Source of the DNA: Pseudonocardia broussonetiae
GTDB lineage: Bacteria; Actinomycetota; Actinomycetes; Mycobacteriales; Pseudonocardiaceae
DNA: 64,000 nt
Direction: 5' to 3'
NCBI RefSeq assembly: GCF_013155125.1
Contig: NZ_CP053564.1
Location: forward strand, 3,169,501 to 3,233,500
Shown: positions 1 through 64,000 of the stretch, in pieces
Layout: every line of letters starts with the position of its first letter
How positions within the stretch are numbered: the first letter of the stretch is position 1
Position numbers and translations under genes: made by a program
Notes under the pieces: model-generated
Told to the model about the DNA's origin: nothing
Databases searched by the model: none
What the model saw: the letters and a program-made list of their open reading frames with translations, nothing else

Positions 1-126
1 GATCGGGCCGCTCGCGTGCACGCCCGAGCCGTCCGGGCCCCGCGGCTCCATGGCCGCGGTGATCCGGGCGACGGCCTCGACGTCCGCCGCACCCCGCCAG
101 CTGATCTCTCCCGCGATACCGCACAT
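1..126 (-). CDS. Class II glutamine amidotransferase / asparagine-synthetase family, N-terminal fragment
   Basis: The first 42 codons of a gene that runs off the window. The peptide begins MCGIAGEISW, so Cys2 becomes the N-terminal nucleophile of a class II glutaminase domain after Met removal. It continues with PRGPDGSGV, the conserved loop of asparagine-synthetase-type enzymes. The opening and the later HASGP segment resemble N-acetylglutaminylglutamine amidotransferase, which makes an osmoprotectant dipeptide amide, more than ordinary AsnB. The gene starts 61 bases after the stop of the carboxylate-amine ligase on the same strand, so the two are probably cotranscribed. The family is clear. 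The exact member is an inference, because the synthetase domain is outside the window. Confidence 0.8.
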   Translation of the reverse strand, partial: MCGIAGEISWRGAADVEAVARITAAMEPRGPDGSGVHASGPI

Positions 127-187
127 GACGACAGCGTCTCCGCCGAATGTTTCCGTCGTGTGAACGGGGTGGCAGGGATCCGGTCGG

Positions 188-2746
<2,559 letters not shown>

Positions 2747-2753
2747 GCCCGCG

Positions 2754-2759
2754 ACGCTA
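2754..2759 (-). promoter_or_regulatory. Possible -10 box (TAGCGT) of a leaderless transcript
   Basis: Read on the minus strand the hexamer is TAGCGT, matching the actinobacterial TAnnnT -10 pattern. It ends 7 bases before the ATG at 2746, so transcription would begin at or next to the start codon. No ribosome binding site is visible, which agrees with a leaderless message. No convincing -35 box was seen. Confidence 0.35.
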
Positions 2760-2892
2760 GGTGGCGGTTGTTACGGGCGTGCTGCGTGGCGGTGTCCCGC
2801 GGATGCTCGGTCACGGGCGCAGACTGCCCCACCCGGGCCGTCCTCCAACCTGAGTTGCGCCGGTCGGACGAACCGGACGGCGCACCCGGCGG

Positions 2893-4362
2893 TCACGCCG
2901 GGCCCAGGCGGGACCGGAGGGCGGCGACGAGGTCGGCGCGCGTCGCGGCGGCGAGCTTCTGCCGCAGCCGCGCCACGTGCTGCTCCACGGTCTTGGGGGA
3001 GATGTAGAGCCGCGCCCCGATCTCCTTGTGCGTGAGCCCGTCGACCACCAGCGCGCCGACCTCGCGCTCCCGGTCCGACAGCTCGTCGGAGCCGGCGGCC
3101 CGGCGGGGTCCGCGGGCCGGGCGCAGGCGGCGGCCGGTCTCCATCAGCGCCCGGGCCACGGCCGGGGCGCCGGCCCGCGCAGTCGCCTCGCGGCACAGCG
3201 CCGCGGCCTCCCACGGCCGCCCGGCCCGATCCAGGGCGGTGGCGACGGCGTCGACGGCGGTCGCGTCGACGTCCCCGTCGAGCACCGCGGCCCAGACGGC
3301 GGCGGCCTGGGCGCGGACCCGCAGCAGGGGCTGGTCGACGGCCAGCGCCGCCAGCGGCCCGGCCGCGGCGCGGGCGGCGGCGGCGTCGTCGGCGACGACC
3401 GCCCGCTCCAGCGCCCACCACAGCCGCGACGCCTCGGCCCACCAGGGCGACCCGGCGGCGGCGACGGCGGCGGCGATCGCGCCGGGCAGGTCGGCCGAGG
3501 GGTCGCCGACGAGCGCGGCGGCGACGGACAGCTCGCCCCAGGCGTCGATCAGGAACGGCTCGACGTCGGCTCCGGCCACCACCGGCGCGACCCGGTCCCA
3601 GGTGACGGCGAGCGCGGCCGGGTCGCTGCCGCGGCGGGCCAGCCCGACGCCGACGGCCGCGGCCAGCACGGCGTTGCGGCGCAGCACGGCGGTGCCGCCG
3701 ACGTCGGCCAGGGCCTCGCGGGCGTCGGACAGGCGTCCCGAGCGCAGGTCCAGCCAGGCGGCGAGCAGGCGCTGGCGGGTGGTCGGCAGCGTGCCGGGGA
3801 CCGGCTCGAGCATCGCGCGGGCGGCCCGCTCGTGCCCGCCCGCGGCGGCGACGGTGGCCGCCAGCTCGCCCCACTGCTCGGGCGCCAGCGCGTCGGGCGG
3901 GACGGTCGCGGCGGCGAGGCCCGCGAGGCGCCGCGCCGCGGGCTCGACGGCCCCGCGCAGCGCGTCGAGGGCCGCCGCGGACCCGTCGACGAGGACGGTC
4001 AGGCCGCGCGGGGCGGGGTCGGGCAGCCGGTCGCGGGCGTCCGCGAGGTCGGCGGTGCCGCCGGCGACGTCCCCGGCCAGCGCGCGGAGCAGCGCGGCGC
4101 GGGCGGTGGCCCACACCGCGGCGGCCTGCGCGCCGTCGGTGTCGAGGACGGCGGAGATGGCGCGCCAGCGGCCCGCCGCGTCGAGGAGGGCGCCGTCGGC
4201 GGCCCCGGCCGCGGCGGCGACCCCGGCGGCGCGGGCCCCGGGGTCCTCGCCCCCGGCGAGCGCGCGGTCGGCGGCGTCGATGGCGGCCAGGGCGTCCCCG
4301 CGCGCCCACGCCTGCTCGGCGCGGGCCGCGTCGCCGGCCTCGGTGACCGCGGGCGCGGTCAC
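2893..4362 (-). CDS. LuxR-family transcriptional regulator with alpha-helical repeat region
   Basis: A 489-residue protein. Residues 1 to about 420 are Ala-rich and helical, in the style of TPR-like sensor regions of large LuxR proteins, but no nucleotide-binding loop was seen. The last 65 residues are a LuxR helix-turn-helix with LSDREREVGALVVDGLTHKE and ISPKTVEQHVARLRQKL. The chosen GTG has GGAG six bases upstream; longer versions run into the dynamin gene in another frame. It lies 161 bases downstream of the second dynamin gene on the same strand. It may control that locus, or it may simply be its last gene. Confidence 0.85.
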   Translation of the reverse strand: MTAPAVTEAGDAARAEQAWARGDALAAIDAADRALAGGEDPGARAAGVAAAAGAADGALLDAAGRWRAISAVLDTDGAQAAAVWATARAALLRALAGDVAGGTADLADARDRLPDPAPRGLTVLVDGSAAALDALRGAVEPAARRLAGLAAATVPPDALAPEQWGELAATVAAAGGHERAARAMLEPVPGTLPTTRQRLLAAWLDLRSGRLSDAREALADVGGTAVLRRNAVLAAAVGVGLARRGSDPAALAVTWDRVAPVVAGADVEPFLIDAWGELSVAAALVGDPSADLPGAIAAAVAAAGSPWWAEASRLWWALERAVVADDAAAARAAAGPLAALAVDQPLLRVRAQAAAVWAAVLDGDVDATAVDAVATALDRAGRPWEAAALCREATARAGAPAVARALMETGRRLRPARGPRRAAGSDELSDREREVGALVVDGLTHKEIGARLYISPKTVEQHVARLRQKLAAATRADLVAALRSRLGPA

Positions 4363-4523
4363 GGTGTGCTCCGCTTCTCGGTGTGCGGCATGGCTGCTAC
4401 CCCCTGCTGTGGTGTCCGCCCATGCTGTGCCGGATCGGCGTGGCACTCCGTGTGCCCGTACACACTGCGGAGTGTCCGTCGGACCCGACACGGAGGAGGA
4501 CGCCCCGGGCCGCCTGATACCGC

Positions 4524-5999
4524 TCAGGGCGCGCGGACCGGCCGCGGCAGCCCGGCGAGGATGCCCTCGCACGTGCGGATCACGGTGTGGCAGGCGTCGG
4601 TCGCGCCCCGGGCCAGCATCGGGTTGGCGGCGTGGCGCCGCCAGCGCTCCAGCGCGCCGAACGCGGCGTGCCGCACCTCGCCGGGCGGGGCCCCGACCGG
4701 CAGGCCCAGGCGCGCGGCGGGGGCCGCGCCGGCGTCGCCGAGCAGCTGCTCGGCCTCCCGCGCCGCCGCCTCCGGCAGGGCGACCGCGCCCGAGCGCAGC
4801 GCCCCCAGCAGGCGCAGCTCGGCGAACTCGTGCGCCCCGGCGAGCACCCGCTCGACCTCGCGGGCCAGCGAGCCGTCGCGGCGCGTGCCCGTCAGCAGCG
4901 ACTCCACGGCCAGCAGTGCCGACCGCGACTTGAGCAGGTCGCGGCGGCCGGTGAACTGCGTGTGCAGCACGTTCTGCAGCTCGGTGAGCCCGCTGCGCGC
5001 GACGAGCTCGGCCGCGAGAGCGTCGGGCGTCGTCGCGCCCTGGCGGATCAGGCTGGCCGAGAGCCGGATGCCGAACAGCCCGAACCGGCGCACCAGCCGC
5101 TCGCGCTCGTCGGGCCCGTCGCCCGGGGCCGTGCCGCCGCGGCGGAAGCGGGCGACCGACAGCAGAGCCGACTCGAGGTCCTCGCGCGGCAGCGCCGCGA
5201 GCGCGGAGAGCGCGGTGTGCTCGGCGTGGCGCAGCGTCCGCCCGGTCTGCGCGAGCAGCCCCGCGACGGCGACGACGTCCTGGCACAGCCCGCGCACCGT
5301 CGGGTCCGACCGGTAGCGCGCCGCGATGCCGCGTGCGGAGAACATCGCGTCGACGCGCCCGCCGCCGATCTCGTCGGCGCGGGAGATCACCGCGACGGTG
5401 TTGACGGCCGTCGCCCGGGCGACCCCGCGATCGCGGAAGGACTCCAGGAACTCGGCGTCGGCGGCGTGCAGGTGGCGCATGAGGTAGACGACGGTGTCGG
5501 CCTCGGTGGGGGTGTCGTCGTCGGGGTCGAGGAAGGCCACGGTCCGCCGGGACGTCTGCACCGAGGTCGACGCGATCCCGGGGGTGTCGATCAGCGTCGA
5601 GGACCGCAGGCTCTCCGACGGCCAGTCGACGACGAGCCGCTCGACGTCGTCGGCCGACGCGCCCTCCATGTCGATGACGAGCGCGCCGTCCGCGCGCCGG
5701 ACCGTCAGCGGGACGGGACCGCCGACCTTGGGGTGCAGCACGATCCGCGGGACGCGGCCGTCGCGGTACCAGGTGACGACCCGCGTGCACTCCCCGGCGT
5801 CGGTCGGGGCGACGTGCTCGCCGACCAGCGCGTTGAGCAGCGTCGACTTGCCCGCCTTGACCTTCCCGGCGATCGCGACGCGCAGCGGCTCGTCGAGCCG
5901 CGCGAGCTGCGCCTGCATCCGCGCGACGACGGCCGGGTCGTCGCGGTGGGTCTCGATCGCCAGCAGCAGCACGCGGCGGGTGGCGGCCAGGAGGCTCAC
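4524..5999 (-). CDS. Dynamin-family GTPase, IniC-like
   Basis: A 491-residue dynamin-like GTPase. The G1 loop GKVKAGKS is at residues 45-52, the switch I threonine is probably within the ECTRVVTWY segment, and the G3 motif DTPG is at 138-141. The C-terminal half is helical, as expected for a dynamin stalk, and no clear membrane segment was seen. The ATG overlaps the stop of the upstream dynamin gene in a four-base ATGA, so the two are translationally coupled and probably made in fixed ratio. In mycobacteria the paired dynamins IniA and IniC follow iniB and act at the membrane during cell-envelope stress. The same order here supports an IniC-like role. Confidence 0.87.
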   Translation of the reverse strand: MSLLAATRRVLLLAIETHRDDPAVVARMQAQLARLDEPLRVAIAGKVKAGKSTLLNALVGEHVAPTDAGECTRVVTWYRDGRVPRIVLHPKVGGPVPLTVRRADGALVIDMEGASADDVERLVVDWPSESLRSSTLIDTPGIASTSVQTSRRTVAFLDPDDDTPTEADTVVYLMRHLHAADAEFLESFRDRGVARATAVNTVAVISRADEIGGGRVDAMFSARGIAARYRSDPTVRGLCQDVVAVAGLLAQTGRTLRHAEHTALSALAALPREDLESALLSVARFRRGGTAPGDGPDERERLVRRFGLFGIRLSASLIRQGATTPDALAAELVARSGLTELQNVLHTQFTGRRDLLKSRSALLAVESLLTGTRRDGSLAREVERVLAGAHEFAELRLLGALRSGAVALPEAAAREAEQLLGDAGAAPAARLGLPVGAPPGEVRHAAFGALERWRRHAANPMLARGATDACHTVIRTCEGILAGLPRPVRAP

Positions 6000-7825
6000 G
6001 ACGCGACCGCCTGCTTGGCGGGCCGGGGCAGCAGCGCCCGCGCGTCCGCCCGCACCGCCTCGAGCGCCGCCAGCTCCGCCGTGATCTCGGCGTGCCGCGC
6101 GGCCCGCTCGGCGTGGGACTGCTTGACCGCCCGCTCGGCCGCCTGCTGCGACTCCGCCAGCGAGCGCTTGAGCTGCTCGGCCTGCTCGGTGAAGTGGTCG
6201 CGCAGGTCGCGCTGCACCGCGCGCAGGCGGTCACGGGAGTCCTTGCCGACCTGGAACGTGACGTCGTCGACGTAGCGCTTGGCCGCCGTCTTGGCCTCGT
6301 TCTGCCGCTTGGTGACGATCCGCTTGCGCTCGTCGCCGACCGACTTGCCGGCCATCACGATGCCGGCGCCGATCCCGATCGGGTTGAAGATCGAGCCGAA
6401 CACGATGCTGCCGATCATGCCGAACATCAGCATGCCCATGTAGCCGCCCTTCATGCCGGTCAGCGCCTTGGCCCCGACGCCGAACGACTCCGCGCCGGGC
6501 ACCGCCATCCCGCGCACCGAGCGCAGCGCGTCCGACGGGTCGTTGCGCAGGGCGGGCAGCAGCTGGTCGCGGTCGGAGGAGAAGTGCTCGGCGACCTGGT
6601 GGGCGAGGTGGCGGGCGCGCTGGGTGGCCCAGACGAAGTTGGCCGCGGCCGCGTTCGCGACCTCCTGCTGCACCCAGCCCGCGAACTGGTCCCACACCTT
6701 CGTCGGGTCGCCGACGGCCGCGAGCTCGTCCTCGGCGAGGCGGCTGATCTCGCGCATGCGGTCGCGCAGGTCGTAGTCGATGTCGGCGTTGAGGTCGGCG
6801 ACGCCGTCGTTGAGCGTCTGCTGCCAGCGCGCCGAGCGCTCCTTGAGCGCGGTCGCCCGCTCCTGCGCCGCCGTCAGCCCGGCCATCAGCGCGGCCGCGG
6901 CCTCCGGGTCCTGGGCCGTCAGCTCGGCGCGCAGGCTCCCGGCGATCTGGTCGGTCACGGCGAGGACGTCGTGGACGACCCCGCGCCGCGCGATGCGGTC
7001 GGCCTGGCCCAGCACCCGCTTGCGGACGTAGCCGACGAGCGCGGGGAACCCCGACTCCGCGTTGGCCTCGGCGTCGTTGGTGACGACGGCGTGCCAGCGC
7101 AGCGTCGACGACACCTCGAACAGCTCGGCGCTGATCCCCGCCGCCGCCAGGTGCCCGCGGTCGAGCTCGGCGATGCGCGCCGACTCCGGGTAGAGGTCGG
7201 TCTTGGTGAGCACGCAGGCGACCGTCGGGCAGACCGACGCGGCGTGGCGCAGGAACTCCATCTCCGACGCCGTGTACTCCTGGGAGGCGTCGGAGACGAG
7301 CAGCACGGCGTCGGCCGACGGCAGGGCCGACATCGTCGCCGCGCCGTGCACCGACTGGAGCCCGCCGACGCCGGGGGTGTCGACGAGCTCCAGCCCGCCC
7401 GCGAGCACCGGCCGGGGCACGCCGACCTCGACGTGGCTCCAGCCCTCGCGGTTGCCCGGGTTGCCCTGCTCGCAGACGTGCGCGGCCAGGTCGGCGGCCG
7501 GGACGTCGACGCGCACGGGCTCGGTGCCCGGCCCGCCGCGGCGCACCAGCGTGACGGTGACGGCCTCGGCGTGCCGCACGACCGTCGGCACCGCGGTGGC
7601 GATGTCGTCGAACGTCGGGCAGACCGGGGCCCCGACCAGGCCGTTGACCAGCATCGACTTGCCCTGCTTGAACTCGCCGACGACCAGCACCCGCACCCGC
7701 CCGTCGAGCACGCGGGTGCGCGAGACGCGCAGCCGCTCGTCGAGGTCGGGGCGCTCGTAGCGGGCGATCGCCGCGAGGGCGCGGTCGACGGCCTGCGCGG
7801 GGTCGGTCCCTGCTGTCCCGCTCAT
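5996..7825 (-). CDS. Dynamin-family GTPase, IniA-like
   Basis: A 609-residue protein. The G1 loop GEFKQGKS is at residues 50-57, and G3 DTPGVGG and G4 TKTD motifs follow. A Gly/Ile/Met-rich hydrophobic stretch lies near residues 450-485 (LMFGMIGSIVFGSIFNPIGI), a likely membrane-insertion paddle as in IniA. It is followed by a long charged helix to the C terminus, and helical segments before the hydrophobic part probably form the stalk. The ATG at 7825 is 8 bases after the stop of the IniB-like gene. The frame is open upstream through that gene, but the composition there is Arg/His-rich shadow sequence, so the internal ATG is preferred. Confidence 0.88.
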   Translation of the reverse strand: MSGTAGTDPAQAVDRALAAIARYERPDLDERLRVSRTRVLDGRVRVLVVGEFKQGKSMLVNGLVGAPVCPTFDDIATAVPTVVRHAEAVTVTLVRRGGPGTEPVRVDVPAADLAAHVCEQGNPGNREGWSHVEVGVPRPVLAGGLELVDTPGVGGLQSVHGAATMSALPSADAVLLVSDASQEYTASEMEFLRHAASVCPTVACVLTKTDLYPESARIAELDRGHLAAAGISAELFEVSSTLRWHAVVTNDAEANAESGFPALVGYVRKRVLGQADRIARRGVVHDVLAVTDQIAGSLRAELTAQDPEAAAALMAGLTAAQERATALKERSARWQQTLNDGVADLNADIDYDLRDRMREISRLAEDELAAVGDPTKVWDQFAGWVQQEVANAAAANFVWATQRARHLAHQVAEHFSSDRDQLLPALRNDPSDALRSVRGMAVPGAESFGVGAKALTGMKGGYMGMLMFGMIGSIVFGSIFNPIGIGAGIVMAGKSVGDERKRIVTKRQNEAKTAAKRYVDDVTFQVGKDSRDRLRAVQRDLRDHFTEQAEQLKRSLAESQQAAERAVKQSHAERAARHAEITAELAALEAVRADARALLPRPAKQAVAS

Positions 7826-7833
7826 GGCGTCAC

Positions 7834-8632
7834 CTAGACGATCGCGGCGTCGACGTCGGCCTCGAGCTCGGGCTCGACGTCGGCCTCGACCTCGGACTCG
7901 GGCTCCGGTTCGGGTTCCGGCTCGACCTCCGCCACGACCGGTTCCTCCACCACCGGCTCCGGCTCGCCCTGCTCCGGCTCGACCTGCGTGGTGGCCTCCG
8001 GCTCCTCGGCGGGCCCGACGACGTCCTCGATCCCGATGCCGACCGGCGGGTTCACGGGCTCGGGGGTGCCGTCCTCGGCGACGGCGTCGTCGTCCTCGAC
8101 CGTGGTGTCGTTGTCCTCGATGTCGATCGTGTCGTTGTCGTTGATGATCGTGTCGTTGTCCTGGATCGCCGTGACGTCGTTGACGACCGACGAGCTGTCG
8201 TTGAACGAGTCGTCGATGATCGTGACGTCGTCGTCGGAGTTGAACGAGTCGTTGAAGATGACGTCGCGGTCGTCGATCTGGATGATCTGCGGGCCGACCT
8301 CGGTCACCTCGTAGTGCGTGGTCGTGTGGTGGATCTCGCGGACGGGGTCGTCGTGCTGGGAGCGCTGGCTCCCGCCGCCACCCCCGCCACCGCCACCGCC
8401 GCCGCCCCCCGCCCCCGCCGCCTCCGCCACTGCCTCCGCCGCCGTCCCCGTCGGGGCGGAGCACGCCGGAGTCCGACATCTGGAGCTGCGCGTCGCGCAC
8501 GTCCTGGCCGGTCAGGCCCTGGAGGCCGGCCTCCTCGATGGTGCGGTGCGGGTTCAGCTCGAACTGCTGCAGCTTGCCCTCGTCGCCCATCAGGTCGAGG
8601 AGGAATTCGATCACTTGGGACATGGCGAGCAC
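7834..8632 (-). CDS. IniB-like protein, split by an apparent frameshift in its poly-Gly tract
   Basis: The N-terminal part starts at GTG 8632, 8 bases after a GGAGGT site. It encodes an IniB-type N-terminal domain (SQVIEFLLDLMGDEGKLQQF, then NPHRTIEEAGLQGLTGQD). It then enters a poly-Gly run whose frame becomes Arg/Trp-rich. The +1 frame carries on with more Gly and then an acidic, Asn/Asp-rich repeat region (for example IIDDSFNDSSSVVND and DNDTIINDNDT) and a Glu/Pro tail, ending at 7834. Removing one G from the six-G run at 8405-8410 restores a single protein of about 265 residues. This could be a sequencing error or a real slippage site. IniB-type proteins precede the dynamins IniA and IniC in mycobacteria, as here. 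Confidence 0.7.
8405..8416 (-). other. Homopolymer runs at the probable frameshift point
   Basis: On the plus strand, runs of six and five C are separated by one G. They fall exactly where the reading frame of the IniB-like gene switches. Frame before the run encodes the IniB N-terminal domain and frame after it the acidic repeats. One base less in the first run reconciles them. Confidence 0.6.
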
Positions 8633-8702
8633 GGCGGTCCACCTCCGGGTCGGCCACCGGCCCCGTCCGCGACGCGCGCGGGCGGGGCCGGTGGGGAGTG
8701 CG

Positions 8703-9251
8703 TCAGCTGATGAAGTTGGTCAGGTCCAGGTCGGCGTCGGCGTCGGCGTCCTGGTCGGAGTCGTTGTCCTGGTCCGAGTCCTGGTCGTTGTCCTGGTCCG
8801 AGTCGAGGACCTGGGTGGCGTCGGCGTCCACGTCGACGTCGGAGTCGGCGTCGCCGCCGCGCCCGCCGGAGGCGTCGGCGTTGCCGCCGAAGCCGCCGTC
8901 GCCGCCCGTGCCGGTGCCGTTGGCGTCGCCGGTGTCACCGAAGTTGATGTTGACGCCGTCGGCGTTGTTGCCGCCGCCCTGGGCGATGCCGCCCGAGCTG
9001 CCGCCGATCCCGAGGCCGGAACCGCCGCTGGCGTCGCCGCCGACGGCCAGGCCGCCGTCGCCGCCGTTGCCGCCCTCGGTGCTGGTGGCCGTGGTGACGT
9101 CCTGGTCCTGGTCGCCGACCTGCGTCGTCTCCTGGTCGGAGACCTGAGCGCTCTCGTTCTGCTGGTCGGAGTCCTGGAGGAGGTTCTGGTCGAGGTCGAG
9201 GTCCTCGTTGAGGTTGGCGATGAAGCTCTCGACGTTGAACGAGCCGGTCAT
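8703..9251 (-). CDS. Acidic Gly/Asp/Asn-rich repeat protein of the dynamin locus
   Basis: A 182-residue protein of extreme composition. The first 30 residues (FNVESFIANLNEDLDLDQNL) look helical. The middle is Gly/Asn-rich (GGNGGDGGLAVGGDASGG), and the C terminus is almost only Asp, Gln, Ser and Ala (SDQDNDQDSDQDNDSDQDAD). There are no Cys residues, signal peptide or membrane segments. The ATG has AGGAG seven bases upstream. It is the first gene of the minus-strand dynamin set and its composition recalls the Gly-rich and Asp-rich parts of IniB-type proteins. I do not recognise a named family. Metal binding or a disordered scaffold role are possible but not shown. Confidence 0.8.
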   Translation of the reverse strand: MTGSFNVESFIANLNEDLDLDQNLLQDSDQQNESAQVSDQETTQVGDQDQDVTTATSTEGGNGGDGGLAVGGDASGGSGLGIGGSSGGIAQGGGNNADGVNINFGDTGDANGTGTGGDGGFGGNADASGGRGGDADSDVDVDADATQVLDSDQDNDQDSDQDNDSDQDADADADLDLTNFIS

Positions 9252-9530
9252 GGTGTTCTCCTGCGTGTCGGGTCGGCGCCGGGTCGCGCCCACCGGCGCT
9301 GCTTGCCGGTTGCCGAGAACCATGGGCTCCGGGGGCACCCCCGCGGATCCGGGCGACCCCCGGTCCGCCGCGGCCGCCGTACCGGGATCCCGGGCCGGTA
9401 CCGGCGGGCGGTAGGGGATCCGCCCGGTACTTCCGGCCCGCGGGCATCCGCCGCGGTGATGCTGACGTCCTGCTCCTCACGGCGCCCCGTACCCCGACGG
9501 GCCCCGGCGAGCGGTCACGGAGGAGAAGCG
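9252..9530. promoter_or_regulatory. Divergent intergenic region between the dynamin set and the Hsp70-like gene
   Basis: This 279-base stretch separates two divergent genes and must hold both promoters. It contains two adjacent perfect palindromes, CCGGGATCCCGG (9382-9393) and CCGGTACCGG (9395-9404), possible binding sites for a shared regulator. Such palindromes can arise by chance in DNA this rich in GC. No convincing -10 or -35 pair was identified. Confidence 0.35.
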
Positions 9531-11459
9531 ATGTACCAGCTGGGTGTGGACCTGGGCACGACGTGGTCGGCGGCCGCCGTCTGCCGCGACGGCGCCCGCA
9601 CGGCCGAGCCCGTGCCGCTCGGCGAGCACGGGCACGCCGTCGCCTCCGCGGTGTTCGCGGGCGCCGACGGCTCGTTCCTGCTCGGTGAGGCCGCCGAGCG
9701 CCGCGCGCTGTCGGACCCCGACCGCGTCGTGCGCGAGTTCAAGCGCCGCATCGGCGACCCGACGCCCGTCCTCGTCGGCCGCGAGCCCGTGCCGGCGGAG
9801 GTGCTGGCGGCGCGGTTCGTCGCTGCGCTGGTCCGGCAGGTGTCGCAGCGCGAGGGCGGCCCGCCGTCGCGGATCGCGGTGACGCACCCGGCCGGCTGGG
9901 GTCCGCACAAGACCGCCGCGCTGCGGGCCGCGCTGGCCGCGCAGGGCGTCGGGCCGCTGGTGCTGCTCTCCGAGCCGCAGGCCGCCGCCGTCGGGTACGC
10001 GAGCGCCGAGCGCGTCGAGGCCGGGTCGGTCGTCGCCGTCTACGACCTGGGCGGCGGCACCTTCGACGCCGCCGTGGTGCGCAAGGACCCGCGGGGCGGG
10101 TTCGCGCTGCTCGGGACGCCGGAGGGGATCGAGCGGCTCGGCGGCGTCGACTTCGACGAGGCCGTGTTCGCCCACGTCCGCGACGCGATCGGACCCGCCT
10201 GGGCGGAGCTGGACGGCACCGACCCCGCGGTCCTGGAGGCCGTCGCGCGGCTGCGGCGGGAGTGCACCGCGGCGAAGGAGGCGCTGTCGGTCGACACCGT
10301 CGTGCAGGTGCCGGTGATGCTGCCCGGGCTGCACACGCGGGTGCGGCTGGGGCGCGCCGAGTTCGAGGACATGGTCCGGCCGGCGATCGCCGAGACGGTC
10401 GACGCGCTGGCGCGGGCGCTGGCGTCCGCGGGGGTCGCGCCCGCCGACGTCGCGACGCTGCTGCTGGTCGGGGGCTCGTCGCGGATGCCGCTGGTGACCG
10501 AGCTCGTGTCCGCCGGCATCGGGCGTCCCGCATCGGCCGACGTCGACCCGAAGGGCGTCATCGCGGCCGGGGCGGCGCTCGTCGCGCGGGGGGCGTCGGC
10601 GCCCGCGGCGGAGGCGCTGGCCGCGCACGGCGCCGGGGCGATGTCCACCGACGACGGCTCGGCCGCCCGGGTGGCGGCGCTGCGGGCCGCGGCGTCGCGG
10701 GAGGGGTCGGTGCGGGACGCGGCGGCGCGGGACGCGACCGTGCGCGCCGTGCCGGTGCGGGGGGCGGCGGTCGGGAGTGCGGCCGCGGGCGGTGCTGCGG
10801 TGGGCGGTGCTGCCGCGGGCGGTGCTGCGGTGGGTGGCGCGGCCGTCGGGGGTCCGGGCCGCGGGGCCGCCGGGCCCGGGCCGGCGGGGGAGCCGCCGGT
10901 CACCCGGGCCCTGCGGCCGCCCCGGCCGGCGCGCCCGTTCGCGGAGGTCGAGGCGGCCGCGACGCGGCGCGCGATCCCGCGGCGCGTCCTCGCCGCGGCG
11001 GCGGCGAGCGTGCTGGCCGCCGGCGTGCTGGGCGGGGCGATCCTGTTCGCGAACCGCGCGGGACCGGACGCCTCCGCCGCGACGCCGGACCCGACGACGC
11101 TGAGCCGGGTCGAGCCCGCCGCCCCGACCACCACGACCGCCGCGCCGGAACCGGTCGAGCCCGAGCCCGAGCCCGAGCCGCCGGCCCCGGAGCCCGAGCC
11201 CGAGCCGGCCCCACGCACCGCCCCCCGGACCGCGGCGCCGCCCGCCCCGACCACGGCCCCGCCCACGATCGACCCGACCACAGCACCGCCCACGACGACC
11301 GACCCCACCACCGCCCCGCCGGACACCGGGGCGGCCGAGGGCTCGACGTCGGCGGCCCCGGCGGCCGTCGAGGGTGCGGTCGTGCCCGTCGTCCCGGACG
11401 CGCCCGCGGTCGATCCCGCGGACCTCGCCCCCGCCGCCGATCCGACCGGAGCGGCGTGA
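9531..11459 (+). CDS. Membrane-anchored Hsp70-like ATPase with Pro-rich tail
   Basis: A 642-residue protein. Residues 1 to about 350 are an Hsp70/actin-fold ATPase with phosphate-1 motif GVDLGTTWSAA (5-15) and phosphate-2 motif YDLGGGTFDA (171-180). There is no typical substrate-binding domain. Instead comes a low-complexity Ala/Gly/Val linker built from GGAAVGGAAAGG-like repeats, a single hydrophobic segment near 485-506, and a tail of about 135 residues rich in Pro, Glu and Thr (EPEPEPEPPAPEPEPEPAP). This implies a cytoplasmic ATPase and an exported tail. The ATG follows an excellent AGGAG. It is divergent from the dynamin/IniB set, suggesting a shared membrane-associated role. Confidence 0.87.
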   Translation: MYQLGVDLGTTWSAAAVCRDGARTAEPVPLGEHGHAVASAVFAGADGSFLLGEAAERRALSDPDRVVREFKRRIGDPTPVLVGREPVPAEVLAARFVAALVRQVSQREGGPPSRIAVTHPAGWGPHKTAALRAALAAQGVGPLVLLSEPQAAAVGYASAERVEAGSVVAVYDLGGGTFDAAVVRKDPRGGFALLGTPEGIERLGGVDFDEAVFAHVRDAIGPAWAELDGTDPAVLEAVARLRRECTAAKEALSVDTVVQVPVMLPGLHTRVRLGRAEFEDMVRPAIAETVDALARALASAGVAPADVATLLLVGGSSRMPLVTELVSAGIGRPASADVDPKGVIAAGAALVARGASAPAAEALAAHGAGAMSTDDGSAARVAALRAAASREGSVRDAAARDATVRAVPVRGAAVGSAAAGGAAVGGAAAGGAAVGGAAVGGPGRGAAGPGPAGEPPVTRALRPPRPARPFAEVEAAATRRAIPRRVLAAAAASVLAAGVLGGAILFANRAGPDASAATPDPTTLSRVEPAAPTTTTAAPEPVEPEPEPEPPAPEPEPEPAPRTAPRTAAPPAPTTAPPTIDPTTAPPTTTDPTTAPPDTGAAEGSTSAAPAAVEGAVVPVVPDAPAVDPADLAPAADPTGAA

Positions 11460-11517
11460 CCCTGGCCCCGCGCCGTCGGCGGTGGAAGACTCCGGCACCG
11501 GTCGGCGCGGAGGTCGC

Positions 11518-12186
11518 ATGCTCGAACCCGAGGAGTTCCTGGCCGGTCTGGACGACGCGGGGCGCACCGCGCTGTCCGCGCGGGGCCGGCACCGGCGCTG
11601 GCCCGCGGGCGCCACGCTGTTCCTGGAGGGCGACCGGTCGAGCACCGTGGTGGTCGTCGTCAGCGGCCGCGTGAAGGTCTTCTCGATCACCGAGCAGGGC
11701 GAGGAGGTGCTGCTCGCGGTGCGCGGGCCCGGCGCCCTGCTGGGCGAGCTGTCGGCGATCGACGGCACCGAGCGCGGCGCGTCGGTGGCCGCGCTGGAGC
11801 CGGTGGTGGCGCTCGTCGTGCCGGTGCCGGACTTCGTCGCCTTCCTCTCCAGCGAGCCGGGCGCGGCGATGGCGCTGCTGCGGCTGGTCACCTCCCGCCT
11901 GCGCGACGCCGACCGCAAGCGCGTCGAGTTCGGCGCCTTCGACATCGCCGCGCGCGTCGCCGGGCGCCTCGTCGAGCTCGCCGACCGGTTCGGCGAGCCC
12001 GTGCCCGACGGCGTCCGCATCCCGGTGCCGCTCTCGCAGGACGAGCTCGCCGGGTGGGTCGGGGCGTCGCGGGAGGCCGTGGCGAAGGCGCTGCGGGTGC
12101 TGCGCGACCGCGGCCTGCTCACCACCGGACGCCGGACGATGACCGTGCTCGACCTCGACGGCCTGCGCCGGAGGGCCCGTGGCTGA
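11518..12186 (+). CDS. Crp/Fnr-family cyclic-nucleotide-responsive regulator
   Basis: A 222-residue protein. Residues about 10-130 are a cyclic-nucleotide-binding beta-barrel (GATLFLEGD, then GPGALLGELSAIDG, where the phosphate-binding cassette lies). A dimerisation helix and a C-terminal winged helix at about 165-215 follow (LSQDELAGWVGASREAVAKA). The Glu of GELSAIDG is the residue that usually contacts the cyclic nucleotide ribose, so cAMP binding is plausible. The ATG is preceded by GGAGG at a short spacing. It begins 58 bases after the Hsp70-like gene and overlaps the downstream adenylate cyclase by 8 bases, so sensor and cyclase are probably made together. Confidence 0.9.
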   Translation: MLEPEEFLAGLDDAGRTALSARGRHRRWPAGATLFLEGDRSSTVVVVVSGRVKVFSITEQGEEVLLAVRGPGALLGELSAIDGTERGASVAALEPVVALVVPVPDFVAFLSSEPGAAMALLRLVTSRLRDADRKRVEFGAFDIAARVAGRLVELADRFGEPVPDGVRIPVPLSQDELAGWVGASREAVAKALRVLRDRGLLTTGRRTMTVLDLDGLRRRARG

Positions 12187-14218
12187 CACCCGGGGCGTGC
12201 CCGCGCGCGTCGTGGTCTGGGCGTTCCACCTCGCGCTGCCGCTGGCCGGGCTGTGGCTGCTGCTCGCCGTGCCCGCCGCCGACGTGCGCCTGGAGCACCA
12301 CCCGACGCACTTCTGGCTGATCGCGCTCGCCGCCGCGCTCAACGTCGGCCTGTCGGTGCTGGTCGCGCGCGCCGCCCGCCGCCACGACGACGCCCGCCTG
12401 CTGCTGGTCGGGCTCGGGTTCCTGGCCGCCGCGCTGTTCCTCGGGCTGCACGCGCTGGCCACGCCCGGGGTGCTGCTCGGGAGCCGCAACGGCGGGTTCG
12501 CGCTCGCCACGCCGGTCGGGCTGGCGCTGGCGGCGCTGTGCACCGCCGCGTCGGTCGTCGACCTGCCGTCGGCGACGGTCCTGCGCCTGGCCCCGTGGCT
12601 GCGCCGCGGGCTGCTCGCGATCGCCGCCCTGTGGGGCGTGGTGTCGCTCGCCGGGCTGCCGCCGCTGGCCGACCCGGCGCTGGCGGAGCGGCTCTCCGGC
12701 CCGCTCGTCGTCGTCGCGGGGATCTCGGTGGTGCTCTACGGCGTCGTCACCGTCCGCTACTACCAGCTCTACCGCCGCCGCCGCTCGGTGATGCTGCTGT
12801 CGATCCTCACGGCCAACGTGCTGCTGGCCGAGGCCATGGTCGCCGTGGTGCTGGGGCCGAGCTGGCACCTGACGTGGTGGCTGTGGCACGTGCTGATGGC
12901 GCTGGCGTTCGGCTACATCGGCTACAGCGCGTACGCGGGGTACCAGGCCGAGGGCGCCACCACCGGGCTGTTCGACGGGGTGCGCACCGAGGAGACGGTG
13001 CAGGCCGTGCGCGCGGAGTACGGGGCCGCGCTGGAGGCGCTGGTGTCGGCGGTGCGCCGGCAGGAGGCGGGGGAGATCTCCGCCGACGAGATGGGGCTGA
13101 TCACCGCGGGGATGGCGTCGCGGTTCGGGCTGACCGAGGGCCAGACCGCGGTGCTCGGGCGGGCCGCGTCGGCGCTGCGGGGGGAGCGCGAGCAGATCGG
13201 GCGCCTGGGCGTGCTGGTGGCGATCGGGCACGAGTCGCGCGTCCGGCTCGCCGAGGACGACCTCCTGCGCCGCGCCGTCACCCGCGTCGCCGACGGCTTC
13301 GACGGCCACGCCGTCCGCATCGGCCTGCTCGAGGACGGCGACCTGCGCTGGCCCGGCGCCCTGAGCACCGACCCCACGTGGACCGCGCCCGTCGCGCTGC
13401 CCGAGGGGCTCGACCCCGTCGAGACCGGCGACGACGTGCTCGCCTGCCCGCTGACCGTCAAGGACCTCCCCGCCGGCGTGCTCCTCGTCCGGCGCCCCGG
13501 CGGGTTCGGCGACCGCGACCGCTCCCTGCTCGCGTCCCTGGCCAGCCAGCTCTCGATGGGCATGGAGAACGCACGGCTCTACCACCAGCTCGACGGGCTG
13601 TTCCGCGCGTACATGTCGCCCGACGTCGCCACGGCGCTGCTCGCCGACCCCGCGCAGGCCGCGCTCGGCGGCGCGGTCGTCGACGTCACGGCGGTGTTCG
13701 CCGACCTCCGCGGCTTCACGACGTTCTCCGAGCGGTCGAGCCCGGAGGAGATCGTCGTGCTGCTCAACCGCTACTTCGAGGTGGCGACGGCGGCCGTGCT
13801 GGCCGAGGGCGGCACGGTCGTGCAGTTCGTCGGCGACGCGATGATGGCGCTGTTCGGCGCGCCCGCCCGCCAGCCCGACCACGCCGTGCGGGCCGTCCGC
13901 GCCGCGCTCGCCCTGCAGGAGGGCATCGCCGCGATCGCCGACGACGACGGCCCCACGTTCCGCGTCGGGGTCAACACCGGGCCCGCGCTCGTCGGCAACA
14001 TCGGCAGCACCGCGCTGCGCAACTTCAACGCGATGGGCGACGCCGTGAACGTCGCCGCGCGGCTGGAGTCGGTCGCCGAGCCGGGGCAGGTCGTGATCGG
14101 GGAGGCCACGCGGGCGCTGCTGCCCGCGGACACGGACGTCGAGGCGCTGGGGGAGCTCGCGGTCAAGGGCCGCCGCGGGCCCGTCACGGCGTTCCGCCTG
14201 AAGGCCCTGCCCGCCTAG
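12179..14218 (+). CDS. Membrane-bound class III adenylate/guanylate cyclase with GAF domain
   Basis: A 679-residue protein. Residues about 10-265 contain six or seven hydrophobic segments, about 340-470 is a GAF-like sensor (GHESRVRLAEDDLLRRAV to SLASQLSMGMENARLYHQL), and about 495-665 is the cyclase domain. Both metal-binding Asp motifs are present, VFADLRGFTTF and QFVGDAMMALFG. The substrate-selecting residue before VGD is Gln, where many adenylate cyclases have Lys. The nucleotide choice is therefore less certain. The GTG start overlaps the Crp-like gene by 8 bases. A plausible circuit is that the cyclase makes cAMP and the Crp-like protein reads it. Confidence 0.9.
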   Translation: MADTRGVPARVVVWAFHLALPLAGLWLLLAVPAADVRLEHHPTHFWLIALAAALNVGLSVLVARAARRHDDARLLLVGLGFLAAALFLGLHALATPGVLLGSRNGGFALATPVGLALAALCTAASVVDLPSATVLRLAPWLRRGLLAIAALWGVVSLAGLPPLADPALAERLSGPLVVVAGISVVLYGVVTVRYYQLYRRRRSVMLLSILTANVLLAEAMVAVVLGPSWHLTWWLWHVLMALAFGYIGYSAYAGYQAEGATTGLFDGVRTEETVQAVRAEYGAALEALVSAVRRQEAGEISADEMGLITAGMASRFGLTEGQTAVLGRAASALRGEREQIGRLGVLVAIGHESRVRLAEDDLLRRAVTRVADGFDGHAVRIGLLEDGDLRWPGALSTDPTWTAPVALPEGLDPVETGDDVLACPLTVKDLPAGVLLVRRPGGFGDRDRSLLASLASQLSMGMENARLYHQLDGLFRAYMSPDVATALLADPAQAALGGAVVDVTAVFADLRGFTTFSERSSPEEIVVLLNRYFEVATAAVLAEGGTVVQFVGDAMMALFGAPARQPDHAVRAVRAALALQEGIAAIADDDGPTFRVGVNTGPALVGNIGSTALRNFNAMGDAVNVAARLESVAEPGQVVIGEATRALLPADTDVEALGELAVKGRRGPVTAFRLKALPA

Positions 14219-14345
14219 GTATCGCAGGCTCCCCGCTCCGCTCTGTGTCTGCGTACCGGTTCGCACCGGTCGTCGTGCCTGCTGCGGCGGGCGCCGGGGC
14301 GGGACCGTGTGCGGGCACCGTCCGACGCACCCGAGGGGACCCCCG

Positions 14346-15008
14346 ATGACCAGGTACGCACCACTGCTGACGCTCGGGGCGGTCGCCGCGCTCGGCGGCG
14401 CGCTGCTGGCCGTCGACGTGCTCAGCGATCCGGGGCAGGCGCCGCCGCCCGCCCCCGCGGCCGCCGCGGCACCGGCCGCCGCACCCGCCGCCGAGCCCGT
14501 CGCCGTCGTGCCCGACCCGCCCGCCGTCGCCGAGTCCGTGTGGGCCGGGCGGTCGTCGGGGAACGAGGTGACGGTCGCGATCGCCGTCAAGGACGGCCGG
14601 GCCGTCGCCTACGTGTGCGACGGCGAGCAGGTCGAGGCCTGGCTGGAGGGCACCCTCACCGGCTCCGCGCTGGCGCTGGAGGGCGCCGACGGCGCGGTGC
14701 TCACCGGCACCGTCGACGCGACCGCGGCGCTGGGCTCGGTGACCGCCGGGGGCGGGACGTGGCCGTTCGCGGCGAAGGTCGTGCAGGCGCCGGACGGTCT
14801 CTACGACGGCCGCGCCAACGTCGACGGCGTCGCCACCCGCATCGGCTGGATCTCCGTCGACGGCACGGTGACCGGCGGTGCGCGGGCCGCGGGCGAGGTC
14901 GTCGACGCTCCGGCGCTCGACCCGTCCGCGCCGGACGCGGTCGTGCTGGACGGCGCGCCCGTCACCGTCACCGTGGTGGACGGCGCGTCCGAGGGGGTCG
15001 TGCGATGA
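14346..15008 (+). CDS. Secreted or membrane-anchored hypothetical protein
   Basis: A 220-residue protein of unknown function. The N terminus (RYAPLLTLGAVAALGGALLA) is a signal anchor without a lipobox Cys, followed by an Ala/Pro-rich linker (residues 35-60). A beta-rich domain with repeated Gly/Thr/Asp strands follows (ALEGADGAVLTGTVDATAAL, then VDGVATRIGWISVDG). This suggests a small exported sandwich domain. It overlaps the DUF6529-like gene by ATGA, and a Rieske lipoprotein follows, so it probably belongs to a cell-surface redox set. It begins 127 bases after the cyclase gene. Confidence 0.75.
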   Translation: MTRYAPLLTLGAVAALGGALLAVDVLSDPGQAPPPAPAAAAAPAAAPAAEPVAVVPDPPAVAESVWAGRSSGNEVTVAIAVKDGRAVAYVCDGEQVEAWLEGTLTGSALALEGADGAVLTGTVDATAALGSVTAGGGTWPFAAKVVQAPDGLYDGRANVDGVATRIGWISVDGTVTGGARAAGEVVDAPALDPSAPDAVVLDGAPVTVTVVDGASEGVVR

Positions 15009-15610
15009 GCTCGCCGTACACCGACCCCGGGACGCAGCCGGGCCCGGCGGTGCCCCCTCCCGCGCCGGCTCCCGCACCGGCCCCGCGGGCCGGCTGGCTC
15101 GTCGCCGCCGGGATCGGGGCGCTCGTCGCCGTCGGTCTCGGCGTCTACGGGCGGATCCACGAGCCGACGTTCTTCGCGGTCAACCTCGGCGGCTTCTCCA
15201 GCGGCACGGCGGCGAAGGCGTGGCTGGCGACCGCCGCCTTCGCGCTGGCCCTGGTGCAGCTGCTCTCGGCCCTGCTGATGTACGGGCGCTTCCCGCGGGT
15301 CACCGCCCCGTCCTGGACCGGCACGGTGCACCGCTGGTCGGGCCGCCTCGCCGTGCTGCTGACGGTGCCGGTCGCGGTCCACTGCCTCTACGCGCTCGGC
15401 TTCCAGTCCGGCGAGCCGCGGGTGCTCGTGCACTCGCTGTTCGGCTGCTTCTTCTACGGCGTGTTCGTGGCCAAGATGCTGCTGCTGCAGCGGTCCGGCA
15501 CGCCGAAGTGGGCCCTGCCGGTGTTCGGCGGGGCCGTGTTCACCGCGCTCGTCGCCCTCTGGCTGACGTCCTCGGTCTGGTTCTTCACCACCTCCGGCCT
15601 GAGCTTCTAG
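15005..15610 (+). CDS. DUF6529-like four-helix membrane protein
   Basis: A 201-residue membrane protein. After a Pro/Ala-rich N terminus of about 28 residues come four hydrophobic segments (GWLVAAGIGALVAVGLGVYG; ATAAFALALVQLLSALLMYG; RLAVLLTVPVAVHCLYALGF; ALPVFGGAVFTALVALWLT). Several His residues sit at membrane edges (GTVHRWSGR, VAVHCLYAL, RVLVHSLFG). The pattern resembles cytochrome-b561-type proteins, where such His bind heme, and the DUF6529 family. It lies between a secreted protein and a Rieske lipoprotein with near-continuous spacing. Electron transfer across the membrane is therefore a reasonable inference; heme binding has not been shown. Confidence 0.75.
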   Translation: MSSPYTDPGTQPGPAVPPPAPAPAPAPRAGWLVAAGIGALVAVGLGVYGRIHEPTFFAVNLGGFSSGTAAKAWLATAAFALALVQLLSALLMYGRFPRVTAPSWTGTVHRWSGRLAVLLTVPVAVHCLYALGFQSGEPRVLVHSLFGCFFYGVFVAKMLLLQRSGTPKWALPVFGGAVFTALVALWLTSSVWFFTTSGLSF

Positions 15611-15619
15611 GAGTCGACG

Positions 15620-16039
15620 ATGAGCACCCCGCTTCCCCTGCCGATCGCCGCCGTGGGCCGTCGCGCCCTCCTGTGCGGGGCGGCCTGCGCCGCGCTCGCC
15701 GGGTGCGCCGGCTACGGCCCCGGGCGGGCCGCGGCCGCCGCCCCGGCCCCCACCGGGGCCGCGCTCGCGGCCGTCGCGGACGTCCCCGTCGGCGGCGGCA
15801 TCATCCTGGCGGCGCAGGACGTCGTCCTGACCCAGCCCGAGGCCGGCACCATCCGCGCCTTCTCCGCCACCTGCACCCACCAGGGCTGCGTGGTCGCCGA
15901 CGTCACCGACGGCACGATCCACTGCACCTGCCACGGCAGCAGCTTCGCCCTCGACGGCACGGTGACCGGCGGCCCGGCCCCCTCCCCGCTGCCGGAGAAG
16001 GCGGTCGCGGTGGTGGACGGGACGATCACGCTGGCCTGA
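15620..16039 (+). CDS. Rieske [2Fe-2S] lipoprotein
   Basis: A 139-residue exported protein. The N terminus has a Tat-like twin Arg (GRRALLCGA) and a lipobox LAGC with Cys29. The Rieske motifs are CTHQGC (Cys85 and His87 ligands, Cys90) and CTCHGSSF (Cys102 and His105 ligands, Cys104). Cys90 and Cys104 should form the usual disulfide. The small domain lacks other subunits, so it is probably an electron carrier of the DUF6529-like partner 9 bases upstream rather than part of a cytochrome bc complex. Tat export of a pre-folded cluster and lipidation are expected from the motifs. Confidence 0.9.
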
Positions 16040-16053
16040 CCCGGCCCACCCGC

Positions 16054-16773
16054 CTACCGCAGCCCGTCCCGCTGCGCGGCGACGAACTCGGGCTCCACCG
16101 GGTCGCCGTGCCCCGGCACCACCACCCGCGGCCCCAGGGCGAGCAGGGCGTCGAGGGTGGCGGGCCACTCCGCCACCACCGAGTCCGGCCCGACCGACGG
16201 CGGGGCGCCCTGCTCGACGAGGTCGCCCGCGAACACCACGTCGTCGACGTGCACCACCAGGTCGTGGTCGGTGTGGCCGCGGCCGGGGTGCAGGAGCGCG
16301 ACCGTCCGCCCGCCGAGGTCGAGCACCGCGGGGGCGGCGCGGTCGGGCAGCGGGTGGTCGGGCAGCGGGTGGTCGGGCAGCGGGTGGTCGGGCAGCGGGG
16401 GATCGGTGCCGGCGAGCGCGGCGGCGGTCGCCGCGTCGCCGCGCTCGCGGTAGTACGCCGACCACTCCGCCCGCTGCGCCGCGGCCGTCGCGAGGACCGC
16501 CTCCCGGCAGGCGGGGTGGGCGTGCACCGGGCACGGCAGGAACGCGGCGGTGCCGAAGCAGTGGTCGAAGTGCGCGTGGGTGATCGCGACGACCAGCGGC
16601 AGCACCGTCACCGCCCGCACCGCCGCCGCCCACTCCGCGCCCTGCCGGACGTCGCCGCGCGTGTCGACGACCAGGGCCCGCTCGGCGCCGACCACCAGCC
16701 CCACCGTGAGGTCGAGCTCGGCGTAGCGCCGGGCCAGCACCCCGTCGCCGACCTCGATCCACCGCCCGCTCAC
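16054..16773 (-). CDS. Metallo-beta-lactamase-fold hydrolase
   Basis: A 239-residue protein with the metal-binding motif HAHFDH at 66-71, later GRGHTDHDLVVH, an Asp near FAGDLVEQG and the C-terminal PGHGDPVE. These are the usual ligands for a di-zinc site. The substrate is unknown; the layout is close to glyoxalase II or quinolone-signal-type hydrolases. A Pro-Leu-Pro-Asp-His repeat lies at about residues 125-144, encoded by a 15-base tandem repeat. The GTG start overlaps the upstream ComB-like gene stop in GTGA, so the two are coupled. Confidence 0.85.
   Translation of the reverse strand: MSGRWIEVGDGVLARRYAELDLTVGLVVGAERALVVDTRGDVRQGAEWAAAVRAVTVLPLVVAITHAHFDHCFGTAAFLPCPVHAHPACREAVLATAAAQRAEWSAYYRERGDAATAAALAGTDPPLPDHPLPDHPLPDHPLPDRAAPAVLDLGGRTVALLHPGRGHTDHDLVVHVDDVVFAGDLVEQGAPPSVGPDSVVAEWPATLDALLALGPRVVVPGHGDPVEPEFVAAQRDGLR
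16341..16400 (-). repeat. Four tandem 15-base repeats in the metallo-beta-lactamase gene
   Basis: Four units of GGTCGGGCAGCGGGT on the plus strand (16341-16355, 16356-16370, 16371-16385 and 16386-16400, the last with one changed base). They encode PLPDH three times and PLPDR once in frame, so copy number could vary without breaking the gene. Confidence 0.9.
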
Positions 16774-17495
16774 GCGAGGAACCCGTCGACGCGCCGCGGG
16801 GCGGTACCGCTCGCGTCGAGCTCCGCGGCCAGGTCGACGTCGGCGCCGAACCCGTCGGCCTCCAGCTCCAGCCCGGAGGCCAGCCGCCCCAGCACCCCGC
16901 GCAGGCCGCGGGCGCGCGCCGCGAGGAACAGGTCGACGGCGGCGTCGGCCTCGGGGGAGCGGTCGTCGAGCGCCGCCGCGATCGCCCCGGCGCCCAGCGC
17001 GTCCTCGACGGCGACGCGCATCGCGCCGTCCGGCCACCGCTCGCCCGCGGGCACGAGGCCGACCGGCCCGTCGACCTCCCGCAGCGCCGCGGCCACGGCG
17101 GAGGCGTTGCGCAGGCACCCCGCGAACAGCGCGACGCCCGGCCCGACGGCCGCGCACAGCGTCGCGCCGTTGGGCGAGGCGAGCGCCAGCCGGGTGCCGG
17201 GCGCCAGCCCGACCAGCGACGACGGCCGCAGCGACGGGCCGGGCCCGCGCCGGTCGGCCGCGGGCTCGGCCCCCGCCGCCCGCGCGGCCGCCTCGTCGAC
17301 CGCCCCCGCGCTCGACCCCCGCTGCGGCAGCACCGACGCCCCGCGCCCGACGGCGACGTCGACGGCCGTGCAGAACGACAGCACGTCGACCACGACGACG
17401 GCCGCGCACTCCGCCGCGAGCAGCGCGGCACCCTCGACGCCCCACTCCAGACGGACGCGGTGGGCCTGCTGGCGGTGCTCGGGGCGGACGCTCAC
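16770..17495 (-). CDS. 2-phosphosulfolactate phosphatase (ComB) family protein
   Basis: A 241-residue protein with the ComB pattern. It has VVVVDVLSFCTAVDVAVGRG near residues 34-53, ALASPNGATLC near 109-119, GCLRNASAVA and VPAGERWPDG. ComB removes phosphate from 2-phosphosulfolactate in coenzyme M formation. Many actinobacterial homologues lack that pathway, so the true substrate is uncertain. The gene overlaps both neighbours by four-base GTGA junctions: the ABC exporter upstream and the metallo-beta-lactamase downstream. The three are thus one operon. Confidence 0.82.
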   Translation of the reverse strand: MSVRPEHRQQAHRVRLEWGVEGAALLAAECAAVVVVDVLSFCTAVDVAVGRGASVLPQRGSSAGAVDEAAARAAGAEPAADRRGPGPSLRPSSLVGLAPGTRLALASPNGATLCAAVGPGVALFAGCLRNASAVAAALREVDGPVGLVPAGERWPDGAMRVAVEDALGAGAIAAALDDRSPEADAAVDLFLAARARGLRGVLGRLASGLELEADGFGADVDLAAELDASGTAPRRVDGFLA

Positions 17496-19372
17496 CCGGC
17501 GACGGTAGCCACCGGCTCGGCGAACTGGGTGCGATGCAGCTCGGCGTAGCGACCCCCGCGGGCCAGCAGCTCGACGTGCGTGCCCCGCTCCACCACCCGC
17601 CCGGCCTCCAGGACGAGGATCTGGTCGGCCGCGCGGATCGTCGACAGGCGGTGCGCGATGACCAGCGCGGTGCGGCCCTCCAGCGCCTCGGCCAGCGCCT
17701 CCTGCACCGCGGCCTCGGAGGTGGAGTCGAGGTGGGCGGTGGCCTCGTCGAGCACCACCACCCGGGGCGAGACCAGCAGCAGGCGCGCGATCGTGAGCCG
17801 CTGGCGCTCCCCGCCCGACAGCCGGTAGCCGCGCTCGCCGACCACCGTGTCGAGACCGTCGGGCAGCGAGGCGATGAGGTCGGCCAGCCGTGCCCGGCGC
17901 AGCGCCGACCAGATCTCGTCCTCGCTCGCGCCGGGACGGGCCAGCAGCAGGTTCGACCGGATCGACTCGTGGAACAGGTGCCCGTCCTGCGTGACCAGTC
18001 CGATCGCGGCGCGCAGCGCGTCGAACGAGAGGTCGCGCACGTCGACCCCGCCGACCCGCACCGCGCCCGAGTCGACGTCGTAGAGCCGGGGGAGCAGCTG
18101 CGCGATCGTCGACTTGCCGGCCCCCGACGAGCCCACCAGCGCGATCATCTGCCCGGCCGGCGCGTGGAACGACACCTCGTGCAGCACCTCCTCGCCGCCG
18201 CGCGCGTCGAGCTGGGCCACCTCCTCCAGCGACGCCAGCGACACCTTGTCGGCCGAGGGGTAGCCGAAGCGCACCGCGTCGAACTCCACCGACAGCGGCC
18301 CGTCGGGCAGCGGCGCTGGATCGGCGGGCTCGGCGATGAGCGGCGGCAGGTCGAGGATCTCGAAGACCCGCTCGAAGCTGACCAGCGCCGTCATGACGTC
18401 GAGCCGGGCCCCGGCCAGTGCCGTGAGCGGGGCGTACAGGCCGGTGATCAGCAGCGACAGCGCGACGACGTCGCCGGTGGCCATGCCGCCGGTGAGTGCC
18501 AGGTAGCCGCCGAGGCCGTAGACCAGCGCGAGAGCGAGCGCCGAGACCAGCGTCAGCGCCGTGACGAAGACCCACTGGACCATCGCCGTGCGGACGCCGA
18601 TGTCGCGCACCCGCGCCGCCCGCGCCACGAACTCCGCCGTCTCCTCCGACGGCCGCCCGAACAGCTTGACGAGCGTGGCCCCGGGCGCGGAGAACCGCTC
18701 CGTCATCTGCGTGCCCATCCGTGCGTCGTGCTCGGCGGCCTCGCGCTGCAGCGCCGCGAGGCGCCGCCCCACCCGCCGCGCGGGGATCACGAACACCGGC
18801 AGCAGCACCAGCGCGAGCAGCGTGACCTGCCACGACAGCGTCAGCATCACCCCGAGCGTGAGCGCGAGCGTGACGACGTTGCCCGCGACCCCGGACAGCG
18901 TGTCGCTGAACGCCCGCTGCGCGCCGATGACGTCGTTGTTGAGCCGGCTGACCAGCGCACCGGTGCGGGTGCGCGTGAAGAACGCGACGGGCTGGCGCTG
19001 GACGTGGTCGAACACCGCGGCCCGCAGGTCGAGGATCAGCCCCTCGCCCAGCGTGGACGACAGCCACCGCTGCACCACCCCGAGCCCGGCGACGGCCACC
19101 GCGATGACCGCGATCAGCCCAGCGAGCCCGACGACCGCACTCGCCGGACCCCCGCCGACGATCGCGTCGACGACCCGCCCGGCCAGCACCGGCGTGGCCA
19201 CCCCCAGCGCGGCGCCCACGACGCTGAGCACGAGGAACAGCGCGAGCCGGCGCCGGTGCGGCCGCGCGAACCCCGCGATCCGCCGCAGCGTGGCCCGCGA
19301 GAACGCGCGGCGCTCGTCGTGCGCGTGCGCGGCCTGGTACATCGAGGTCCAGGCCACCATCTCCATGCTCAT
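17492..19372 (-). CDS. ABC exporter, fused permease and ATPase
   Basis: A 626-residue half-transporter. Residues about 45-345 hold the six-helix type IV exporter domain (RRRLALFLVLSVVGAALGV and later hydrophobic stretches). Residues about 375-615 are the nucleotide-binding domain with Walker A GSSGAGKST near 411-419, the signature LSGGERQRL near 519 and Walker B VVVLDEAT. It should work as a homodimer, exporting a hydrophobic molecule or peptide; the substrate cannot be told. The ATG is chosen for GGAG upstream. The promoter region is shared with a divergent AI-2E-type gene. Confidence 0.9.
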   Translation of the reverse strand: MSMEMVAWTSMYQAAHAHDERRAFSRATLRRIAGFARPHRRRLALFLVLSVVGAALGVATPVLAGRVVDAIVGGGPASAVVGLAGLIAVIAVAVAGLGVVQRWLSSTLGEGLILDLRAAVFDHVQRQPVAFFTRTRTGALVSRLNNDVIGAQRAFSDTLSGVAGNVVTLALTLGVMLTLSWQVTLLALVLLPVFVIPARRVGRRLAALQREAAEHDARMGTQMTERFSAPGATLVKLFGRPSEETAEFVARAARVRDIGVRTAMVQWVFVTALTLVSALALALVYGLGGYLALTGGMATGDVVALSLLITGLYAPLTALAGARLDVMTALVSFERVFEILDLPPLIAEPADPAPLPDGPLSVEFDAVRFGYPSADKVSLASLEEVAQLDARGGEEVLHEVSFHAPAGQMIALVGSSGAGKSTIAQLLPRLYDVDSGAVRVGGVDVRDLSFDALRAAIGLVTQDGHLFHESIRSNLLLARPGASEDEIWSALRRARLADLIASLPDGLDTVVGERGYRLSGGERQRLTIARLLLVSPRVVVLDEATAHLDSTSEAAVQEALAEALEGRTALVIAHRLSTIRAADQILVLEAGRVVERGTHVELLARGGRYAELHRTQFAEPVATVAG

Positions 19373-19507
19373 CGTGCCGCTCCCCGTCCGTCGTCGCGCC
19401 AGTGTGGCGGGAACCACCGACAGTTCCGGCGCCGACGCTAGGAGTTGAACCGCGGTGCAGGTCAATCCCATCCGTCGCGGGTGGCCGATCTCTGAGAACC
19501 TGTCGCC

Positions 19508-20734
19508 GTGACGACGACGGACGGGACCAACCGCGGGCGCGGCACCGCGATCGGTGACGGGGTGAGCTGGGCGGCCCGGTGGAGCCTGCGGCTGCTGCTC
19601 GTCGCGGCGGGCTCGGTGCTGCTGTGGCTGCTGATCGGGGCGCTGTGGTCGGTGGTGCTGCCGACGCTGCTCGCCGTGATCCTGGCGACGGTGCTGTGGC
19701 CGCCCACGGCCTTCCTGCGCCGGCACAGGTTCCCGCCCGCGGTCGCCGCCGGCACGGTCCTGCTGGGCGGGATCATCGTGCTCGCCGGGCTGGTCACGCT
19801 GATCGGCACGTCGGTCTCGGGCAGCATCGGCCAGATCGCCGCCAGCGCCACCAGCGGCATCCAGGCCATCCAGCAGTGGCTGTCGGGGCCCCCGCTCAAC
19901 CTCGCCCAGAGCCAGCTCGACGAGTACGTCCGGCAGGCCACGGCGCAGCTGCAGCAGAGCGTGTCGACGATCGCCACGAGCGTCGTGACCGGTGCCGGCA
20001 GCGTCGCGTCCGGCGTCGTCACGGCCCTGCTGACGCTGGTGCTCGCGTTCCTGTTCGTCAAGGACGGGCCGCGCTTCCTGCCCTGGGTCCGGACCGTCGC
20101 GGGCGACGGCGCGGGGGGCCACATCGCCGAGGTGCTGCGCCGGATCTGGAAGACGGTCGGCGACTTCATCCGCACGCAGGCGATCGTCGCCTTCGCCGAC
20201 GCGGTCCTCATCGGTGCCGGGCTGCTGGTCCTCGGCGTCCCGCTCGCTCTGCCGCTGGCCGTGCTCACCTTCCTCGGTGGGTTCGTCCCGATCGTCGGGG
20301 CGATCGTCGCGGGTGTGCTGGGCGTGCTGGTCGCGCTGGTCAGCAACGGCTTCACGACCGCGCTGATCGTTCTGGCGATCATCGTCGCGGTGCAGCAGAT
20401 CGAGGGCAACGTCCTGCAGCCGATCCTGCAGTCGCGCAGCCTCGGCCTGCACTCGGCCGTGGTCCTGCTCGCGGTCACCGGCGGCAGCACGCTCTACGGC
20501 ATCGCCGGTGCGTTCCTCGCGGTCCCGGCGGCGGCGGCCGGGGCGGTCGTCATCCGGTACATGGGGGAGCGGATCGACGAGCGCGCGGGCGTCGCCGGCA
20601 CGGAGGCCGCCTCGATGCCCGACCCGGGCCCGGCCACCTACACCGACGGCCCGACGCCGCCGGAGGACGAGCGGGCGGCCGCTGCGAGGGACGGCGAGGT
20701 CGAGCCGGAACCGGTCGTCGAGAAGCGGGAATGA
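19508..20734 (+). CDS. AI-2E family transporter (PerM/TqsA type)
   Basis: A 408-residue membrane protein of the AI-2E family with about seven hydrophobic segments. These include TLLAVILATVLWPPTAFL, VVTALLTLVLAFLFVKDG and the conserved LTFLGGFVPIVGAIVAGVLG. A soluble amphipathic region lies between residues 100 and 155. The last 55 residues are charged and disordered. Members have been linked to efflux of signal molecules or Na+/H+ exchange, so no substrate is claimed. The GTG is the first codon of the open frame. The gene is divergent from the ABC exporter. Confidence 0.87.
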   Translation: MTTTDGTNRGRGTAIGDGVSWAARWSLRLLLVAAGSVLLWLLIGALWSVVLPTLLAVILATVLWPPTAFLRRHRFPPAVAAGTVLLGGIIVLAGLVTLIGTSVSGSIGQIAASATSGIQAIQQWLSGPPLNLAQSQLDEYVRQATAQLQQSVSTIATSVVTGAGSVASGVVTALLTLVLAFLFVKDGPRFLPWVRTVAGDGAGGHIAEVLRRIWKTVGDFIRTQAIVAFADAVLIGAGLLVLGVPLALPLAVLTFLGGFVPIVGAIVAGVLGVLVALVSNGFTTALIVLAIIVAVQQIEGNVLQPILQSRSLGLHSAVVLLAVTGGSTLYGIAGAFLAVPAAAAGAVVIRYMGERIDERAGVAGTEAASMPDPGPATYTDGPTPPEDERAAAARDGEVEPEPVVEKRE

Positions 20735-20795
20735 TCACCGCTAGGCTGCCCGGCGTCGCCACCCGAGGGGGTGGCCCCTCGAGAAGGCGGCCCTC

Positions 20796-21383
20796 ATGAG
20801 CCCTGTGGACGAGATCCTGGCGCAGATCCCGATGGGCCTGCTGGCCGATCGGCTCGGCGTCGACGAGACGACGGCCGAGCAGGCCACGCGCCAGGCGCTG
20901 CCCGCACTGCTCGGCGGGATCCAGGCCAACACCGACGACCCCGGCGGCGCGTCGTCGTTCGCGAGCGCGGTGCAGCAGCACGACTCCGGGCTGGTCGACG
21001 GCGGCGTCGACCTCGGGCAGGTCGACACCGTGCAGGGCGACAAGATCGTCGGGCACGTGTTCGGCGCCAACCGCGGTCAGGTCGTGCAGCAGCTGGGCAG
21101 CACGGGGCCGCTCGGCGGGCAGGTGGGCCAGGAGCTGATCGCGAAGCTGCTGCCGATCCTCGCGCCGATCGTCATGTCGTGGATCGCGTCGAAGCTCACG
21201 GGCGGCGCGGCGGCGGCCCCGGCCCCCACCCCCGCGCCCGCCCCGCAGGCCCCCGCGGGCGGCGGCGGCATCGGTGACGTGCTGGGCGGCATCCTCGGCG
21301 GTGTGCTCGCCGGCGGCGGTTCCGGCAGCGCCCCGAACATCGGCGACCTGCTCGGCGGGCTGCTGGGCGGCGGCCGCAAGTAG
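20796..21383 (+). CDS. DUF937 domain protein
   Basis: A 195-residue protein. Residues 1 to about 125 are the DUF937 domain, with helices LAQIPMGLLADRLGV and ATRQALPALLGGIQANTDD and the GHVFGANRGQVVQQLG segment. An Ala/Pro linker and a Gly-rich tail of GGILGG/LLGGLLGGG repeats follow. Function is unknown; the family resembles the YidB type. There is no signal peptide. It begins 61 bases after the AI-2E gene and ends 10 bases before a long inverted repeat shared with the convergent DUF429 gene. Confidence 0.82.
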   Translation: MSPVDEILAQIPMGLLADRLGVDETTAEQATRQALPALLGGIQANTDDPGGASSFASAVQQHDSGLVDGGVDLGQVDTVQGDKIVGHVFGANRGQVVQQLGSTGPLGGQVGQELIAKLLPILAPIVMSWIASKLTGGAAAAPAPTPAPAPQAPAGGGGIGDVLGGILGGVLAGGGSGSAPNIGDLLGGLLGGGRK

Positions 21384-21392
21384 CCCGCCGCC

Positions 21393-21451
21393 TTTGCTCT
21401 GAGCACCGATACGCACCACCGAAGGCGGTGCGTATCGGTGTCCAGAGCAAA
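21393..21451. terminator. Long inverted repeat between convergent genes
   Basis: Left arm starts TTTGCTCTGAGCACCGATAC and the right arm mirrors it with two adjacent mismatches. Arms are 25 bases and the loop is about 9. It sits between the ends of the DUF937 gene (plus) and DUF429 gene (minus), so a bidirectional terminator is likely. It lacks a T-run, as is common in actinobacteria. Confidence 0.75.
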
Positions 21452-21456
21452 GGGAG

Positions 21457-22125
21457 CTACACCACCACCCTCATCGGCCGCCCCCGGTCGTCGACCTCCG
21501 CGCCCAGCACCTCCGCCGCCCCGTCCGCGTACCGCCGCGCCGACCACGCCGCAGCCAGCGCGTCGAGCACGTCGTCCAGCCGCGCCCCGGCGGGCAGGTC
21601 GGCCAGGGCGGCGGGCGCGTCGAGCCAGCGGTGCAGCGCCGCCACGCGCTGCCCCGCGCCGCGCGCCGACTTCTTCGGCGCGAACGCCACATCGGGCGCG
21701 ATCCGGCGCAGCGCGAGCTCCGGGTGCACCTCGACGACGTGCGCGGGCCGGTCGGGCAGCGCGTCCCAGTCGAGGATCTTCGGGCCGATGTGGAAGCTCT
21801 GCAGGCTGATCGCGCGGCCGGTCAGCTCCCGGGCGACCACGCAGGCCGCGGCGTGGGTCGGCGCCTGCAGCACCGCGCGCGGCGGCGCCGGGAACACCGA
21901 CGACCGCGCCCGGCCCAGCGCCCGCGCCGTCGCGACGTCGCACGCGCGGGGCTCCGGCCCGGCGGTCAGCCCCAGCGGGATGTCGACGCCCACCGCCGCG
22001 CATCCGGCGGTCGCGACGAGCACCGCGGCGGCGTCCGCGCACACCGCCCAGCCGACGCGCCCGTCCTCGACCCGGGCCACGACCCAGCCGCCGGGAACCC
22101 CGTCCACCCCGGCCACCGCGCTCAT
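21457..22125 (-). CDS. DUF429 family, predicted RNase H-like nuclease
   Basis: A 222-residue protein. The N terminus (AGVDGVPGGWVVARVEDGRV) is the strand-Asp pattern of DUF429. The internal GVDIPLGL, ARSSVFPAPPR, FHIGPKILDWD and VEVHPELAL motifs match the family, which is predicted to be an RNase H-like nuclease from its Asp/Glu constellation. No biochemical role is established. The ATG at 22125 is only 11 bases from the rpiB start on the other strand, so the two genes must share a promoter region or be leaderless. Confidence 0.87.
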   Translation of the reverse strand: MSAVAGVDGVPGGWVVARVEDGRVGWAVCADAAAVLVATAGCAAVGVDIPLGLTAGPEPRACDVATARALGRARSSVFPAPPRAVLQAPTHAAACVVARELTGRAISLQSFHIGPKILDWDALPDRPAHVVEVHPELALRRIAPDVAFAPKKSARGAGQRVAALHRWLDAPAALADLPAGARLDDVLDALAAAWSARRYADGAAEVLGAEVDDRGRPMRVVV

Positions 22126-22126
22126 G

Positions 22127-22142
22127 GGGCACGATTGTGCCC
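22127..22142. promoter_or_regulatory. Palindrome in the 11-base divergent gap, possible shared operator
   Basis: GGGCAC-GATT-GTGCCC is a perfect inverted repeat. It covers the whole space between the DUF429 ATG and the first possible rpiB codon at 22137. GATTGT resembles a weak -10 for a leaderless rpiB beginning at GTG 22143. Confidence 0.4.
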
Positions 22143-22616
22143 GTGCGCGTCTACCTGGGTTCCGACCACGCCGGCTTCGAGCTCAAGGCGAAGCTGGTGG
22201 AGCACCTGACCACCCTGGGCCTGGAGCCGATCGACGTCGGCCCGGCCACCTACGACCCCGACGACGACTACCCGCCCTACTGCGTCGAGACGGCGCTGCG
22301 CACGGTCGAGGACGGCGAGAGCCTCGGCGTCGTCATCGGCGGCTCCGGCAACGGCGAGCAGATCGCGGCCAACAAGGTCCCCGGCTGCCGCGCCGCGCTG
22401 GCCTACAACGACGAGACCGCGAAGCTCGCCCGCGAGCACAACGACGCGCAGGTCGTCGCGATCGGGGCGCGGATGCACATCCTCGAGGAGGCGCTGGCGA
22501 TCGTCGAGACGTTCCTGACCACGCCGTTCTCCGAGAACCCGCGCCACGCGCGGCGCATCGAGATGCTCGCCGAGTACGAGAGATCGGGCGAGGCCCCCGC
22601 CCTGCCGCATGCCTGA
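22137..22616 (+). CDS. rpiB: Ribose-5-phosphate isomerase B
   Basis: A 159-residue enzyme interconverting ribose 5-phosphate and ribulose 5-phosphate in the pentose phosphate pathway. The substrate motif SDHAG is at residues 9-13 if GTG 22137 is used; GSGNGEQIAANK and AYNDETAKLAREHNDAQ follow. All match the RpiB/LacAB fold. No Shine-Dalgarno is visible and the GTG at 22143 (giving RVYLGSDHAG) is an equally good start. The 3' end overlaps nei2 by 8 bases. Confidence 0.93.
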   Translation: MPVRVYLGSDHAGFELKAKLVEHLTTLGLEPIDVGPATYDPDDDYPPYCVETALRTVEDGESLGVVIGGSGNGEQIAANKVPGCRAALAYNDETAKLAREHNDAQVVAIGARMHILEEALAIVETFLTTPFSENPRHARRIEMLAEYERSGEAPALPHA

Positions 22617-23421
22617 GGGACACACGCTCCACCGCCTCGCCCGCACCCACCGGCGCCGCTTCGTGGGGAAGCCGGTGGAGGTCTCCAGCCCGCAGGGCCG
22701 GTTCGCGACCAGCGCCGAGATCGTCGACGGGCGGATGCTGGAGCGCACCGAGGCCCACGGCAAGCACCTGTTCCACCACTACGGCCCCGACCTCGTCGTG
22801 CACGTCCACCTCGGGCTCTACGGCACGTTCAGCGACGTGCGGACGCCCGTCGACCCGCCGCGCGGGCTCGTGCGGATGCGCATGGTCGGGCCGACGCACT
22901 ACGCCGACCTGCGCGGCCCCACGGCCTGCGAGCTGATCACCGACGCCGAGGTCGACGCGATCCACGACCGCCTGGGCGCCGACCCGCTGCGCCCCGACGC
23001 CGACCCCGACCGCGCCTGGGCCCGCATCTCCCGCTCCCGCGCGCCGCTGGCCACGCTGCTCATGGACCAGACGGTCATCGCCGGCGTCGGCAACGTCTAC
23101 CGGGCCGAGGCGCTGTTCCGGCTCGGCCTCGACCCCCAGCTGCCGGGGAAGGCGCTCGACCGTCCCACCTGGGACGCGCTGTGGGCCGACCTCGTCGAGA
23201 TGCTCCGCGACGGCGTGAAGCGCGGCAAGATCGAGACGCTGCGGCCCGAGGACGACCCCCGCATGCTCGACGCCCCCGACCGCGGCGCGCTGTGCGCCCG
23301 CAAGGTCTACGCCTACCGCCGCACCGGGCGGCCCTGCCTGGTCTGCGGCACGCCGATCGCCCACGAGCGCCACCTCGCCCGCAACCTGTTCTGGTGCCCG
23401 ACCTGCCAGCCCGCGGCCTGA
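22609..23421 (+). CDS. nei2: Fpg/Nei-family DNA glycosylase (endonuclease VIII type)
   Basis: A 270-residue bifunctional DNA glycosylase/AP lyase for oxidised bases. Pro2 and Glu3 (MPEGHTLHRL) are the catalytic residues. The H2TH helix region carries AGVGNVYRAEALF, and a zinc finger is built by Cys243, Cys246, Cys263 and Cys266 (CLVC and CPTC). The start MPEGH is typical of actinobacterial Nei2. The gene overlaps rpiB by 8 bases, so rpiB and nei2 are probably cotranscribed. Confidence 0.9.
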   Translation: MPEGHTLHRLARTHRRRFVGKPVEVSSPQGRFATSAEIVDGRMLERTEAHGKHLFHHYGPDLVVHVHLGLYGTFSDVRTPVDPPRGLVRMRMVGPTHYADLRGPTACELITDAEVDAIHDRLGADPLRPDADPDRAWARISRSRAPLATLLMDQTVIAGVGNVYRAEALFRLGLDPQLPGKALDRPTWDALWADLVEMLRDGVKRGKIETLRPEDDPRMLDAPDRGALCARKVYAYRRTGRPCLVCGTPIAHERHLARNLFWCPTCQPAA

Positions 23422-23441
23422 GCCCCCGGCCCCGGTGAGGT

Positions 23442-23477
23442 GGGTCCGCGTCGTCCGGGCACGGACGACGCGGACCC
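23442..23477 (+). terminator. Strong hairpin after nei2
   Basis: A perfect 16-base stem (23442-23457 with 23462-23477) and loop GGCA, 20 bases past the nei2 stop. The stem is nearly all GC with no U-tract, a typical actinobacterial terminator. Confidence 0.8.
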
Positions 23478-23478
23478 G

Positions 23479-23534
23479 GCCGGTGGCGGGAGGGGGGCCG
23501 CCACCGGCGCCGTGGCGCGGGAAGCCCGCGCCAC
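23479..23534. repeat. Two further perfect hairpins in tandem
   Basis: An 11-base stem (23479-23489 with 23498-23508) is followed by a 10-base stem with loop AAG (23512-23521 with 23525-23534). With the terminator just before, three different perfect hairpins fall within 93 bases, upstream of a small Zn-ribbon gene. Confidence 0.75.
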
Positions 23535-23593
23535 AGCGGGAGAGTCGGTGCCGATGATCGTTCCGTTACGCACGCGCAGTGACGGAGGCGCGA

Positions 23594-23776
23594 ATGACAG
23601 GGGTGTCATTTACCATCGGGGGCATGGACGCACTGACGAGCACGACGGTCTGGTGGGCCTGCACCGACTGCGGGATCGACGTGGAGCTGGCCGGGGTCGA
23701 CGGCGGGGTCGCCGTGCCCTGCCCCGACTGCACGGGAGACATGACCGAGCAGTGGCGCTGGGACGCCGCGGCCTGA
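23594..23776 (+). CDS. Small zinc-ribbon-like protein
   Basis: A 60-residue protein with two CxxC pairs (WWACTDCGID and PCPDCTG), which should bind one zinc. Start at ATG 23594 is supported by GGAGG five bases upstream; an internal ATG at 23624 is possible. Nothing else is recognised. It lies convergent with another small gene that ends 8 bases away. Confidence 0.65.
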   Translation: MTGVSFTIGGMDALTSTTVWWACTDCGIDVELAGVDGGVAVPCPDCTGDMTEQWRWDAAA

Positions 23777-23784
23777 CCTGGCCG

Positions 23785-23982
23785 CTACACCGCTACTGCG
23801 GGTGAGGGACCGCCGGCGAGCTCGGCCAGCCGGCGGATGGAGCAGGGGTGGCGCTCGCGGTGCGCGCTGTGGCCGCGGCACCACCCGTCGGGATCAGCGG
23901 AGTGCTCGACGAGCAGCTGCGCGACGAGGTCCGGCGACGCCGCGAGCTCGTCGGCGCACTCCGTGAACAGGTCCTTCGGCAT
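23785..23982 (-). CDS. Small conserved-looking hypothetical protein
   Basis: A 65-residue mostly helical protein (KDLFTECADELAASPDLVAQ) with two widely spaced Cys and a cluster of charged residues in RGHSAHRERHPCSIRRL. There is no membrane segment. The ATG has a GGGGAG site six bases upstream. Its function is unknown. It is convergent with the zinc-ribbon gene. Confidence 0.6.
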   Translation of the reverse strand: MPKDLFTECADELAASPDLVAQLLVEHSADPDGWCRGHSAHRERHPCSIRRLAELAGGPSPAVAV

Positions 23983-24146
23983 ACCGACTCCCCGAGTTGC
24001 ACCCGACTCCAGTCCACCTCGTCCGCGCGGGACGGGGCTTCCGGTTCGGGTCGCGCGCCGGGTTCCACCGATGTGCGCAGCGCCGCGCACCGGCGACCAC
24101 CCGGGCGGCGGCAGGGCCGCTCCCCGGACGGGTCAGCAGTGCTCCG

Positions 24147-25151
24147 TCAGGACGCGGACGGGGCGGGCGCCGGCCACGGCTGCCCGGGGGCGAGGTGGGT
24201 CGGCAGGCCGAACTCGGGGAACAGCTTCGCGTCGATGAAGCTGTGCTGCGCGGCGATCCGGTCGCCCCGGAACTCCAGCAGCTGGATGCCCCACGGGGCG
24301 TGGCCGCCCTGCCCGTCGGGGCGGTAGGAGCCGAAGCCGTGCAGGCCGTTGCCCGTGACGGGGAGCAACCGGGAGCCGCGGCAGCCGCTGCCCGGACCGA
24401 CGAACCACTCCGCCAGCTGGTCGCGCCCCTGCAGCCACAGCTCGTAGGGCGGCATGGACAGGACGGCGTCCTCGTGGAGCAGCGAGACCAGCGCCGGGAT
24501 GTCGTAGCTCTCGAACGCCGTGAGGTAGCGGGTGAGCAGCACCTGCTGGTCGGCGGTGACGGGCTCGGTCTGCGCGACGTCGCGCGCGGCCAGCGTGGCG
24601 CGGGCCCGCTGCAGCGCGCTGTTGACCGACGCCACGGACGTCTCCAGCAGCTCCGCCACCTCGCTGGCCTGCCAGGCGAGGACCTCGCGCAGGATGAGCA
24701 CCGACCGCTGGCGGGCGGGCAGGTGCTGCAGCGCCGCGACGAACGCGAGCTTGATGCTCTCCCGCGCCGCCGTGAGCTCGGCGGGGTCGGCCGTGGTGGG
24801 CAGCACGCGCTCGTCGGGCACCGGCCCCACCCACTCGTACTCCGAGCGGGTGCTCCGCGTGAACTCCTCCACCAGCGACGACGGCCCCAGGTCGACCGGC
24901 CGCGCCCGCCGCTTGCTGCTGCGCAGCATGTCGAGGCAGACGTTCGTGGCGATGCGGTAGAGCCACGACCGCACCGCCGAGCGCCCCTCGAAGCCGTCGG
25001 CCTTGCGCCACGCCCGCACGAGCGTCTCCTGGACGGCGTCGTCGGCCTCGAAGGAGGAGCCCAGCATCCGGTAGCAGTAGCCGGTGAGCTCGCGCCGGTA
25101 CTGCTCCATCTCCTCGGGACGGACGTCGCCGCGATCCGTGGTGGTCGTCAC
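24147..25151 (-). CDS. ECF-type sigma factor with C-terminal SnoaL-like domain
   Basis: A 334-residue regulator. Sigma region 2 lies near residues 15-85 (YRRELTGYCYRMLGS, then DAVQETLVRAWR) and region 4 near 140-195 (LPARQRSVLILREVLAWQAS, LLETSVASVNSALQRAR). A SnoaL/NTF2-like domain covers about 210-325 (YLTAFESYDIPALVSLLHED). This fits the SigG/TIGR02960 group, in which the extra domain tunes activity. No anti-sigma factor gene is next to it. An alternative ATG at 25193 adds 14 residues. It follows the VOC gene by 13-55 bases on the same strand. Confidence 0.87.
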   Translation of the reverse strand: MTTTTDRGDVRPEEMEQYRRELTGYCYRMLGSSFEADDAVQETLVRAWRKADGFEGRSAVRSWLYRIATNVCLDMLRSSKRRARPVDLGPSSLVEEFTRSTRSEYEWVGPVPDERVLPTTADPAELTAARESIKLAFVAALQHLPARQRSVLILREVLAWQASEVAELLETSVASVNSALQRARATLAARDVAQTEPVTADQQVLLTRYLTAFESYDIPALVSLLHEDAVLSMPPYELWLQGRDQLAEWFVGPGSGCRGSRLLPVTGNGLHGFGSYRPDGQGGHAPWGIQLLEFRGDRIAAQHSFIDAKLFPEFGLPTHLAPGQPWPAPAPSAS

Positions 25152-25206
25152 GCGGGCGACCCTACAACCGGGCTCCGACAGTACGGCCGTCATATCCGGA
25201 GCCGCC

Positions 25207-25689
25207 TCAGGCCGGGACGGCGTCGGCGGCGCGGCGCAGCTCGGCGATGTCGATGCGGCCCATGCGCAGCATCGCCTGCACGGCGCGCTCCGCCCGCTCG
25301 CGGTCGGGGTCCTCGACCAGCTCGTGCAGCTCCACCGGGTCGACCTGCCAGGACACCCCGAACCTGTCGGTCACCCAGCCGCACGGGCCCTCCTGGCCGC
25401 CGTCGGACAGCGCGTCCCAGTAGTGGTCGGCCTCCTCCTGCCCCGAGCAGCGGATCTGGAACGAGATCGCCTCGCTGAAGCGGAACTGGTCGCCGCCGTT
25501 GAGGCCGATGTAGGGCTGCCCGTCGAGCGTGAACTCGACGGTCATCACGCCGCCCTCGGGGCCGGGCGTGTCCGGGCCGTACCGGGTGACGGTGCCGACC
25601 GCCGAGTTCGGGAACACCGAGACGTAGAACGCCGCGGCCTGCTCGGCGACGCCGTGGTCGAACCACAGGCAGGGGACGGTGGTGGGCAT
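25207..25689 (-). CDS. VOC-family (PhnB-type) protein
   Basis: A 160-residue protein with two beta-alpha-beta-beta-beta modules of the vicinal oxygen chelate fold. Module 1 has CLWFDHGVAEQAAAFYVSVF and YIGLNGGDQFRFSEAISFQI. Module 2 has EEADHYWDAL and GWVTDRFGVSWQVDP. The family, once labelled demethylubiquinone methyltransferase, has no proven methyltransferase activity. An excellent GGAGGAG precedes the ATG. The sigma-factor gene is directly downstream, so the protein may be a sensor or target. Confidence 0.87.
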   Translation of the reverse strand: MPTTVPCLWFDHGVAEQAAAFYVSVFPNSAVGTVTRYGPDTPGPEGGVMTVEFTLDGQPYIGLNGGDQFRFSEAISFQIRCSGQEEADHYWDALSDGGQEGPCGWVTDRFGVSWQVDPVELHELVEDPDRERAERAVQAMLRMGRIDIAELRRAADAVPA

Positions 25690-25783
25690 CGGACTCCTCC
25701 ATCTCGCGGTCGTGCTGCGTGGGTGCGTACGGAGGATGGACGACGGCGCGGCCCCGGAATCATCGGTCGGCCGGGCGCCTTCC

Positions 25784-26632
25784 TCAGGAGCGGTGCACGT
25801 GGATGTCGCCGCCGGAGGTGCGGGCGCGCACCTCGACCGTGTCCTCCCCGGTGGCGGGGCCGTCGGTCGCGTCGAGGCCGTTGTGCACCTCGCCCTCGGC
25901 GGAGTCGAGGTCGAGCCAGGCGGCGGTGCCGCGGCGGATGCCGATGTCGAGCTCGCCGTAGGCGGTGGTCAGGGAGACCGTGCCGCGCACCACCTCGCCG
26001 ATGCGGACGCCGCCGTGCGCGGTCCGGGCGTCGACGTCGCCCAGGGCGCGCTCCACGTCGATCTCCCCGTCGACGCCCACGAGCCGCAGCGCGCCGGTGA
26101 CCTGGCCGACGGTGATCTCGCCGTCGGTGTTCCGGATGGTGGCGGCGCCCTCGACGGAGCCGACGCGGATGTCGCCGTCCCGTCCGGTGATCTCCGTGGT
26201 GCCGGTGGCGCGGTCGACGTCGATGCCGCCGCTCGACGCGGTGAGGTGCAGCGCCCCCGCCTCCTCCAGCTCGATCTCGCCGTCGGTGGTGCGCAGCCGG
26301 CAGTCCCCGAGGCGACCGGTGGCGCTCAGCCCGCCGCCGACGGTGCCGCGCAGCCCGGACCCGGCGGGGAGGTCGATCGTGACCTCGACGGAGCCGGTGC
26401 GGAACAGGTCGCGCAGCCCGCGGCGGCGCTGCGCGGGCACCGAGACGGTGAGGACGCCGTCGTCGAGCGTGATCCGGGCGCCCGCGGCGGACTCGGCGGC
26501 GACGGGGTCGGACGGGTCGCTCGCCCGCACATCGACCACGGTCTCGGCGCGCTCGCCCGCGGCGACCCGTACCTCCGCGGACGGGACGTCGAGCGCGACG
26601 GTGATCGGGCGGGGCGTGTCGAAGACGGGCAT
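25784..26632 (-). CDS. DUF4097-family beta-strand repeat protein
   Basis: A 282-residue protein made of beta-strand repeats with the pattern GDIxVxxxxGxxxIxxxDG (for instance TDGEIELEEAGALHLTASSG and GRDGDIRVGSVEGAATIRNT), as in DUF4097/bactofilin-like solenoids. No signal peptide or membrane segment was seen. It is 39 bases downstream of a ribbon-helix-helix regulator. The two are probably one transcript controlled by that regulator. Confidence 0.87.
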   Translation of the reverse strand: MPVFDTPRPITVALDVPSAEVRVAAGERAETVVDVRASDPSDPVAAESAAGARITLDDGVLTVSVPAQRRRGLRDLFRTGSVEVTIDLPAGSGLRGTVGGGLSATGRLGDCRLRTTDGEIELEEAGALHLTASSGGIDVDRATGTTEITGRDGDIRVGSVEGAATIRNTDGEITVGQVTGALRLVGVDGEIDVERALGDVDARTAHGGVRIGEVVRGTVSLTTAYGELDIGIRRGTAAWLDLDSAEGEVHNGLDATDGPATGEDTVEVRARTSGGDIHVHRS

Positions 26633-26671
26633 GGGGCGCCTCCTGGGTCTCGGCCGTGGCGGGTGGGGCTG

Positions 26672-27136
26672 CTAGCGGACCCAGCCGGTGTAGCGCTGGG
26701 TGCCGCGGTGCGTGCGGCGCTCGGGTTCGACGGCCGCGGCCGCGGCGCGGCCGAGCCAGGCGTTGACCGACAGGCCCTCGGCCGCGGCGGCCGCCTCGAT
26801 GCGGGCCTTGAGGTTCTCGGGCAGCCGGAAGTTGATCCGGGCGGAGGCGGCGTCGTCGCCCGGTTCCACGGCCGGTGGCGCCACCGTGGCGCCAGATGGG
26901 GCCGTGACGACGAACGAGGGCTCCCGCCCGCGCAGGCGGAGGTCGACCGATCCGGGCGCCAGGTCGCGGGTGATCTCGGCCGCAGCCCCCGACAGGGCCT
27001 CGAGCAGCGTCAGGCGGACGGCGGCGTCGAGCGCGGCGGTGAGGCGCTCGGTCAGCGCCCGCGCCTCCTCGCCGCCGGCGTCGGCGACGACCGCGAGCTC
27101 GCGGCGCAGCGCGTCGACGTAGGGGGTGAGGTCCAC
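26672..27136 (-). CDS. Arc/HicB-like ribbon-helix-helix DNA-binding protein
   Basis: A 154-residue protein. Residues 1 to about 75 are helical. The ribbon-helix-helix occupies about 95-140, with the strand ARINFRLPENLKARIE and helix AAAEGLSVNAWLGRAAAAAV; Arg/Lys and Asn residues fit DNA contact. GTG 27136 is preferred over ATG 27166 because a periodic operator fills 27137-27164; neither start has a Shine-Dalgarno. No toxin gene is adjacent, so this is probably a plain repressor of the DUF4097 operon rather than an antitoxin. Confidence 0.8.
   Translation of the reverse strand: MDLTPYVDALRRELAVVADAGGEEARALTERLTAALDAAVRLTLLEALSGAAAEITRDLAPGSVDLRLRGREPSFVVTAPSGATVAPPAVEPGDDAASARINFRLPENLKARIEAAAAAEGLSVNAWLGRAAAAAVEPERRTHRGTQRYTGWVR
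26877..26904. promoter_or_regulatory. Second GGCGCC array inside the ribbon-helix-helix gene
   Basis: GGCGCC at 26877-26882 and 26888-26893 is again spaced by 11 bases, with a weak third copy (GGGCCG) 11 bases further on. It is within the gene coding for SGATVAPPA, so codon use may explain part of it. The same period as in the promoter makes it worth testing. Confidence 0.4.
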
Positions 27137-27164
27137 GGCGCCATTGTGGCGCCTGAATGGCGCC
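27137..27164. promoter_or_regulatory. Operator-like array of three GGCGCC boxes with 11-base period
   Basis: GGCGCC occurs at 27137-27142, 27148-27153 and 27159-27164, exactly 11 bases apart, about one helical turn. It lies at the start of the ribbon-helix-helix gene, so autoregulation is the natural reading. Arc repressor binds half-sites 11 bases apart, which suits this protein family. Confidence 0.6.
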
Positions 27165-27273
27165 ATGGCAACCGGTGCTGCCGGCCCGCCACAGCGGTCC
27201 GACCCCCTCGCCGCCCCTCGCCGCCCCGCGCCGCCCCGCGTCCGGCGCGCGGATCCGGGTCCCGCGCGCCGAA

Positions 27274-27311
27274 CCTGCTCCCGCGAGGCCCCTGGGGCGC
27301 GCGGGAGCAGG
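27274..27311. repeat. Inverted repeat upstream of the broken dienelactone hydrolase gene
   Basis: CCTGCTCCCGCG (27274-27285) pairs perfectly with 27300-27311 around a 14-base loop. It sits in the gap left of the gene remnant and may be an old terminator or the edge of a deletion. The surrounding 27165-27328 holds no gene. Confidence 0.55.
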
Positions 27312-27328
27312 GAACGCGCGCGGGAGCT

Positions 27329-27716
27329 GACGTCGTGGAGCGCGGCCGCCTCGCCGTCGAGCCGCTGCCCGACGCGCTGGTGACCGTCGGCCTGTCCCTC
27401 GGCGTCCTGCCCGCGCAGCAGATCGCCCAACCCGCCCCGGCGTCCGCGGCGCGCTGCTGCTGCACGGCTGCGTCCCGCCGTCGGAGTTCGGGGGGTGGCT
27501 GCCCGGGCTCCCGGCGCAGGTCCACACGATGGAGGGCGACGAGCCGGGTGACGTCGACGTGGCCCGCGCGCTCGCCGCCGACGTCGCGGAGGTGGAGCTC
27601 CTCCTCCACCCCGGCGACGCCCACCTGTTCACCGACGCGAGCTGCCCGTGCACGACGCGGCGGCCACCGACCTGGTGGTGGAACGGGCGCTCGCGTTCCT
27701 CGCGCGGGTGGCTTGA
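27329..27716 (+). pseudogene. Dienelactone hydrolase family remnant with two frameshifts
   Basis: Three frames joined in order read as the C-terminal part of a small dienelactone-hydrolase-type protein. The first is RGRLAVEPLPDALVTVGLSL, with GLSLGVLPAQQIAQ. After a one-base loss near 27431 come GVRGALLLHGCVPPSEFGGW and LLLHPGDAHLFTDAS. After a second one-base loss near 27642 comes the ending LVVERALAFLARVA and a stop at 27716. The N-terminal part of the usual protein, nucleophile strand included, is missing. Two frameshifts in 390 bases argue against sequencing error. It is therefore a decaying gene. Confidence 0.8.
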
Positions 27717-27741
27717 GCCCGCGGCGCACCGGTCCCGTGCG

Positions 27742-27788
27742 CCGCACACCGGTTGCAGGTGGTGTGCGGAAGCAGAACCGGTGTGCGG
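27742..27788. terminator. Perfect 13-base inverted repeat between the pseudogene and a convergent gene
   Basis: CCGCACACCGGTT (27742-27754) pairs with AACCGGTGTGCGG (27776-27788); loop of 21 bases. It lies between the pseudogene (plus) and the NTF2-like gene (minus), four bases from the latter's stop, so it is probably its terminator. Confidence 0.7.
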
Positions 27789-27791
27789 AGG

Positions 27792-28154
27792 TCAGCTCAC
27801 CGGCTGCACGGTGGCCTGGTGGAAGACCACGCGCCACGGACCGCCACCGCTCCGGCGCCAGAGCGAGCTGCGCAGCGCTGTGCGGTCTGCGCGGCGGGTG
27901 CGGTAGGTGAGCAGGACGACGTCGTCGGCGAGGCGGGTCGCGCACCACTCGTCGGCGACGACCGGGGGGCCGTCGTCGGAGGAGGCCATCATCGCGAGGA
28001 TCGACGCCCGGTCCCACACGCGCCCGGACGCGCCGAACTCGCGGAAGTCCGGGTCGAGGAGCTCACCGGCGACCTCCGGCGCCCGCCGCACGGCAGGGTC
28101 GTGCAGCCGCCGCTCGCGAGCGATGACGTCCTGGAGGTCGGGGTCGTCGGTCAC
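27792..28154 (-). CDS. DUF4440/NTF2-like protein
   Basis: A 120-residue single-domain protein of the cone-shaped NTF2/SnoaL fold. It has helix VIARERRLHDPAVRRAPEVA, then LLDPDFREFGASGRVWDRAS, and strands VVADEWCATRLADDVVLLTY and PWRVVFHQATVQ. GTG 28154 or 28157 may be used. No catalytic set can be assigned. It lies just downstream of the tRNA-Pro gene on the same strand. Confidence 0.75.
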   Translation of the reverse strand: MTDDPDLQDVIARERRLHDPAVRRAPEVAGELLDPDFREFGASGRVWDRASILAMMASSDDGPPVVADEWCATRLADDVVLLTYRTRRADRTALRSSLWRRSGGGPWRVVFHQATVQPVS

Positions 28155-28179
28155 CACCGGATCGTCCCGTTCCCTGACC

Positions 28180-28256
28180 TGGTCGGGGTGGCGGGATTTG
28201 AACCCACGGCCCCTCGCTCCCAAAGCGAGTGCGCTACCAAGCTGCGCCACACCCCG
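28180..28256 (-). tRNA. tRNA-Pro (anticodon TGG)
   Basis: On the minus strand the acceptor stem is CGGGGTG with CACCCCG and discriminator A. The D-arm (GCGCAGCTTGGTAGCGC), the anticodon arm CTCGC-TTTGGGA-GCGAG and the T-arm with GGTTCAAAT are all paired. The 3' CCA is encoded at 28180-28182. Confidence 0.95.
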
Positions 28257-28393
28257 TCGGCGCGAGTGTAAGCCGATCGCCGCACTCTCCGCCCCGCCGG
28301 TCGCTGCTCTGCGGCCGATACCGGACAGACCGGCACACAACACCCCTGAGCGGAGGAGGGGCGCTGCCGGGAACCGGCAGGGGAGGCGTCCGC

Positions 28394-28399
28394 TAGAGT
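28394..28399 (+). promoter_or_regulatory. Probable -10 box of tRNA-Gly
   Basis: TAGAGT lies 26 bases upstream of the mature 5' end, which leaves a short leader as usual for tRNAs. No clear -35 was assigned. Confidence 0.45.
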
Positions 28400-28424
28400 G
28401 ACGACGTCCGGTTCTACCGGGCAC

Positions 28425-28498
28425 GCGGGCGTAGCTCAATGGTAGAGCCCTAGTCTTCCAAACTAGCTACGCGGGTTCGATTCCCGTCGCCCGCTCCA
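28425..28498 (+). tRNA. tRNA-Gly (anticodon TCC)
   Basis: Acceptor stem GCGGGCG pairs with CGCCCGC, discriminator T and encoded CCA. The anticodon arm CTAGT-CTTCCAA-ACTAG and T-loop GGTTCGATTC are intact. Confidence 0.96.
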
Positions 28499-28682
28499 CG
28501 TTCGACCAGGGCTCCCGTCCTGACCACGACGCTGCGGCCCTGCACGTGAGACGGGCCGTGCTCGGCGACTCACACAGCCTGGACTGACGCAGCCCGGTGG
28601 AGGGTTGCCATCCCACGCCGGGATGGAGATCATGCGCGCAGCCTCCACACCGGAGGTACCGCCCCGCCGGGGGAGCGTCGAG

Positions 28683-29549
28683 ATGGACCGCGGAATCGTC
28701 GCCGTGACCGGAGCGACCGGTCGCCAGGGCAGTGCCGTTGCGCGGGCCCTGCTCGCCGACGGGTGGCGGGTGCGGGGGCTGACCCGCGACCCGGAAAGCG
28801 AGCGGGCCCGAGCGCTCGCGGTGCTCGGCGCCGAGATGGTGCCGGCCGACATGGAGGACCCCGCGGCCTTGGACCGCGCGTTCGCCGGCGTCCACGGGGT
28901 CTACAGCGTGCAGAACCCCCAGATCAGCGGCCTCGCGGGCGAGATCCGACAAGGCTGCAAGGTCGCCGAGGCTGCCGAGCGGGCCGATGTGCAGCACCTG
29001 GTGTACGCGTCCGCGGGGACGGGCGAGCGGGGCACCGGGATCGGGTCGTGGGAGTCCAAGCTCGACGTCGAGCAGCGCCTGCGCGAGCTCGAGGTGCCCG
29101 TCACGGTGCTCCGCCCGACCGCCTTCATGGAGCTGATGACCGACCCGGCGTTCTACCCCGCGGCGGGCGTCTGGCACGTCTGGCCCAGGATCGCGGGCGG
29201 CTCGTTCGAGGTCCTGTGGCTGTCCTGCCGGGACCTCGGGGTGATCGCCGCGAAGGTGTTCGCCGATCCGCAGCGCTACCTCGGAGGGGACCTGACGCTC
29301 GCCGCGGACCGCCGATCCCTCGACGAGTGCCGCCACATCTACGCCCGCGTGCACGGGCGGAACCCCCGACGCTTCCCGATGCCCGTCTGGATGCTCCAGC
29401 GGTTCTCGGCAGACACCGTCGCACTGTGGCGCTGGCTTCGAGCGACCGGTTTCGACGCGGATCTCGGCGTGGCCCGAGCCATCCATCCCGCCGCTCTCAG
29501 CGTGGAGGCCTGGCTGCACCAGCAGCGGGTGGAGCCGAACAACGCCTAG
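28683..29549 (+). CDS. NmrA-family NAD(P)-binding protein
   Basis: A 288-residue Rossmann protein of the NmrA/HSCARG group. The dinucleotide loop is GATGRQG at 10-16. Further NmrA features are GLTRDPESERARAL (NADP contact), MEDPAALDRAFAGVHGVYSVQ, VYASAGTGERG and VLRPTAFMELM. The group lacks the Tyr-Lys catalytic pair of classical SDRs and usually senses NADP(H) or acts on small aromatic substrates. The ATG at 28683 is chosen because GATGRQG starts 9 residues later; an upstream extension adds Pro/Arg-rich sequence. It stands alone after the tRNA-Gly gene. Confidence 0.85.
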   Translation: MDRGIVAVTGATGRQGSAVARALLADGWRVRGLTRDPESERARALAVLGAEMVPADMEDPAALDRAFAGVHGVYSVQNPQISGLAGEIRQGCKVAEAAERADVQHLVYASAGTGERGTGIGSWESKLDVEQRLRELEVPVTVLRPTAFMELMTDPAFYPAAGVWHVWPRIAGGSFEVLWLSCRDLGVIAAKVFADPQRYLGGDLTLAADRRSLDECRHIYARVHGRNPRRFPMPVWMLQRFSADTVALWRWLRATGFDADLGVARAIHPAALSVEAWLHQQRVEPNNA

Positions 29550-29711
29550 CCCCGACGCGCCGGGGATCGTGGCCACCCAGGAGGCGGCCCACCGGCGTGC
29601 GGTCGAGTGCACAGGCGCGGACCGATCGTGGCGGTTCGGCGCCGATGGTGAGGTCGCGGGGCTGATCCGGTCCTGCGGCCGCCCACCGTCGGACCTCGGC
29701 CCGTCCCCGAC

Positions 29712-29766
29712 TTGCAGGAAAGCCACGTTCACGCAACGCCGTTGCGTGAACGTGGCTTTCCTGCAA
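29712..29766. terminator. Near-perfect palindrome between convergent genes
   Basis: Arms of 27 bases (29712-29738 and 29740-29766) separated by one base, starting TTGCAGGAAAGCCACGTTCA. It sits in the gap between the NmrA gene (plus) and a small minus-strand gene, so it can terminate both. A related hairpin occurs at 63062-63116. Confidence 0.8.
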
Positions 29767-29786
29767 TGAGGACCGTCGACGCGGAC

Positions 29787-30056
29787 TCACGCACGCGGGC
29801 CGGAGCCCGGCTCCGATGCGGAGTCGACGTGCTCGGACAGCACCGCGGCCACCAGCCGCGGGATCAGCCCGTCACCGAAGCGGTGCCCGAACTCGGCGTA
29901 GGACGTCAGCTCCCGCGCGACCAGTTCGCCCAGTGGGCCCGGGTACGTCCGCCGCGCACGATGGGCGGCCGCCAGACATCGAGCGCGGTCCCCGTAGTCG
30001 AGGGCGGGTGCGTCACCGGACAGCGGGGGTGGTGCCGGGAACAGTCTGATCGTCAC
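29787..30056 (-). CDS. Small hypothetical protein
   Basis: An 89-residue protein, mostly helical (LGELVARELTSYAEFGHRFG, then IPRLVAAVLSEHV), with a Pro-rich N terminus (RLFPAPPPLSGDAPALDYGD). No domain is recognised. The GTG has GGAG about seven bases upstream. It lies 44 bases downstream of the SARP-type regulator on the same strand. Confidence 0.65.
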   Translation of the reverse strand: MTIRLFPAPPPLSGDAPALDYGDRARCLAAAHRARRTYPGPLGELVARELTSYAEFGHRFGDGLIPRLVAAVLSEHVDSASEPGSGPRA

Positions 30057-30100
30057 CGCGTGCTCCTCGTCGGGCCGGCTCGGGCTCGGTCCGGGTGAGG

Positions 30101-33100
30101 TTAGGGCCCCGGCGTTCGCAGACCGTTCGCGTCGCGTCGCCCGTCCGCGGTGGCCGACGGGTCGACCTCCACGCCCAGCGCCGCGAGGTCGGAGCAGCAC
30201 CGTGCGTGCAGCGTCCGACTTCCCTGGGCCGCGGCGAGGTCCACCGCGTGGCGGAGCAGGCCGACCGCGGTCGGACCCGACTCCAGCCCCGCCATCAGCC
30301 GGAGCACCTCCGGGAGCCACCACAGGTCGTCCCGCTGCTCGGCGCTCGACCGTGCGGCGTCGAGGACGGCCCGCGCGGCATCGCGCCGCCCGGCGCCGAG
30401 GAGCGTCTGCGCGAGCAGGGCCAGCCAGTACGGCATGCGGGTGTGCGCCCCCAGCGACCGCAGCCCGTCGAGCCCCTCCTCGATGCGCGCGGCTCCGGCC
30501 TCGCCCCCGGTCAGCCAGCCGTCGAGCATCGTGGCCCAGTGCAGGTAGTAGGCGAACCCGTAGCGCCGGCACAGCTCGAGCAGTTCGCCGACGACGGGCG
30601 CGAGGGCCACCGCGTCGTCGCGCAGCTGGTGCGTGAGACCGGCGTAGGCGAGGCACACGGCGAGGCTGAAGGGGTGGTGGGAGGCGCGTCCGCCCTCGAC
30701 CGCGTCGGCGGACCGGAACGCCGCCTGCTCGTCGTCGCCGAGCAGCCAGTGGGAGTGCGCCGACCACGCCTGGGCGTGCAGGTCGGGACGCAGCCCGAGC
30801 AGGAGCGAGACCTCGTCGTCCAGCAGGGTGCGCGAGAGCTCGAAGTGCTCGACCGCGGTGGCCGGTAGCCCCAGGCTGGCGGCCGTTCCCGCGAACGCGT
30901 AGTGCGCCTGCCCGAGCAGCACGGGGTCCGCGACGCCGAGTTCGAGCGCCCGCGTCGCCAGCCCGTGCGCCTCGACGATGTGGCCCTGCACGAACCGCGC
31001 GCCGTACAGGCCGATCAGGCCGCGCAGCAGCGCCTCCGGCCGGTCGAGCCGGTCGGCGAGCCCGACGCAGCGTTCGAGCATCGACTGCAGCTCGTCGGAG
31101 GAGAACCCGCGGAGCGCGGCGAGCGGGGCCAGCATCGCCTGCAGGATCTCGAGCTCGCGCCCGTCGCGGTCGCGTCCGGCCCTGCGCCGGCCGAGGACGT
31201 CCAGGCAGCGCCGGTAGTGCCGGATCGCCTCGCCGTACGCGAAGACCTCCGCTGCGGTCCCGGCCGCGCGGACCGAGTACGACAGGGCGTGGTCGGGGCG
31301 CCCGCCGCGGTCGTACTGCTCGGCGAGCTGGGCGGCGACGTCGTCGAGGTGCCCCGCGTGCAGGACCTCCAGCCCCTGCGCCAGACGCCGGTGCAGCAGC
31401 CACCGGCGCGGTGGGCTGACCGAGGAGTAGGCGGCGTCGCGCAGGAGGTCGTGGGAGAAGTCGTACTCGCCGCCCTGCTCCCGCAGGATCCGGCGGCGCC
31501 ACAGCTCGTCGACCGCCCGCACCAGCAGTTCGGGGTCGAGGTCGCACGCCTGCCCGAGCAGGTCGAGGCCGAAGTCCCGCCCCACCGCCGCGGCGAGCCC
31601 CGCCACCTGCCGGGCGGTGGGCGAGGCCTGCTCCAGGCGGCGCACCAGGACGGCGTCGAGGTCGGCGGCCCCCAGCGGCTGCTCCGCGCCCGTCGGGTCG
31701 TCCGGCAGGGTGCGGGCGGCCTCCACGACGAACAGCGGGTAGCCCCCGGTGGTGCCGTGCAGCAGCGCCTGCTCGCCGGGCCCGACCGGACGGCCCAGGA
31801 CCGAGCGGGCGAGCTCGGCGGTGCCCGCCGGGTCGAGCGGAGCCAGGCGGAGCACCGTGGCACGCCCGTCCGAGCGCATCGACGACAGCATCGTGGAGGC
31901 GTCCTCGTTGTGCTCGACCTCCTCCGGTCGCACGGTCGCGGCGACCAGCAGGGGTGCGCGGCCGGCGAGACCGAGCAGGAAGGTCAACCACGCGGTGGTC
32001 TCCGGGTCGCACCAGTGCAGGTCGTCGAGCACCAGGAGGACGGGACGTTCCGCGGACAGCACGGCGCGGCCCAGCCCCTCGAAGAACCGGTGCCGCCGCC
32101 AGGCGTCCGCCGCGGCGCGGGATGCGCCCGCCGGGCGCGCGCGGACCGAGCCGGACCCCCGGCCCGGCCGGCCCGGGCGAGGAACGAGCCGGTCGACCTC
32201 GACCTGCCACACCGGGTCCAGCCGGCGCACGCCGTCCTGCAGCGCGCTGCTGCGCAACCACTCCGCCACCGGGGCCAGGGGCAGCCGCCCCGAGGTGCCG
32301 AAGCAGCGCGTCGTGGCCGCCGCGACGCCACCGCTGCGCAGGACGGCCGCCAGTTCGGCGACCAGCCTGCTCTTCCCGACGCCCGCCTCTCCGGCCACCG
32401 CCACGAGCCCGGCACCCCCGCCGCCGGCGGCGTGCTCCCACTGCCGCAGCAGGGACTGCAGCTCGCGGTCCCGGCCGACGAGTCCGGTGACCCTGCCGGG
32501 ACGGCCCACCTCCACGGCGCGTGCCCGGGGTCCGGCGCCGTCGTCGAGCAGCCGGGCGACGACCGCGGTGGTCTGCGCCCCGGGCCGGACGCCGAGCTCC
32601 TGCTCGAGGACGGCGGCGCACCGGTGGTAGGTGCTGACCGCCGCCCCGACGTCCCCGGACTCCAGGTGCACCGCCATCAGGGCGCGGTACCCCGCCTCCT
32701 CGAGCGGCTCGAGCCGGATCCGGCGACGGGCGATCCGCACGGCGCCGGCCACGTCCCCGCACTCCCGCTCGGCCGCGATCGCGAGATCGCAGACCTCCAG
32801 GCAGTCCCGGCGCAGCCGTTCCCGTTCGTCGATCACCCACTCGTCGTCCATCGCGGGCAGGAGGTCGCCCCGGTACGCCTGCAGCGCCGCGTCGGCGTGG
32901 CTCCGCACGGCCTCCCGGTCCCCGGCCGACCGGGCCGCCGACGCCGCGTTCCGCTCACGGCGGAACACGAGGACGTCCACCCGGCACGACGGCACGTCGT
33001 GCCAGACGAGCGTCGTCGGACCGACCGCCAACGGCGCGTCGTCCCCGAGGGCCGCACGCAGGTCGTGCAACTCACGTCGCAGGTTCGTGCGCGCCTGCGC

Positions 33101-33271
33101 CCCGCCCGAGTCGGGCCAGAAGAGGACCGCGAGACGCTGCCGGAACTGCGGCACGTCCGCGTGGAGGACGAGGTGGGCCAGCAGCGCGATCGTGCGCGAC
33201 GAGACCGGTCGGACGTCCGAGGCACGCCCTGCTGTGATCCCCTGATCCCCGAGCAGCCGGACCTCGAGCAC
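30101..33271 (-). CDS. SARP/BTAD-type transcriptional activator with AAA-like ATPase and TPR region
   Basis: A 1056-residue regulator. Residues 1-100 contain the winged-helix SARP part (EVRLLGDQG, then SSRTIALLAHLVLHADV and FRQRLAVLFWPD). About 110-240 is the BTAD helical domain (AVRSHADAALQAYRGDLLPA). Near 290 is a Walker A GEAGVGKSRLV, with the later VLLVLDDLHWCD as Walker B, as in MalT/AfsR-like signalling ATPases. The rest is helical repeats. GTG 33271 is preferred, because GGAGGT stands seven bases upstream and the upstream extension is Pro/Ser-rich. It is divergent from the zinc ADH gene, with an operator between. Confidence 0.85.
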   Translation of the reverse strand: MLEVRLLGDQGITAGRASDVRPVSSRTIALLAHLVLHADVPQFRQRLAVLFWPDSGGAQARTNLRRELHDLRAALGDDAPLAVGPTTLVWHDVPSCRVDVLVFRRERNAASAARSAGDREAVRSHADAALQAYRGDLLPAMDDEWVIDERERLRRDCLEVCDLAIAAERECGDVAGAVRIARRRIRLEPLEEAGYRALMAVHLESGDVGAAVSTYHRCAAVLEQELGVRPGAQTTAVVARLLDDGAGPRARAVEVGRPGRVTGLVGRDRELQSLLRQWEHAAGGGGAGLVAVAGEAGVGKSRLVAELAAVLRSGGVAAATTRCFGTSGRLPLAPVAEWLRSSALQDGVRRLDPVWQVEVDRLVPRPGRPGRGSGSVRARPAGASRAAADAWRRHRFFEGLGRAVLSAERPVLLVLDDLHWCDPETTAWLTFLLGLAGRAPLLVAATVRPEEVEHNEDASTMLSSMRSDGRATVLRLAPLDPAGTAELARSVLGRPVGPGEQALLHGTTGGYPLFVVEAARTLPDDPTGAEQPLGAADLDAVLVRRLEQASPTARQVAGLAAAVGRDFGLDLLGQACDLDPELLVRAVDELWRRRILREQGGEYDFSHDLLRDAAYSSVSPPRRWLLHRRLAQGLEVLHAGHLDDVAAQLAEQYDRGGRPDHALSYSVRAAGTAAEVFAYGEAIRHYRRCLDVLGRRRAGRDRDGRELEILQAMLAPLAALRGFSSDELQSMLERCVGLADRLDRPEALLRGLIGLYGARFVQGHIVEAHGLATRALELGVADPVLLGQAHYAFAGTAASLGLPATAVEHFELSRTLLDDEVSLLLGLRPDLHAQAWSAHSHWLLGDDEQAAFRSADAVEGGRASHHPFSLAVCLAYAGLTHQLRDDAVALAPVVGELLELCRRYGFAYYLHWATMLDGWLTGGEAGAARIEEGLDGLRSLGAHTRMPYWLALLAQTLLGAGRRDAARAVLDAARSSAEQRDDLWWLPEVLRLMAGLESGPTAVGLLRHAVDLAAAQGSRTLHARCCSDLAALGVEVDPSATADGRRDANGLRTPGP

Positions 33272-33377
33272 GGTCAGCACCTCCACGCGGACGAGCCCCG
33301 GGTCCGGGAGCGTACTCCGCAGCCGCGGTGCCCCGGCTCCGTCCGATGCTGTCCGTACGGCAGCGGGAGATGCACAC

Positions 33378-33404
33378 AACTGAGTTCATTTCAGGCCTTA
33401 GGGT
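33378..33404 (+). promoter_or_regulatory. Operator half-match and -10 of the ADH promoter
   Basis: AACTGA-N7-TCAG (33378-33394) lies upstream of a TAGGGT -10 (33399-33404) that would serve the zinc ADH gene at 33440. Left half is perfect, right half is 4 of 6. The divergent SARP gene may be affected too. Confidence 0.55.
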
Positions 33405-33439
33405 GGAGGTGCACACCTGGCCTCGAGGAAGGATCCGCA

Positions 33440-34477
33440 GTGCTCGCGTACCGGATGGTGGAACCAGGCAGAGCCGCGCTCGTCGACGTCGGCGTGCCGG
33501 AGCCCGGTCCGGGACAGGTGCGGCTCGACGTGCTCGCGGTGGGGATCTGCCACTCCGACCTCCACGTCGTCGACCACGGCGCAGGTGCCGCGTGGGCGCT
33601 GCCGTTCACCCTCGGCCACGAGATCTGCGGCCGGGTGGCGGCGCTGGGTGCCGGGGTCGAGGGGCCGGCGGTCGGGGCCCAGGTCGTGGTCCACGCCCCG
33701 GTGGGCTGCGGGCGCTGTCCGCGGTGCGTGCAGGGCCGGACGAACTACTGCGACGAGCGCCGCACCCTGCCGGCCGCGGGCGTCGGGCTGGGGGTCGACG
33801 GGGGAATGGCCGCGGCCCTCGTCGTCGGGCAGGAGCGACTGGTCGCGGCGGACGGGCTGGATCCGGCACTGGCCGCCACGCTGACCGACGCGGGGCTCAC
33901 CTCGTTCCACGCCGTCGAGGGGTGTCGGGACGCGCTCGCGGCCGCCGGGTCGGTCGCCGTCGTCATCGGGGTCGGCGGCCTGGGGCACCTGGCGATCGGG
34001 ATCCTGCGCGCGGCCGGAGCGTCGCGCATCGTGGCCGTGGACACCCGGGAGGAGGCCCTGGACCTGGGACGGTGGGCCGGTGCTGACGTGGCCGTCGCTC
34101 CCGCGGGTGCCGAGGCGGCGGTCCGCGGCGCGTCCGGCGGGCGCGGAGCCGACGCGGTGCTCGACTTCGCCGCGGTCCAGTCGAGTCTCGACCTGGTGGC
34201 GGTGCTGCTGCGCACGGCGGGGGAGCTCGTCGTCGTCGGGAGCGGGGGCGGCGTCCTGCCGGTCACCAAGCCGGGTCCCCTGCCCTCGGGTGCGGGGATC
34301 CGGCTGCCGTTCTGGGGTTCGCGGAAGGAGCTGGTCGAGGTCGTCGAGCTCGCGCGGGCCGGGGCGGTCCGGGCCCGGACGCGGACCTTCGGGCTGGGGG
34401 AGGCCGAGGAGGCGTTCGACGAGCTGCGCCGCGGCGCGATCGTCGGGCGGGCGGTGCTGGTGCCGGACCGGGCCTGA
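33440..34477 (+). CDS. Zinc-dependent alcohol dehydrogenase
   Basis: A 345-residue medium-chain dehydrogenase. Catalytic zinc ligands appear in GICHSD (Cys37) and TLGHEICG (His60, Glu61). Structural zinc Cys are 90, 93, 96 and 104 (CGRCPRCVQGRTNYC). The NAD(P) loop is VIGVGGLGHLAI near 173. The closest named types are secondary-alcohol and formaldehyde-type enzymes, but the substrate cannot be told. A GTG start follows GAGGAAGGA. Its operator suggests it is expressed with the catabolic genes. It is convergent with the first SDR, ending 6 bases from its stop. Confidence 0.88.
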   Translation: MLAYRMVEPGRAALVDVGVPEPGPGQVRLDVLAVGICHSDLHVVDHGAGAAWALPFTLGHEICGRVAALGAGVEGPAVGAQVVVHAPVGCGRCPRCVQGRTNYCDERRTLPAAGVGLGVDGGMAAALVVGQERLVAADGLDPALAATLTDAGLTSFHAVEGCRDALAAAGSVAVVIGVGGLGHLAIGILRAAGASRIVAVDTREEALDLGRWAGADVAVAPAGAEAAVRGASGGRGADAVLDFAAVQSSLDLVAVLLRTAGELVVVGSGGGVLPVTKPGPLPSGAGIRLPFWGSRKELVEVVELARAGAVRARTRTFGLGEAEEAFDELRRGAIVGRAVLVPDRA

Positions 34478-34483
34478 CCCCGT

Positions 34484-35230
34484 TCAGCGGGCGGACCAGC
34501 CCCCGTCGACGAAGACCTCGGAACCGGTCGTGTAGGCGGAGTCGTCGCTCGCCAGGAAGGCCACGGCGGCGGCGACGTCGGCCGGTCTCCCGAGCCGTCG
34601 CATCGGGGTGTTCGCCAGCATCGCCGCGTGCCGCTCGGTGCCGCCGAAGCGCTCCTGCAGCTGCGCCGTGCCGATGAACCCCGGGACGACGGAGTTGACC
34701 CGGACCCCGCGGGTGGCCCAGTGCAGCGCCGCGTTCATGGTCATCGCGCGGACCGCGCCCTTCGCCGCGGCGTAGGCGACGCTGTTCGCGAGGCCGCCGG
34801 TGGCGCCCAGGACCGAGGCGATGTTGACGATCGCGCCGCCACCGCTGCGCTCGATGAGCGGCCCCACGTGCTTCATCCCCAGCCAGGTGCCGGTCTGGTC
34901 GACGTCGACGACCTGGTCCCAGCGCGTGCGGTCCTCGTCCTCGACGGTCGCCAGGCTGCCGATCCCGGCGTTGTTGACCAGTGCGTGGATCGCGCCCCAC
35001 CGCTCGTGCACCGCCGCGACCGTCCGCTGCCACCCGTCCTCGTCGGCCACGTCGAGTCCCAGCGCGACGGTCTCCCCGTCGAGGCGGTCGGCGAGCGCCG
35101 CGCAGGCCGCCGGGTCGAGGTCGGTCAGTGCGACCGAGGCGCCCTCGGCCGCCAGTCGGGTCGCGATCGCCGTGCCGAGGCCACCGGTGGCGCCGGTCAG
35201 CAGCACGCGTCGGTCGTCGAGTCGTCGCAT
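34484..35230 (-). CDS. Short-chain dehydrogenase/reductase
   Basis: A 248-residue SDR. The cofactor loop is TGATGGLGTA near 13-22, then NNAG (85 or so), and the catalytic Tyr-Lys pair in SVAYAAAKGAV. An Asp in LTDLDP at the end of the second strand favours NAD over NADP. It may oxidise a hydroxyacyl intermediate of the cluster. It is divergent from the importer operon, and an operator with its own -10 lies directly upstream. Confidence 0.9.
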   Translation of the reverse strand: MRRLDDRRVLLTGATGGLGTAIATRLAAEGASVALTDLDPAACAALADRLDGETVALGLDVADEDGWQRTVAAVHERWGAIHALVNNAGIGSLATVEDEDRTRWDQVVDVDQTGTWLGMKHVGPLIERSGGGAIVNIASVLGATGGLANSVAYAAAKGAVRAMTMNAALHWATRGVRVNSVVPGFIGTAQLQERFGGTERHAAMLANTPMRRLGRPADVAAAVAFLASDDSAYTTGSEVFVDGGWSAR

Positions 35231-35241
35231 GGAACTCCTTC

Positions 35242-35263
35242 GAACTGAGGTCAGTTCATCCTA
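35242..35263 (-). promoter_or_regulatory. Operator and -10 box of the minus-strand SDR
   Basis: GAACTGA-GG-TCAGTTC (35242-35257) is a perfect palindrome just before the SDR gene. TAGGAT (35258-35263, minus strand) is a good -10, so the operator covers the transcription start. The spacer is 2 rather than the 7 bases of the other sites. Confidence 0.6.
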
Positions 35264-35271
35264 CTGCCGTC

Positions 35272-35329
35272 TTGTGGGGGACGCCACTCCGGCCTACGGT
35301 TCCCAACCTGAACTGAACTCGTCTCAGTT
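35272..35329 (+). promoter_or_regulatory. Promoter and operator of the ABC importer operon
   Basis: TTGTGG (35272-35277), 17 bases, then TACGGT (35295-35300) form a promoter. A perfect operator AACTGA-N7-TCAGTT covers 35311-35329, directly after the likely start site. A repressor there would block the operon. Confidence 0.7.
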
Positions 35330-35352
35330 AAATCCTCTCCAAGGGAGTAGAG

Positions 35353-36552
35353 ATGCTCGATCGACGCACAGGGGTGCTCGCGGTCCTCGCCGCGGTCCTC
35401 GCCCTGGTACTGGCCGCCTGCGGCGGCGGACCACAGTCCGCCGCTCCCGGTGACGACGGGTCCGGCCCGATCACGATCGGCGCCTGGATCCCGCTCACCG
35501 GTGCACAGGCCGCCTCCGGGGTGCCGCAGATGGAGGGGGCCAAGGCCTACTTCAGCTGGTTGAACGAGAACGGCGGCATCAACGGACGGCAGGTGGACTG
35601 GATCGTCAAGGACAACGCCTACGACCCGCAGCAGACCGTGCAGGCAGCGCGGGCGCTGATCGGGCAGGACGAGGTCGTCGCCATCGTCAACGCCAACGGC
35701 GTCGCGCCGTCCGAGGCGGCCTTCCCGTTCGTCCTCGAGCAGTCGGAGGTCCCGATCGTCGACCACTACGGCGGCATCGCCGCCTGGTACGACCCGCCGC
35801 GACCGCTGCTGTTCGGGACCCAGACGCTGTACGAGGACCAGGCCGCGGCGATGGCCCAGTGGGCCGTCGAGTCCGGCGCGCGCAGGCTCGTCGTGGTGCA
35901 CGACGACCCCAAGGCCTTCGCGGACGTCGCCGCCCAGATCGGCCCGGCGGCGACCCGCGCGGACGGGTCCACGACCACGACCGCGGTGCCGGTCAAGCTC
36001 GGCACCACCGACTTCGCCCCGGCGGTCAGCCAGGTCGAGGCCGCGGGTGGCGACGCCGTGATGCTGATCCTCCCCGCCCCCGAGGCCGCGGCCTACCTCA
36101 AGGCGGCCCAGCTGCAGGGCGTCACGCTGCCCACCTACGGCTACTCGCCCACCGCGTCGAGCACGACCGTGACGCTGGCGGGCGCGGCGGCGGAGGGGTT
36201 CCGGGCGGTCTCGCTGGTGCGGGCGCCCACCGACCAGAGCCCGGCGATGCAGCAGTTCCGCGAGGTCATGGCGACCTACGCGCCCAGCCAGCCCGCGGAC
36301 TTCTCCACGCTGCTCGGCTACGCGAACGCCGCCGTGTTCGCCGAGGTGGTGAAGACGATCCAGGGCCCGGTCACGGCCGAGTCGATCGTCGAGGCCTACC
36401 GCGGCGCCTCCGCCGTGGACACCGGGGTGGCCCCCACCATGTCCTTCTCCGCGGACCAGCACGTGGGCACCCGGGACGTGCAGCGGGTGACCGTCCGGGA
36501 CGGGCAGTGGAACGCCGAGGGCGACTTCGTCAGCGCGCCGGACCGGAGCTGA
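35353..36552 (+). CDS. Branched-chain-type ABC substrate-binding lipoprotein (LivK-like)
   Basis: A 399-residue lipoprotein. The signal peptide carries the lipobox LAAC (VLALVLAACGGG). The mature part is a type I periplasmic-binding fold with GAWIPLTGAQAASG near the start and WAVESGARRLVVVHDD later. Such proteins bind amino acids, aromatic acids or other carboxylates; the surrounding CoA-dependent degradation suggests a carboxylate. An AAGGGAG site precedes the ATG. It is the first gene of the importer operon. Confidence 0.9.
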   Translation: MLDRRTGVLAVLAAVLALVLAACGGGPQSAAPGDDGSGPITIGAWIPLTGAQAASGVPQMEGAKAYFSWLNENGGINGRQVDWIVKDNAYDPQQTVQAARALIGQDEVVAIVNANGVAPSEAAFPFVLEQSEVPIVDHYGGIAAWYDPPRPLLFGTQTLYEDQAAAMAQWAVESGARRLVVVHDDPKAFADVAAQIGPAATRADGSTTTTAVPVKLGTTDFAPAVSQVEAAGGDAVMLILPAPEAAAYLKAAQLQGVTLPTYGYSPTASSTTVTLAGAAAEGFRAVSLVRAPTDQSPAMQQFREVMATYAPSQPADFSTLLGYANAAVFAEVVKTIQGPVTAESIVEAYRGASAVDTGVAPTMSFSADQHVGTRDVQRVTVRDGQWNAEGDFVSAPDRS

Positions 36553-36639
36553 GGCCGGTGGACGCCCACGAGGTGCACCCCGCCCCGCCCGCGGTGGCGC
36601 GCCGCCCGATCGCCGACCCGGTCTGAAGGAGGCCCACCG

Positions 36640-37509
36640 ATGGAGCAGCTCTTCCTCGTCGTGGTGAGCGGTATCGCCAGCGGCGCCGTCTACGGCCTGC
36701 TCGGCCTGGGGCTGGTGATCATCTACCGGGCCACGGACGTGGTGAACTTCGCCCTGGCCAGCATGGCCACCCTCGCCGTGTACGTCGCGCTGATGGTCGT
36801 GGACCGCGGTCTCGGCGTGTGGGCGGGCCTGCTCGCGGCCGTGCTCGTGGCCGTCGTGGTCGGGCTCCTCGTGCGTGAGGTCCTGCTGCGTCCGCTCGGC
36901 TCGGGCCGGCTGTTCGCGGCGCTGGTCATGACGATGGGCGTCTCGCTCGTCATCGAGGCGCTGGTCAGCGCGATGTGGGGCACCGAGCCGCGGGCGTTCC
37001 CGCCGCTGGTCGCCGGCAGCGTCTCGTTCGGCTCCGCGGCGCTCGCGACCCAGGACCTGGTGGTGATCGGGGTGTCCGCCGCGGCGATGCTCGCGGTGGG
37101 CTGGCTGTTCACCCGCACCACGCTGGGGTCGGCGATGCGCGCCGCGGCGGAGTCGGCCACCACGGCCCAGATCATCGGTGTGCCCGCGCAGAAGGTGGCG
37201 CGGATCGCCTGGGCCCTCGGGCTCGGGCTCGCCGCACTCGCCTCGGTGCTCTACGCCCCCCGGGTGGGGCTGGCCCCGATGGTGCTGTCGGCGCCCCTGT
37301 TCCGCGCGTTCGCGGGGATCTTCCTGGGTGGCCTGACGAGCATGCACGGCGCCGTGATCGGCGGCGTGACCATCGGTGTGCTGGAGAACCTGGCGGCCTC
37401 GTACGTCTCGGCGAACTTCCGCGACACGTTCGTGTTCGCGCTCACCGTGCTGATCCTGCTGCTGCGGCCGCAGGGCATCTTCGGCACCCGCAGCTTCGAG
37501 AGGGTGTGA
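36640..37509 (+). CDS. Branched-chain-type ABC permease (LivH-like)
   Basis: A 289-residue permease of the LivH/LivM family with about eight hydrophobic segments. The conserved loop is present (GSAMRAAAESATTAQIIGVP and QKVARIAWALG), which couples to the ATPase. GAAGGAGG precedes the ATG. It overlaps the fused permease/ATPase gene by GTGA, so both are coupled. It must pair with the LivM-like domain of that protein. Confidence 0.92.
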   Translation: MEQLFLVVVSGIASGAVYGLLGLGLVIIYRATDVVNFALASMATLAVYVALMVVDRGLGVWAGLLAAVLVAVVVGLLVREVLLRPLGSGRLFAALVMTMGVSLVIEALVSAMWGTEPRAFPPLVAGSVSFGSAALATQDLVVIGVSAAAMLAVGWLFTRTTLGSAMRAAAESATTAQIIGVPAQKVARIAWALGLGLAALASVLYAPRVGLAPMVLSAPLFRAFAGIFLGGLTSMHGAVIGGVTIGVLENLAASYVSANFRDTFVFALTVLILLLRPQGIFGTRSFERV

Positions 37510-40001
37510 CCGGCGTGCTCTGGTCATGGCGGCTCCTGGGCCGGGCGCTTCTCGCCCCGCTGGCCGCAGTCGTACTGGTGCTGGCCATCGAGGGCGGCGC
37601 GCTGCCCGCGTTCCAGGCCTACTCGGTGGCGCTGGCCGCGACCTACACGGTCCTGGTGCTGAGCGTCGGCCTCCTGGCGGGATGGGCGGGCATCTGGTCC
37701 GTCGGGCACCCGGCGCTCTTCGCGATCGGTGCCTACACCGTGGCGTACGGCTCGGCGCACGGCTGGGCGCTGGAGCCGACCGTCCTGGTGGCGATGCTGC
37801 TCGCGGGGGGCTGCGGTGCGTTCCTCGGCTTCGCGGGCGCCCGCTTCTCCGTCCTCTACATCGCCCTGCTGACCCTGGCGTTCAGCCTGGTGGCCCTGGA
37901 GGTCATCAACCGCTGGGTGGACGTGACCGGGGGGGACCAGGGGGTCGCGGTCGGGGAGCTCACCAGTGTGTTCGGCCTGGGAGTGTTGGGCGGCGGAGGC
38001 TCGGAGGCCGTCGTGGCGGCGATCCTCACCGCGGGCGTCGTCGTCGCCGTCGCCGTGCTCGCCCGCGGGACCAGCCTGCGGATGCGGATGATGGCGGCCA
38101 AGTCGCACCCGGTCGTCGCCCGCTCGGTCGGCATCGCGCCGGAGGCGCAGAGCGCCCTGGCGTTCGGCGTGAGTGGCGCCGTGACGGGGCTGGCCGGGGT
38201 GCTGCTCGGCCTGATCACCGGATTCGTCAGCCCCGAGACCTTCTCCCTGACGCTGGGCATCAACACGGTCGCGGCGGCGGTGCTCGGCGGCGTGGGGACG
38301 GTCGCGGGCGGCGTGTTCGGCGGGGTGTTCCTCGCGTTCGCGCCCTCCCTCGCCGATCTGCTCGGCATCGACCAGCTCATCCTGCAGGGGTCGCTGCTCG
38401 TCCTCACCCTGCTGCTGCTGCCGACCGGGATCGTCCCGGCGGTCGGCAGCCTGCTGCGCACGCTGCTGCGCCGACTGCGACCGGCCGCCGTGACGACGGC
38501 GCAACCTCCGCCGCCCCTCGACGGACCGCCGGTCCGGCGCACGCACGACGCGGTGCTCGAGGTGGGCGGTCTCGGGGTCGCCTTCGGCGGCCTGCAGGCT
38601 CTCGACGGCGTGTCCCTGACCGTGCGGCCCGGCGAGGTCGTGGCGATCATCGGACCGAACGGGGCGGGAAAGACGACGCTGGTCAACGCCCTGTGCGGGT
38701 TGCTGTCCGGCGGGAGGACGAGCGGGTCGGCGACCTTCGCCGGCGCGGACCTGCTCCGCGTCCGGGCGATCCGGCGCCGCGCACTGGGGATCGGCCGGAC
38801 GTTCCAGCACGCCGAGGTCTTCGGCGAGCTGACCGTGGCCGAGAACCTCCTGTGCGCCACCCGGTGGGTCACCTCCGCCCGACGGCGCGAGGCGGAGGCG
38901 CTGCTGGCGCAGGTCGGACTCGCCGGCCTCGGCGGGCGCTATCCCGACCAGCTGCCGTTCGGTCCGCAGAAGCGGCTCGACCTCGCACGCGCGATGGCCG
39001 AGCGGGCGCGGCTGCTGATCATGGACGAGCCCTTCGGCGGGTTGGACTCCGCCGAGCGCGGCCTGCTCGCCGCGCAGATCGAGCGGGTGCGTGCAGCGGG
39101 GACCTCGGTGATCATCATCGACCACGTCCTGGAGGACCTGTTCGCGGTCGCCGACCGCGTGGTCGCCTTCGACTTCGGTCGGCCGATCGGGGAGGGCCCG
39201 CCGGCGGAGATCATGGCCGACGAGCAGGTGCGCCGCAGCTACCTCGGGGTCACGTCCGCGGAGCGCCCGCGCGCGCCCGCCCCTACGGGGGCCGCCCCGG
39301 TCCTGACGCTGAGCGGCGTGACCCGGCGCTACGGCGGGGTCACCGCTCTCACCGGGATCGACCTGGTCGTGCGCGGGGGCGCGATCCTCGCCGTGGTGGG
39401 CGCCAACGGTGCGGGGAAGAGCACCCTGGGCCAGATCCTGCACGGCACCCTCGCCCCGACCACGGGCGAGCGGACGGTCCCGGACCTGCTCCGGAGCAGC
39501 CTGGTCCCGGAGGGGCGGGCGCTCTTCCGGACCCTGTCGGTCCGCGAGAACCTCGAGGTCGCGGGCTACGCGGCCGGGGTGAAGGGCCGCGAGCTCCGGT
39601 CCCGGATCGACGACGCGGCCGGGTGGCTGCCCGAACGCGTCCGGACCCGGCTCGAGCTGCCCGCCGCCGCGCTGTCCGGCGGGGAGCAGCAGCTGCTGGC
39701 CGTGGCGCGCGCCCTGATCGCCGGACCGCGCCTGCTCGTGGTCGACGAGCCGGCCCTCGGCCTGGCGCCCGCGCTGGTGGACGAGGTCTACGGCCGGATC
39801 GCCCGGCTGACCGAGGACGGCGTCACCGTCGTCGTGCTGGAACAGCTCCTGACGCGCGCGCTGACGGTCGCGCACGAGGTCGTGGTGCTCCACGAGGGGG
39901 CGATCGGCGCGACCGGCTCGCCGGACGACCCGACGTTCGCCGGGCGCGCGGAGCGCGCCTACTTCGGGTCGTCGACGTCGGAGGACCCGGTGAGCCCTTG
40001 A
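37506..40001 (+). CDS. Fused LivM-LivG-LivF: ABC permease with two ATPase domains
   Basis: An 831-residue triple fusion. Residues 1 to about 325 are the LivM-type permease (hydrophobic segments; MMAAKSHPVVARSVGIAPEA). A Pro-rich linker PPPPLDGPPVRRTH near 335-350 leads to ATPase 1 (LivG type), with Walker A GPNGAGKTT near 383, signature-like FGPQKRLDLARA and Walker B RLLIMDEPFGGLD. ATPase 2 (LivF type) begins near 600 with GANGAGKST near 631, LSGGEQQLLAVARAL and RLLVVDEPALGLAP. The LivF-type part is about a dozen residues shorter than usual between Walker A and VPEGR. GTG overlaps the LivH gene by GTGA. Confidence 0.9.
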   Translation: MTGVLWSWRLLGRALLAPLAAVVLVLAIEGGALPAFQAYSVALAATYTVLVLSVGLLAGWAGIWSVGHPALFAIGAYTVAYGSAHGWALEPTVLVAMLLAGGCGAFLGFAGARFSVLYIALLTLAFSLVALEVINRWVDVTGGDQGVAVGELTSVFGLGVLGGGGSEAVVAAILTAGVVVAVAVLARGTSLRMRMMAAKSHPVVARSVGIAPEAQSALAFGVSGAVTGLAGVLLGLITGFVSPETFSLTLGINTVAAAVLGGVGTVAGGVFGGVFLAFAPSLADLLGIDQLILQGSLLVLTLLLLPTGIVPAVGSLLRTLLRRLRPAAVTTAQPPPPLDGPPVRRTHDAVLEVGGLGVAFGGLQALDGVSLTVRPGEVVAIIGPNGAGKTTLVNALCGLLSGGRTSGSATFAGADLLRVRAIRRRALGIGRTFQHAEVFGELTVAENLLCATRWVTSARRREAEALLAQVGLAGLGGRYPDQLPFGPQKRLDLARAMAERARLLIMDEPFGGLDSAERGLLAAQIERVRAAGTSVIIIDHVLEDLFAVADRVVAFDFGRPIGEGPPAEIMADEQVRRSYLGVTSAERPRAPAPTGAAPVLTLSGVTRRYGGVTALTGIDLVVRGGAILAVVGANGAGKSTLGQILHGTLAPTTGERTVPDLLRSSLVPEGRALFRTLSVRENLEVAGYAAGVKGRELRSRIDDAAGWLPERVRTRLELPAAALSGGEQQLLAVARALIAGPRLLVVDEPALGLAPALVDEVYGRIARLTEDGVTVVVLEQLLTRALTVAHEVVVLHEGAIGATGSPDDPTFAGRAERAYFGSSTSEDPVSP

Positions 40002-40043
40002 CAACGCCCGGATCTCCGCGAACTATCTGACTTGAATTCAGTT
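39998..40043 (+). promoter_or_regulatory. Promoter and operator of the enoyl-CoA-hydratase operon
   Basis: TTGACA (39998-40003), a 17-base spacer, then AACTAT (40021-40026) make a strong promoter that overlaps the end of the importer gene. ATCTGA-N7-TCAGTT (40025-40043) overlaps the -10, so repression is likely. Confidence 0.75.
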
Positions 40044-40059
40044 CAACTTGGAGGATGAC

Positions 40060-40848
40060 ATGGCTGCCGAAGACGACATCCAGTTCGAGCGGGACGGTCA
40101 CGTCGCGCGCATCTGGCTGAACCGGCCCCACAAGCGCAACTGCATCACCGTGCCGATGCTGCACAAGCTCGACGAGTACATCACCGAGATCGAGGCCGAC
40201 CCGGAGCTGCGGGTCGTCGTGGTCCGCGGGCGCGGCAACACCTTCTCCTCCGGCTTCGACCTCGACAGCCTGCAGGCGGAGTTCATCGGCACGAGCACCG
40301 CGATGGACGTCGCGGTCGTGTCCGCCAAGGTCTGCGACCGCCTCTACAACATGAGCAAGCCCTCCGTCGCTGTCCTCGAGGGCTACGTCACGGCCGGCGG
40401 CTTCGAGATCATGATCTCCTGCGACTTCGCGATCGCGGACGAGTCCGCCCAGATCGGCGACTTCCACATCCGCCGGGCGCTCTTCGGCGGCGCGGGCCCG
40501 ATCTACCGGCTGCCCCGGATGCTCGGCATCCGCAAGACCAAGGAGCTCATGCTCACCGGCAAGCTGCTGTCGGGCAAGGAGGCCGCCGACTTCGAGCTGG
40601 TCAACGACAGCGCCCCGGCCGAGCAGCTGGACGAGACCGTCGAGGAGTTCATCAGCCACCTCACGGACAAGAGCCCGTTCCAGATGAAGCTGACCAAGAT
40701 GGCGATCGACCGCGGCCTGGATGCGGACATCGCCTCGCTGATGGTGCTGGAGCACCTCGCGGTCGGCGTCACGCTCAACTCCCAGGACGCCGCCGAGGGT
40801 GTCGCGGCCTTCCTGGAGAAGCGCGATCCCAAGTGGACGGGCCGCTGA
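40060..40848 (+). CDS. Enoyl-CoA hydratase/isomerase (crotonase) family protein
   Basis: A 262-residue crotonase-fold protein. The CoA-binding ends and oxyanion-hole strands SSGFDLDSLQAE and TAGGFEIMISCDFAIADES are present. Crotonases often use two Glu; here the first is at FEIM but the second site reads IGDFH instead of the usual PE, so plain hydratase activity is doubtful. Isomerase, lyase or hydrolase activity is possible. ATG 40060 follows GGAGG with a five-base gap; an in-frame TTG upstream is weaker. It is the first gene behind the operator-controlled promoter. Confidence 0.85.
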   Translation: MAAEDDIQFERDGHVARIWLNRPHKRNCITVPMLHKLDEYITEIEADPELRVVVVRGRGNTFSSGFDLDSLQAEFIGTSTAMDVAVVSAKVCDRLYNMSKPSVAVLEGYVTAGGFEIMISCDFAIADESAQIGDFHIRRALFGGAGPIYRLPRMLGIRKTKELMLTGKLLSGKEAADFELVNDSAPAEQLDETVEEFISHLTDKSPFQMKLTKMAIDRGLDADIASLMVLEHLAVGVTLNSQDAAEGVAAFLEKRDPKWTGR

Positions 40849-40908
40849 CCGACGAGGTGACCGTGCCGGCCCGTCCTGGACGGGTGCGGCCCCGAGTGAG
40901 GGAGTGAG

Positions 40909-41937
40909 ATGACCGAGACCGCGGTGGACGCCGTCGTCGACGCCGATCCGGTGCTCGCGACGCGCGTGCGGCACGCACTCGGCCTGCCGCCCGCGGATCG
41001 GCTGGCCGTGCTGGAGGGCGGGCGTTCGGGGCTGACCTACGAGATCGGCACGGGTGCGGACCGCTGCGTCGTCAAGGCGGTTCCGCCCGGGCGCCGGGCG
41101 CGCGGACGCAACGACGTCCTGCACCAGGCCGCGATCCTGACCGCGCTGGCGGGCTCGGCGGTGCCGGTGCCCGGCGTGCGGGCCGTGGACGCCGAGCCTC
41201 CCGCCTGGTTCGCCATGGAGTTCGCCCGCGGCGGCGCGGCGGAGCCGATCCTGCTCGTGGACGCCGAGACCGCGCCCGCGCTGGCCCGCACCCGCATGCT
41301 GGTGGCGGCGAGGGTGCTCGGCGCCCTGCACGCCGTGCCGCTCGACGCGGTGGAGCACGCGGTCGCCGCGAGCGGTCGCGACGTGCCGCCCGCGGCGGGC
41401 GCGGGTGCCGAGGTCGACCGGTGGGCGCAGACGATGCAGGCGGTCCCGGAGGACCTCCGGCCCGGTGGTGCCGCCCTGGTCGAGGAGCTGCTCACCACCG
41501 TGCCCGGGCCGGTGCCCGCGGTCGTCGTGCACGGGGACTTCCGGTTGGGCAACCTCCTGTTCGAGGGCGCGGACCCGGTCGCGCTGGTGGACTGGGAGAT
41601 CTGGGGCGTCGGCGATCCCCGGGTGGACCTCGGCTGGTTCGGCGTGTTCACCGACGGCCGGCTGTTCCCGGGATCGGGCCGGGTCGTCGAGGGCCTGCCG
41701 ACCGAGCGCGAGCTGGGCGAGGCCTACCGCGAGGCCCGCGGCGAGGACGGCGGCACCACCGCCGACGCCGCCTGGTTCAGTGCCCTGGGCCGGATGAAGA
41801 TGGCCGCGATCATGGGGCACAACCTCCTGCGGCACCGGACCGGGGCGCACCACGATCCCGTGCAGGAACAGCTGCCGCCCGCCATCGCCGCGTTGATCGC
41901 CGACGGTCGACGGCTCCTGGCGGAGGGCCTCCGATGA
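40909..41937 (+). CDS. Aminoglycoside-phosphotransferase-fold kinase (ACAD10/LvaA type)
   Basis: A 342-residue APH-fold kinase. The ATP Lys is in CVVKAVP. The catalytic loop is HGDFRLGNL and the metal-binding Asp is in LVDWEIWGVGDP, so all key residues are present. In the Pseudomonas putida levulinate pathway LvaA phosphorylates 4-hydroxyacyl-CoA, which a dehydrogenase-like protein then converts onward. In this cluster an acyl-CoA dehydrogenase and an SDR follow with ATGA overlaps. That supports an acyl-CoA substrate instead of antibiotic resistance, but it is inference. Confidence 0.85.
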   Translation: MTETAVDAVVDADPVLATRVRHALGLPPADRLAVLEGGRSGLTYEIGTGADRCVVKAVPPGRRARGRNDVLHQAAILTALAGSAVPVPGVRAVDAEPPAWFAMEFARGGAAEPILLVDAETAPALARTRMLVAARVLGALHAVPLDAVEHAVAASGRDVPPAAGAGAEVDRWAQTMQAVPEDLRPGGAALVEELLTTVPGPVPAVVVHGDFRLGNLLFEGADPVALVDWEIWGVGDPRVDLGWFGVFTDGRLFPGSGRVVEGLPTERELGEAYREARGEDGGTTADAAWFSALGRMKMAAIMGHNLLRHRTGAHHDPVQEQLPPAIAALIADGRRLLAEGLR

Positions 41938-42713
41938 CGGGGACCGCCGCATCGGTCGACCCGGCCGGACTGTTCGACCTGACCGGGCGCACCGCGCTCG
42001 TCACCGGGGCGTCGTCCGGACTGGGGGAGCGGTTCGCCCGGGTGCTCGCCGCGGCAGGGGCGACGGTGTGGGCCACCGCCCGTCGCAAGGAGCGCCTGGA
42101 GCGGCTGGCCGCGGAGGTCACGGGGGTGCGCCCGGTGCCGTGCGACGTGTCGTCGGAGGCGGACCGGGCGGCGCTGGTCGAGCGGGTGGTCGAGGCGACC
42201 GGGCCGCTGGACGTGCTGGTCAACAACGCGGGGACCGGCAGTCCGGCGAAGCCGCACGCCGAGTCGTCGAGCCAGTTCGTCGACGTCCTGGGCACCAACC
42301 TCGTGGCGCCCTTCCACCTGGCCCAGCTGGTGGCCGCGGCCTCGGCCGGGCGGCCGCTCTCGATCGTCAACGTGGGCTCGATCGTGGGGCTGGTGTCCAC
42401 CGCCCCGCGCGGCGGGGCGAGCTACGCGGCGAGCAAGGCGGGCCTCATCGGGCTGACCCGGCAGCTCGCCGGGCACTGGGGCCGGGACGGCGTGCGGGTG
42501 AACGCACTGGCTCCCGGCTGGTTCCGGACGGAGATGAACGACGCCATGTTCACCGACGACGCGTCGAACCGGTGGATCGAGCGCAACACCATGCTGCGCC
42601 GGCCGGGGGACGCGGGCGAGCTCGACGGCGCGCTGCTCTTCCTCGCCTCCGCCGCGTCGACCTACTGCACCGGACAGGTGCTCGCCGTCGACGGGGGGTG
42701 GACGGCGCGATGA
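41934..42713 (+). CDS. Short-chain dehydrogenase/reductase
   Basis: A 259-residue SDR with cofactor loop TGASSGLGERFA near 23-34, NNAG in VLVNNAGTG, and the catalytic SYAASKAGL (Tyr-x3-Lys). The Arg in TARRKERL after the second strand suggests NADP. It is sandwiched by ATGA overlaps between the APH-fold kinase and an acyl-CoA dehydrogenase, so it presumably acts on the same acyl chain. Confidence 0.9.
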   Translation: MTGTAASVDPAGLFDLTGRTALVTGASSGLGERFARVLAAAGATVWATARRKERLERLAAEVTGVRPVPCDVSSEADRAALVERVVEATGPLDVLVNNAGTGSPAKPHAESSSQFVDVLGTNLVAPFHLAQLVAAASAGRPLSIVNVGSIVGLVSTAPRGGASYAASKAGLIGLTRQLAGHWGRDGVRVNALAPGWFRTEMNDAMFTDDASNRWIERNTMLRRPGDAGELDGALLFLASAASTYCTGQVLAVDGGWTAR

Positions 42714-43933
42714 CCGCCGAGCAGACGCCCGCCGAGTACGCGGACACCGCCCGGAAGTGGCTGACCGAGCAGCTCGCCCCGCGCGAGGACGATCCCCGCG
42801 GGTCGGTGGCCGTCTTCCACGATCTGCCCTTCGACGAGGAGAAGGCCCTGATCGGCCGCATCCAGGGGTGGCTGAGCACGCGGTTCGACGCCGGGTACGG
42901 CGCGATCTCCTGGCCCGCGGACCAGGGCGGCGCCGGGCTGTCGGCGCTGCACGAGGAGGCGTACGCCGAGGTCGAGCGGGAGTTCGCCCACCCCGGCCAG
43001 CACGAGCTGACGTCGGTGTCCACGGAGCTGATCGCGCCCACGGTGCAGCTGTTCGGGACACCGGAGCAGAAGGAGCGGCTGGTCCGGCCGCTGCTGCGCG
43101 GGGACGCGCTGGCGTGCCAGCTGTTCTCCGAACCCTCGGCCGGGTCGGACCTGGCCGGGCTCTCGACGCGGGCGGTCCGCGACGGCGACGGGTGGGTGGT
43201 CAACGGGCAGAAGGTGTGGAGCTCGGGCGCCCAGTTCGCCGGGTGGGGGGAGCTGATCGCGCGGACCGATCCGGACGTGCCCAAGCACCAGGGGCTCACC
43301 GCCTTCCTGCTGCCGATGGACACCCCGGGGGTGGAGGTGCGGCCGCTGCGCCAGATGTCGGGCGGGACCTCCTTCTGCGAGGTGTTCCTCGACGACGTCC
43401 GGATCCCGGACTCCCTGCGCCTGGGCGAGGTCGGCGGCGGCTGGGGCGTCACGCTGGCGACCCTCGGCTTCGAGCGCGGGTCGTCCGGGGCCAACCTGGA
43501 CCTGGGCGGCGGCTACGCCCAGCTCCTCTCCGACGCCCGGCGGACGGGCCGCACCCGCGACCCCGACGTCCGCCGGGTGCTGGCGGAGGTGTGGGTGGCC
43601 GAGAAGGTCGCGGCGCTGTCGGCGCAGCGGGACCGCGAGACCCGGCTGGCCGGGGGTGAACCGGGGCCCATCGGGTCGCTGCGCAAGCTGGACTGGGCGC
43701 AGCGGCTGAAGCTGGTCTCCGAGGCGGCCGCCGTGGTGCTGGGGCCGCGGCTGGTGGCCGATGCCGGGGACGGGACCTATCGCTGGATCGAGCACTACCT
43801 GGGCGCACCGGGCTACCGGATCGCCGGGGGCTCGGACGAGGTGCAACGAACGATCATCGCGGAGCGCCTGCTGGGGCTGCCGCCGGAGCCGCGCGCCGAC
43901 CGGGGCGTGGCGTGGAAGGACATCCCGAGATGA
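42710..43933 (+). CDS. Acyl-CoA dehydrogenase (FadE26-like)
   Basis: A 407-residue flavoenzyme of the acyl-CoA dehydrogenase family. FAD/substrate motifs QLFSEPSAGSDLAGLSTRA and VVNGQKVWSSGAQ are present, and the C-terminal YRIAGGSDEVQRTIIAERLL matches FadE26/ACAD11-like branch members. A plausible role is alpha,beta-dehydrogenation, or in the APH-linked reading, elimination of phosphate. Four-base overlap with the upstream SDR. It ends 52 bases before the next SDR. Confidence 0.9.
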   Translation: MTAEQTPAEYADTARKWLTEQLAPREDDPRGSVAVFHDLPFDEEKALIGRIQGWLSTRFDAGYGAISWPADQGGAGLSALHEEAYAEVEREFAHPGQHELTSVSTELIAPTVQLFGTPEQKERLVRPLLRGDALACQLFSEPSAGSDLAGLSTRAVRDGDGWVVNGQKVWSSGAQFAGWGELIARTDPDVPKHQGLTAFLLPMDTPGVEVRPLRQMSGGTSFCEVFLDDVRIPDSLRLGEVGGGWGVTLATLGFERGSSGANLDLGGGYAQLLSDARRTGRTRDPDVRRVLAEVWVAEKVAALSAQRDRETRLAGGEPGPIGSLRKLDWAQRLKLVSEAAAVVLGPRLVADAGDGTYRWIEHYLGAPGYRIAGGSDEVQRTIIAERLLGLPPEPRADRGVAWKDIPR

Positions 43934-43985
43934 GCACAGTGTCATCAACACCGTGGCATGAGGACAGTGTCATGAGGACGGGGTC
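43934..43985 (+). repeat. Short direct repeats before the next operon part
   Basis: ACAGTGTCAT occurs at 43936-43945 and 43964-43973, 28 bases apart, in an otherwise unremarkable gap upstream of an SDR. It could be an operator of another repressor or chance. Confidence 0.4.
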
Positions 43986-44780
43986 GTGAGCACGGTCGAC
44001 GAGGCCGTCGCCGCCGTCCGGGCGACGCGGCGGCCGCTGGCAGGACGGACGGCGCTGGTCACCGGCGGATCGCGCGGGCTGGGCCGGGAGATCGCGATCG
44101 CCTTCGCGGCGGCCGGTGCGGACGTGGCGGTCGTGTCCCGGAAGAAGGACGCCTGCGAGGCCCTCGCCGAGGAGCTCGCCGCGGCCACCGGGCAGCGGGT
44201 GACGGCGCACGCCGCGCACGTCGGGGACTGGGACCGGTTGGGCACGCTGCTCGACGAGGTGGAGCAGGACCTGGGCCCGGTGGACGTGCTGGTGAACAAC
44301 GCCGGCATCGCGCCCACCTACCCGTCGCTGCAGGAGGTGTCCGAGGAGCTGTTCGACAAGGTGTTCGCCGTCAACGTCAAGGGCCCGTTCCGGCTGCTGG
44401 CCGTGGCGGGAGCCCGGATGGCCGCGCGGGACGGCGGGGTCATGCTGAACATCTCGTCGATGGGCTCGCAGCGCCCCACCGCGGGCGACCTGCCCTACAC
44501 GGCGGCGAAGTCGGCGTTGAACACGCTGACCGCGGGGTTCGCGCAGGAGTACGGGCCGAGCGTGCGGGTGAACACGATCCTGGCCGGGCCGTTCGCGACG
44601 GACATCAGCAGGGCGTGGGACCCGGCCGCGGTGGAGCGGATGGCACGGGACTGGCCGTCGAGGCGGGTGGGGCAGCCGTCGGAGATCGCCGGCGCGGCGC
44701 TGTACCTGTGCGGGCCGGACGCGGGCTACACGACGGGCGCGCTGCTCGCCGTCGACGGTGGAAGGCTGGCCGCGCCGTGA
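43986..44780 (+). CDS. Short-chain dehydrogenase/reductase
   Basis: A 264-residue SDR with cofactor loop TGGSRGLGREIA, then DVLVNNAGIAP, the conserved NISSMGSQRPTAGDLPYTAA containing the catalytic Tyr, and Lys in AAKSAL. The residues VVSRKKD suggest NADP preference. Coupled to the DUF35 gene by GTGA. It may oxidise a beta-hydroxyacyl intermediate feeding the thiolase-like pair next to it. Confidence 0.9.
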   Translation: MSTVDEAVAAVRATRRPLAGRTALVTGGSRGLGREIAIAFAAAGADVAVVSRKKDACEALAEELAAATGQRVTAHAAHVGDWDRLGTLLDEVEQDLGPVDVLVNNAGIAPTYPSLQEVSEELFDKVFAVNVKGPFRLLAVAGARMAARDGGVMLNISSMGSQRPTAGDLPYTAAKSALNTLTAGFAQEYGPSVRVNTILAGPFATDISRAWDPAAVERMARDWPSRRVGQPSEIAGAALYLCGPDAGYTTGALLAVDGGRLAAP

Positions 44781-45199
44781 TCGCCGGGAAGCAGACCGTC
44801 GACGACGCGCTGTTCGTCGAGACGGCCGAGGGGCCGGCGCTGCTGGGCAGCCGTTGCACCGACTGCGCGGCGTACACGTTCCCCCGCCAGGGCGGGTGCC
44901 CGCGCTGCACCGGATCGTCGATGCGGGAGGTGCCGCTCTCCCGGACCGGGACGCTGTGGTCCTGGACGGTGCAGGGCTTCCGCCCGAAGACGCCGTACAC
45001 CGGGACCGAGGCCTACGAGCCCTACGGCGTGGCCTACGTGGAGCTGCCCGGGCAGCTGATCGTGGAGGCCCGCCTCGTCCAGACCGACCCGCAGCAGCTG
45101 GAGATCGGGATGCCCGTTGAGCTGACGCTGACCCCCTTCCGGGACGACGAGTCCGGCCGGCCCGTGCACACCTTCGCCTTCGTGGGGGTGGCGGCATGA
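44777..45199 (+). CDS. DUF35/OB-fold zinc-ribbon acyl-CoA-associated protein
   Basis: A 140-residue protein. An N-terminal zinc ribbon uses Cys27, Cys30, Cys41 and Cys44 (CTDC and CPRC). The following OB-fold is TGTLWSWTVQGFRPK to AYVELPGQLIVEARL. DUF35 proteins bind acyl-CoA and partner thiolase-like Ltp proteins, e.g. in sterol side-chain cleavage. Here it overlaps the Ltp-like gene by ATGA, so the pair is almost certainly a complex. Confidence 0.9.
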   Translation: MIAGKQTVDDALFVETAEGPALLGSRCTDCAAYTFPRQGGCPRCTGSSMREVPLSRTGTLWSWTVQGFRPKTPYTGTEAYEPYGVAYVELPGQLIVEARLVQTDPQQLEIGMPVELTLTPFRDDESGRPVHTFAFVGVAA

Positions 45200-46341
45200 G
45201 CGAGGTCGCGATCGTCGGGATCGGCATGCACCGGTTCGGACGCGCCGACGGGGTGTCGGGACGGGCCCAGGCCGTGCACGCGGCGCGGGAGGCGTTGCGC
45301 GACAGCGGGTTGCGCTTCTCGGACATGCAGTTCGGGTTCGGCGGCTCGCACTCCGCCGGGGACGCGGACACGCTGGTCTCCGAGCTGGGGCTGACGGGGC
45401 TGCCGTTCATCAACGTGGCCAACGGCTGCGCCACCGGCGGGTCCGCCCTCATCGCGGCGGACGCGGCGATCCGCTCCGGGCAGCACGACGTCGGGATCGT
45501 CATCGGCTTCGACAAGCACGCCCGGGGCGCGTTCAACACCGACCCGGCCGAGCACGGCATCGGGGCCTGGTACGGCGAGACCGGGTTGATGGTCACCACC
45601 CAGTTCTTCGGGATGAAGATCCAGCGCTACCTGCACGACCACGACCTCGGGCCGGGCGTGCTGGCGACGATCGCGGAGAAGTCCTTCCGCAACGGCGCGC
45701 GCAACCCGATGGCGTGGCGGCGCAAGGAGATCGACGCCGCGGAGATCGCCGCGGCCCCGATGATCTCCGACCCGCTCACGCAGTACATGTACTGCTCGCC
45801 CGGCGAGGGGGCGGTCGCGCTGGTCCTCTGCCGCGCCGACCGGGCCCACACGTACACCCGGCATCCCGTGTTCCTGCAGGGCGCGGCGTTCCGCAGCCGG
45901 CGGTACGGCTCCTTCGAGGTGTTCTCGCCGTGGCTCGCCACCGACCGCGCGGACTCGCCGACGGTCGAGGCGTCGGCGGCGGCGTTCGCCGCGGCCGGGA
46001 TCGCCCCGTCCGAGGTGGACGTGGCGCAGATCCAGGACACCGAGTCCGGCGCGGAGCTGATGCACATGGCCGAGACCGGGCTGTGCGCCCACGGCGAGCA
46101 GGAGGAGCTGATCACCTCCGGGGCCACCGCCATCGAGGGCCGGCTGCCGGTCAACACCGACGGCGGCTGCATCGCCAACGGCGAGCCGATCGGCGCGTCG
46201 GGGCTGCGGCAGGTCTACGAGAACGTGCTCCAGCTGCGCGGGGACGCGGGGGAGCACCAGGTACCGGGGGACCCGCGCGTCGGGTTCACCCACGTCTACG
46301 GGGCGCCGGGCATCTCCGCCTGCACCGTCCTGACCCGCTGA
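45196..46341 (+). CDS. Ltp-type thiolase-like protein (lipid-transfer-protein family)
   Basis: A 381-residue thiolase fold. The N-terminal nucleophile Cys78 (VANGCATGGSA) is present, but the His that usually follows is Glu near residue 330 (NGEPIGASG), and the last domain has no second catalytic Cys (HVYGAPGISACTVL). Ltp2-type aldolases, which release a short acyl unit by retro-aldol cleavage, also depart from the thiolase triad. With its DUF35 partner this suggests lyase rather than thiolase activity, but that is inference. Confidence 0.87.
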   Translation: MSEVAIVGIGMHRFGRADGVSGRAQAVHAAREALRDSGLRFSDMQFGFGGSHSAGDADTLVSELGLTGLPFINVANGCATGGSALIAADAAIRSGQHDVGIVIGFDKHARGAFNTDPAEHGIGAWYGETGLMVTTQFFGMKIQRYLHDHDLGPGVLATIAEKSFRNGARNPMAWRRKEIDAAEIAAAPMISDPLTQYMYCSPGEGAVALVLCRADRAHTYTRHPVFLQGAAFRSRRYGSFEVFSPWLATDRADSPTVEASAAAFAAAGIAPSEVDVAQIQDTESGAELMHMAETGLCAHGEQEELITSGATAIEGRLPVNTDGGCIANGEPIGASGLRQVYENVLQLRGDAGEHQVPGDPRVGFTHVYGAPGISACTVLTR

Positions 46342-46355
46342 GGGGGCGCGAGAAG

Positions 46356-47666
46356 ATGAGCTGGGGATTCGAGAACGACCCCGAGGTCCAGGAGGAGCTC
46401 GACTGGGTCGAGGCGTTCGTCCGGGACGAGATCGAGCCCGTGGACCAGGTGGTCGAGCACGCGTGGAACCCGCGCGACCCGGTGCGCAACGCGGTGATCA
46501 AGCCGCTGCAGCAGCGGGTCCGCGAGCGGAAGCTGTGGGCCTGCCACCTGGGCCCGGAGCTGGGCGGGCCCGGGTACGGACAGCTGCGCCTGGCGCTGCT
46601 GAACGAGAAGCTCGGCCGGACCCACTCCGGCCCGGTCGTGTTCGGCTGCCAGGCCCCGGACTCGGGCAACGCCGAGATCCTGGCGCACTACGGCACGGAC
46701 CACCTCAAGAAGACCTACCTCGAGCCGCTCATCGAGGGCGAGATCGTGTCGTGCTTCTCGATGACCGAGCCGCACGGCGGATCGGACCCCACCGGGTTCC
46801 GCACCACCGCGGTCCTCGACGGCGACGAGTGGGTGATCAACGGCGAGAAGTGGTTCTCCTCCCACGCGCTGTGGGCGGAGTTCCTCATCGTCATGGCGGT
46901 CACCGACCCCGACGCCCCGCCGCACCAGTCGATGTCGATGTTCGTCGTTCCCGCCGACACCCCCGGCATCGAGCGCGTCCGTGACGTCAGCGTGTGGGGG
47001 CACGACGAGCCCGTCGGCACCCACAACTACCTGCGGTACACCGACGTCCGGGTGCCCGCGGAGAACATCCTCGGTGAGCGCGGCCAGGCCTTCGCCGTCG
47101 CGCAGACCCGCCTCGGCGGCGGCCGGATCCACCACGCCATGCGCACCGTCGGGCTCGTGACCAGCGCCTTCGAGATGATGAAGCGCCGTGCCGTGTCGCG
47201 CTCGAGCAGGGGTGGGCGGCTCGCGGACAAGCAGCTGGTCCAGGAGATGATCGCCGACTCCTGGATCCAGATCGAGCAGTTCCGGCTGCTCGTGCTGCGC
47301 ACGGCGTGGCGGATCGACCGGTACGACGACTACCGCCGGGTCCGCGCCGACATCTCGGCGGTCAAGGCGGCGATGCCGAAGGTGCTGCTCGACGTCGCCG
47401 GCCGGGCGATCCAGATCCACGGCTCGCTGGGCATCTCCAAGGAGCTGCCCTTCGGCAAGTGGGTCATGGAGTCCTTCCACATGGGACTGGCCGACGGCGC
47501 CACCGAGGTGCACAAGGTCAACCTGGCCCAGTTCCTGCTGCGCGGTACCGAGCCCGATGATGGTCTGTTCCCGCCCTACATCCTCCCGACCCGCCGGGCC
47601 GAGGCGCAGGAGCGCTTCGCCGAGGTGCTCGTGGCGGCCGCCGACGACGGGGAGGATCCCGCATGA
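46356..47666 (+). CDS. Acyl-CoA dehydrogenase
   Basis: A 436-residue enzyme. The N-terminal helical domain opens EELDWVEAFVRDEIEPVDQV; flavin motifs are CFSMTEPHGGSDPTGFRT and VINGEKWFSSHA; the C-terminal domain has IQIHGSLGISKELPFGKWV. It is about 30 residues longer than the first dehydrogenase. The 15-base gap to the Ltp gene and the ATGA overlap with the third dehydrogenase suggest it acts as a pair with that shorter protein. Confidence 0.9.
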   Translation: MSWGFENDPEVQEELDWVEAFVRDEIEPVDQVVEHAWNPRDPVRNAVIKPLQQRVRERKLWACHLGPELGGPGYGQLRLALLNEKLGRTHSGPVVFGCQAPDSGNAEILAHYGTDHLKKTYLEPLIEGEIVSCFSMTEPHGGSDPTGFRTTAVLDGDEWVINGEKWFSSHALWAEFLIVMAVTDPDAPPHQSMSMFVVPADTPGIERVRDVSVWGHDEPVGTHNYLRYTDVRVPAENILGERGQAFAVAQTRLGGGRIHHAMRTVGLVTSAFEMMKRRAVSRSSRGGRLADKQLVQEMIADSWIQIEQFRLLVLRTAWRIDRYDDYRRVRADISAVKAAMPKVLLDVAGRAIQIHGSLGISKELPFGKWVMESFHMGLADGATEVHKVNLAQFLLRGTEPDDGLFPPYILPTRRAEAQERFAEVLVAAADDGEDPA

Positions 47667-48766
47667 GCCTCCGACTCACCCCGGACGCCGATGCCGAGGA
47701 CCTGCGCGAGGTCGTGCGGGACTTCCTCGCCCGGCACGGGGACACCGAGACGGTGTTCCGCGGGATCGGGAGCGGCGGCTGGGACCGGGAGGCGTGGCGC
47801 CGCTTCGCCGGCGAGCTCGGCGTCGTCGGCCTCGACGTCCCCGAGGAGCGCGGGGGTGCGGGCGCGACGTTCCGCGAGGTCGCGATCGTCGCCGAGGAGC
47901 TCGGACGGTCCCTCGTGCGGCTCCCGTGGTTCTCCACCGCGGTGCTCGGAATCGGGGTGCTGCTGCACGGCGACGCGCCCGACCTGCTCGCGGAGCTGGC
48001 CTCCGGGGAGGTGACCGCGACACTGGCGCACCTCGAGGGCTTCGACGGCTGGGACCCCGACACCGTGCGCACGGTCGCCGAACCCGACGGTGCCGACGGC
48101 TGGCGGCTGTCCGGGACGAAGACGCTGGTGGTCGAGGGGGACACGGCGGACGTCCTGTTCGTCGTGGCCTCGATCGAGGGCGCGCCCGCGATCTTCGTCG
48201 TGGACGACGGCGCGGAAGGGCTCGTGCGCAGGCCGCTGCCGAGCCTCGATCCCACCCGTCCGCTCGCGGAGCTGCTGCTCGACGGCACACCGGCCGCGCT
48301 GCTCGTGGGGGGTGCGCGCTCCGTCGTGCCGAAGGTCCTCGACCGGGCCCGGGCCGCGCTCGCCGCCGAGCAGGTCGGCGGAGCCGCGGCCGCACTCGAC
48401 ATGACGGTCCGCTACGCGGGGCAGCGCGTCCAGTTCGGCAGGCCGATCGCGACCTTCCAGGCCGTCAAGCACCGGTGCGCGGACATGGCGGTGCAGGTGG
48501 AGGCCGCGCGGTCCGCCGCGGCGTGGGCCGCGGCGGCGGCCGCCGACGACGTCGGCGAGCTCCCGGTCGCCGCGGCGACCGCGGCGCTCGTCTGCGGGCA
48601 CGCCTACACCTGGGTCGCGGGCGAGACCGTCCAGGTGCACGGCGGCATCGGGTTCACCTGGGAGCACCCGGCCCACCTGCACGTCCGCCGGGCGGCGACC
48701 GGTGCCGCCCTGTTCGGCACCGCCGCGACGAACCGGGACGCGGTGCTCGACCACCTGGGGGTGTGA
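47663..48766 (+). CDS. Acyl-CoA dehydrogenase, short partner-type
   Basis: A 367-residue acyl-CoA dehydrogenase fold. The C-terminal QVHGGIGFTWEHPAHLHVRR carries the Glu found as catalytic base in one branch of FadE proteins, whereas the middle flavin motifs are weak. Mycobacterial sterol dehydrogenases work as alpha2beta2 heterotetramers of two different FadE proteins. This gene, coupled by ATGA to the preceding one, is a natural partner of that kind. Confidence 0.87.
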   Translation: MSLRLTPDADAEDLREVVRDFLARHGDTETVFRGIGSGGWDREAWRRFAGELGVVGLDVPEERGGAGATFREVAIVAEELGRSLVRLPWFSTAVLGIGVLLHGDAPDLLAELASGEVTATLAHLEGFDGWDPDTVRTVAEPDGADGWRLSGTKTLVVEGDTADVLFVVASIEGAPAIFVVDDGAEGLVRRPLPSLDPTRPLAELLLDGTPAALLVGGARSVVPKVLDRARAALAAEQVGGAAAALDMTVRYAGQRVQFGRPIATFQAVKHRCADMAVQVEAARSAAAWAAAAAADDVGELPVAAATAALVCGHAYTWVAGETVQVHGGIGFTWEHPAHLHVRRAATGAALFGTAATNRDAVLDHLGV

Positions 48767-48792
48767 GCGTGCCCGGCAGCCCGCGCCGAGGT

Positions 48793-48821
48793 GAACCCGG
48801 TTCGGGTCCGACGGCTACCCT
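48793..48821 (+). promoter_or_regulatory. Possible promoter and palindrome of the TetR gene
   Basis: GAACCCGGTTC (48793-48803), a small palindrome, precedes TACCCT (48816-48821), a possible -10. The tetR gene starts 32 bases further. The palindrome differs from AACTGA-type operators. Confidence 0.35.
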
Positions 48822-48852
48822 GGCCCTCGTAGCGGCCCGAGGGAGTGGTTCA

Positions 48853-49515
48853 GTGAGCATCGAGGCGTTGACCGACGCGTCGGACGGTCCGCGGTCGAAG
48901 CGGCCGGCGATCCTGGCCGCGGCCGTGGAGTGCTTCGGCGAGGTGGGCTACGAGGCCACGAAGTGGTCCGAGGTGGCCGACCGGGTGGGGATCGGGCAGA
49001 CCGCGCTCTACCACTACTTCGAGTCCAAGGCCCACTGCCTGCTCACGATCATGCGGCTGGGCCTGCGCAACTCCGACGCCGCCTTCCGGCGGGCCACCGA
49101 GGACTCGCCGACCGCGCTGGCGGCGCTGCGCGCGGCGGCGGGAGCGGCGTACGCCCTCTCGCCCCAGGAGGTGCAGCAGAACCGGATCCTGCAGGCGAAC
49201 ATCGCCCTGCTGGCGAATCCCCGTTCCTCGGAGCGGGAGGAGACCGAGCGGCAGGCGTGCCGGGAGCTGGTGGCCCGTGTCGAACGCAACTGGGTCGACC
49301 TGATCGAGCGCGGCACCCGGTCCGGGGAGTTCCCCGCGCACGACCCGGTCATCATGTCGCGCACCCTGCTCGGACTGCTGGTGAGCGTGTGGCGCTGGTA
49401 CCGGCCGGGCGGACCGCAGCCGTTGGCCGCGGTGTCGGAGTTCGTCGTGGGCTGCTGCGTCCGGATGGTCGCGGGGGAGCTCCCCGCGACGGACGCCACG
49501 GCCGCCGCGAGCTGA
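48853..49515 (+). CDS. TetR-family transcriptional repressor
   Basis: A 220-residue repressor. The DNA-binding domain is at about 20-65 (AILAAAVECFGEVGYEATKW, then ALYHYFESKAHCLLTIM). The C-terminal ligand-binding part is larger, with VQQNRILQANIALL and TRSGEFPAHDPVIMS. KstR2-type TetR repressors sense CoA thioesters and control sterol-ring degradation. It is the only TetR in the catabolic cluster, so it is the first candidate for the AACTGA-N7-TCAGTT operators. GTG 48853 is supported by GAGGGAG; the frame is open upstream. Confidence 0.87.
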   Translation: MSIEALTDASDGPRSKRPAILAAAVECFGEVGYEATKWSEVADRVGIGQTALYHYFESKAHCLLTIMRLGLRNSDAAFRRATEDSPTALAALRAAAGAAYALSPQEVQQNRILQANIALLANPRSSEREETERQACRELVARVERNWVDLIERGTRSGEFPAHDPVIMSRTLLGLLVSVWRWYRPGGPQPLAAVSEFVVGCCVRMVAGELPATDATAAAS

Positions 49516-49543
49516 GTCCCTTGTCCCACGCGGTGGGGGGAAC

Positions 49544-49578
49544 TACAGTAGGCACATCGAACTGAACTCAAGTCAGTT
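49544..49578 (+). promoter_or_regulatory. Promoter and operator of the SnoaL/EthD/ligase/MHS operon
   Basis: TACAGT (49544-49549) is a -10 and the perfect operator AACTGA-N7-TCAGTT covers 49560-49578, just downstream of the predicted start. The operon begins at 49609. Confidence 0.7.
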
Positions 49579-49608
49579 CAGGCGGTAGTCGTCAGGGAGG
49601 ACGGCACG

Positions 49609-49974
49609 ATGATCATCGAGGAGTACTACACCCGTCTGGACGGATCCGAGTCGCTCACCGCACTCGACCTCGTCGAGCCGGACGTCTCGTTCCTGATCGC
49701 CCTGCCGGGCACCGAGGTCACCGGCACCGGACACGCCGCTCTGCGGGACTACATCGAGGGCCGCCCGGCGGTCGGCAGACGGCACACCGTCCTGCGGCGC
49801 AGCGTCGACGGCGACCTGGAGATGGTCTACGGGATCATCACCGAGGGCGACGGGCGCGGCACCGGCTCGTTCTCCTCGGTCGCGCTGATCTCGGCCGACG
49901 AGCGGGTCGCGCGGTACCAGGCCTTCTTCCACCCGAGCTTCGGCATGTTCCCCCTCCCCGGAGGGGGGCGGTGA
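49609..49974 (+). CDS. SnoaL-like/NTF2-fold protein
   Basis: A 121-residue single-domain protein of the NTF2 fold (IIEEYYTRLDGSESLTALDL, then VSFLIALPGTEVTGTGHAAL). Such proteins act as isomerases, cyclases or dehydratases, or only bind ligands. The second SnoaL-like gene overlaps it by GTGA, so a heterodimer is likely. First gene behind the operator. Confidence 0.78.
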   Translation: MIIEEYYTRLDGSESLTALDLVEPDVSFLIALPGTEVTGTGHAALRDYIEGRPAVGRRHTVLRRSVDGDLEMVYGIITEGDGRGTGSFSSVALISADERVARYQAFFHPSFGMFPLPGGGR

Positions 49975-50336
49975 CCGCCGACGTCCTGACCCGGTGGTTC
50001 GCGGCGATGGACTCGGACAGCCCCGAGGACGTCCTCGGCATGATCGCCCCCGGATTCCGGTTCTCGATCGTCTTCGGCACCGGCGGCGGCGAGGCGCGCG
50101 ACTTCGCCGGCGGCCGCGAGGCGATGGAGGGCTACCTCGCCCAGCGCGAGAAGAGCGTCCTCACCCACCACGTCCTCTCCGCGGCCACGGTCGGGAGCGA
50201 CGAGCACGTGCTCGGCCAGGCACGCCGCGGCGCGGCCTTCGAGTCGACCTTCGTGGCGGTCGCCCGGATCGACGAGGACGGGAAGGTGGCGTCACTGATG
50301 ATCGGCCGCTCGCCCCTGCTCGACATCGAGGCCTGA
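49971..50336 (+). CDS. SnoaL-like/NTF2-fold protein, second copy
   Basis: A 121-residue protein with the same fold as its neighbour (LTRWFAAMDSDSPEDVLGMI, then GFRFSIVFGTGGGEARDFAG). The sequences are only distantly alike, so a heterodimer rather than a recent duplication is suggested. GTG overlaps the previous gene. It may handle an intermediate of the pathway. Confidence 0.75.
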   Translation: MTADVLTRWFAAMDSDSPEDVLGMIAPGFRFSIVFGTGGGEARDFAGGREAMEGYLAQREKSVLTHHVLSAATVGSDEHVLGQARRGAAFESTFVAVARIDEDGKVASLMIGRSPLLDIEA

Positions 50337-50359
50337 CCGTTCCCGGACAAGGAGCCCCC

Positions 50360-50680
50360 ATGTTCAACCTCGCCCTGCTCGCCGCCCGGCCCTCGGACTG
50401 GACCCACGAGCAGTTCATCACCTGGTGGCGCGGCGAGCACGCCGAGGTCACCTATCCGCTCCCCGGCCTCCGGGCCTGGCGGCACACCGCGGTGTCGAGC
50501 GCGCTCGAGCCGCGTTCGGAGGGCTGGGACGGGTTGTCGGTCCTGAGCTTCGACGACGAGGCCGCCGCCCGTGCCGCGCTCGCCAGCGAGCAGTGGCAGG
50601 CCGCGATCCGGCACGTCGGGTCGATGCGCGGCAAGCGGATCGCCCTGCTGGGCGACGAGCGCGAGATGTTCCGGGGATGA
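50360..50680 (+). CDS. EthD-like dimeric alpha/beta-barrel protein
   Basis: A 106-residue ferredoxin-like protein of the EthD type (FNLALLAARPSDWTHEQFIT, then WWRGEHAEVTYPLPGLRAWR). EthD supports ether-degrading P450 systems, but many homologues only bind a small substrate or act as isomerases. AAGGAG six bases upstream fixes the start. Coupled by ATGA to the acyl-CoA ligase. Confidence 0.82.
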   Translation: MFNLALLAARPSDWTHEQFITWWRGEHAEVTYPLPGLRAWRHTAVSSALEPRSEGWDGLSVLSFDDEAAARAALASEQWQAAIRHVGSMRGKRIALLGDEREMFRG

Positions 50681-52152
50681 GGGAGCTCGTCTCGGACGTC
50701 GACCGGCGCGACCCGGGGGACGTCCTCGCCCTCGACGCGGACGGCGCCCACACCGTCGGCGAGCTGCGTGCCGCCGCGGACGACCTCGCCGCGGCGCTCA
50801 CCGCGCGGACGGGCGGGGCTCCCACCCTGCTGGTGCAGGCCGACAACTCCTGGCGCACGGTGGTCGCCGCGCTCGCCCTCGGTCGGGTCGGGGGCACGCT
50901 CGCCCTCCTGAGCAGGCACGCCACGCGTCAGGAGTTCGAGGCCGCCCGCGAGGACCTGGACCCGGACGCGGTCCTCGCCTCGCGCCCGACGGCCGACGCG
51001 TGGGCGGTCGATCCGTCGGCCGGCGACGCCGTCCTCGACGGCTGGTCCCTCACCGGCAGGCCGGCCCGCGGCGGGCGGCGCTGGCGGGACGGGGTCGTCA
51101 TCGGCCTGACCTCCGGCTCGACCGGCCGGGCCAAGGGCGTGGTCCAGACCGAGGCGGCGCTGCGCTATGCCGGACGCGCCACGGTCGACGCCGTCGGCCT
51201 GCGCGCCGGGGACACCGTCGCGGCCCTGGTGCCGCTGTCCTCCGCGGCCGCGATCTGCTTCGGGCTCTACCTGCCCCTGATGATCGGGGGACGGGTGCTG
51301 CTGGCGGACCGCTGGGACCCCGCTGCCGCCGTCGACCTGATGGCCGAGCACGAGGCGCGCTGGACGATGTGCGTGCCCACCATGGCCCTGCAGATGGGCT
51401 CCGCCGCCCGCACCGAGGGTCTGCTGACCCCGATGGCGGCGATGACGGTGGGCGGCGGCCCGATGGATGCCGGCGCCCTCGGTCGCGCCGAGCGCCGGCT
51501 CGGCACGCGGATCCTGCGCGTCTTCGGGATGTCGGAGTGCCTGGGGCACACCACCTCCCTGCCCGACCAGGAGGTCGCTGTCCGGCTCGGCACGGACGGG
51601 ACACCGTTCCCCGGGACGGAGCTGCGCGCCGTCGACGCCGCGGGGGCTCCGCTGCCGGTCGGCGTGACGGGCCGGGCGCAGGTCCGGGGGCCGTCGCTGT
51701 TCGCGGGCTATGCGCGCGACGGGGCGGTCGTGCCGCCCGAGCTGACCGCCGACGGCTTCTTCCCCACCGGCGACCTGGTCGAGGTCGCGGCCGACGGCAC
51801 CGTCGCGATCAAGGGGCGCGAGAAGGACATCATCATCCGGGGCGGTCGCAACATCGACATCACCGAGGTCGAGTCCGCGGTCGCCCGTCACCCGCACGTC
51901 GAGCAGGTGTGCGTGGTGCCCGTTCCGGACGAGCTCCTGGGCGAGCGGATCGCCCTGCTCGCCGTGACCGACGGGGAGGAGCTGGACCTCGTGGAGATCC
52001 AGCGGCACCTGGCGGACACCGGCCTGACCAAGGGCAAGTGGCCCGAGTTCCTGTTCCGCGTGGACTCCCTGCCGCAGAACCGGGTGGGCAAGCTCTCCCG
52101 GCCCGACGCCGCCCGGATCGCCCGTGAGCTGCGCGACGGCGCGACCGCCTGA
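50677..52152 (+). CDS. Acyl-CoA ligase (AMP-dependent synthetase)
   Basis: A 491-residue adenylate-forming enzyme. The P-loop LTSGSTGRAKG is at 144-154, with IRGGRNIDITEVE, GREKDIIIRG and a catalytic Lys near the C terminus in LPQNRVGKLSR. It activates a carboxylate to its CoA ester at the entry of the pathway, in keeping with the importers beside it. ATGA overlap with the EthD gene. Confidence 0.9.
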   Translation: MRELVSDVDRRDPGDVLALDADGAHTVGELRAAADDLAAALTARTGGAPTLLVQADNSWRTVVAALALGRVGGTLALLSRHATRQEFEAAREDLDPDAVLASRPTADAWAVDPSAGDAVLDGWSLTGRPARGGRRWRDGVVIGLTSGSTGRAKGVVQTEAALRYAGRATVDAVGLRAGDTVAALVPLSSAAAICFGLYLPLMIGGRVLLADRWDPAAAVDLMAEHEARWTMCVPTMALQMGSAARTEGLLTPMAAMTVGGGPMDAGALGRAERRLGTRILRVFGMSECLGHTTSLPDQEVAVRLGTDGTPFPGTELRAVDAAGAPLPVGVTGRAQVRGPSLFAGYARDGAVVPPELTADGFFPTGDLVEVAADGTVAIKGREKDIIIRGGRNIDITEVESAVARHPHVEQVCVVPVPDELLGERIALLAVTDGEELDLVEIQRHLADTGLTKGKWPEFLFRVDSLPQNRVGKLSRPDAARIARELRDGATA

Positions 52153-52195
52153 GGCGACCGGCCCGACCCACCCGTACCAGCGCGAAGGAGCGTCG

Positions 52196-53545
52196 ATGTC
52201 CCAGGTCACGACGGAGGAAGCGACCCGTACCGGACGGCGGGCGAGCACCGCCGCGGCGGTGGGCACCGCCATCGAGTACTACGACTTCGCCATCTACGGC
52301 TACCTGGCCGTGGTCCTGGCCCCGCTGTTCTTCCCCGGTGGCGACGGCCTGGTCGGGCTGCTCGCCACGCTCGTGGTGGTGGCGAGCGGCTTCGCCGCAC
52401 GACCGGTCGGCGGGCTCATCTTCGGCAGGCTGGGCGACCGGCGCGGCCGGCGGGCCGTGCTCCTGGTGACGGTGGCCCTGATGGGCGTCTCGACCGTCCT
52501 CACCGGGCTGCTGCCCACCTACGCGTCCATCGGTGTCGCCGCGCCGGTGCTGCTGACCGTGCTCCGCATCGCCCAGGGGCTCTCCGCGGGCGGCGAGATC
52601 GGCGGCGCCGCGTCGCTGGCCACCGAGTCCGCCCCGGAGGGGCGGCGCGGCCTGTTCGGGTCGGCGACCTCGATCGGCGTCAGCCTCGGGCTGGCGGGTG
52701 CCGCGGCGGTCGTCGGCACGGTCACCGCCCTGACCACGGCCGAGCAGCTGGCCGCCTGGGGCTGGCGGATCCCGTTCCTGATCGCGGGTCCGCTGCTCGT
52801 CGGCGCCGTGCTGTACCGGATGCGGGTCGAGGACTCACCGGTCTTCCAGGAGCTGGTCCAGGAGTCCGAACCGGAGAAGGCGCCGATCACCGAGGTCCTG
52901 CGCCACCACGGGCCGGCGGTGCTGCGCACCATCGGCATCGTCTACGCCGCCCTCACCGCCGGGAGCCTGGCCTCGGTCTACATCCTCGTGCACCTGTCCG
53001 CGGTGCTGGAGTACCCGCTCACGGGCTCGCTGTGGCTGGTCGTGCTGATCGTGCTCCTCCCGATCGGGCTCGTGCCGTGGTCCGGAGCGCTCAGCGACCG
53101 GTTCGGCCGCAGGCGGGTCCTCGCGGTCGCCATGACCGGCTTCATCGTCCTCGCCGTGCCGTGCTTCTGGGTGATGCAGCAGGGCTCGTTGTTCTGGGCC
53201 ATGGTCGCGGCCGTCGTCCTCAACGTCCCGTTCGCGATCCAGCAGGGCGTGCTCTACACGGTCCTCCCGGAACTGTTCCCGACGAAGGTGCGCTACACCG
53301 GCATCTCCATCGGCTTCAACATCGGCGGCGTGCTCGGCTCCGGGCTCGTCTCGGTCGTCGCCACCGGTCTGGTCTCGCTCACCGGCAACACCCTCGCGCC
53401 GTCCTTCTACCTGATCGTCGCAGCCCTGGTCGGACTGGTGGTCGTCGCGATCACGCGGGAGACCTCGCGGGACAGGTTCGGCGGCGTCGCGGCGCCGGCG
53501 GTGACCGCCGCGCCCGCCCCGGCCAGGGGCAGTTCTGCCCGTTGA
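52196..53545 (+). CDS. MHS-family (MFS) metabolite permease
   Basis: A 449-residue permease with about 12 hydrophobic segments and typical MHS motifs (GTAIEYYDFAIYGYLA near the start, GRLGDRRGRRAVLL after segment 2). The family takes up organic acids such as citrate, shikimate or aromatic acids by H+ symport. AAGGAG six bases before ATG. It is a second uptake route besides the ABC importer. Confidence 0.9.
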   Translation: MSQVTTEEATRTGRRASTAAAVGTAIEYYDFAIYGYLAVVLAPLFFPGGDGLVGLLATLVVVASGFAARPVGGLIFGRLGDRRGRRAVLLVTVALMGVSTVLTGLLPTYASIGVAAPVLLTVLRIAQGLSAGGEIGGAASLATESAPEGRRGLFGSATSIGVSLGLAGAAAVVGTVTALTTAEQLAAWGWRIPFLIAGPLLVGAVLYRMRVEDSPVFQELVQESEPEKAPITEVLRHHGPAVLRTIGIVYAALTAGSLASVYILVHLSAVLEYPLTGSLWLVVLIVLLPIGLVPWSGALSDRFGRRRVLAVAMTGFIVLAVPCFWVMQQGSLFWAMVAAVVLNVPFAIQQGVLYTVLPELFPTKVRYTGISIGFNIGGVLGSGLVSVVATGLVSLTGNTLAPSFYLIVAALVGLVVVAITRETSRDRFGGVAAPAVTAAPAPARGSSAR

Positions 53546-53592
53546 GGCCCGCCGCACCGACTTGTCGGCCGACGGCACAGTGTCGTCGGCAG

Positions 53593-53748
53593 CGTGAGGT
53601 GCGGGTTCGAGGGATGTCGCGCCGGCTGCAGCTCAGCGAGCGCACGGTCGCCCACCACCTCGAGCGGATCTTCGGCAAGCTCGGCGTCGGATCCCGCGCG
53701 GAGGCCGCCGCGACGGCGGAGCGCGAGGGCCTCGCGCTCCTGCCGTGA
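53593..53748 (+). pseudogene. LuxR helix-turn-helix remnant
   Basis: About 50 codons encode only the recognition part of a LuxR helix-turn-helix: REVRVRGMSRRLQLSERTVA then HHLERIFGKLGVGSRAEAAA. An ATG occurs at 53614 within it. The rest of the protein is absent; upstream sequence is not coding. It is thus a truncated regulator gene, no longer expected to work. Confidence 0.7.
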
Positions 53749-53757
53749 GCCCTCCTC

Positions 53758-54684
53758 CTAGACCCCTTCCCGCGCCGGCACACCGGTCGTGACCGGCACC
53801 GGCGTCGGCTCCACCGCCTCCTCCGGCACCCGGCGGCGCCGCAGCGTCCCCCACAGGCCGCGGTTGGGCCGCCGGGCGAGCGCCGCGGTGAAGCGGTCGA
53901 GGAAGATCGCCAGGATGACGACGGCGAGCCCGCCCTCGAAGCCCGCCGCCACGTCGAGCTGGGTCACCGCGCTGACGACGACCGTGCCGAGCCCGCCCGC
54001 ACCCGCCAGCCCCGCGACGACGACCATCGACAGCGCCAGCATGATCACCTGGTTGACGCCGGCCATGATCGAGGGCAGCGCCATCGGGAGCTGGACCTCG
54101 CGCAGGATCTGGCGCGGGTGGGCGCCGAACGCGTGCGCGGCCTCGACGACCTCGGGGTCGACCCCGCGGATGCCGAGCTCGGTGAGCCGGACCGCCGGGG
54201 GGATCGAGAAGATCGTGGTGGCGGCGACGCCGGGCACCACGCCGATGCCGAAGAAGAACACGGCCGGGATCAGGTAGACGAACACCGGCGTGGTCTGCAT
54301 GAAGTCCAGGACCGGGCGCAGCACCGTGCTGACGCTGCGCCGCCGGGCCGCCCAGATGCCCAGCGGCACCCCGATCGCCGTCGCGATCACGGCGGCGACC
54401 AGCACCACCGCGAGCGACTCCATCGTCTCCTTCCACAGGTCGAGCGCGTCGACCAGCAGGAACGCGACGAGCGTGAACCCGGCCAGCCCGTACCCGCTGA
54501 CGAGCAGCGAGCCGAGGGTGAACACCAGCACCCACACCCAGAACGGGGGACCGGTGAGCAGGTCGGTCAGTGAGTCGACGAGCAGCGTCATCACGGCGCT
54601 GATCGCGTCGAGCAGGCCCGGGATGGTGACCAGGAGCCAGGAGATGCCGTCGTCGACGTAGTCGCCGAGGGGGATGCGGGGCAC
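53758..54684 (-). CDS. Glycine-betaine-type ABC permease (ProW/OpuAB-like)
   Basis: A 308-residue permease with seven or so hydrophobic segments and the coupling loop GAHPRQILREVQLPMALPSI. The family imports quaternary amines, but the dioxygenase and leader upstream suggest a sulfur compound. GTG start one base after the ATPase gene. Last gene of the operon. Confidence 0.9.
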   Translation of the reverse strand: MPRIPLGDYVDDGISWLLVTIPGLLDAISAVMTLLVDSLTDLLTGPPFWVWVLVFTLGSLLVSGYGLAGFTLVAFLLVDALDLWKETMESLAVVLVAAVIATAIGVPLGIWAARRRSVSTVLRPVLDFMQTTPVFVYLIPAVFFFGIGVVPGVAATTIFSIPPAVRLTELGIRGVDPEVVEAAHAFGAHPRQILREVQLPMALPSIMAGVNQVIMLALSMVVVAGLAGAGGLGTVVVSAVTQLDVAAGFEGGLAVVILAIFLDRFTAALARRPNRGLWGTLRRRRVPEEAVEPTPVPVTTGVPAREGV

Positions 54685-54685
54685 G

Positions 54686-55930
54686 TCAGCTCCTGGTCGC
54701 GGGTTGCGGGGCGCCGGCCAGCGACGCGAGGACGGCGGCGCGCGGGACGACGCCCAGCAGCCGCCGCTCCTCGTCGACGACGGCCAGCGGGACGACGTGG
54801 CGCCCGAGGTGCCCGAGGATGTCGATCAGCGGGCGGTCGCGCTCGGTCGTGAGGTAGTCGGCCACCAGGCCGTCGCGCCCGATGGTCTCGGCACCCAGGC
54901 TCGCCGAGTGCGCGAGCCAGTCGTCGCGGACGACGCCGAGCAGGCGCTGCTCGGCGTCGACGACGTACGCGCCGTTCGCCTCGGCCGCGCCCAGGCGGCG
55001 CAGCACGTCACCGGGGCGCTCGTCGAGGCGCACGACCACGCGCGGCTCGGCGAGGACGTCCTCGGCGGTGAGCACCCGGCTGCGGTCGACGTCGGAGACG
55101 AAGTCGGCCACGTAGTCGTCGGCCGGCTCGGCGAGGATCGCCGGGCCGGTGCCCAACTGGACCAGCCGCCCGTCCTTGAGCAGCAGGATCCGGTCGCCCA
55201 GGCGCATCGCCTCGTTGAGGTCGTGGGTGATGAACACGACCGTCTTGCGCAGGTCCTTCTGCAGGCGGATCAGCAGCGCCTGCATGTCGCGGCGGATCAG
55301 CGGGTCGAGCGCGGAGTACGGCTCGTCCATCAGCAGCACGTCGGTGTCGCTGGCCAGCGCCCGCGCGAGCCCGACCCGCTGCTTCATGCCGCCCGAGAGC
55401 TGCGCCGGGAACGCGTCGCCGCGGTCGCCGAGCCCGACCTCGTCCAGCGCCCACTGCGCCCGCTCCCGGCGTTCCCCGTCGGCGACGCCGCGGATCTGCA
55501 GGCCGTAGCCGGCGTTGTCCAGCACGGTCTTGTGCGGCAGCAGCGCGAACTGCTGGAACACCATGCTCATCCGCCGGTTGCGCAGCGTGCGCAGGTCGGC
55601 GTCGCCGAGCCCGCCGAGCTCGCGGCCGTCGATGCGGATGGAGCCGCTGGTCGGTTCGATGAGCCGGTTGAGCAGCCGCACGAGCGTCGACTTGCCCGAG
55701 CCCGACAGCCCCATCACGACGAACAGCTCACCGGGGTGGATGTCGAACGACACGTCGTGGACGGCCAGGGTGGCGCCGGTGCGCCGCTGGATGTCGGCGC
55801 GCGGGACGCCCGCCGCCGCGAGCTCCTGCGCCTGCGCGATCTGCTGCGGGGTGCCGAAGACCTTCCCGAGGTCGCTGACCGAGATCAGCGGCCCGTCCGG
55901 GGAGGCGTCCGGCGTCAGCTCGCGAGCCAC
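54686..55930 (-). CDS. Glycine-betaine-type ABC ATPase (ProV/OpuAA-like)
   Basis: A 414-residue ATPase with Walker A MGLSGSGKST near 73-82, signature LSGGMKQRVGLARAL, Walker B VLLMDEPYSALD and C-terminal CBS-like domains from about 290 (GAYVVDAEQRLLGVVRDDW), as in osmosensing OpuA. The N-terminal 50 residues (KVFGTPQQIAQAQELAAAGV) match the ProV family. It overlaps the binding-protein gene by 16 bases. Confidence 0.9.
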   Translation of the reverse strand: MARELTPDASPDGPLISVSDLGKVFGTPQQIAQAQELAAAGVPRADIQRRTGATLAVHDVSFDIHPGELFVVMGLSGSGKSTLVRLLNRLIEPTSGSIRIDGRELGGLGDADLRTLRNRRMSMVFQQFALLPHKTVLDNAGYGLQIRGVADGERRERAQWALDEVGLGDRGDAFPAQLSGGMKQRVGLARALASDTDVLLMDEPYSALDPLIRRDMQALLIRLQKDLRKTVVFITHDLNEAMRLGDRILLLKDGRLVQLGTGPAILAEPADDYVADFVSDVDRSRVLTAEDVLAEPRVVVRLDERPGDVLRRLGAAEANGAYVVDAEQRLLGVVRDDWLAHSASLGAETIGRDGLVADYLTTERDRPLIDILGHLGRHVVPLAVVDEERRLLGVVPRAAVLASLAGAPQPATRS

Positions 55931-56874
55931 TGCGCCACCGCGTCCGGGTTGGCGGACAGCCAGTCCTTCGCCACGTCCTCGGCGTCCTCGTTGTCGACGT
56001 CGATCCGCTTGAGCAGCGGCTCGATGTCGGCCAGCGGCAGCTCGAAGCGCTGCAGCATCGCGTAGAAGGCCGGGGCCTCGTCGCGGACGCGGTTGCTGGC
56101 GGCCACGGAGGCGGAGTAGGAGGGCATCGCGCAGGCGCCGTCGCCGGTGGTGAGGCAGTCGGGCGTGTTCGGGGTCGGCTCCTCGAGCTGGGTCATCTCG
56201 AACTCACCGAAGACCCAGTGCGGGTGGTAGAGGTACACCAGGATCGGCTCCTGGCGCTCGTAGGCGCGGCGCAGCTCGGCGAGCTGGGCGGCCTCGCTGG
56301 AGGTGACCTGCTCCAGGTCCAACCCGTAGCCCTGCAGCCGCTTCGCGTTCTGCTCGGTGGTGATGAAGCTCGGGTCGGCGTCGACGAGCTTGCCGCCGAG
56401 CGCGGCGGCGTAGTCGTTGAGCTGGGTGACGCTGGTCAGGCCGGCGAGCGGCTGCCCCGGCTGCGTCGCGTAGGTGGGCACGAACCAGCCCTGCTCGGCG
56501 TCGCCGTAGGTCTGGTGGACGATCTGGACGGTGGCGGCGGCCTGGTCGGCCAGCTCCTGCTGGTTGGGCAGGGCGACCTCGGTGAGCAGGTCGACGTCAC
56601 CGCGCTGCGCGCCCGCCCAGGCCGGGGCCGGGCCCAGGGCCGTCGTCTCGATCTCCGCGACGCCCAGCTCGGGGTGCTGCGCGGTGACCTCGGTGATGAG
56701 CGCGGTGGTGAGCGCCGCGGCGCTCCACGGGAACTCGGCGGCGGTGATCGTGATGCCCTCGCCGCCGCCGCCGGAGGCCTGCTCGGCCCCGCCGCAGGCG
56801 GTGAGGGCCGCGGCGGCGACGAGCAGGGAGGCGAGCGCACGGCCGGCTGGGCGGCGTCGGTACGGGGCGGGCAT
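55915..56874 (-). CDS. Glycine-betaine-type ABC binding lipoprotein (ProX/OpuAC-like)
   Basis: A 319-residue lipoprotein with signal peptide ending LTACGG. The mature OpuAC fold includes ITITAAEFPWSAAALTTALI and the aromatic-rich ILVYLYHPHWVFGEFEM that could form a cation or sulfonate box. Its ligand cannot be told from sequence alone. Start chosen for the signal peptide and the AGAGGA upstream. First gene after tauD-like in the minus operon. Confidence 0.88.
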   Translation of the reverse strand: MPAPYRRRPAGRALASLLVAAAALTACGGAEQASGGGGEGITITAAEFPWSAAALTTALITEVTAQHPELGVAEIETTALGPAPAWAGAQRGDVDLLTEVALPNQQELADQAAATVQIVHQTYGDAEQGWFVPTYATQPGQPLAGLTSVTQLNDYAAALGGKLVDADPSFITTEQNAKRLQGYGLDLEQVTSSEAAQLAELRRAYERQEPILVYLYHPHWVFGEFEMTQLEEPTPNTPDCLTTGDGACAMPSYSASVAASNRVRDEAPAFYAMLQRFELPLADIEPLLKRIDVDNEDAEDVAKDWLSANPDAVAQWLAS

Positions 56875-57012
56875 CGGTGTGTCCTCTCGGTGGTCCTGCG
56901 GCGGGGGCGGGCCGGAGTGAGCCACGGTAGGTCTGTTCGGGGCAGGCGGCAGCGCGCAGCGGCGGCGCCGGACCGGGCCGGGCCGCCGCGGCGGGGTCGG
57001 GCGGGGTGGGGG

Positions 57013-57915
57013 TCAGGCCCGGCGCAGCGCGGCGACGCCGACGGGCTCGTCGCCCTGGATCGTGATGCGGTGCATGACGCGGCGGGCGTCGCCGTAGTCG
57101 CGGTTGGCGTAGTGGGCGGTGGCGCGGTTGTCCCACATGGCCACGTCACCGGCGGTCCAGCGGTGGCGCACGATGTGCTCGGGCTTGGTGATGTGGGCGT
57201 AGAACAGGTCGAGCAGGTGGCGGCTCTCGGCGTCGGACACCCCGGCGATGTGGCTGGTGAAGCCCGGGTTGACGAACAGCGAGCGGCGCCCGGTCTCCGG
57301 GTGCACGCGCACCACGGGGTGCTCGACGGGCTCCAGCGCGGTGAAGCGCTCCCCCTCCCACAGGCTGCCCTCGCCCTGGCGGCGCTGCGCGAGGTAGTAG
57401 CCGAACTCGCGGGTGCCGTCGTGCACCGCGGTGAGCTGCTCGGCCAGGCGCTGCAGCGGCTCCGAGAGCGAGGAGAACGCGAGCTCCAGGTCGGCCCAGT
57501 TGGTGTCGCCGCCCTGCGGGGGCACGGTGACCGCGCGCAGGATCGAGCCCAGCGGCGGGCGCCGGACGAACGTGACGTCGGTGTGCCAGACGTCGGCGAA
57601 CCCGTTGTCGGCGCTGTCGAGGGCGTAGATCTCGGCGTGCGCGTCGTCGATGCCGGGCACGACCGGGTGCGACGCGGTGAGGCGGCCCAGCCGGTTGCCC
57701 AGGGCGACGTGGCTGTCGGGGTCGAGGCGCTGGCCGGTGAAGAACAGCACCTTGTGCTCGGTCAGGGCGGCCCGGACGGCGGCGACCTCGGCGTCGGAGG
57801 CGGCGGCCAGGTCGAGGCCGCGCACCCGCGCGCCGAAGCGCGGGCCCAGCCGGTCGACGTCGAGGATCCCCGCGGATGCGGGGGAGTGGGTCAGGGGTGC
57901 GGCCAGGGTGGTCAT
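57013..57915 (-). CDS. TauD/TfdA-family 2-oxoglutarate/Fe(II) dioxygenase
   Basis: A 300-residue enzyme. The Fe(II) triad is His111 and Asp113 (VWHTDVTF) with the distal His268 in ATAHYA; a 2-oxoglutarate Arg is near 283 in VMHRI. The family includes taurine dioxygenase, which releases sulfite from taurine, and 2,4-D dioxygenase. An upstream Cys-rich leader peptide suggests sulfur starvation control. GGGAGAGGA precedes the ATG. The importer genes follow on the same strand 138 bases downstream. Confidence 0.88.
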   Translation of the reverse strand: MTTLAAPLTHSPASAGILDVDRLGPRFGARVRGLDLAAASDAEVAAVRAALTEHKVLFFTGQRLDPDSHVALGNRLGRLTASHPVVPGIDDAHAEIYALDSADNGFADVWHTDVTFVRRPPLGSILRAVTVPPQGGDTNWADLELAFSSLSEPLQRLAEQLTAVHDGTREFGYYLAQRRQGEGSLWEGERFTALEPVEHPVVRVHPETGRRSLFVNPGFTSHIAGVSDAESRHLLDLFYAHITKPEHIVRHRWTAGDVAMWDNRATAHYANRDYGDARRVMHRITIQGDEPVGVAALRRA

Positions 57916-58038
57916 CGGGCAGTCCTCTCCCGGAGTCCGGCGCGCGGCGGGGCGCGGCCGGACGTCCGGTACTCCAGGGGCGGTGGGTCGGGGGGCCGTC
58001 GAGCGGCCGGTCGCGGCGTGGTGCCCGCGACGGGTGCG
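57916..58038 (-). promoter_or_regulatory. Hairpin-rich attenuator-like leader
   Basis: Between the leader peptide and the dioxygenase gene lie three stems: GTCGCGG with CCGCGAC (58010-58016 and 58025-58031), GGCCG with CGGCC (57994-57998 and 58004-58008), and the palindrome CCGGACGTCCGG (57958-57969). They can form alternative structures controlled by ribosome position on the leader. Confidence 0.55.
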
Positions 58039-58116
58039 TCAGCTACAGAGCCCGACCGAGTGCAGACGGCACAGGTCCAGGGTGATGCGTCCCACGAGGG
58101 GCACTCCGGCCGTCAT
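58039..58116 (-). CDS. Short leader peptide with two Cys codons, sulfur-gene type
   Basis: A 25-codon frame, MTAGVPLVGRITLDLCRLHS then VGLCS. An AAAGGATC site lies about 8 bases upstream. Actinobacterial sulfur-assimilation operons often have a short ORF with Cys near the end, and this one has the same DLCR-like motif. Its position before a TauD-type gene suggests ribosome stalling at Cys codons when cysteine is scarce. The role is inferred. Confidence 0.72.
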   Translation of the reverse strand: MTAGVPLVGRITLDLCRLHSVGLCS

Positions 58117-58309
58117 GGGCCCGATCCTTTCCCGCGTCCGGACGCGTCCGCAACGCCGCGGCGCCGGTCGTCCAGCGCCTGGGAGTGACGTCCGCCGGTC
58201 CGGACATTCACTCCGCGGAACGCCTCGCGGATCCGGGGTGTAACCCCCGGGCGCCCGCGAGCGTCCTACGGGGGACAGCACGCGACGCCCCACCACGCAG
58301 GAGAACGAG

Positions 58310-58702
58310 ATGTCCGACTTCCTCGGCCCCGACACCGCCCTCGCCACCGAGTTCGTGGACCTCGACGGCGACGGCCACCTGGAGACCACCCTCGTGGACT
58401 CCGACTCCGACGGCTACGTCGACACCGCGCTCACCGACGTCGACGGCGACGGGTACGACGACGTGGCGGCGTTCGACAACGCGCCCGACGGCGAGTTCGT
58501 GCCCGACGTCGTGGCGGTCGACCACACCGGTGACGGCGTGGCCGACGTGATCCTCGACGACACCGACCTCGACGGGACCTTCGACGACGTCACCACCGGC
58601 CCCGGCACGGTCCTCGCCGACTCCAACCCCTACGGCGGCACCTGGGGCCAGAGCTGGAGCGGCCCCTCGGGCGACGACGTCTTCGAGGTCCCGTCGTCCT
58701 GA
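58310..58702 (+). CDS. Asp-rich repeat protein with EF-hand-like DxDxDG motifs
   Basis: A 130-residue protein made of acidic repeats: DLDGDGHLETTL, DSDSDGYVDTAL, DVDGDGYDDVA, DHTGDGVADV, DTDLDGTFDD. The pattern is that of calcium-binding DxDxDG loops. There is no signal peptide, so it may be cytoplasmic. AGGAG precedes the ATG. It is not recognised as a named family; calcium binding is a guess from the motif. Confidence 0.78.
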   Translation: MSDFLGPDTALATEFVDLDGDGHLETTLVDSDSDGYVDTALTDVDGDGYDDVAAFDNAPDGEFVPDVVAVDHTGDGVADVILDDTDLDGTFDDVTTGPGTVLADSNPYGGTWGQSWSGPSGDDVFEVPSS

Positions 58703-58707
58703 CCCCG

Positions 58708-59226
58708 CTACCGGCGTCCGGAGCGGGCGGGGGCGGGCCAGTCGAGCGCGAGCGACCCGCCCACGCCCAGGGCGTGCCACCGCGGCGCGAGCTCGTCGAG
58801 CCGGTCGACCAGCGCGTCGACCAGGGCCGGGTCGACGCCCGCGGCCCGCTCGTCGAGCCAGGCCCGGACGCCGGACGGGGTCGGGCGCGCGGCGTGGCGA
58901 ACCTCCCACGCACCCTGCACGAGCTGGGCGAACCGCTCGGAGCGGGCCATGTCCGGGCGGCCGGTCGGGCGGGCGTTGCGGCGCGCCCACTTCTTCGAGT
59001 ACGGCTCGTCGAGCGGCCGGAACGTGCCCGCGTCGCCGCCGTCGGCCAGCGTGCCGTAGATGCCCTCGCGCAGCCCGAGGTGCCGCTCGACGACGAAGTG
59101 CACGAGGTCGTGCGGCACGTGGGTGTGGAAGCCGGGTGCCGGGTCCGCCGCGACGCGGTCGCCGGCCGGCCGCTCCGCCGTGACCGCGTAGCGCCGCTCC
59201 CCGGTGCGGGTGAAGGTGACGAGCAC
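58708..59226 (-). CDS. Hypothetical protein
   Basis: A 172-residue protein. A central stretch HVPHDLVHFVVERHLGLREG has a His-rich helix reminiscent of metalloprotease-like helices but without HExxH. The C-terminal half is helical (RLDELAPRWHALGVGGSLAL). No function is assigned. GTG start. It lies 28 bases upstream of nothing obvious on its own strand and is convergent with the Asp-rich gene. Confidence 0.68.
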   Translation of the reverse strand: MLVTFTRTGERRYAVTAERPAGDRVAADPAPGFHTHVPHDLVHFVVERHLGLREGIYGTLADGGDAGTFRPLDEPYSKKWARRNARPTGRPDMARSERFAQLVQGAWEVRHAARPTPSGVRAWLDERAAGVDPALVDALVDRLDELAPRWHALGVGGSLALDWPAPARSGRR

Positions 59227-59254
59227 GCCCCGACGGTAGGCCCGCCGGCCGGCG

Positions 59255-59755
59255 TCAGCGACCGGTTTCCCCCGGGGCGCGCACCCGGCTGCGCACCTGC
59301 AGCACCGCCACGGACATCGGCGCGGCCCCCCTGGCGCGCGGCACCGGCACCGGCCGGCTGACCAGCACGACCTCGGTGCCCTCGTCGCCGGGGTGGACCC
59401 CCACCTCGGCCACGCACCCGCGCATCACGGCGATCCCGCGGCCGCGGTAGCCGGGGTCGCCCGGTGGGCGCCAGCGCCCGTCGTCGTGGACGAGGAGGCG
59501 GACGCGCTGCCCGTCGTCGTCGAGGATGCGGACGCCGGTGACGTCGACCTCGCCCGGCTCGCGGCCGCCGTACCCGTGCTCGACGGAGTTGGTGACGGCC
59601 TCGTGCACCGCCAGCACGACGTCGTCGGCCTCGTACTCGGGCCAGCCGAACCCGTCGAGCCAGGCCCGCAGCCGCTCCCGGACGATCGAGGCGGCCGCAG
59701 GCACACCGAGCAGCCGCACCCGGAAGGTGCTGGTGTCGCGTTCCACGGGGGCCAT
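59255..59755 (-). CDS. Anti-sigma regulatory serine kinase-type ATPase (RsbW-like)
   Basis: A 166-residue GHKL ATPase. The N box HEAVTNSVEHGY (Asn56), G1 DDGRW and G2 GRGIAVMRGCV are present, as in RsbW/SpoIIAB. The C-terminal 30 residues are basic and extra. It follows the STAS protein gene, 56 bases downstream, which is the usual partner that it phosphorylates. The target sigma factor is not in the window. Confidence 0.87.
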   Translation of the reverse strand: MAPVERDTSTFRVRLLGVPAAASIVRERLRAWLDGFGWPEYEADDVVLAVHEAVTNSVEHGYGGREPGEVDVTGVRILDDDGQRVRLLVHDDGRWRPPGDPGYRGRGIAVMRGCVAEVGVHPGDEGTEVVLVSRPVPVPRARGAAPMSVAVLQVRSRVRAPGETGR

Positions 59756-59811
59756 CGCCCGCGAGTGTGCCAAGGTTCCCGCGGCTCCGCCGGACGGACC
59801 AGCGAGCGGGA

Positions 59812-60147
59812 TCAGACCGGTCCGGTGATCGCGTCGTCGACGGAGTCGTAGAGCGCGAGGCGCCGCTCCAGGCCGGTGATCTCGATCGGGCGCACGACCG
59901 GGCGGTTGGAGTCGACCGCGATGCGCAGGGGTTCGCCGAGCTCCTCGCCGCGCTCGGTGACGCGGACGAGCGTGGACAGGCCGGCGGAGTCGAGGAAGTG
60001 GACGTCGGTGAGATCCAGGACGACGGGCAGGTCGCCGTCGAGCGCGGCGGCGACGGCCGCGCCGAGCCGCTCGGCCGTCAGCGCCTCGACCTCGCCCCGC
60101 ACGTGCACCACGACGTGCCCCCGGACCTCGGCGCTCCGGATCGTCAT
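59812..60147 (-). CDS. STAS-domain anti-sigma factor antagonist (RsbV-like)
   Basis: A 111-residue STAS protein. The phosphorylatable Ser54 is in DVHFLDSAGLSTL, matching SpoIIAA/RsbV. Unphosphorylated protein should bind the kinase and free its sigma factor. ATG 60147 follows GGAGG with a five-base gap; GTG 60159 is a weaker alternative. Partner of the next gene. Confidence 0.9.
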   Translation of the reverse strand: MTIRSAEVRGHVVVHVRGEVEALTAERLGAAVAAALDGDLPVVLDLTDVHFLDSAGLSTLVRVTERGEELGEPLRIAVDSNRPVVRPIEITGLERRLALYDSVDDAITGPV

Positions 60148-60314
60148 CAGTTCCTCCACGGACGGACGCTACCGCGCCGACGGGCCCCGGTGGGCGGACG
60201 CCCGGGAGAGGTAACCCTGCGGGGTCGGGCGACGACGCCAGTGGTGGGACGCCGCCGGCGTCTGTCACTCTGGACCCCGATCGGGTCGCGGGGTTCACGG
60301 GAGGGGACGGCCGA

Positions 60315-61139
60315 GTGGACGTCGTGGCAGGTCTCGATGCCGTCGTGCACAGCGCCTGGCTGCTGCCGGTGCTGGTGCTGATGATCGCGGCCGACGGGCC
60401 CGTGCCCATGCTGCCGAGCGAGACGCTGCTGATGACGGCCGCGGCCGTCGCGTTCACCGAGGGTGACGTGGCCCTGCTGGTCGGGCTGTTCGTGGCCGCC
60501 GTCCTCGGGTCGGCGATCGGCGACCTGCTCGTCTACGGGCTCGGCCGCACGTCCCACAAGCTGATCGCGGGCTCCTCGCAGGGCCACGGCTCGGCGTGGG
60601 TGCGCCGGCACCTGCTCAACCGGCCGGGGCCGGTCCTGGTCCTGGCCCGGTTCGTGCCCGGAGGGCGCCTGGTGAGCACCGCGGCCGCCGGTCGCTTCGG
60701 GCTGCCGCTGCACCGGTTCGTCGGCTGGTCGCTGGCCAGCTCGGCGGCCTGGGCGGTCTACATGCTGGTCGTCGGGCGGATCCTGGAGCCGATGACGGGG
60801 GGCAACCCGCTGCTCTGCGTCGTCGGTGCCGGGGTGCTCGCGGCGGTGACGGCCGTGGTGTTCGCGCTGGCCCGGCGGGTGCTGCGCCGGCGGGGCCGCC
60901 GGAGCCCGGACGTGGATCGACCGGTGTCGGCGGAGGCTCCCCGTTCCACCGACACCGGTCATAGCCTCCAACGGATCGCACTCGCCGGGGATGCGGCGCT
61001 TTCTCGCTCTCCGTCGAGCGGCTCATCACCATCGGTGACCGGTCGGGCGGCGGTTGTCGGATCAACGGTCTCCGCCGAGCGACGGGCGGCGGCCGACGGG
61101 CGAGTGCTCGGCGCGCCCGTCCCTCACGTGGGGGAGTAG
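60315..61139 (+). CDS. DedA-family membrane protein
   Basis: A 274-residue DedA (SNARE-associated) protein. Hydrophobic segments include LLPVLVLMIAADGPVPMLPS and DVALLVGLFVAAVLGSAIGD, and the conserved ARFVPGGRLVSTAAAG loop is present. DedA proteins are lipid carrier flippases or transporters. The last 70 residues are Ser/Ala-rich and may be disordered or beyond the true end of conserved sequence. GTG start. Divergent from the STAS gene. Confidence 0.85.
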   Translation: MDVVAGLDAVVHSAWLLPVLVLMIAADGPVPMLPSETLLMTAAAVAFTEGDVALLVGLFVAAVLGSAIGDLLVYGLGRTSHKLIAGSSQGHGSAWVRRHLLNRPGPVLVLARFVPGGRLVSTAAAGRFGLPLHRFVGWSLASSAAWAVYMLVVGRILEPMTGGNPLLCVVGAGVLAAVTAVVFALARRVLRRRGRRSPDVDRPVSAEAPRSTDTGHSLQRIALAGDAALSRSPSSGSSPSVTGRAAVVGSTVSAERRAAADGRVLGAPVPHVGE

Positions 61140-61178
61140 AGCCCCGCGGCGGTCACGCCGGGGCGATCACCCCGGTGA

Positions 61179-62975
61179 TCACGTCGGGGGGCCGCCGAGG
61201 CGGCGCAGGTGGAGCGCGAGCTGGAGCTCCAGGGCGCGCGCCGGGGTCGACCAGTCGTCGCCGAGCAGGGTGGCGACGCGGTCGAGGCGCTGGGTCACGG
61301 TGTTGACGTGCACGTGCAGCGCGCCCGCCGCGCGGCTCGGGCTCCCGCCGGCGGCGAAGTAGGCGTCGAGGGTGCCGAGGAGGTCGCTGCCGCGGCGGGC
61401 GTCGTACCCGGTGACGGGGCCGAGCACGTCGTCGAGGAAGGCGCCGACGTCGCCCGGCCCGACCAGCCCGGCGAAGCCCAGCTCCCGCGCCGACCCGAAC
61501 GGCCGCCCCAGCGCGACGAGAGCCCCCGTCGTCCGCTGCGCCCGCTCGTGGACCTCGCGCAGCCCGCAGCCCGGCACGACCGGGCCCGCCGTGCCGGTCG
61601 TGACGCCGTCGGGCAGGCGCCGGGACAGGGCCTCGGCGACGGCGGACGGGTCGGTGCCCGGCACGACCGCGACGAGGTCCTCGCCGTGCGGGCCCGCGAG
61701 TCCGCCGCCCCCGCCCGCGGTGACCGCGAGGCCGCGGACCGGGCCGCGGCACACTGCCACCACGTGCGGGACGCCCAGGCGCAGGCCGAGCAGGCGGCCG
61801 CGCTCGACCAGCCCGGCGTCGGGCCCGCCCTCGGGACGGGCGAGCAGCTCGGCCAGCAGGTCGGCGCGGACGCGCTGGTCGGACTCGGCGGCCCGCAGCC
61901 GGAACAGCAGCACGAGCGCGGTGACCATGGCCGCGCGCTCGACGGTGCGGCCCTGCCCGTCGTCGAGGTCGCCGCGGCCGCCGAGCACCAGCGAGCCCAG
62001 CCGCTGCCCGGCGGCGTGCACCGAGACCGCCCAGCGCCCGTCGGCCCCGGCGAGGCGGCCGGTCTCGGCGGAGCGCGTCACGGCGGGGGAGGCGGCGAGG
62101 TCGCCGGGCGGCACCGGGCCGTGCGCGGCGAGGCGCCCGTCGTCGACGTCGAGGACGGCGACCCAGCAGCCGAGCAGCTCGCCGAGGGTGGCCGCGATGT
62201 CGTCGACGCCGCCGCCCGAGAGCACGACCTCGGAGAACCGGTCGTGTGCGGTGGCGGCGCTCTCGATGCCCGCGTGGGCGGCGGACAGCGCGGCGAGGGC
62301 GTCGGCGGTCTCGGCCGTCCGGCGGGCCTGCACGAGCGAGACGGCGGCCAGCGCGGCCAGCGAGCCGAGCAGCGCGACCTCCTCGCGGGTGAACGGGCGG
62401 CGCGTGCGGTTGGCGGCGAACAGCACGCCGACGAACTCGCCGTCGACGAGCAGCGGCGTGCCGCAGATCGCGACCAGCCCCTCCTCGTCGACGGCGTCGT
62501 CGATCTCGGAGGTGTGGGCGTAGCGGCCGTCGGCGGGGTAGTCGGCGGTCCAGTAGGGGCGGCGGGTCTGCGCGACGAGCCCGCCGAGCCCGGCCCCCAG
62601 CGGCAGCCGCAGGCCCTGGAACCGCGCCGACACCGAGCCTGCGGTGGCGCGCATGAACGTGTCGCCGCGCTGCGGGTCGTACAGGGTCAGGTAGGCGACG
62701 TCGGTGCCGATCAGGCCGCGGGCGCGGCGGACGATGGCGTCGAGGACGCCGCGGGGGTCGGCGGCCGAGGCGAGGTCGCGGGCGGTCTCGACCAGCGCCG
62801 AGAGCTCGGCCTCGCGGCGGCGGTGCTCGTCGATGCCGGCCCGGACGCGCAGGGCCAGCGCCCGCGCGACGGCCGCGGTCTCGCTGTCGGTGGCCTGCAG
62901 CGCACGGGCCTCGATGAGGTCGGCGGGTGCGTCCTGGGCGAGCAGGCGCAGCAGGTCCAGCGCGGTCTGCGGCAC
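61179..62975 (-). CDS. GAF-domain regulator with PucR-type helix-turn-helix
   Basis: A 598-residue regulator. A GAF domain covers about 60-200 (ARGLIGTDVAYLTLYDPQRG, then YWTADYPADGRYAHTSEIDD). A longer central region follows, and a PucR/CdaR-type helix-turn-helix stands at the C terminus (LLGTLDAYFAAGGSPSRAAG, then LHVHVNTVTQRLDRVATLLG). GTG 62975 is preferred, since earlier codons run through a hairpin. It is downstream of the MHS permease on the same strand and may control it. Confidence 0.85.
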   Translation of the reverse strand: MPQTALDLLRLLAQDAPADLIEARALQATDSETAAVARALALRVRAGIDEHRRREAELSALVETARDLASAADPRGVLDAIVRRARGLIGTDVAYLTLYDPQRGDTFMRATAGSVSARFQGLRLPLGAGLGGLVAQTRRPYWTADYPADGRYAHTSEIDDAVDEEGLVAICGTPLLVDGEFVGVLFAANRTRRPFTREEVALLGSLAALAAVSLVQARRTAETADALAALSAAHAGIESAATAHDRFSEVVLSGGGVDDIAATLGELLGCWVAVLDVDDGRLAAHGPVPPGDLAASPAVTRSAETGRLAGADGRWAVSVHAAGQRLGSLVLGGRGDLDDGQGRTVERAAMVTALVLLFRLRAAESDQRVRADLLAELLARPEGGPDAGLVERGRLLGLRLGVPHVVAVCRGPVRGLAVTAGGGGGLAGPHGEDLVAVVPGTDPSAVAEALSRRLPDGVTTGTAGPVVPGCGLREVHERAQRTTGALVALGRPFGSARELGFAGLVGPGDVGAFLDDVLGPVTGYDARRGSDLLGTLDAYFAAGGSPSRAAGALHVHVNTVTQRLDRVATLLGDDWSTPARALELQLALHLRRLGGPPT

Positions 62976-63061
62976 GGCGGGGATGATGCCACCCGCCGTG
63001 CCGTGGGCAGTGGGCTGCGCCTCGTCCGGGGTTGGATCGTCGAGGGTGCGCTCGTCCGGAG

Positions 63062-63116
63062 TTGCAGGTAGGCCACCTTGCTGACGGTTATTGTCATCAA
63101 GGTGGCCTTCCTGCAA
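63062..63116. terminator. Hairpin related to the 29.7 kb palindrome
   Basis: Arms of 19 bases (63062-63080 and 63098-63116) match except for one position, with a 17-base loop. The left arm begins TTGCAGGTAGGCCACCTTG. It follows the MHS permease stop and shares the outer TTGCAGG..GCCAC sequence with the palindrome at 29712-29766. Confidence 0.75.
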
Positions 63117-63136
63117 CATGCCCCGGGCCCGTCGGC

Positions 63137-64000
63137 TCAGCGCGCCGCCGACTTCGGCAGGGCCGGGTCGTCGGCCAGGTCGCGGTGGCGGGTCTCGGAG
63201 TAGGACGCCACGGCGATGATCGTCAGCACCGCCGACGCCGCCACGTAGACGGCCACGGGGTAGCCGCTGCCGTACGTGGTGATCAGCGCGACCGCGATGA
63301 TCGGGGCGAGCCCGCCGGCCAGGATCGAGGCCAGCTGGTAGCCGATCGAGACGCCCGAGTAGCGCACCTTCGTCCCGAACAGCTCGGACAGGAACGCGGC
63401 CTGCGGCCCGTACATGGCGCCGTGGAACAGCAGCCCGCCGACGACCGCGAGCACGGCCGCGCCGAAGTTGCGCGTGTCGAGCAGCGCGATGAACGCGAAC
63501 GCCCAGATCCCGACGCCCGCGGCGCCCAGGATGTAGAGCGGCTTGCGGCCGAAGCGGTCCGACAGCGCGCCCCAGACCGGGATCGTCACGAAGTGCACGG
63601 CCGCGCCGATCAGCACCGCACCCAGCACGAACGAGCTCGACAGCCCCAGCTGCGTCGTCGCGTACGTCGTCACGACGATGGTGAAGATGTAGTACGAGAC
63701 GTTCTCCGCGAACCGCGCGCCCATCGCCGTGAGCACCTCGCGGGGGTAGCTGCGCAGCACCTCGAGGATTGGCATGGCGTCGGCGGTGCCGGCGGCGGCG
63801 CGCTCCTCGGCCTGCCGCTGCGCCTCGCGGAACACCGGCGACTCCTCGACCGAGAGCCGGATGTAGAGCCCGATCAGCACGAGCACCGCCGAGAGCAGGA
63901 ACGGGATGCGCCAGCCCCAGGCCAGGAAGTCGGCCTCGCTCTGGAACGCCGCGAGCAGCGCCAGGATGCCGTTGGCGAGCAGCTGCCCGCCGGGGGCGCC
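63137..64000 (-). CDS. MHS-family permease, C-terminal part (truncated by window end)
   Basis: 287 codons of a permease reading in from beyond the window. It has about eight hydrophobic segments, the central loop SVEESPVFREAQRQAEERAA and the motif GALSDRFGRKPLYILG. The family imports organic acids with H+. The 5' end lies outside. The GAF/PucR gene follows on the same strand. Confidence 0.88.
   Translation of the reverse strand, partial: GAPGGQLLANGILALLAAFQSEADFLAWGWRIPFLLSAVLVLIGLYIRLSVEESPVFREAQRQAEERAAAGTADAMPILEVLRSYPREVLTAMGARFAENVSYYIFTIVVTTYATTQLGLSSSFVLGAVLIGAAVHFVTIPVWGALSDRFGRKPLYILGAAGVGIWAFAFIALLDTRNFGAAVLAVVGGLLFHGAMYGPQAAFLSELFGTKVRYSGVSIGYQLASILAGGLAPIIAVALITTYGSGYPVAVYVAASAVLTIIAVASYSETRHRDLADDPALPKSAAR

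Follow-up and report, generated by a model that had tools for sequence, protein, structure and literature searches.

Gene content and layout of the locus

The locus described here lies at positions 2893-11459 of the window, that is, the whole stretch of 64,000 nucleotides of Pseudonocardia broussonetiae DNA that was analysed. The earlier note had described a minus-strand chain of genes for an acidic protein, an IniB-type protein, two dynamins and a LuxR regulator, with a divergent Hsp70 gene facing it; this arrangement was confirmed and its coordinates were fixed as follows.

2893-4362, minus strand: LuxR-type IniR-like regulator, 489 aa (NF038181, PF00196)
4524-5999, minus strand: IniC-type dynamin GTPase, 491 aa (PF00350)
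5996-7825, minus strand: IniA-type dynamin GTPase, 609 aa (PF00350, PDB 6j72)
7834-8430, minus strand: iniB-like gene, acidic repeat tail with DSFN-type repeats, in a frame different from that of the N-domain
8450-8623, minus strand: iniB-like gene, IniB N-terminal domain, first 58 codons, gene start at 8623 (NF038175)
8703-9251, minus strand: acidic Gly/Asp protein, first gene of the operon, 182 aa (orthologue L011_6)
9252-9530: divergent intergenic region common to the acidic/iniB operon and hsp70
9411-9420, plus strand: candidate IniR-type operator box GTAGGGGATC, read toward hsp70
9531-11459, plus strand: Hsp70-type ATPase, 642 aa (PF00012)

The genome of P. broussonetiae holds three such modules, all of them with an Hsp70. 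Crp/Fnr and cyclase genes located 3' of hsp70 were excluded as module parts because, among the clustered loci, their arrangement is common only to L011, L012 and, inverted, L015.

The product of iniA matches the solved structure of M. smegmatis IniA (PDB 6j72) with 422 bits over residues 12-591, i.e., nearly its full length, and was assigned as an IniA orthologue. The second dynamin, IniC, matches PF00350 with 47 bits and gives weak PDB matches to dynamins, including IniA. It follows iniA with an overlap of 4 bp, which reads GTGA and not ATGA, as had been noted, because the start codon of iniC is GTG. IniA had also been called a membrane-fusing protein; Wang 2019 (PMC6715688) reports GTP-dependent membrane fission, with fusion not detected.

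Ahead of the dynamins, the N-terminal domain of the iniB-like gene matches the IniB profile NF038175 with 43.8 bits (cut-off 40). The domain expected of an IniB-type protein was thus found, but the gene forms no single open frame in the assembly: the reading frame changes between N-domain and acidic tail at a G-rich glycine tract, and the N-domain frame, if continued, enters iniA. The P. oceani orthologue (locus L011, 8293-9105) is intact, and the frame change in the window may be either a sequencing error or a true mutation. The acidic Gly/Asp protein has a net charge of about -40, and no match to the IniB N-domain profile was found in it. In an AlphaFold model of an IniB relative from Lentzea, the N-domain is helical, with helices within residues 6-57. 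A beta-solenoid or amyloid-like tail, suggested by the regular DSFN-type repeats, was rejected on the same model, in which mean pLDDT is at most 60 in every 10-residue block after the N-domain. A Foldseek search gave zero matches at E<=0.001, and its three rows (E 7.7-9.9), some of them RiPP-precursor chains, are no evidence; the tail is described here as probably consisting of disordered acidic repeats.

The Hsp70-type ATPase matches PF00012 with 167 bits, above the gathering score. Its nucleotide-binding domain (residues 1-353) has the phosphate, Lys and adenosine motifs intact (D7, K71, E148, D172, T177 and G314-G315 are present) and is followed by a disordered linker, whereas the hydrophobic linker (VLLL) and the substrate-binding domain are absent in an alignment with the genome's own DnaK. 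The protein is therefore placed in the Hsp70 family by its nucleotide-binding domain and catalytic residues, which it has in common with DnaK/Hsp70 chaperones, and not among the DnaK-type chaperones; without a substrate-binding domain, the classical chaperone cycle cannot be assumed for it. In place of that domain it has a predicted anchor and outer tail: a single hydrophobic segment (residues 486-504), with an Arg-rich stretch just before it, is predicted to form a transmembrane helix, and a Pro-rich tail of 138 residues (26% Pro) is predicted to lie outside the cell. Helix and tail were thus recovered as the earlier note had them, the exported position of the tail being a prediction. The AlphaFold model gives the nucleotide-binding domain pLDDT values of mostly 77-96, with one weaker block, and low values elsewhere, with a helix at 484-501 and no confident domain beyond residue 353.

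The LuxR protein matches the IniR profile NF038181 with 82 bits at profile positions 327-825 only, and corresponds to the C-terminal half with the LuxR HTH but without the N-terminal ATPase. The two sister modules encode fuller-length homologues (345 and 349 bits). Assignment as IniR would call for an NF038181 score of at least 750 bits together with an ATPase, a MalT-like domain and a LuxR HTH; all three proteins score below this and are classed here as IniR-like, although it is plausible that the window regulator works like IniR. It had been taken for a new, extra part, and is instead a shortened relative of the known iniBAC activator, IniR (Boot 2017, PMC5760070).

Recurrence of the Hsp70 gene beside iniBAC-type genes

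Whether Hsp70 is conserved beside IniB and dynamin genes, on which the earlier note had staked its reading, was checked from the Hsp70, IniA and IniR sides, and the association held. Among the matches listed, loci found by Hsp70 alone carry IniA and/or IniC in 28 of 40 cases. From the IniA side, an Hsp70 other than canonical DnaK lies within the fetched stretch in 20 of 28 loci of other genomes, against an expectation for any Hsp70 of 0.67 loci and a maximum of 7 over 200,000 simulations; the association of Hsp70 with the dynamins is far above chance. From the IniR side, such an Hsp70 was present in 21 of 26 additional loci. Hsp70 and IniA have concordant nearest neighbours in 10/10 Pseudonocardia modules and in 36/47 loci overall.

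Several observations speak against the Hsp70 as a fixed part of the module. Among the matches listed, 12 of the 40 Hsp70 loci have no dynamin gene within the stretch, which in several cases is not cut short by a contig end, and two close Hsp70 paralogues in the P. broussonetiae genome (L060, L061) do not adjoin an iniA-iniC pair, so the Hsp70 can stand apart. Eight of the 28 IniA loci are without such an Hsp70 in the stretch (three have one about 11-15 kb off), and five of the 20 positives (L088-L090, L092, L093) are distant Hsp70s adjoining distant dynamins, those of L090 and L093 clustering on the DnaK side of the tree. The bona fide IniR locus L079 has no Hsp70 gene in the interval from iniR to iniB*, but only a weak Hsp70-like gene next to iniC. 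The Hsp70s of mycobacteria have lost the ATP site, and deletion of iniR in M. tuberculosis altered iniBAC only (Boot 2017, PMC5760070). Both the Hsp70 tree and the ATP-site alignment used below omit L077_14, L037_11, L021_15 and L028_6.

The gene occurs in three different layouts: divergent from iniB, in a run after iniC, or coupled to iniR. Operon-type packing is found in several lineages. Amycolatopsis has tight iniA-iniC-x-hsp70 runs, in seven loci of which iniA/iniC and iniC/next gene each share 4 bp and the start of hsp70 lies 1-2 bp past that gene. Elsewhere, hsp70 immediately precedes iniR in the same direction (26 loci); in 14 of the 21 held-out loci the two genes overlap by 4 bp.

A box in the promoter region

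A box with the consensus TTRGGGGAT, which we take to resemble the MalT box, marks in a single orientation the promoter region common to the acidic/iniB operon and hsp70. The copy in the window, GTAGGGGATC, differs by one base from TTAGGGGAT and is by itself not significant within the window. The motif was spotted by eye in intergenic regions, and the first tests used overlapping data; an early one found TTRGGGG in only 15 of 29 regions. In the discovery set (53 loci, restricted to those in which IniA/IniC scores 300 bits or more), the box occurs in 24/29 IniR-positive and 1/24 IniR-negative loci; the five IniR-positive loci from which it is absent include module 2 of P. broussonetiae. The fairer test used newly fetched loci, although two of the genomes, G092 and G102, had already contributed other loci: 20 of 21 held-out regions have the box, and TTRGGGG occurs 32 times forward and 0 times in reverse, compared with 4 occurrences in 25.5 kb of control sequence and a mean of 3.1 (maximum 9) over 200 shuffles. 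Across the whole P. broussonetiae genome, a looser pattern gave 14 matches versus 8 for the pattern read backwards. As the box tracks the presence of IniR, it is a candidate IniR-type operator.

Relation to known systems and interpretation

The closest known system is mycobacterial iniBAC with IniR which, as far as the consulted parts of PMC5760070 and PMC6715688 describe it, has in common with the window the IniB N-domain, overlapping IniA/IniC dynamins, an IniR-type regulator nearby and a small gene ahead of iniB. Unlike it, the window has an ATP-site-intact Hsp70 with a predicted transmembrane anchor on the common promoter, a regulator that is without the ATPase half and located after iniC, an acidic Gly/Asp protein without an IniB N-domain match as first gene, and three modules in its genome. 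The claim that these parts had not been described as one system was nearly right: in the portions of the literature covered, no description of Hsp70 as an iniBAC component was found beyond one sentence in Boot 2017 (PMC5760070) that mentions, for M. smegmatis, a dnaK-like gene located downstream of iniR, for which that portion proposes no role. That gene is, like the one in the window, an Hsp70-type gene at an iniR/iniBAC locus; at the bona fide IniR loci L074 and L115, unlike in the window, the ATP site of the Hsp70-like protein is degenerate.

We infer that the locus represents an envelope-stress module of the iniBAC type, including a dedicated membrane-anchored Hsp70-family ATPase, to which we give a probability of about 0.55. 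By analogy with the known families, envelope stress would activate the IniR-type regulator, which would switch on iniB-iniA-iniC and probably also hsp70 from the common promoter, and IniA and IniC would remodel or cut the plasma membrane, preserving its integrity. Less certainly, the Hsp70 domain may be anchored on the inner side of the membrane, with the tail extending into the wall, and may use ATP to assemble and release the acidic disordered IniB-type proteins via their helical N-domain, and/or the dynamins, and might thereby place or recycle the remodelling complex.

E. coli MalK holds MalT, and on this model the Hsp70 could be a membrane sensor or anti-activator that tethers the MalT-like IniR until its outer tail detects envelope damage. 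We consider this rather unlikely, although it would suit the 26 loci with hsp70 directly before iniR and the 4-bp overlaps. The Hsp70s directly preceding iniR have a degenerate ATP site in 26/26 cases, fitting binding over catalysis; for L108-L114, the call 'degenerate' rests on divergence, some key alignment columns being gapped in most rows. According to Boot 2017 (PMC5760070), induction depends on a sensing system located in the periplasm, while IniR is a DNA-binding ATPase regulator. The split between active and degenerate sites follows iniR adjacency (Fisher p 1.5e-11), but was rejected as independent evidence: with states assigned from a typed locus list taken from the Hsp70 alignment, only 1 change is needed on the IniA tree, and the correlation therefore counts as one evolutionary event. 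In the window and its relatives, moreover, iniR lies at the opposite end of the locus and the Hsp70 keeps its ATP site, no transmembrane helix was predicted in the iniR-adjoining Hsp70 at 11/21 held-out loci, and there are loci with Hsp70 and dynamins but a different or no labelled IniR.

The earlier note had also considered defence, and an anti-phage or biological-conflict system is an improbable reading. The pairing of GTPases, the Hsp70 without a peptide-binding domain, the association with the membrane and the actinobacterial hosts do resemble the DO-GTPase/GAP1-N2 systems of Kaur 2020 (PMC7159879), in which the Hsp70 sometimes has no such domain either, but those, in the part of the paper covered, have separate TRAFAC GTPases, often zinc ribbons, GAP1 and tubulin/FNIII proteins in place of dynamins, IniB and IniR. 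Both GTPases of the window match dynamins, one of them the solved IniA, and probably fall outside the DO-GTPase family. In favour of a conflict system, a copy in Kribbella is surrounded by contractile-injection-type genes. Against it, Pfam showed no effector domain, such as a nuclease or TIR, in the nine window sequences scanned, and orthologous modules with an IniR-type stress regulator extend across several genera. The PADLOC matches were to Leo dynamins and reached 68 bits at most, with none for Hsp70 or the acidic protein (the iniB-like gene was outside the scanned set); these matches are too weak, and strong ones to several core genes were not obtained, so a defence role was rejected. Paired bacterial dynamins encoded together, as in the window, are found in CjDLP1/2 and LeoABC; we know of no Hsp70, IniB or IniR part in either. 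It is likewise improbable that the Hsp70 hitchhikes beside iniBAC by common descent with no functional link. Related genomes are not independent, so neither are the co-occurrence counts, many of which come from few families, and Hsp70 presence needs just 7 changes on the IniA tree. Yet the link survives rearrangement into three layouts, recurs in 7 family codes other than that of the window (f17, and f3 on the IniA side, only via the distant type) and is retained in all three paralogous modules of P. broussonetiae. Gene content, layout and association, and the view that the Hsp70 belongs with the IniB and dynamin genes, thus stand from the earlier note; the ATGA overlap, an intact iniB-like gene, regulator novelty, fusion and defence do not.

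A broader scenario is possible but doubtful. The ancestral actinobacterial iniBAC may have been an Hsp70-dynamin machine, in which a transmembrane-anchored ATPase lacking a substrate-binding domain worked with two dynamins and with disordered IniB proteins as scaffolds to repair the stressed plasma membrane; once, toward mycobacteria and their relatives, the Hsp70 would have lost its ATP site, entered translational coupling with iniR and evolved into a partner controlling IniR, with TTRGGGGAT as the IniR operator.

In mycobacteria, first-line drugs against the cell wall are strong inducers of iniBAC. The Hsp70 is a frequent, little-noticed neighbour of iniBAC genes in related bacteria, often packed against iniR or behind iniA-iniC, and as a recurring partner it is a concrete candidate for a missing link in damage sensing by IniR and in the role of IniB, while the conserved box is a candidate operator open to testing. 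Hsp70-dynamin pairing is otherwise known from eukaryotic vesicle traffic; the module, if read correctly, would be a bacterial instance of the two cooperating at a membrane.

Locus organization and Hsp70 architecture

The window is located at G000:C1:3169501-3233500 in a host genome of 7.29 Mb. Among named relatives Pseudonocardia oceani (L011) comes closest, with 98% identity over 396 columns in Hsp70. The layout of the window group is IniR-like gene, iniC, iniA, iniB, acidic gene and then a divergent hsp70.

Genes of the window module (window positions)
2893-4362, minus strand: LuxR-type (IniR-like) protein, matched to the C-terminal half of IniR
4524-5999, minus strand: IniC (exact gene coordinates)
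5996-7825, minus strand: IniA (422 bits to the solved M. smegmatis IniA)
start at 8623, minus strand: iniB-like gene (IniB N-domain above the NCBIfam cut-off)
8703-9251, minus strand: acidic protein (exact gene coordinates)
9531-11459, plus strand: Hsp70 (exact gene coordinates)

A frame change in a G-rich glycine tract (8380-8440) breaks the iniB-like gene, the N-domain frame of which stays open into iniA (878-codon ORF, 5996-8632), whereas the P. oceani orthologue is intact. Fuller IniR-like proteins are encoded in the two sister modules of the same genome; they score 345 and 349 bits, short of the 750-bit cut-off. Starting 58 bp downstream of hsp70, a Crp/Fnr regulator is followed by a GAF/adenylate-cyclase protein (11518-14218), a pair common to the window, L011 and L012 and inverted in L015. 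The region 188-2746 encodes an 852-aa protein with, as judged by eye, an apparent carboxylate-amine ligase domain and an ATP-grasp-type domain.

Residues 1-353 of the Hsp70 form the nucleotide-binding domain, in which every catalytic position examined is retained; the AlphaFold pLDDT is mostly 77-96 there (one block at 64) and low beyond. Compared with the genome's own DnaK, both the linker and the substrate-binding domain are missing, and a modeled helix (484-501) coincides with the predicted transmembrane segment. Such a segment follows the nucleotide-binding domain in 47 of 51 proteins scoring above 400 bits to the Hsp70 profile (window included; two of the four misses, L025 and L036, end at contig ends).

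Conservation of the module

The earlier note had proposed the Hsp70 as an additional part of an IniB/dynamin machine, and the adjacency on which this rested was found conserved from three directions. Starting from Hsp70 (at least 40 loci), IniA and/or IniC were within reach in 28 of 40 loci among the matches listed, the others there being L012 and L014 (both cut upstream), L025-L028, L040-L043, L048 and L050. Starting from IniA, 26 of 148 class-level genomes yielded 31 matches; of the 28 outside the window's genome, all fetched, 20 had within the fetched stretch an Hsp70 distinct from canonical DnaK (19 labelled loci plus L079 with a weak Hsp70, 72 bits), the exceptions being L071, L082-L087 and L091. 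Chance expectation for any Hsp70 was 0.67, with a maximum of 7 in 200,000 simulations. Five of these positives (L088-L090, L092, L093) have Hsp70s outside the window's tree group, those of L090 and L093 on the DnaK side, and their dynamins score just 206-243 bits as IniA; 15 loci with the window's kind of Hsp70 are left. In L088 and L089 dynamin pairs adjoin the distant Hsp70 proteins, that of L088 being fused to a WD40 propeller. Starting from IniR (31 of 120 order-level genomes, 33 matches; 26 loci fetched, leaving out the window's genome and five loci already covered), Hsp70 stood beside IniR and IniB at 21/26 loci, 20 of them also with IniA and IniC. The exceptions were L117 (no Hsp70), L100 and L118 (starting near a contig start), and L095 and L120 (incomplete gene calling). 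Because of contig ends, L071/L119 (G102) and L080/L118 (G092) are probably each one module split across contigs.

Three modules occur in the window's genome (window, L009, L059). It also encodes, at L062, a distant dynamin pair next to a different Hsp70, and two further Hsp70s of the window's kind that have no adjoining iniA-iniC pair (L060, L061). Hsp70 and IniA share the same nearest neighbour in 10/10 Pseudonocardia modules and 36/47 loci overall, and modules therefore largely move as units. Seven loci of Amycolatopsis have iniA, iniC, one further gene and hsp70 in a single run, in which the genes overlap by 4 bp and the last gap measures 1-2 bp (gene starts from our own gene caller). A small lipoprotein-like gene adjoins hsp70 on the iniB side in L009 (9952-10551), L020 (9392-9910; DUF3558), L014, L016, L021 and L049. 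In Kribbella (L044, L046), window-type Hsp70s lie amid contractile-injection-type genes (Pvc16_N, AAA with winged helix and phage-type sheath by Pfam, run on L044 only; same gene clusters in L046); an iniA/iniC pair lies at a distance of about 6 kb.

A candidate operator and two Hsp70 types

TTRGGGG, a candidate operator, occurs 36 times over 29 shared promoters (in 15 of them; 31/36 oriented toward hsp70), a density of 4.74 per kb, where 323 intergenic regions used as controls had 0.11 per kb; shuffled controls gave a mean of 3.15 and a maximum of 9. When either TTRGGGG or TAGGGGAT is accepted upstream of module genes, the box is present at 24/29 IniR-positive versus 1/24 IniR-negative loci (L080, at a contig end); IniR-positive loci lacking the strict pattern are L009 (module 2 of the window's genome), L013, L015, L018 and L049. 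Neither form was found between the genes of L029-L035, L037, L038, L045 and L047, the Amycolatopsis and Actinomycetospora modules in which a different AAA-LuxR regulator (AbsR2-like in both cases tested) replaces IniR. Among the 21 regions held out from discovery, 20 contained TTRGGGG (all but L105), with 32 copies in the forward and 0 in the reverse direction, and 25.5 kb of controls had 4 occurrences (200 shuffles: mean 3.1, maximum 9). KTWRGGGGRT has 14 matches in the 7.29 Mb genome (backward control, 8), of which three cluster in a 29-bp stretch of the module-3 promoter. The window copy (GTAGGGGATC, 9411-9420) is one base off and by itself not significant.

Two Hsp70 types occur in IniR loci. 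The 24 with an intact ATP site (including L077_0, DnaK itself) never have iniR directly downstream, whereas 26 of the 30 with a degenerate site directly precede it; one change on the IniA tree suffices, and the split thus counts as one event. Regarding the 21 held-out loci, hsp70 lies upstream of iniR, with a 4-bp overlap in 14, and no transmembrane helix was found in the iniR-adjacent Hsp70 at 11. IniR of the degenerate-type loci L074 and L115 scores 1278 and 1434 bits (cut-off 750), and this type therefore belongs to a bona fide iniBAC/IniR locus. Because of these scores and an Rv0340-family gene (L074, 224 bits; L079, 237 bits; cut-off 100), the genus concerned (f2/g2) is taken as Mycobacterium on sequence grounds. 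In these Mycobacterium-like loci a degenerate Hsp70-like gene lies beside iniC (L074, L079) or beyond iniR (L115, L116), as a second copy in all except L079.

Possible roles of the Hsp70

Among the titles and abstract starts searched, which took in a minority of subscription papers and no bioRxiv preprints, none describes an Hsp70 as a component of iniBAC. The available portion of Boot 2017 (PMC5760070), which reports activation by IniR binding in front of iniBAC, notes in a single sentence that M. smegmatis has a dnaK-like gene next to iniR. That this portion mentions such a gene for M. smegmatis alone, and that iniR deletion in M. tuberculosis altered only iniBAC, count against the Hsp70 being essential. 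The accessible text of Kaur 2020 (PMC7159879) describes GTPase systems with Hsp70s, some without a peptide-binding domain, but these use a GTPase family other than that of IniA/IniC.

As a rival to the working scheme given next, the Hsp70 might hold IniR, or sense on its behalf, which the coupled degenerate type fits better than the window does. In the working scheme that probably applies overall, stress would activate the IniR-like protein, which would induce iniB-A-C and hsp70 via the shared region. IniA had been described in the earlier note as a membrane-fusing dynamin; this does not hold, since Wang 2019 (PMC6715688), in the part available, shows GTP-dependent membrane cutting and no fusion. 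The dynamins would repair or remodel the membrane, and the membrane-held Hsp70 may drive either the acidic IniB-type proteins or the dynamins to assemble or to be released.
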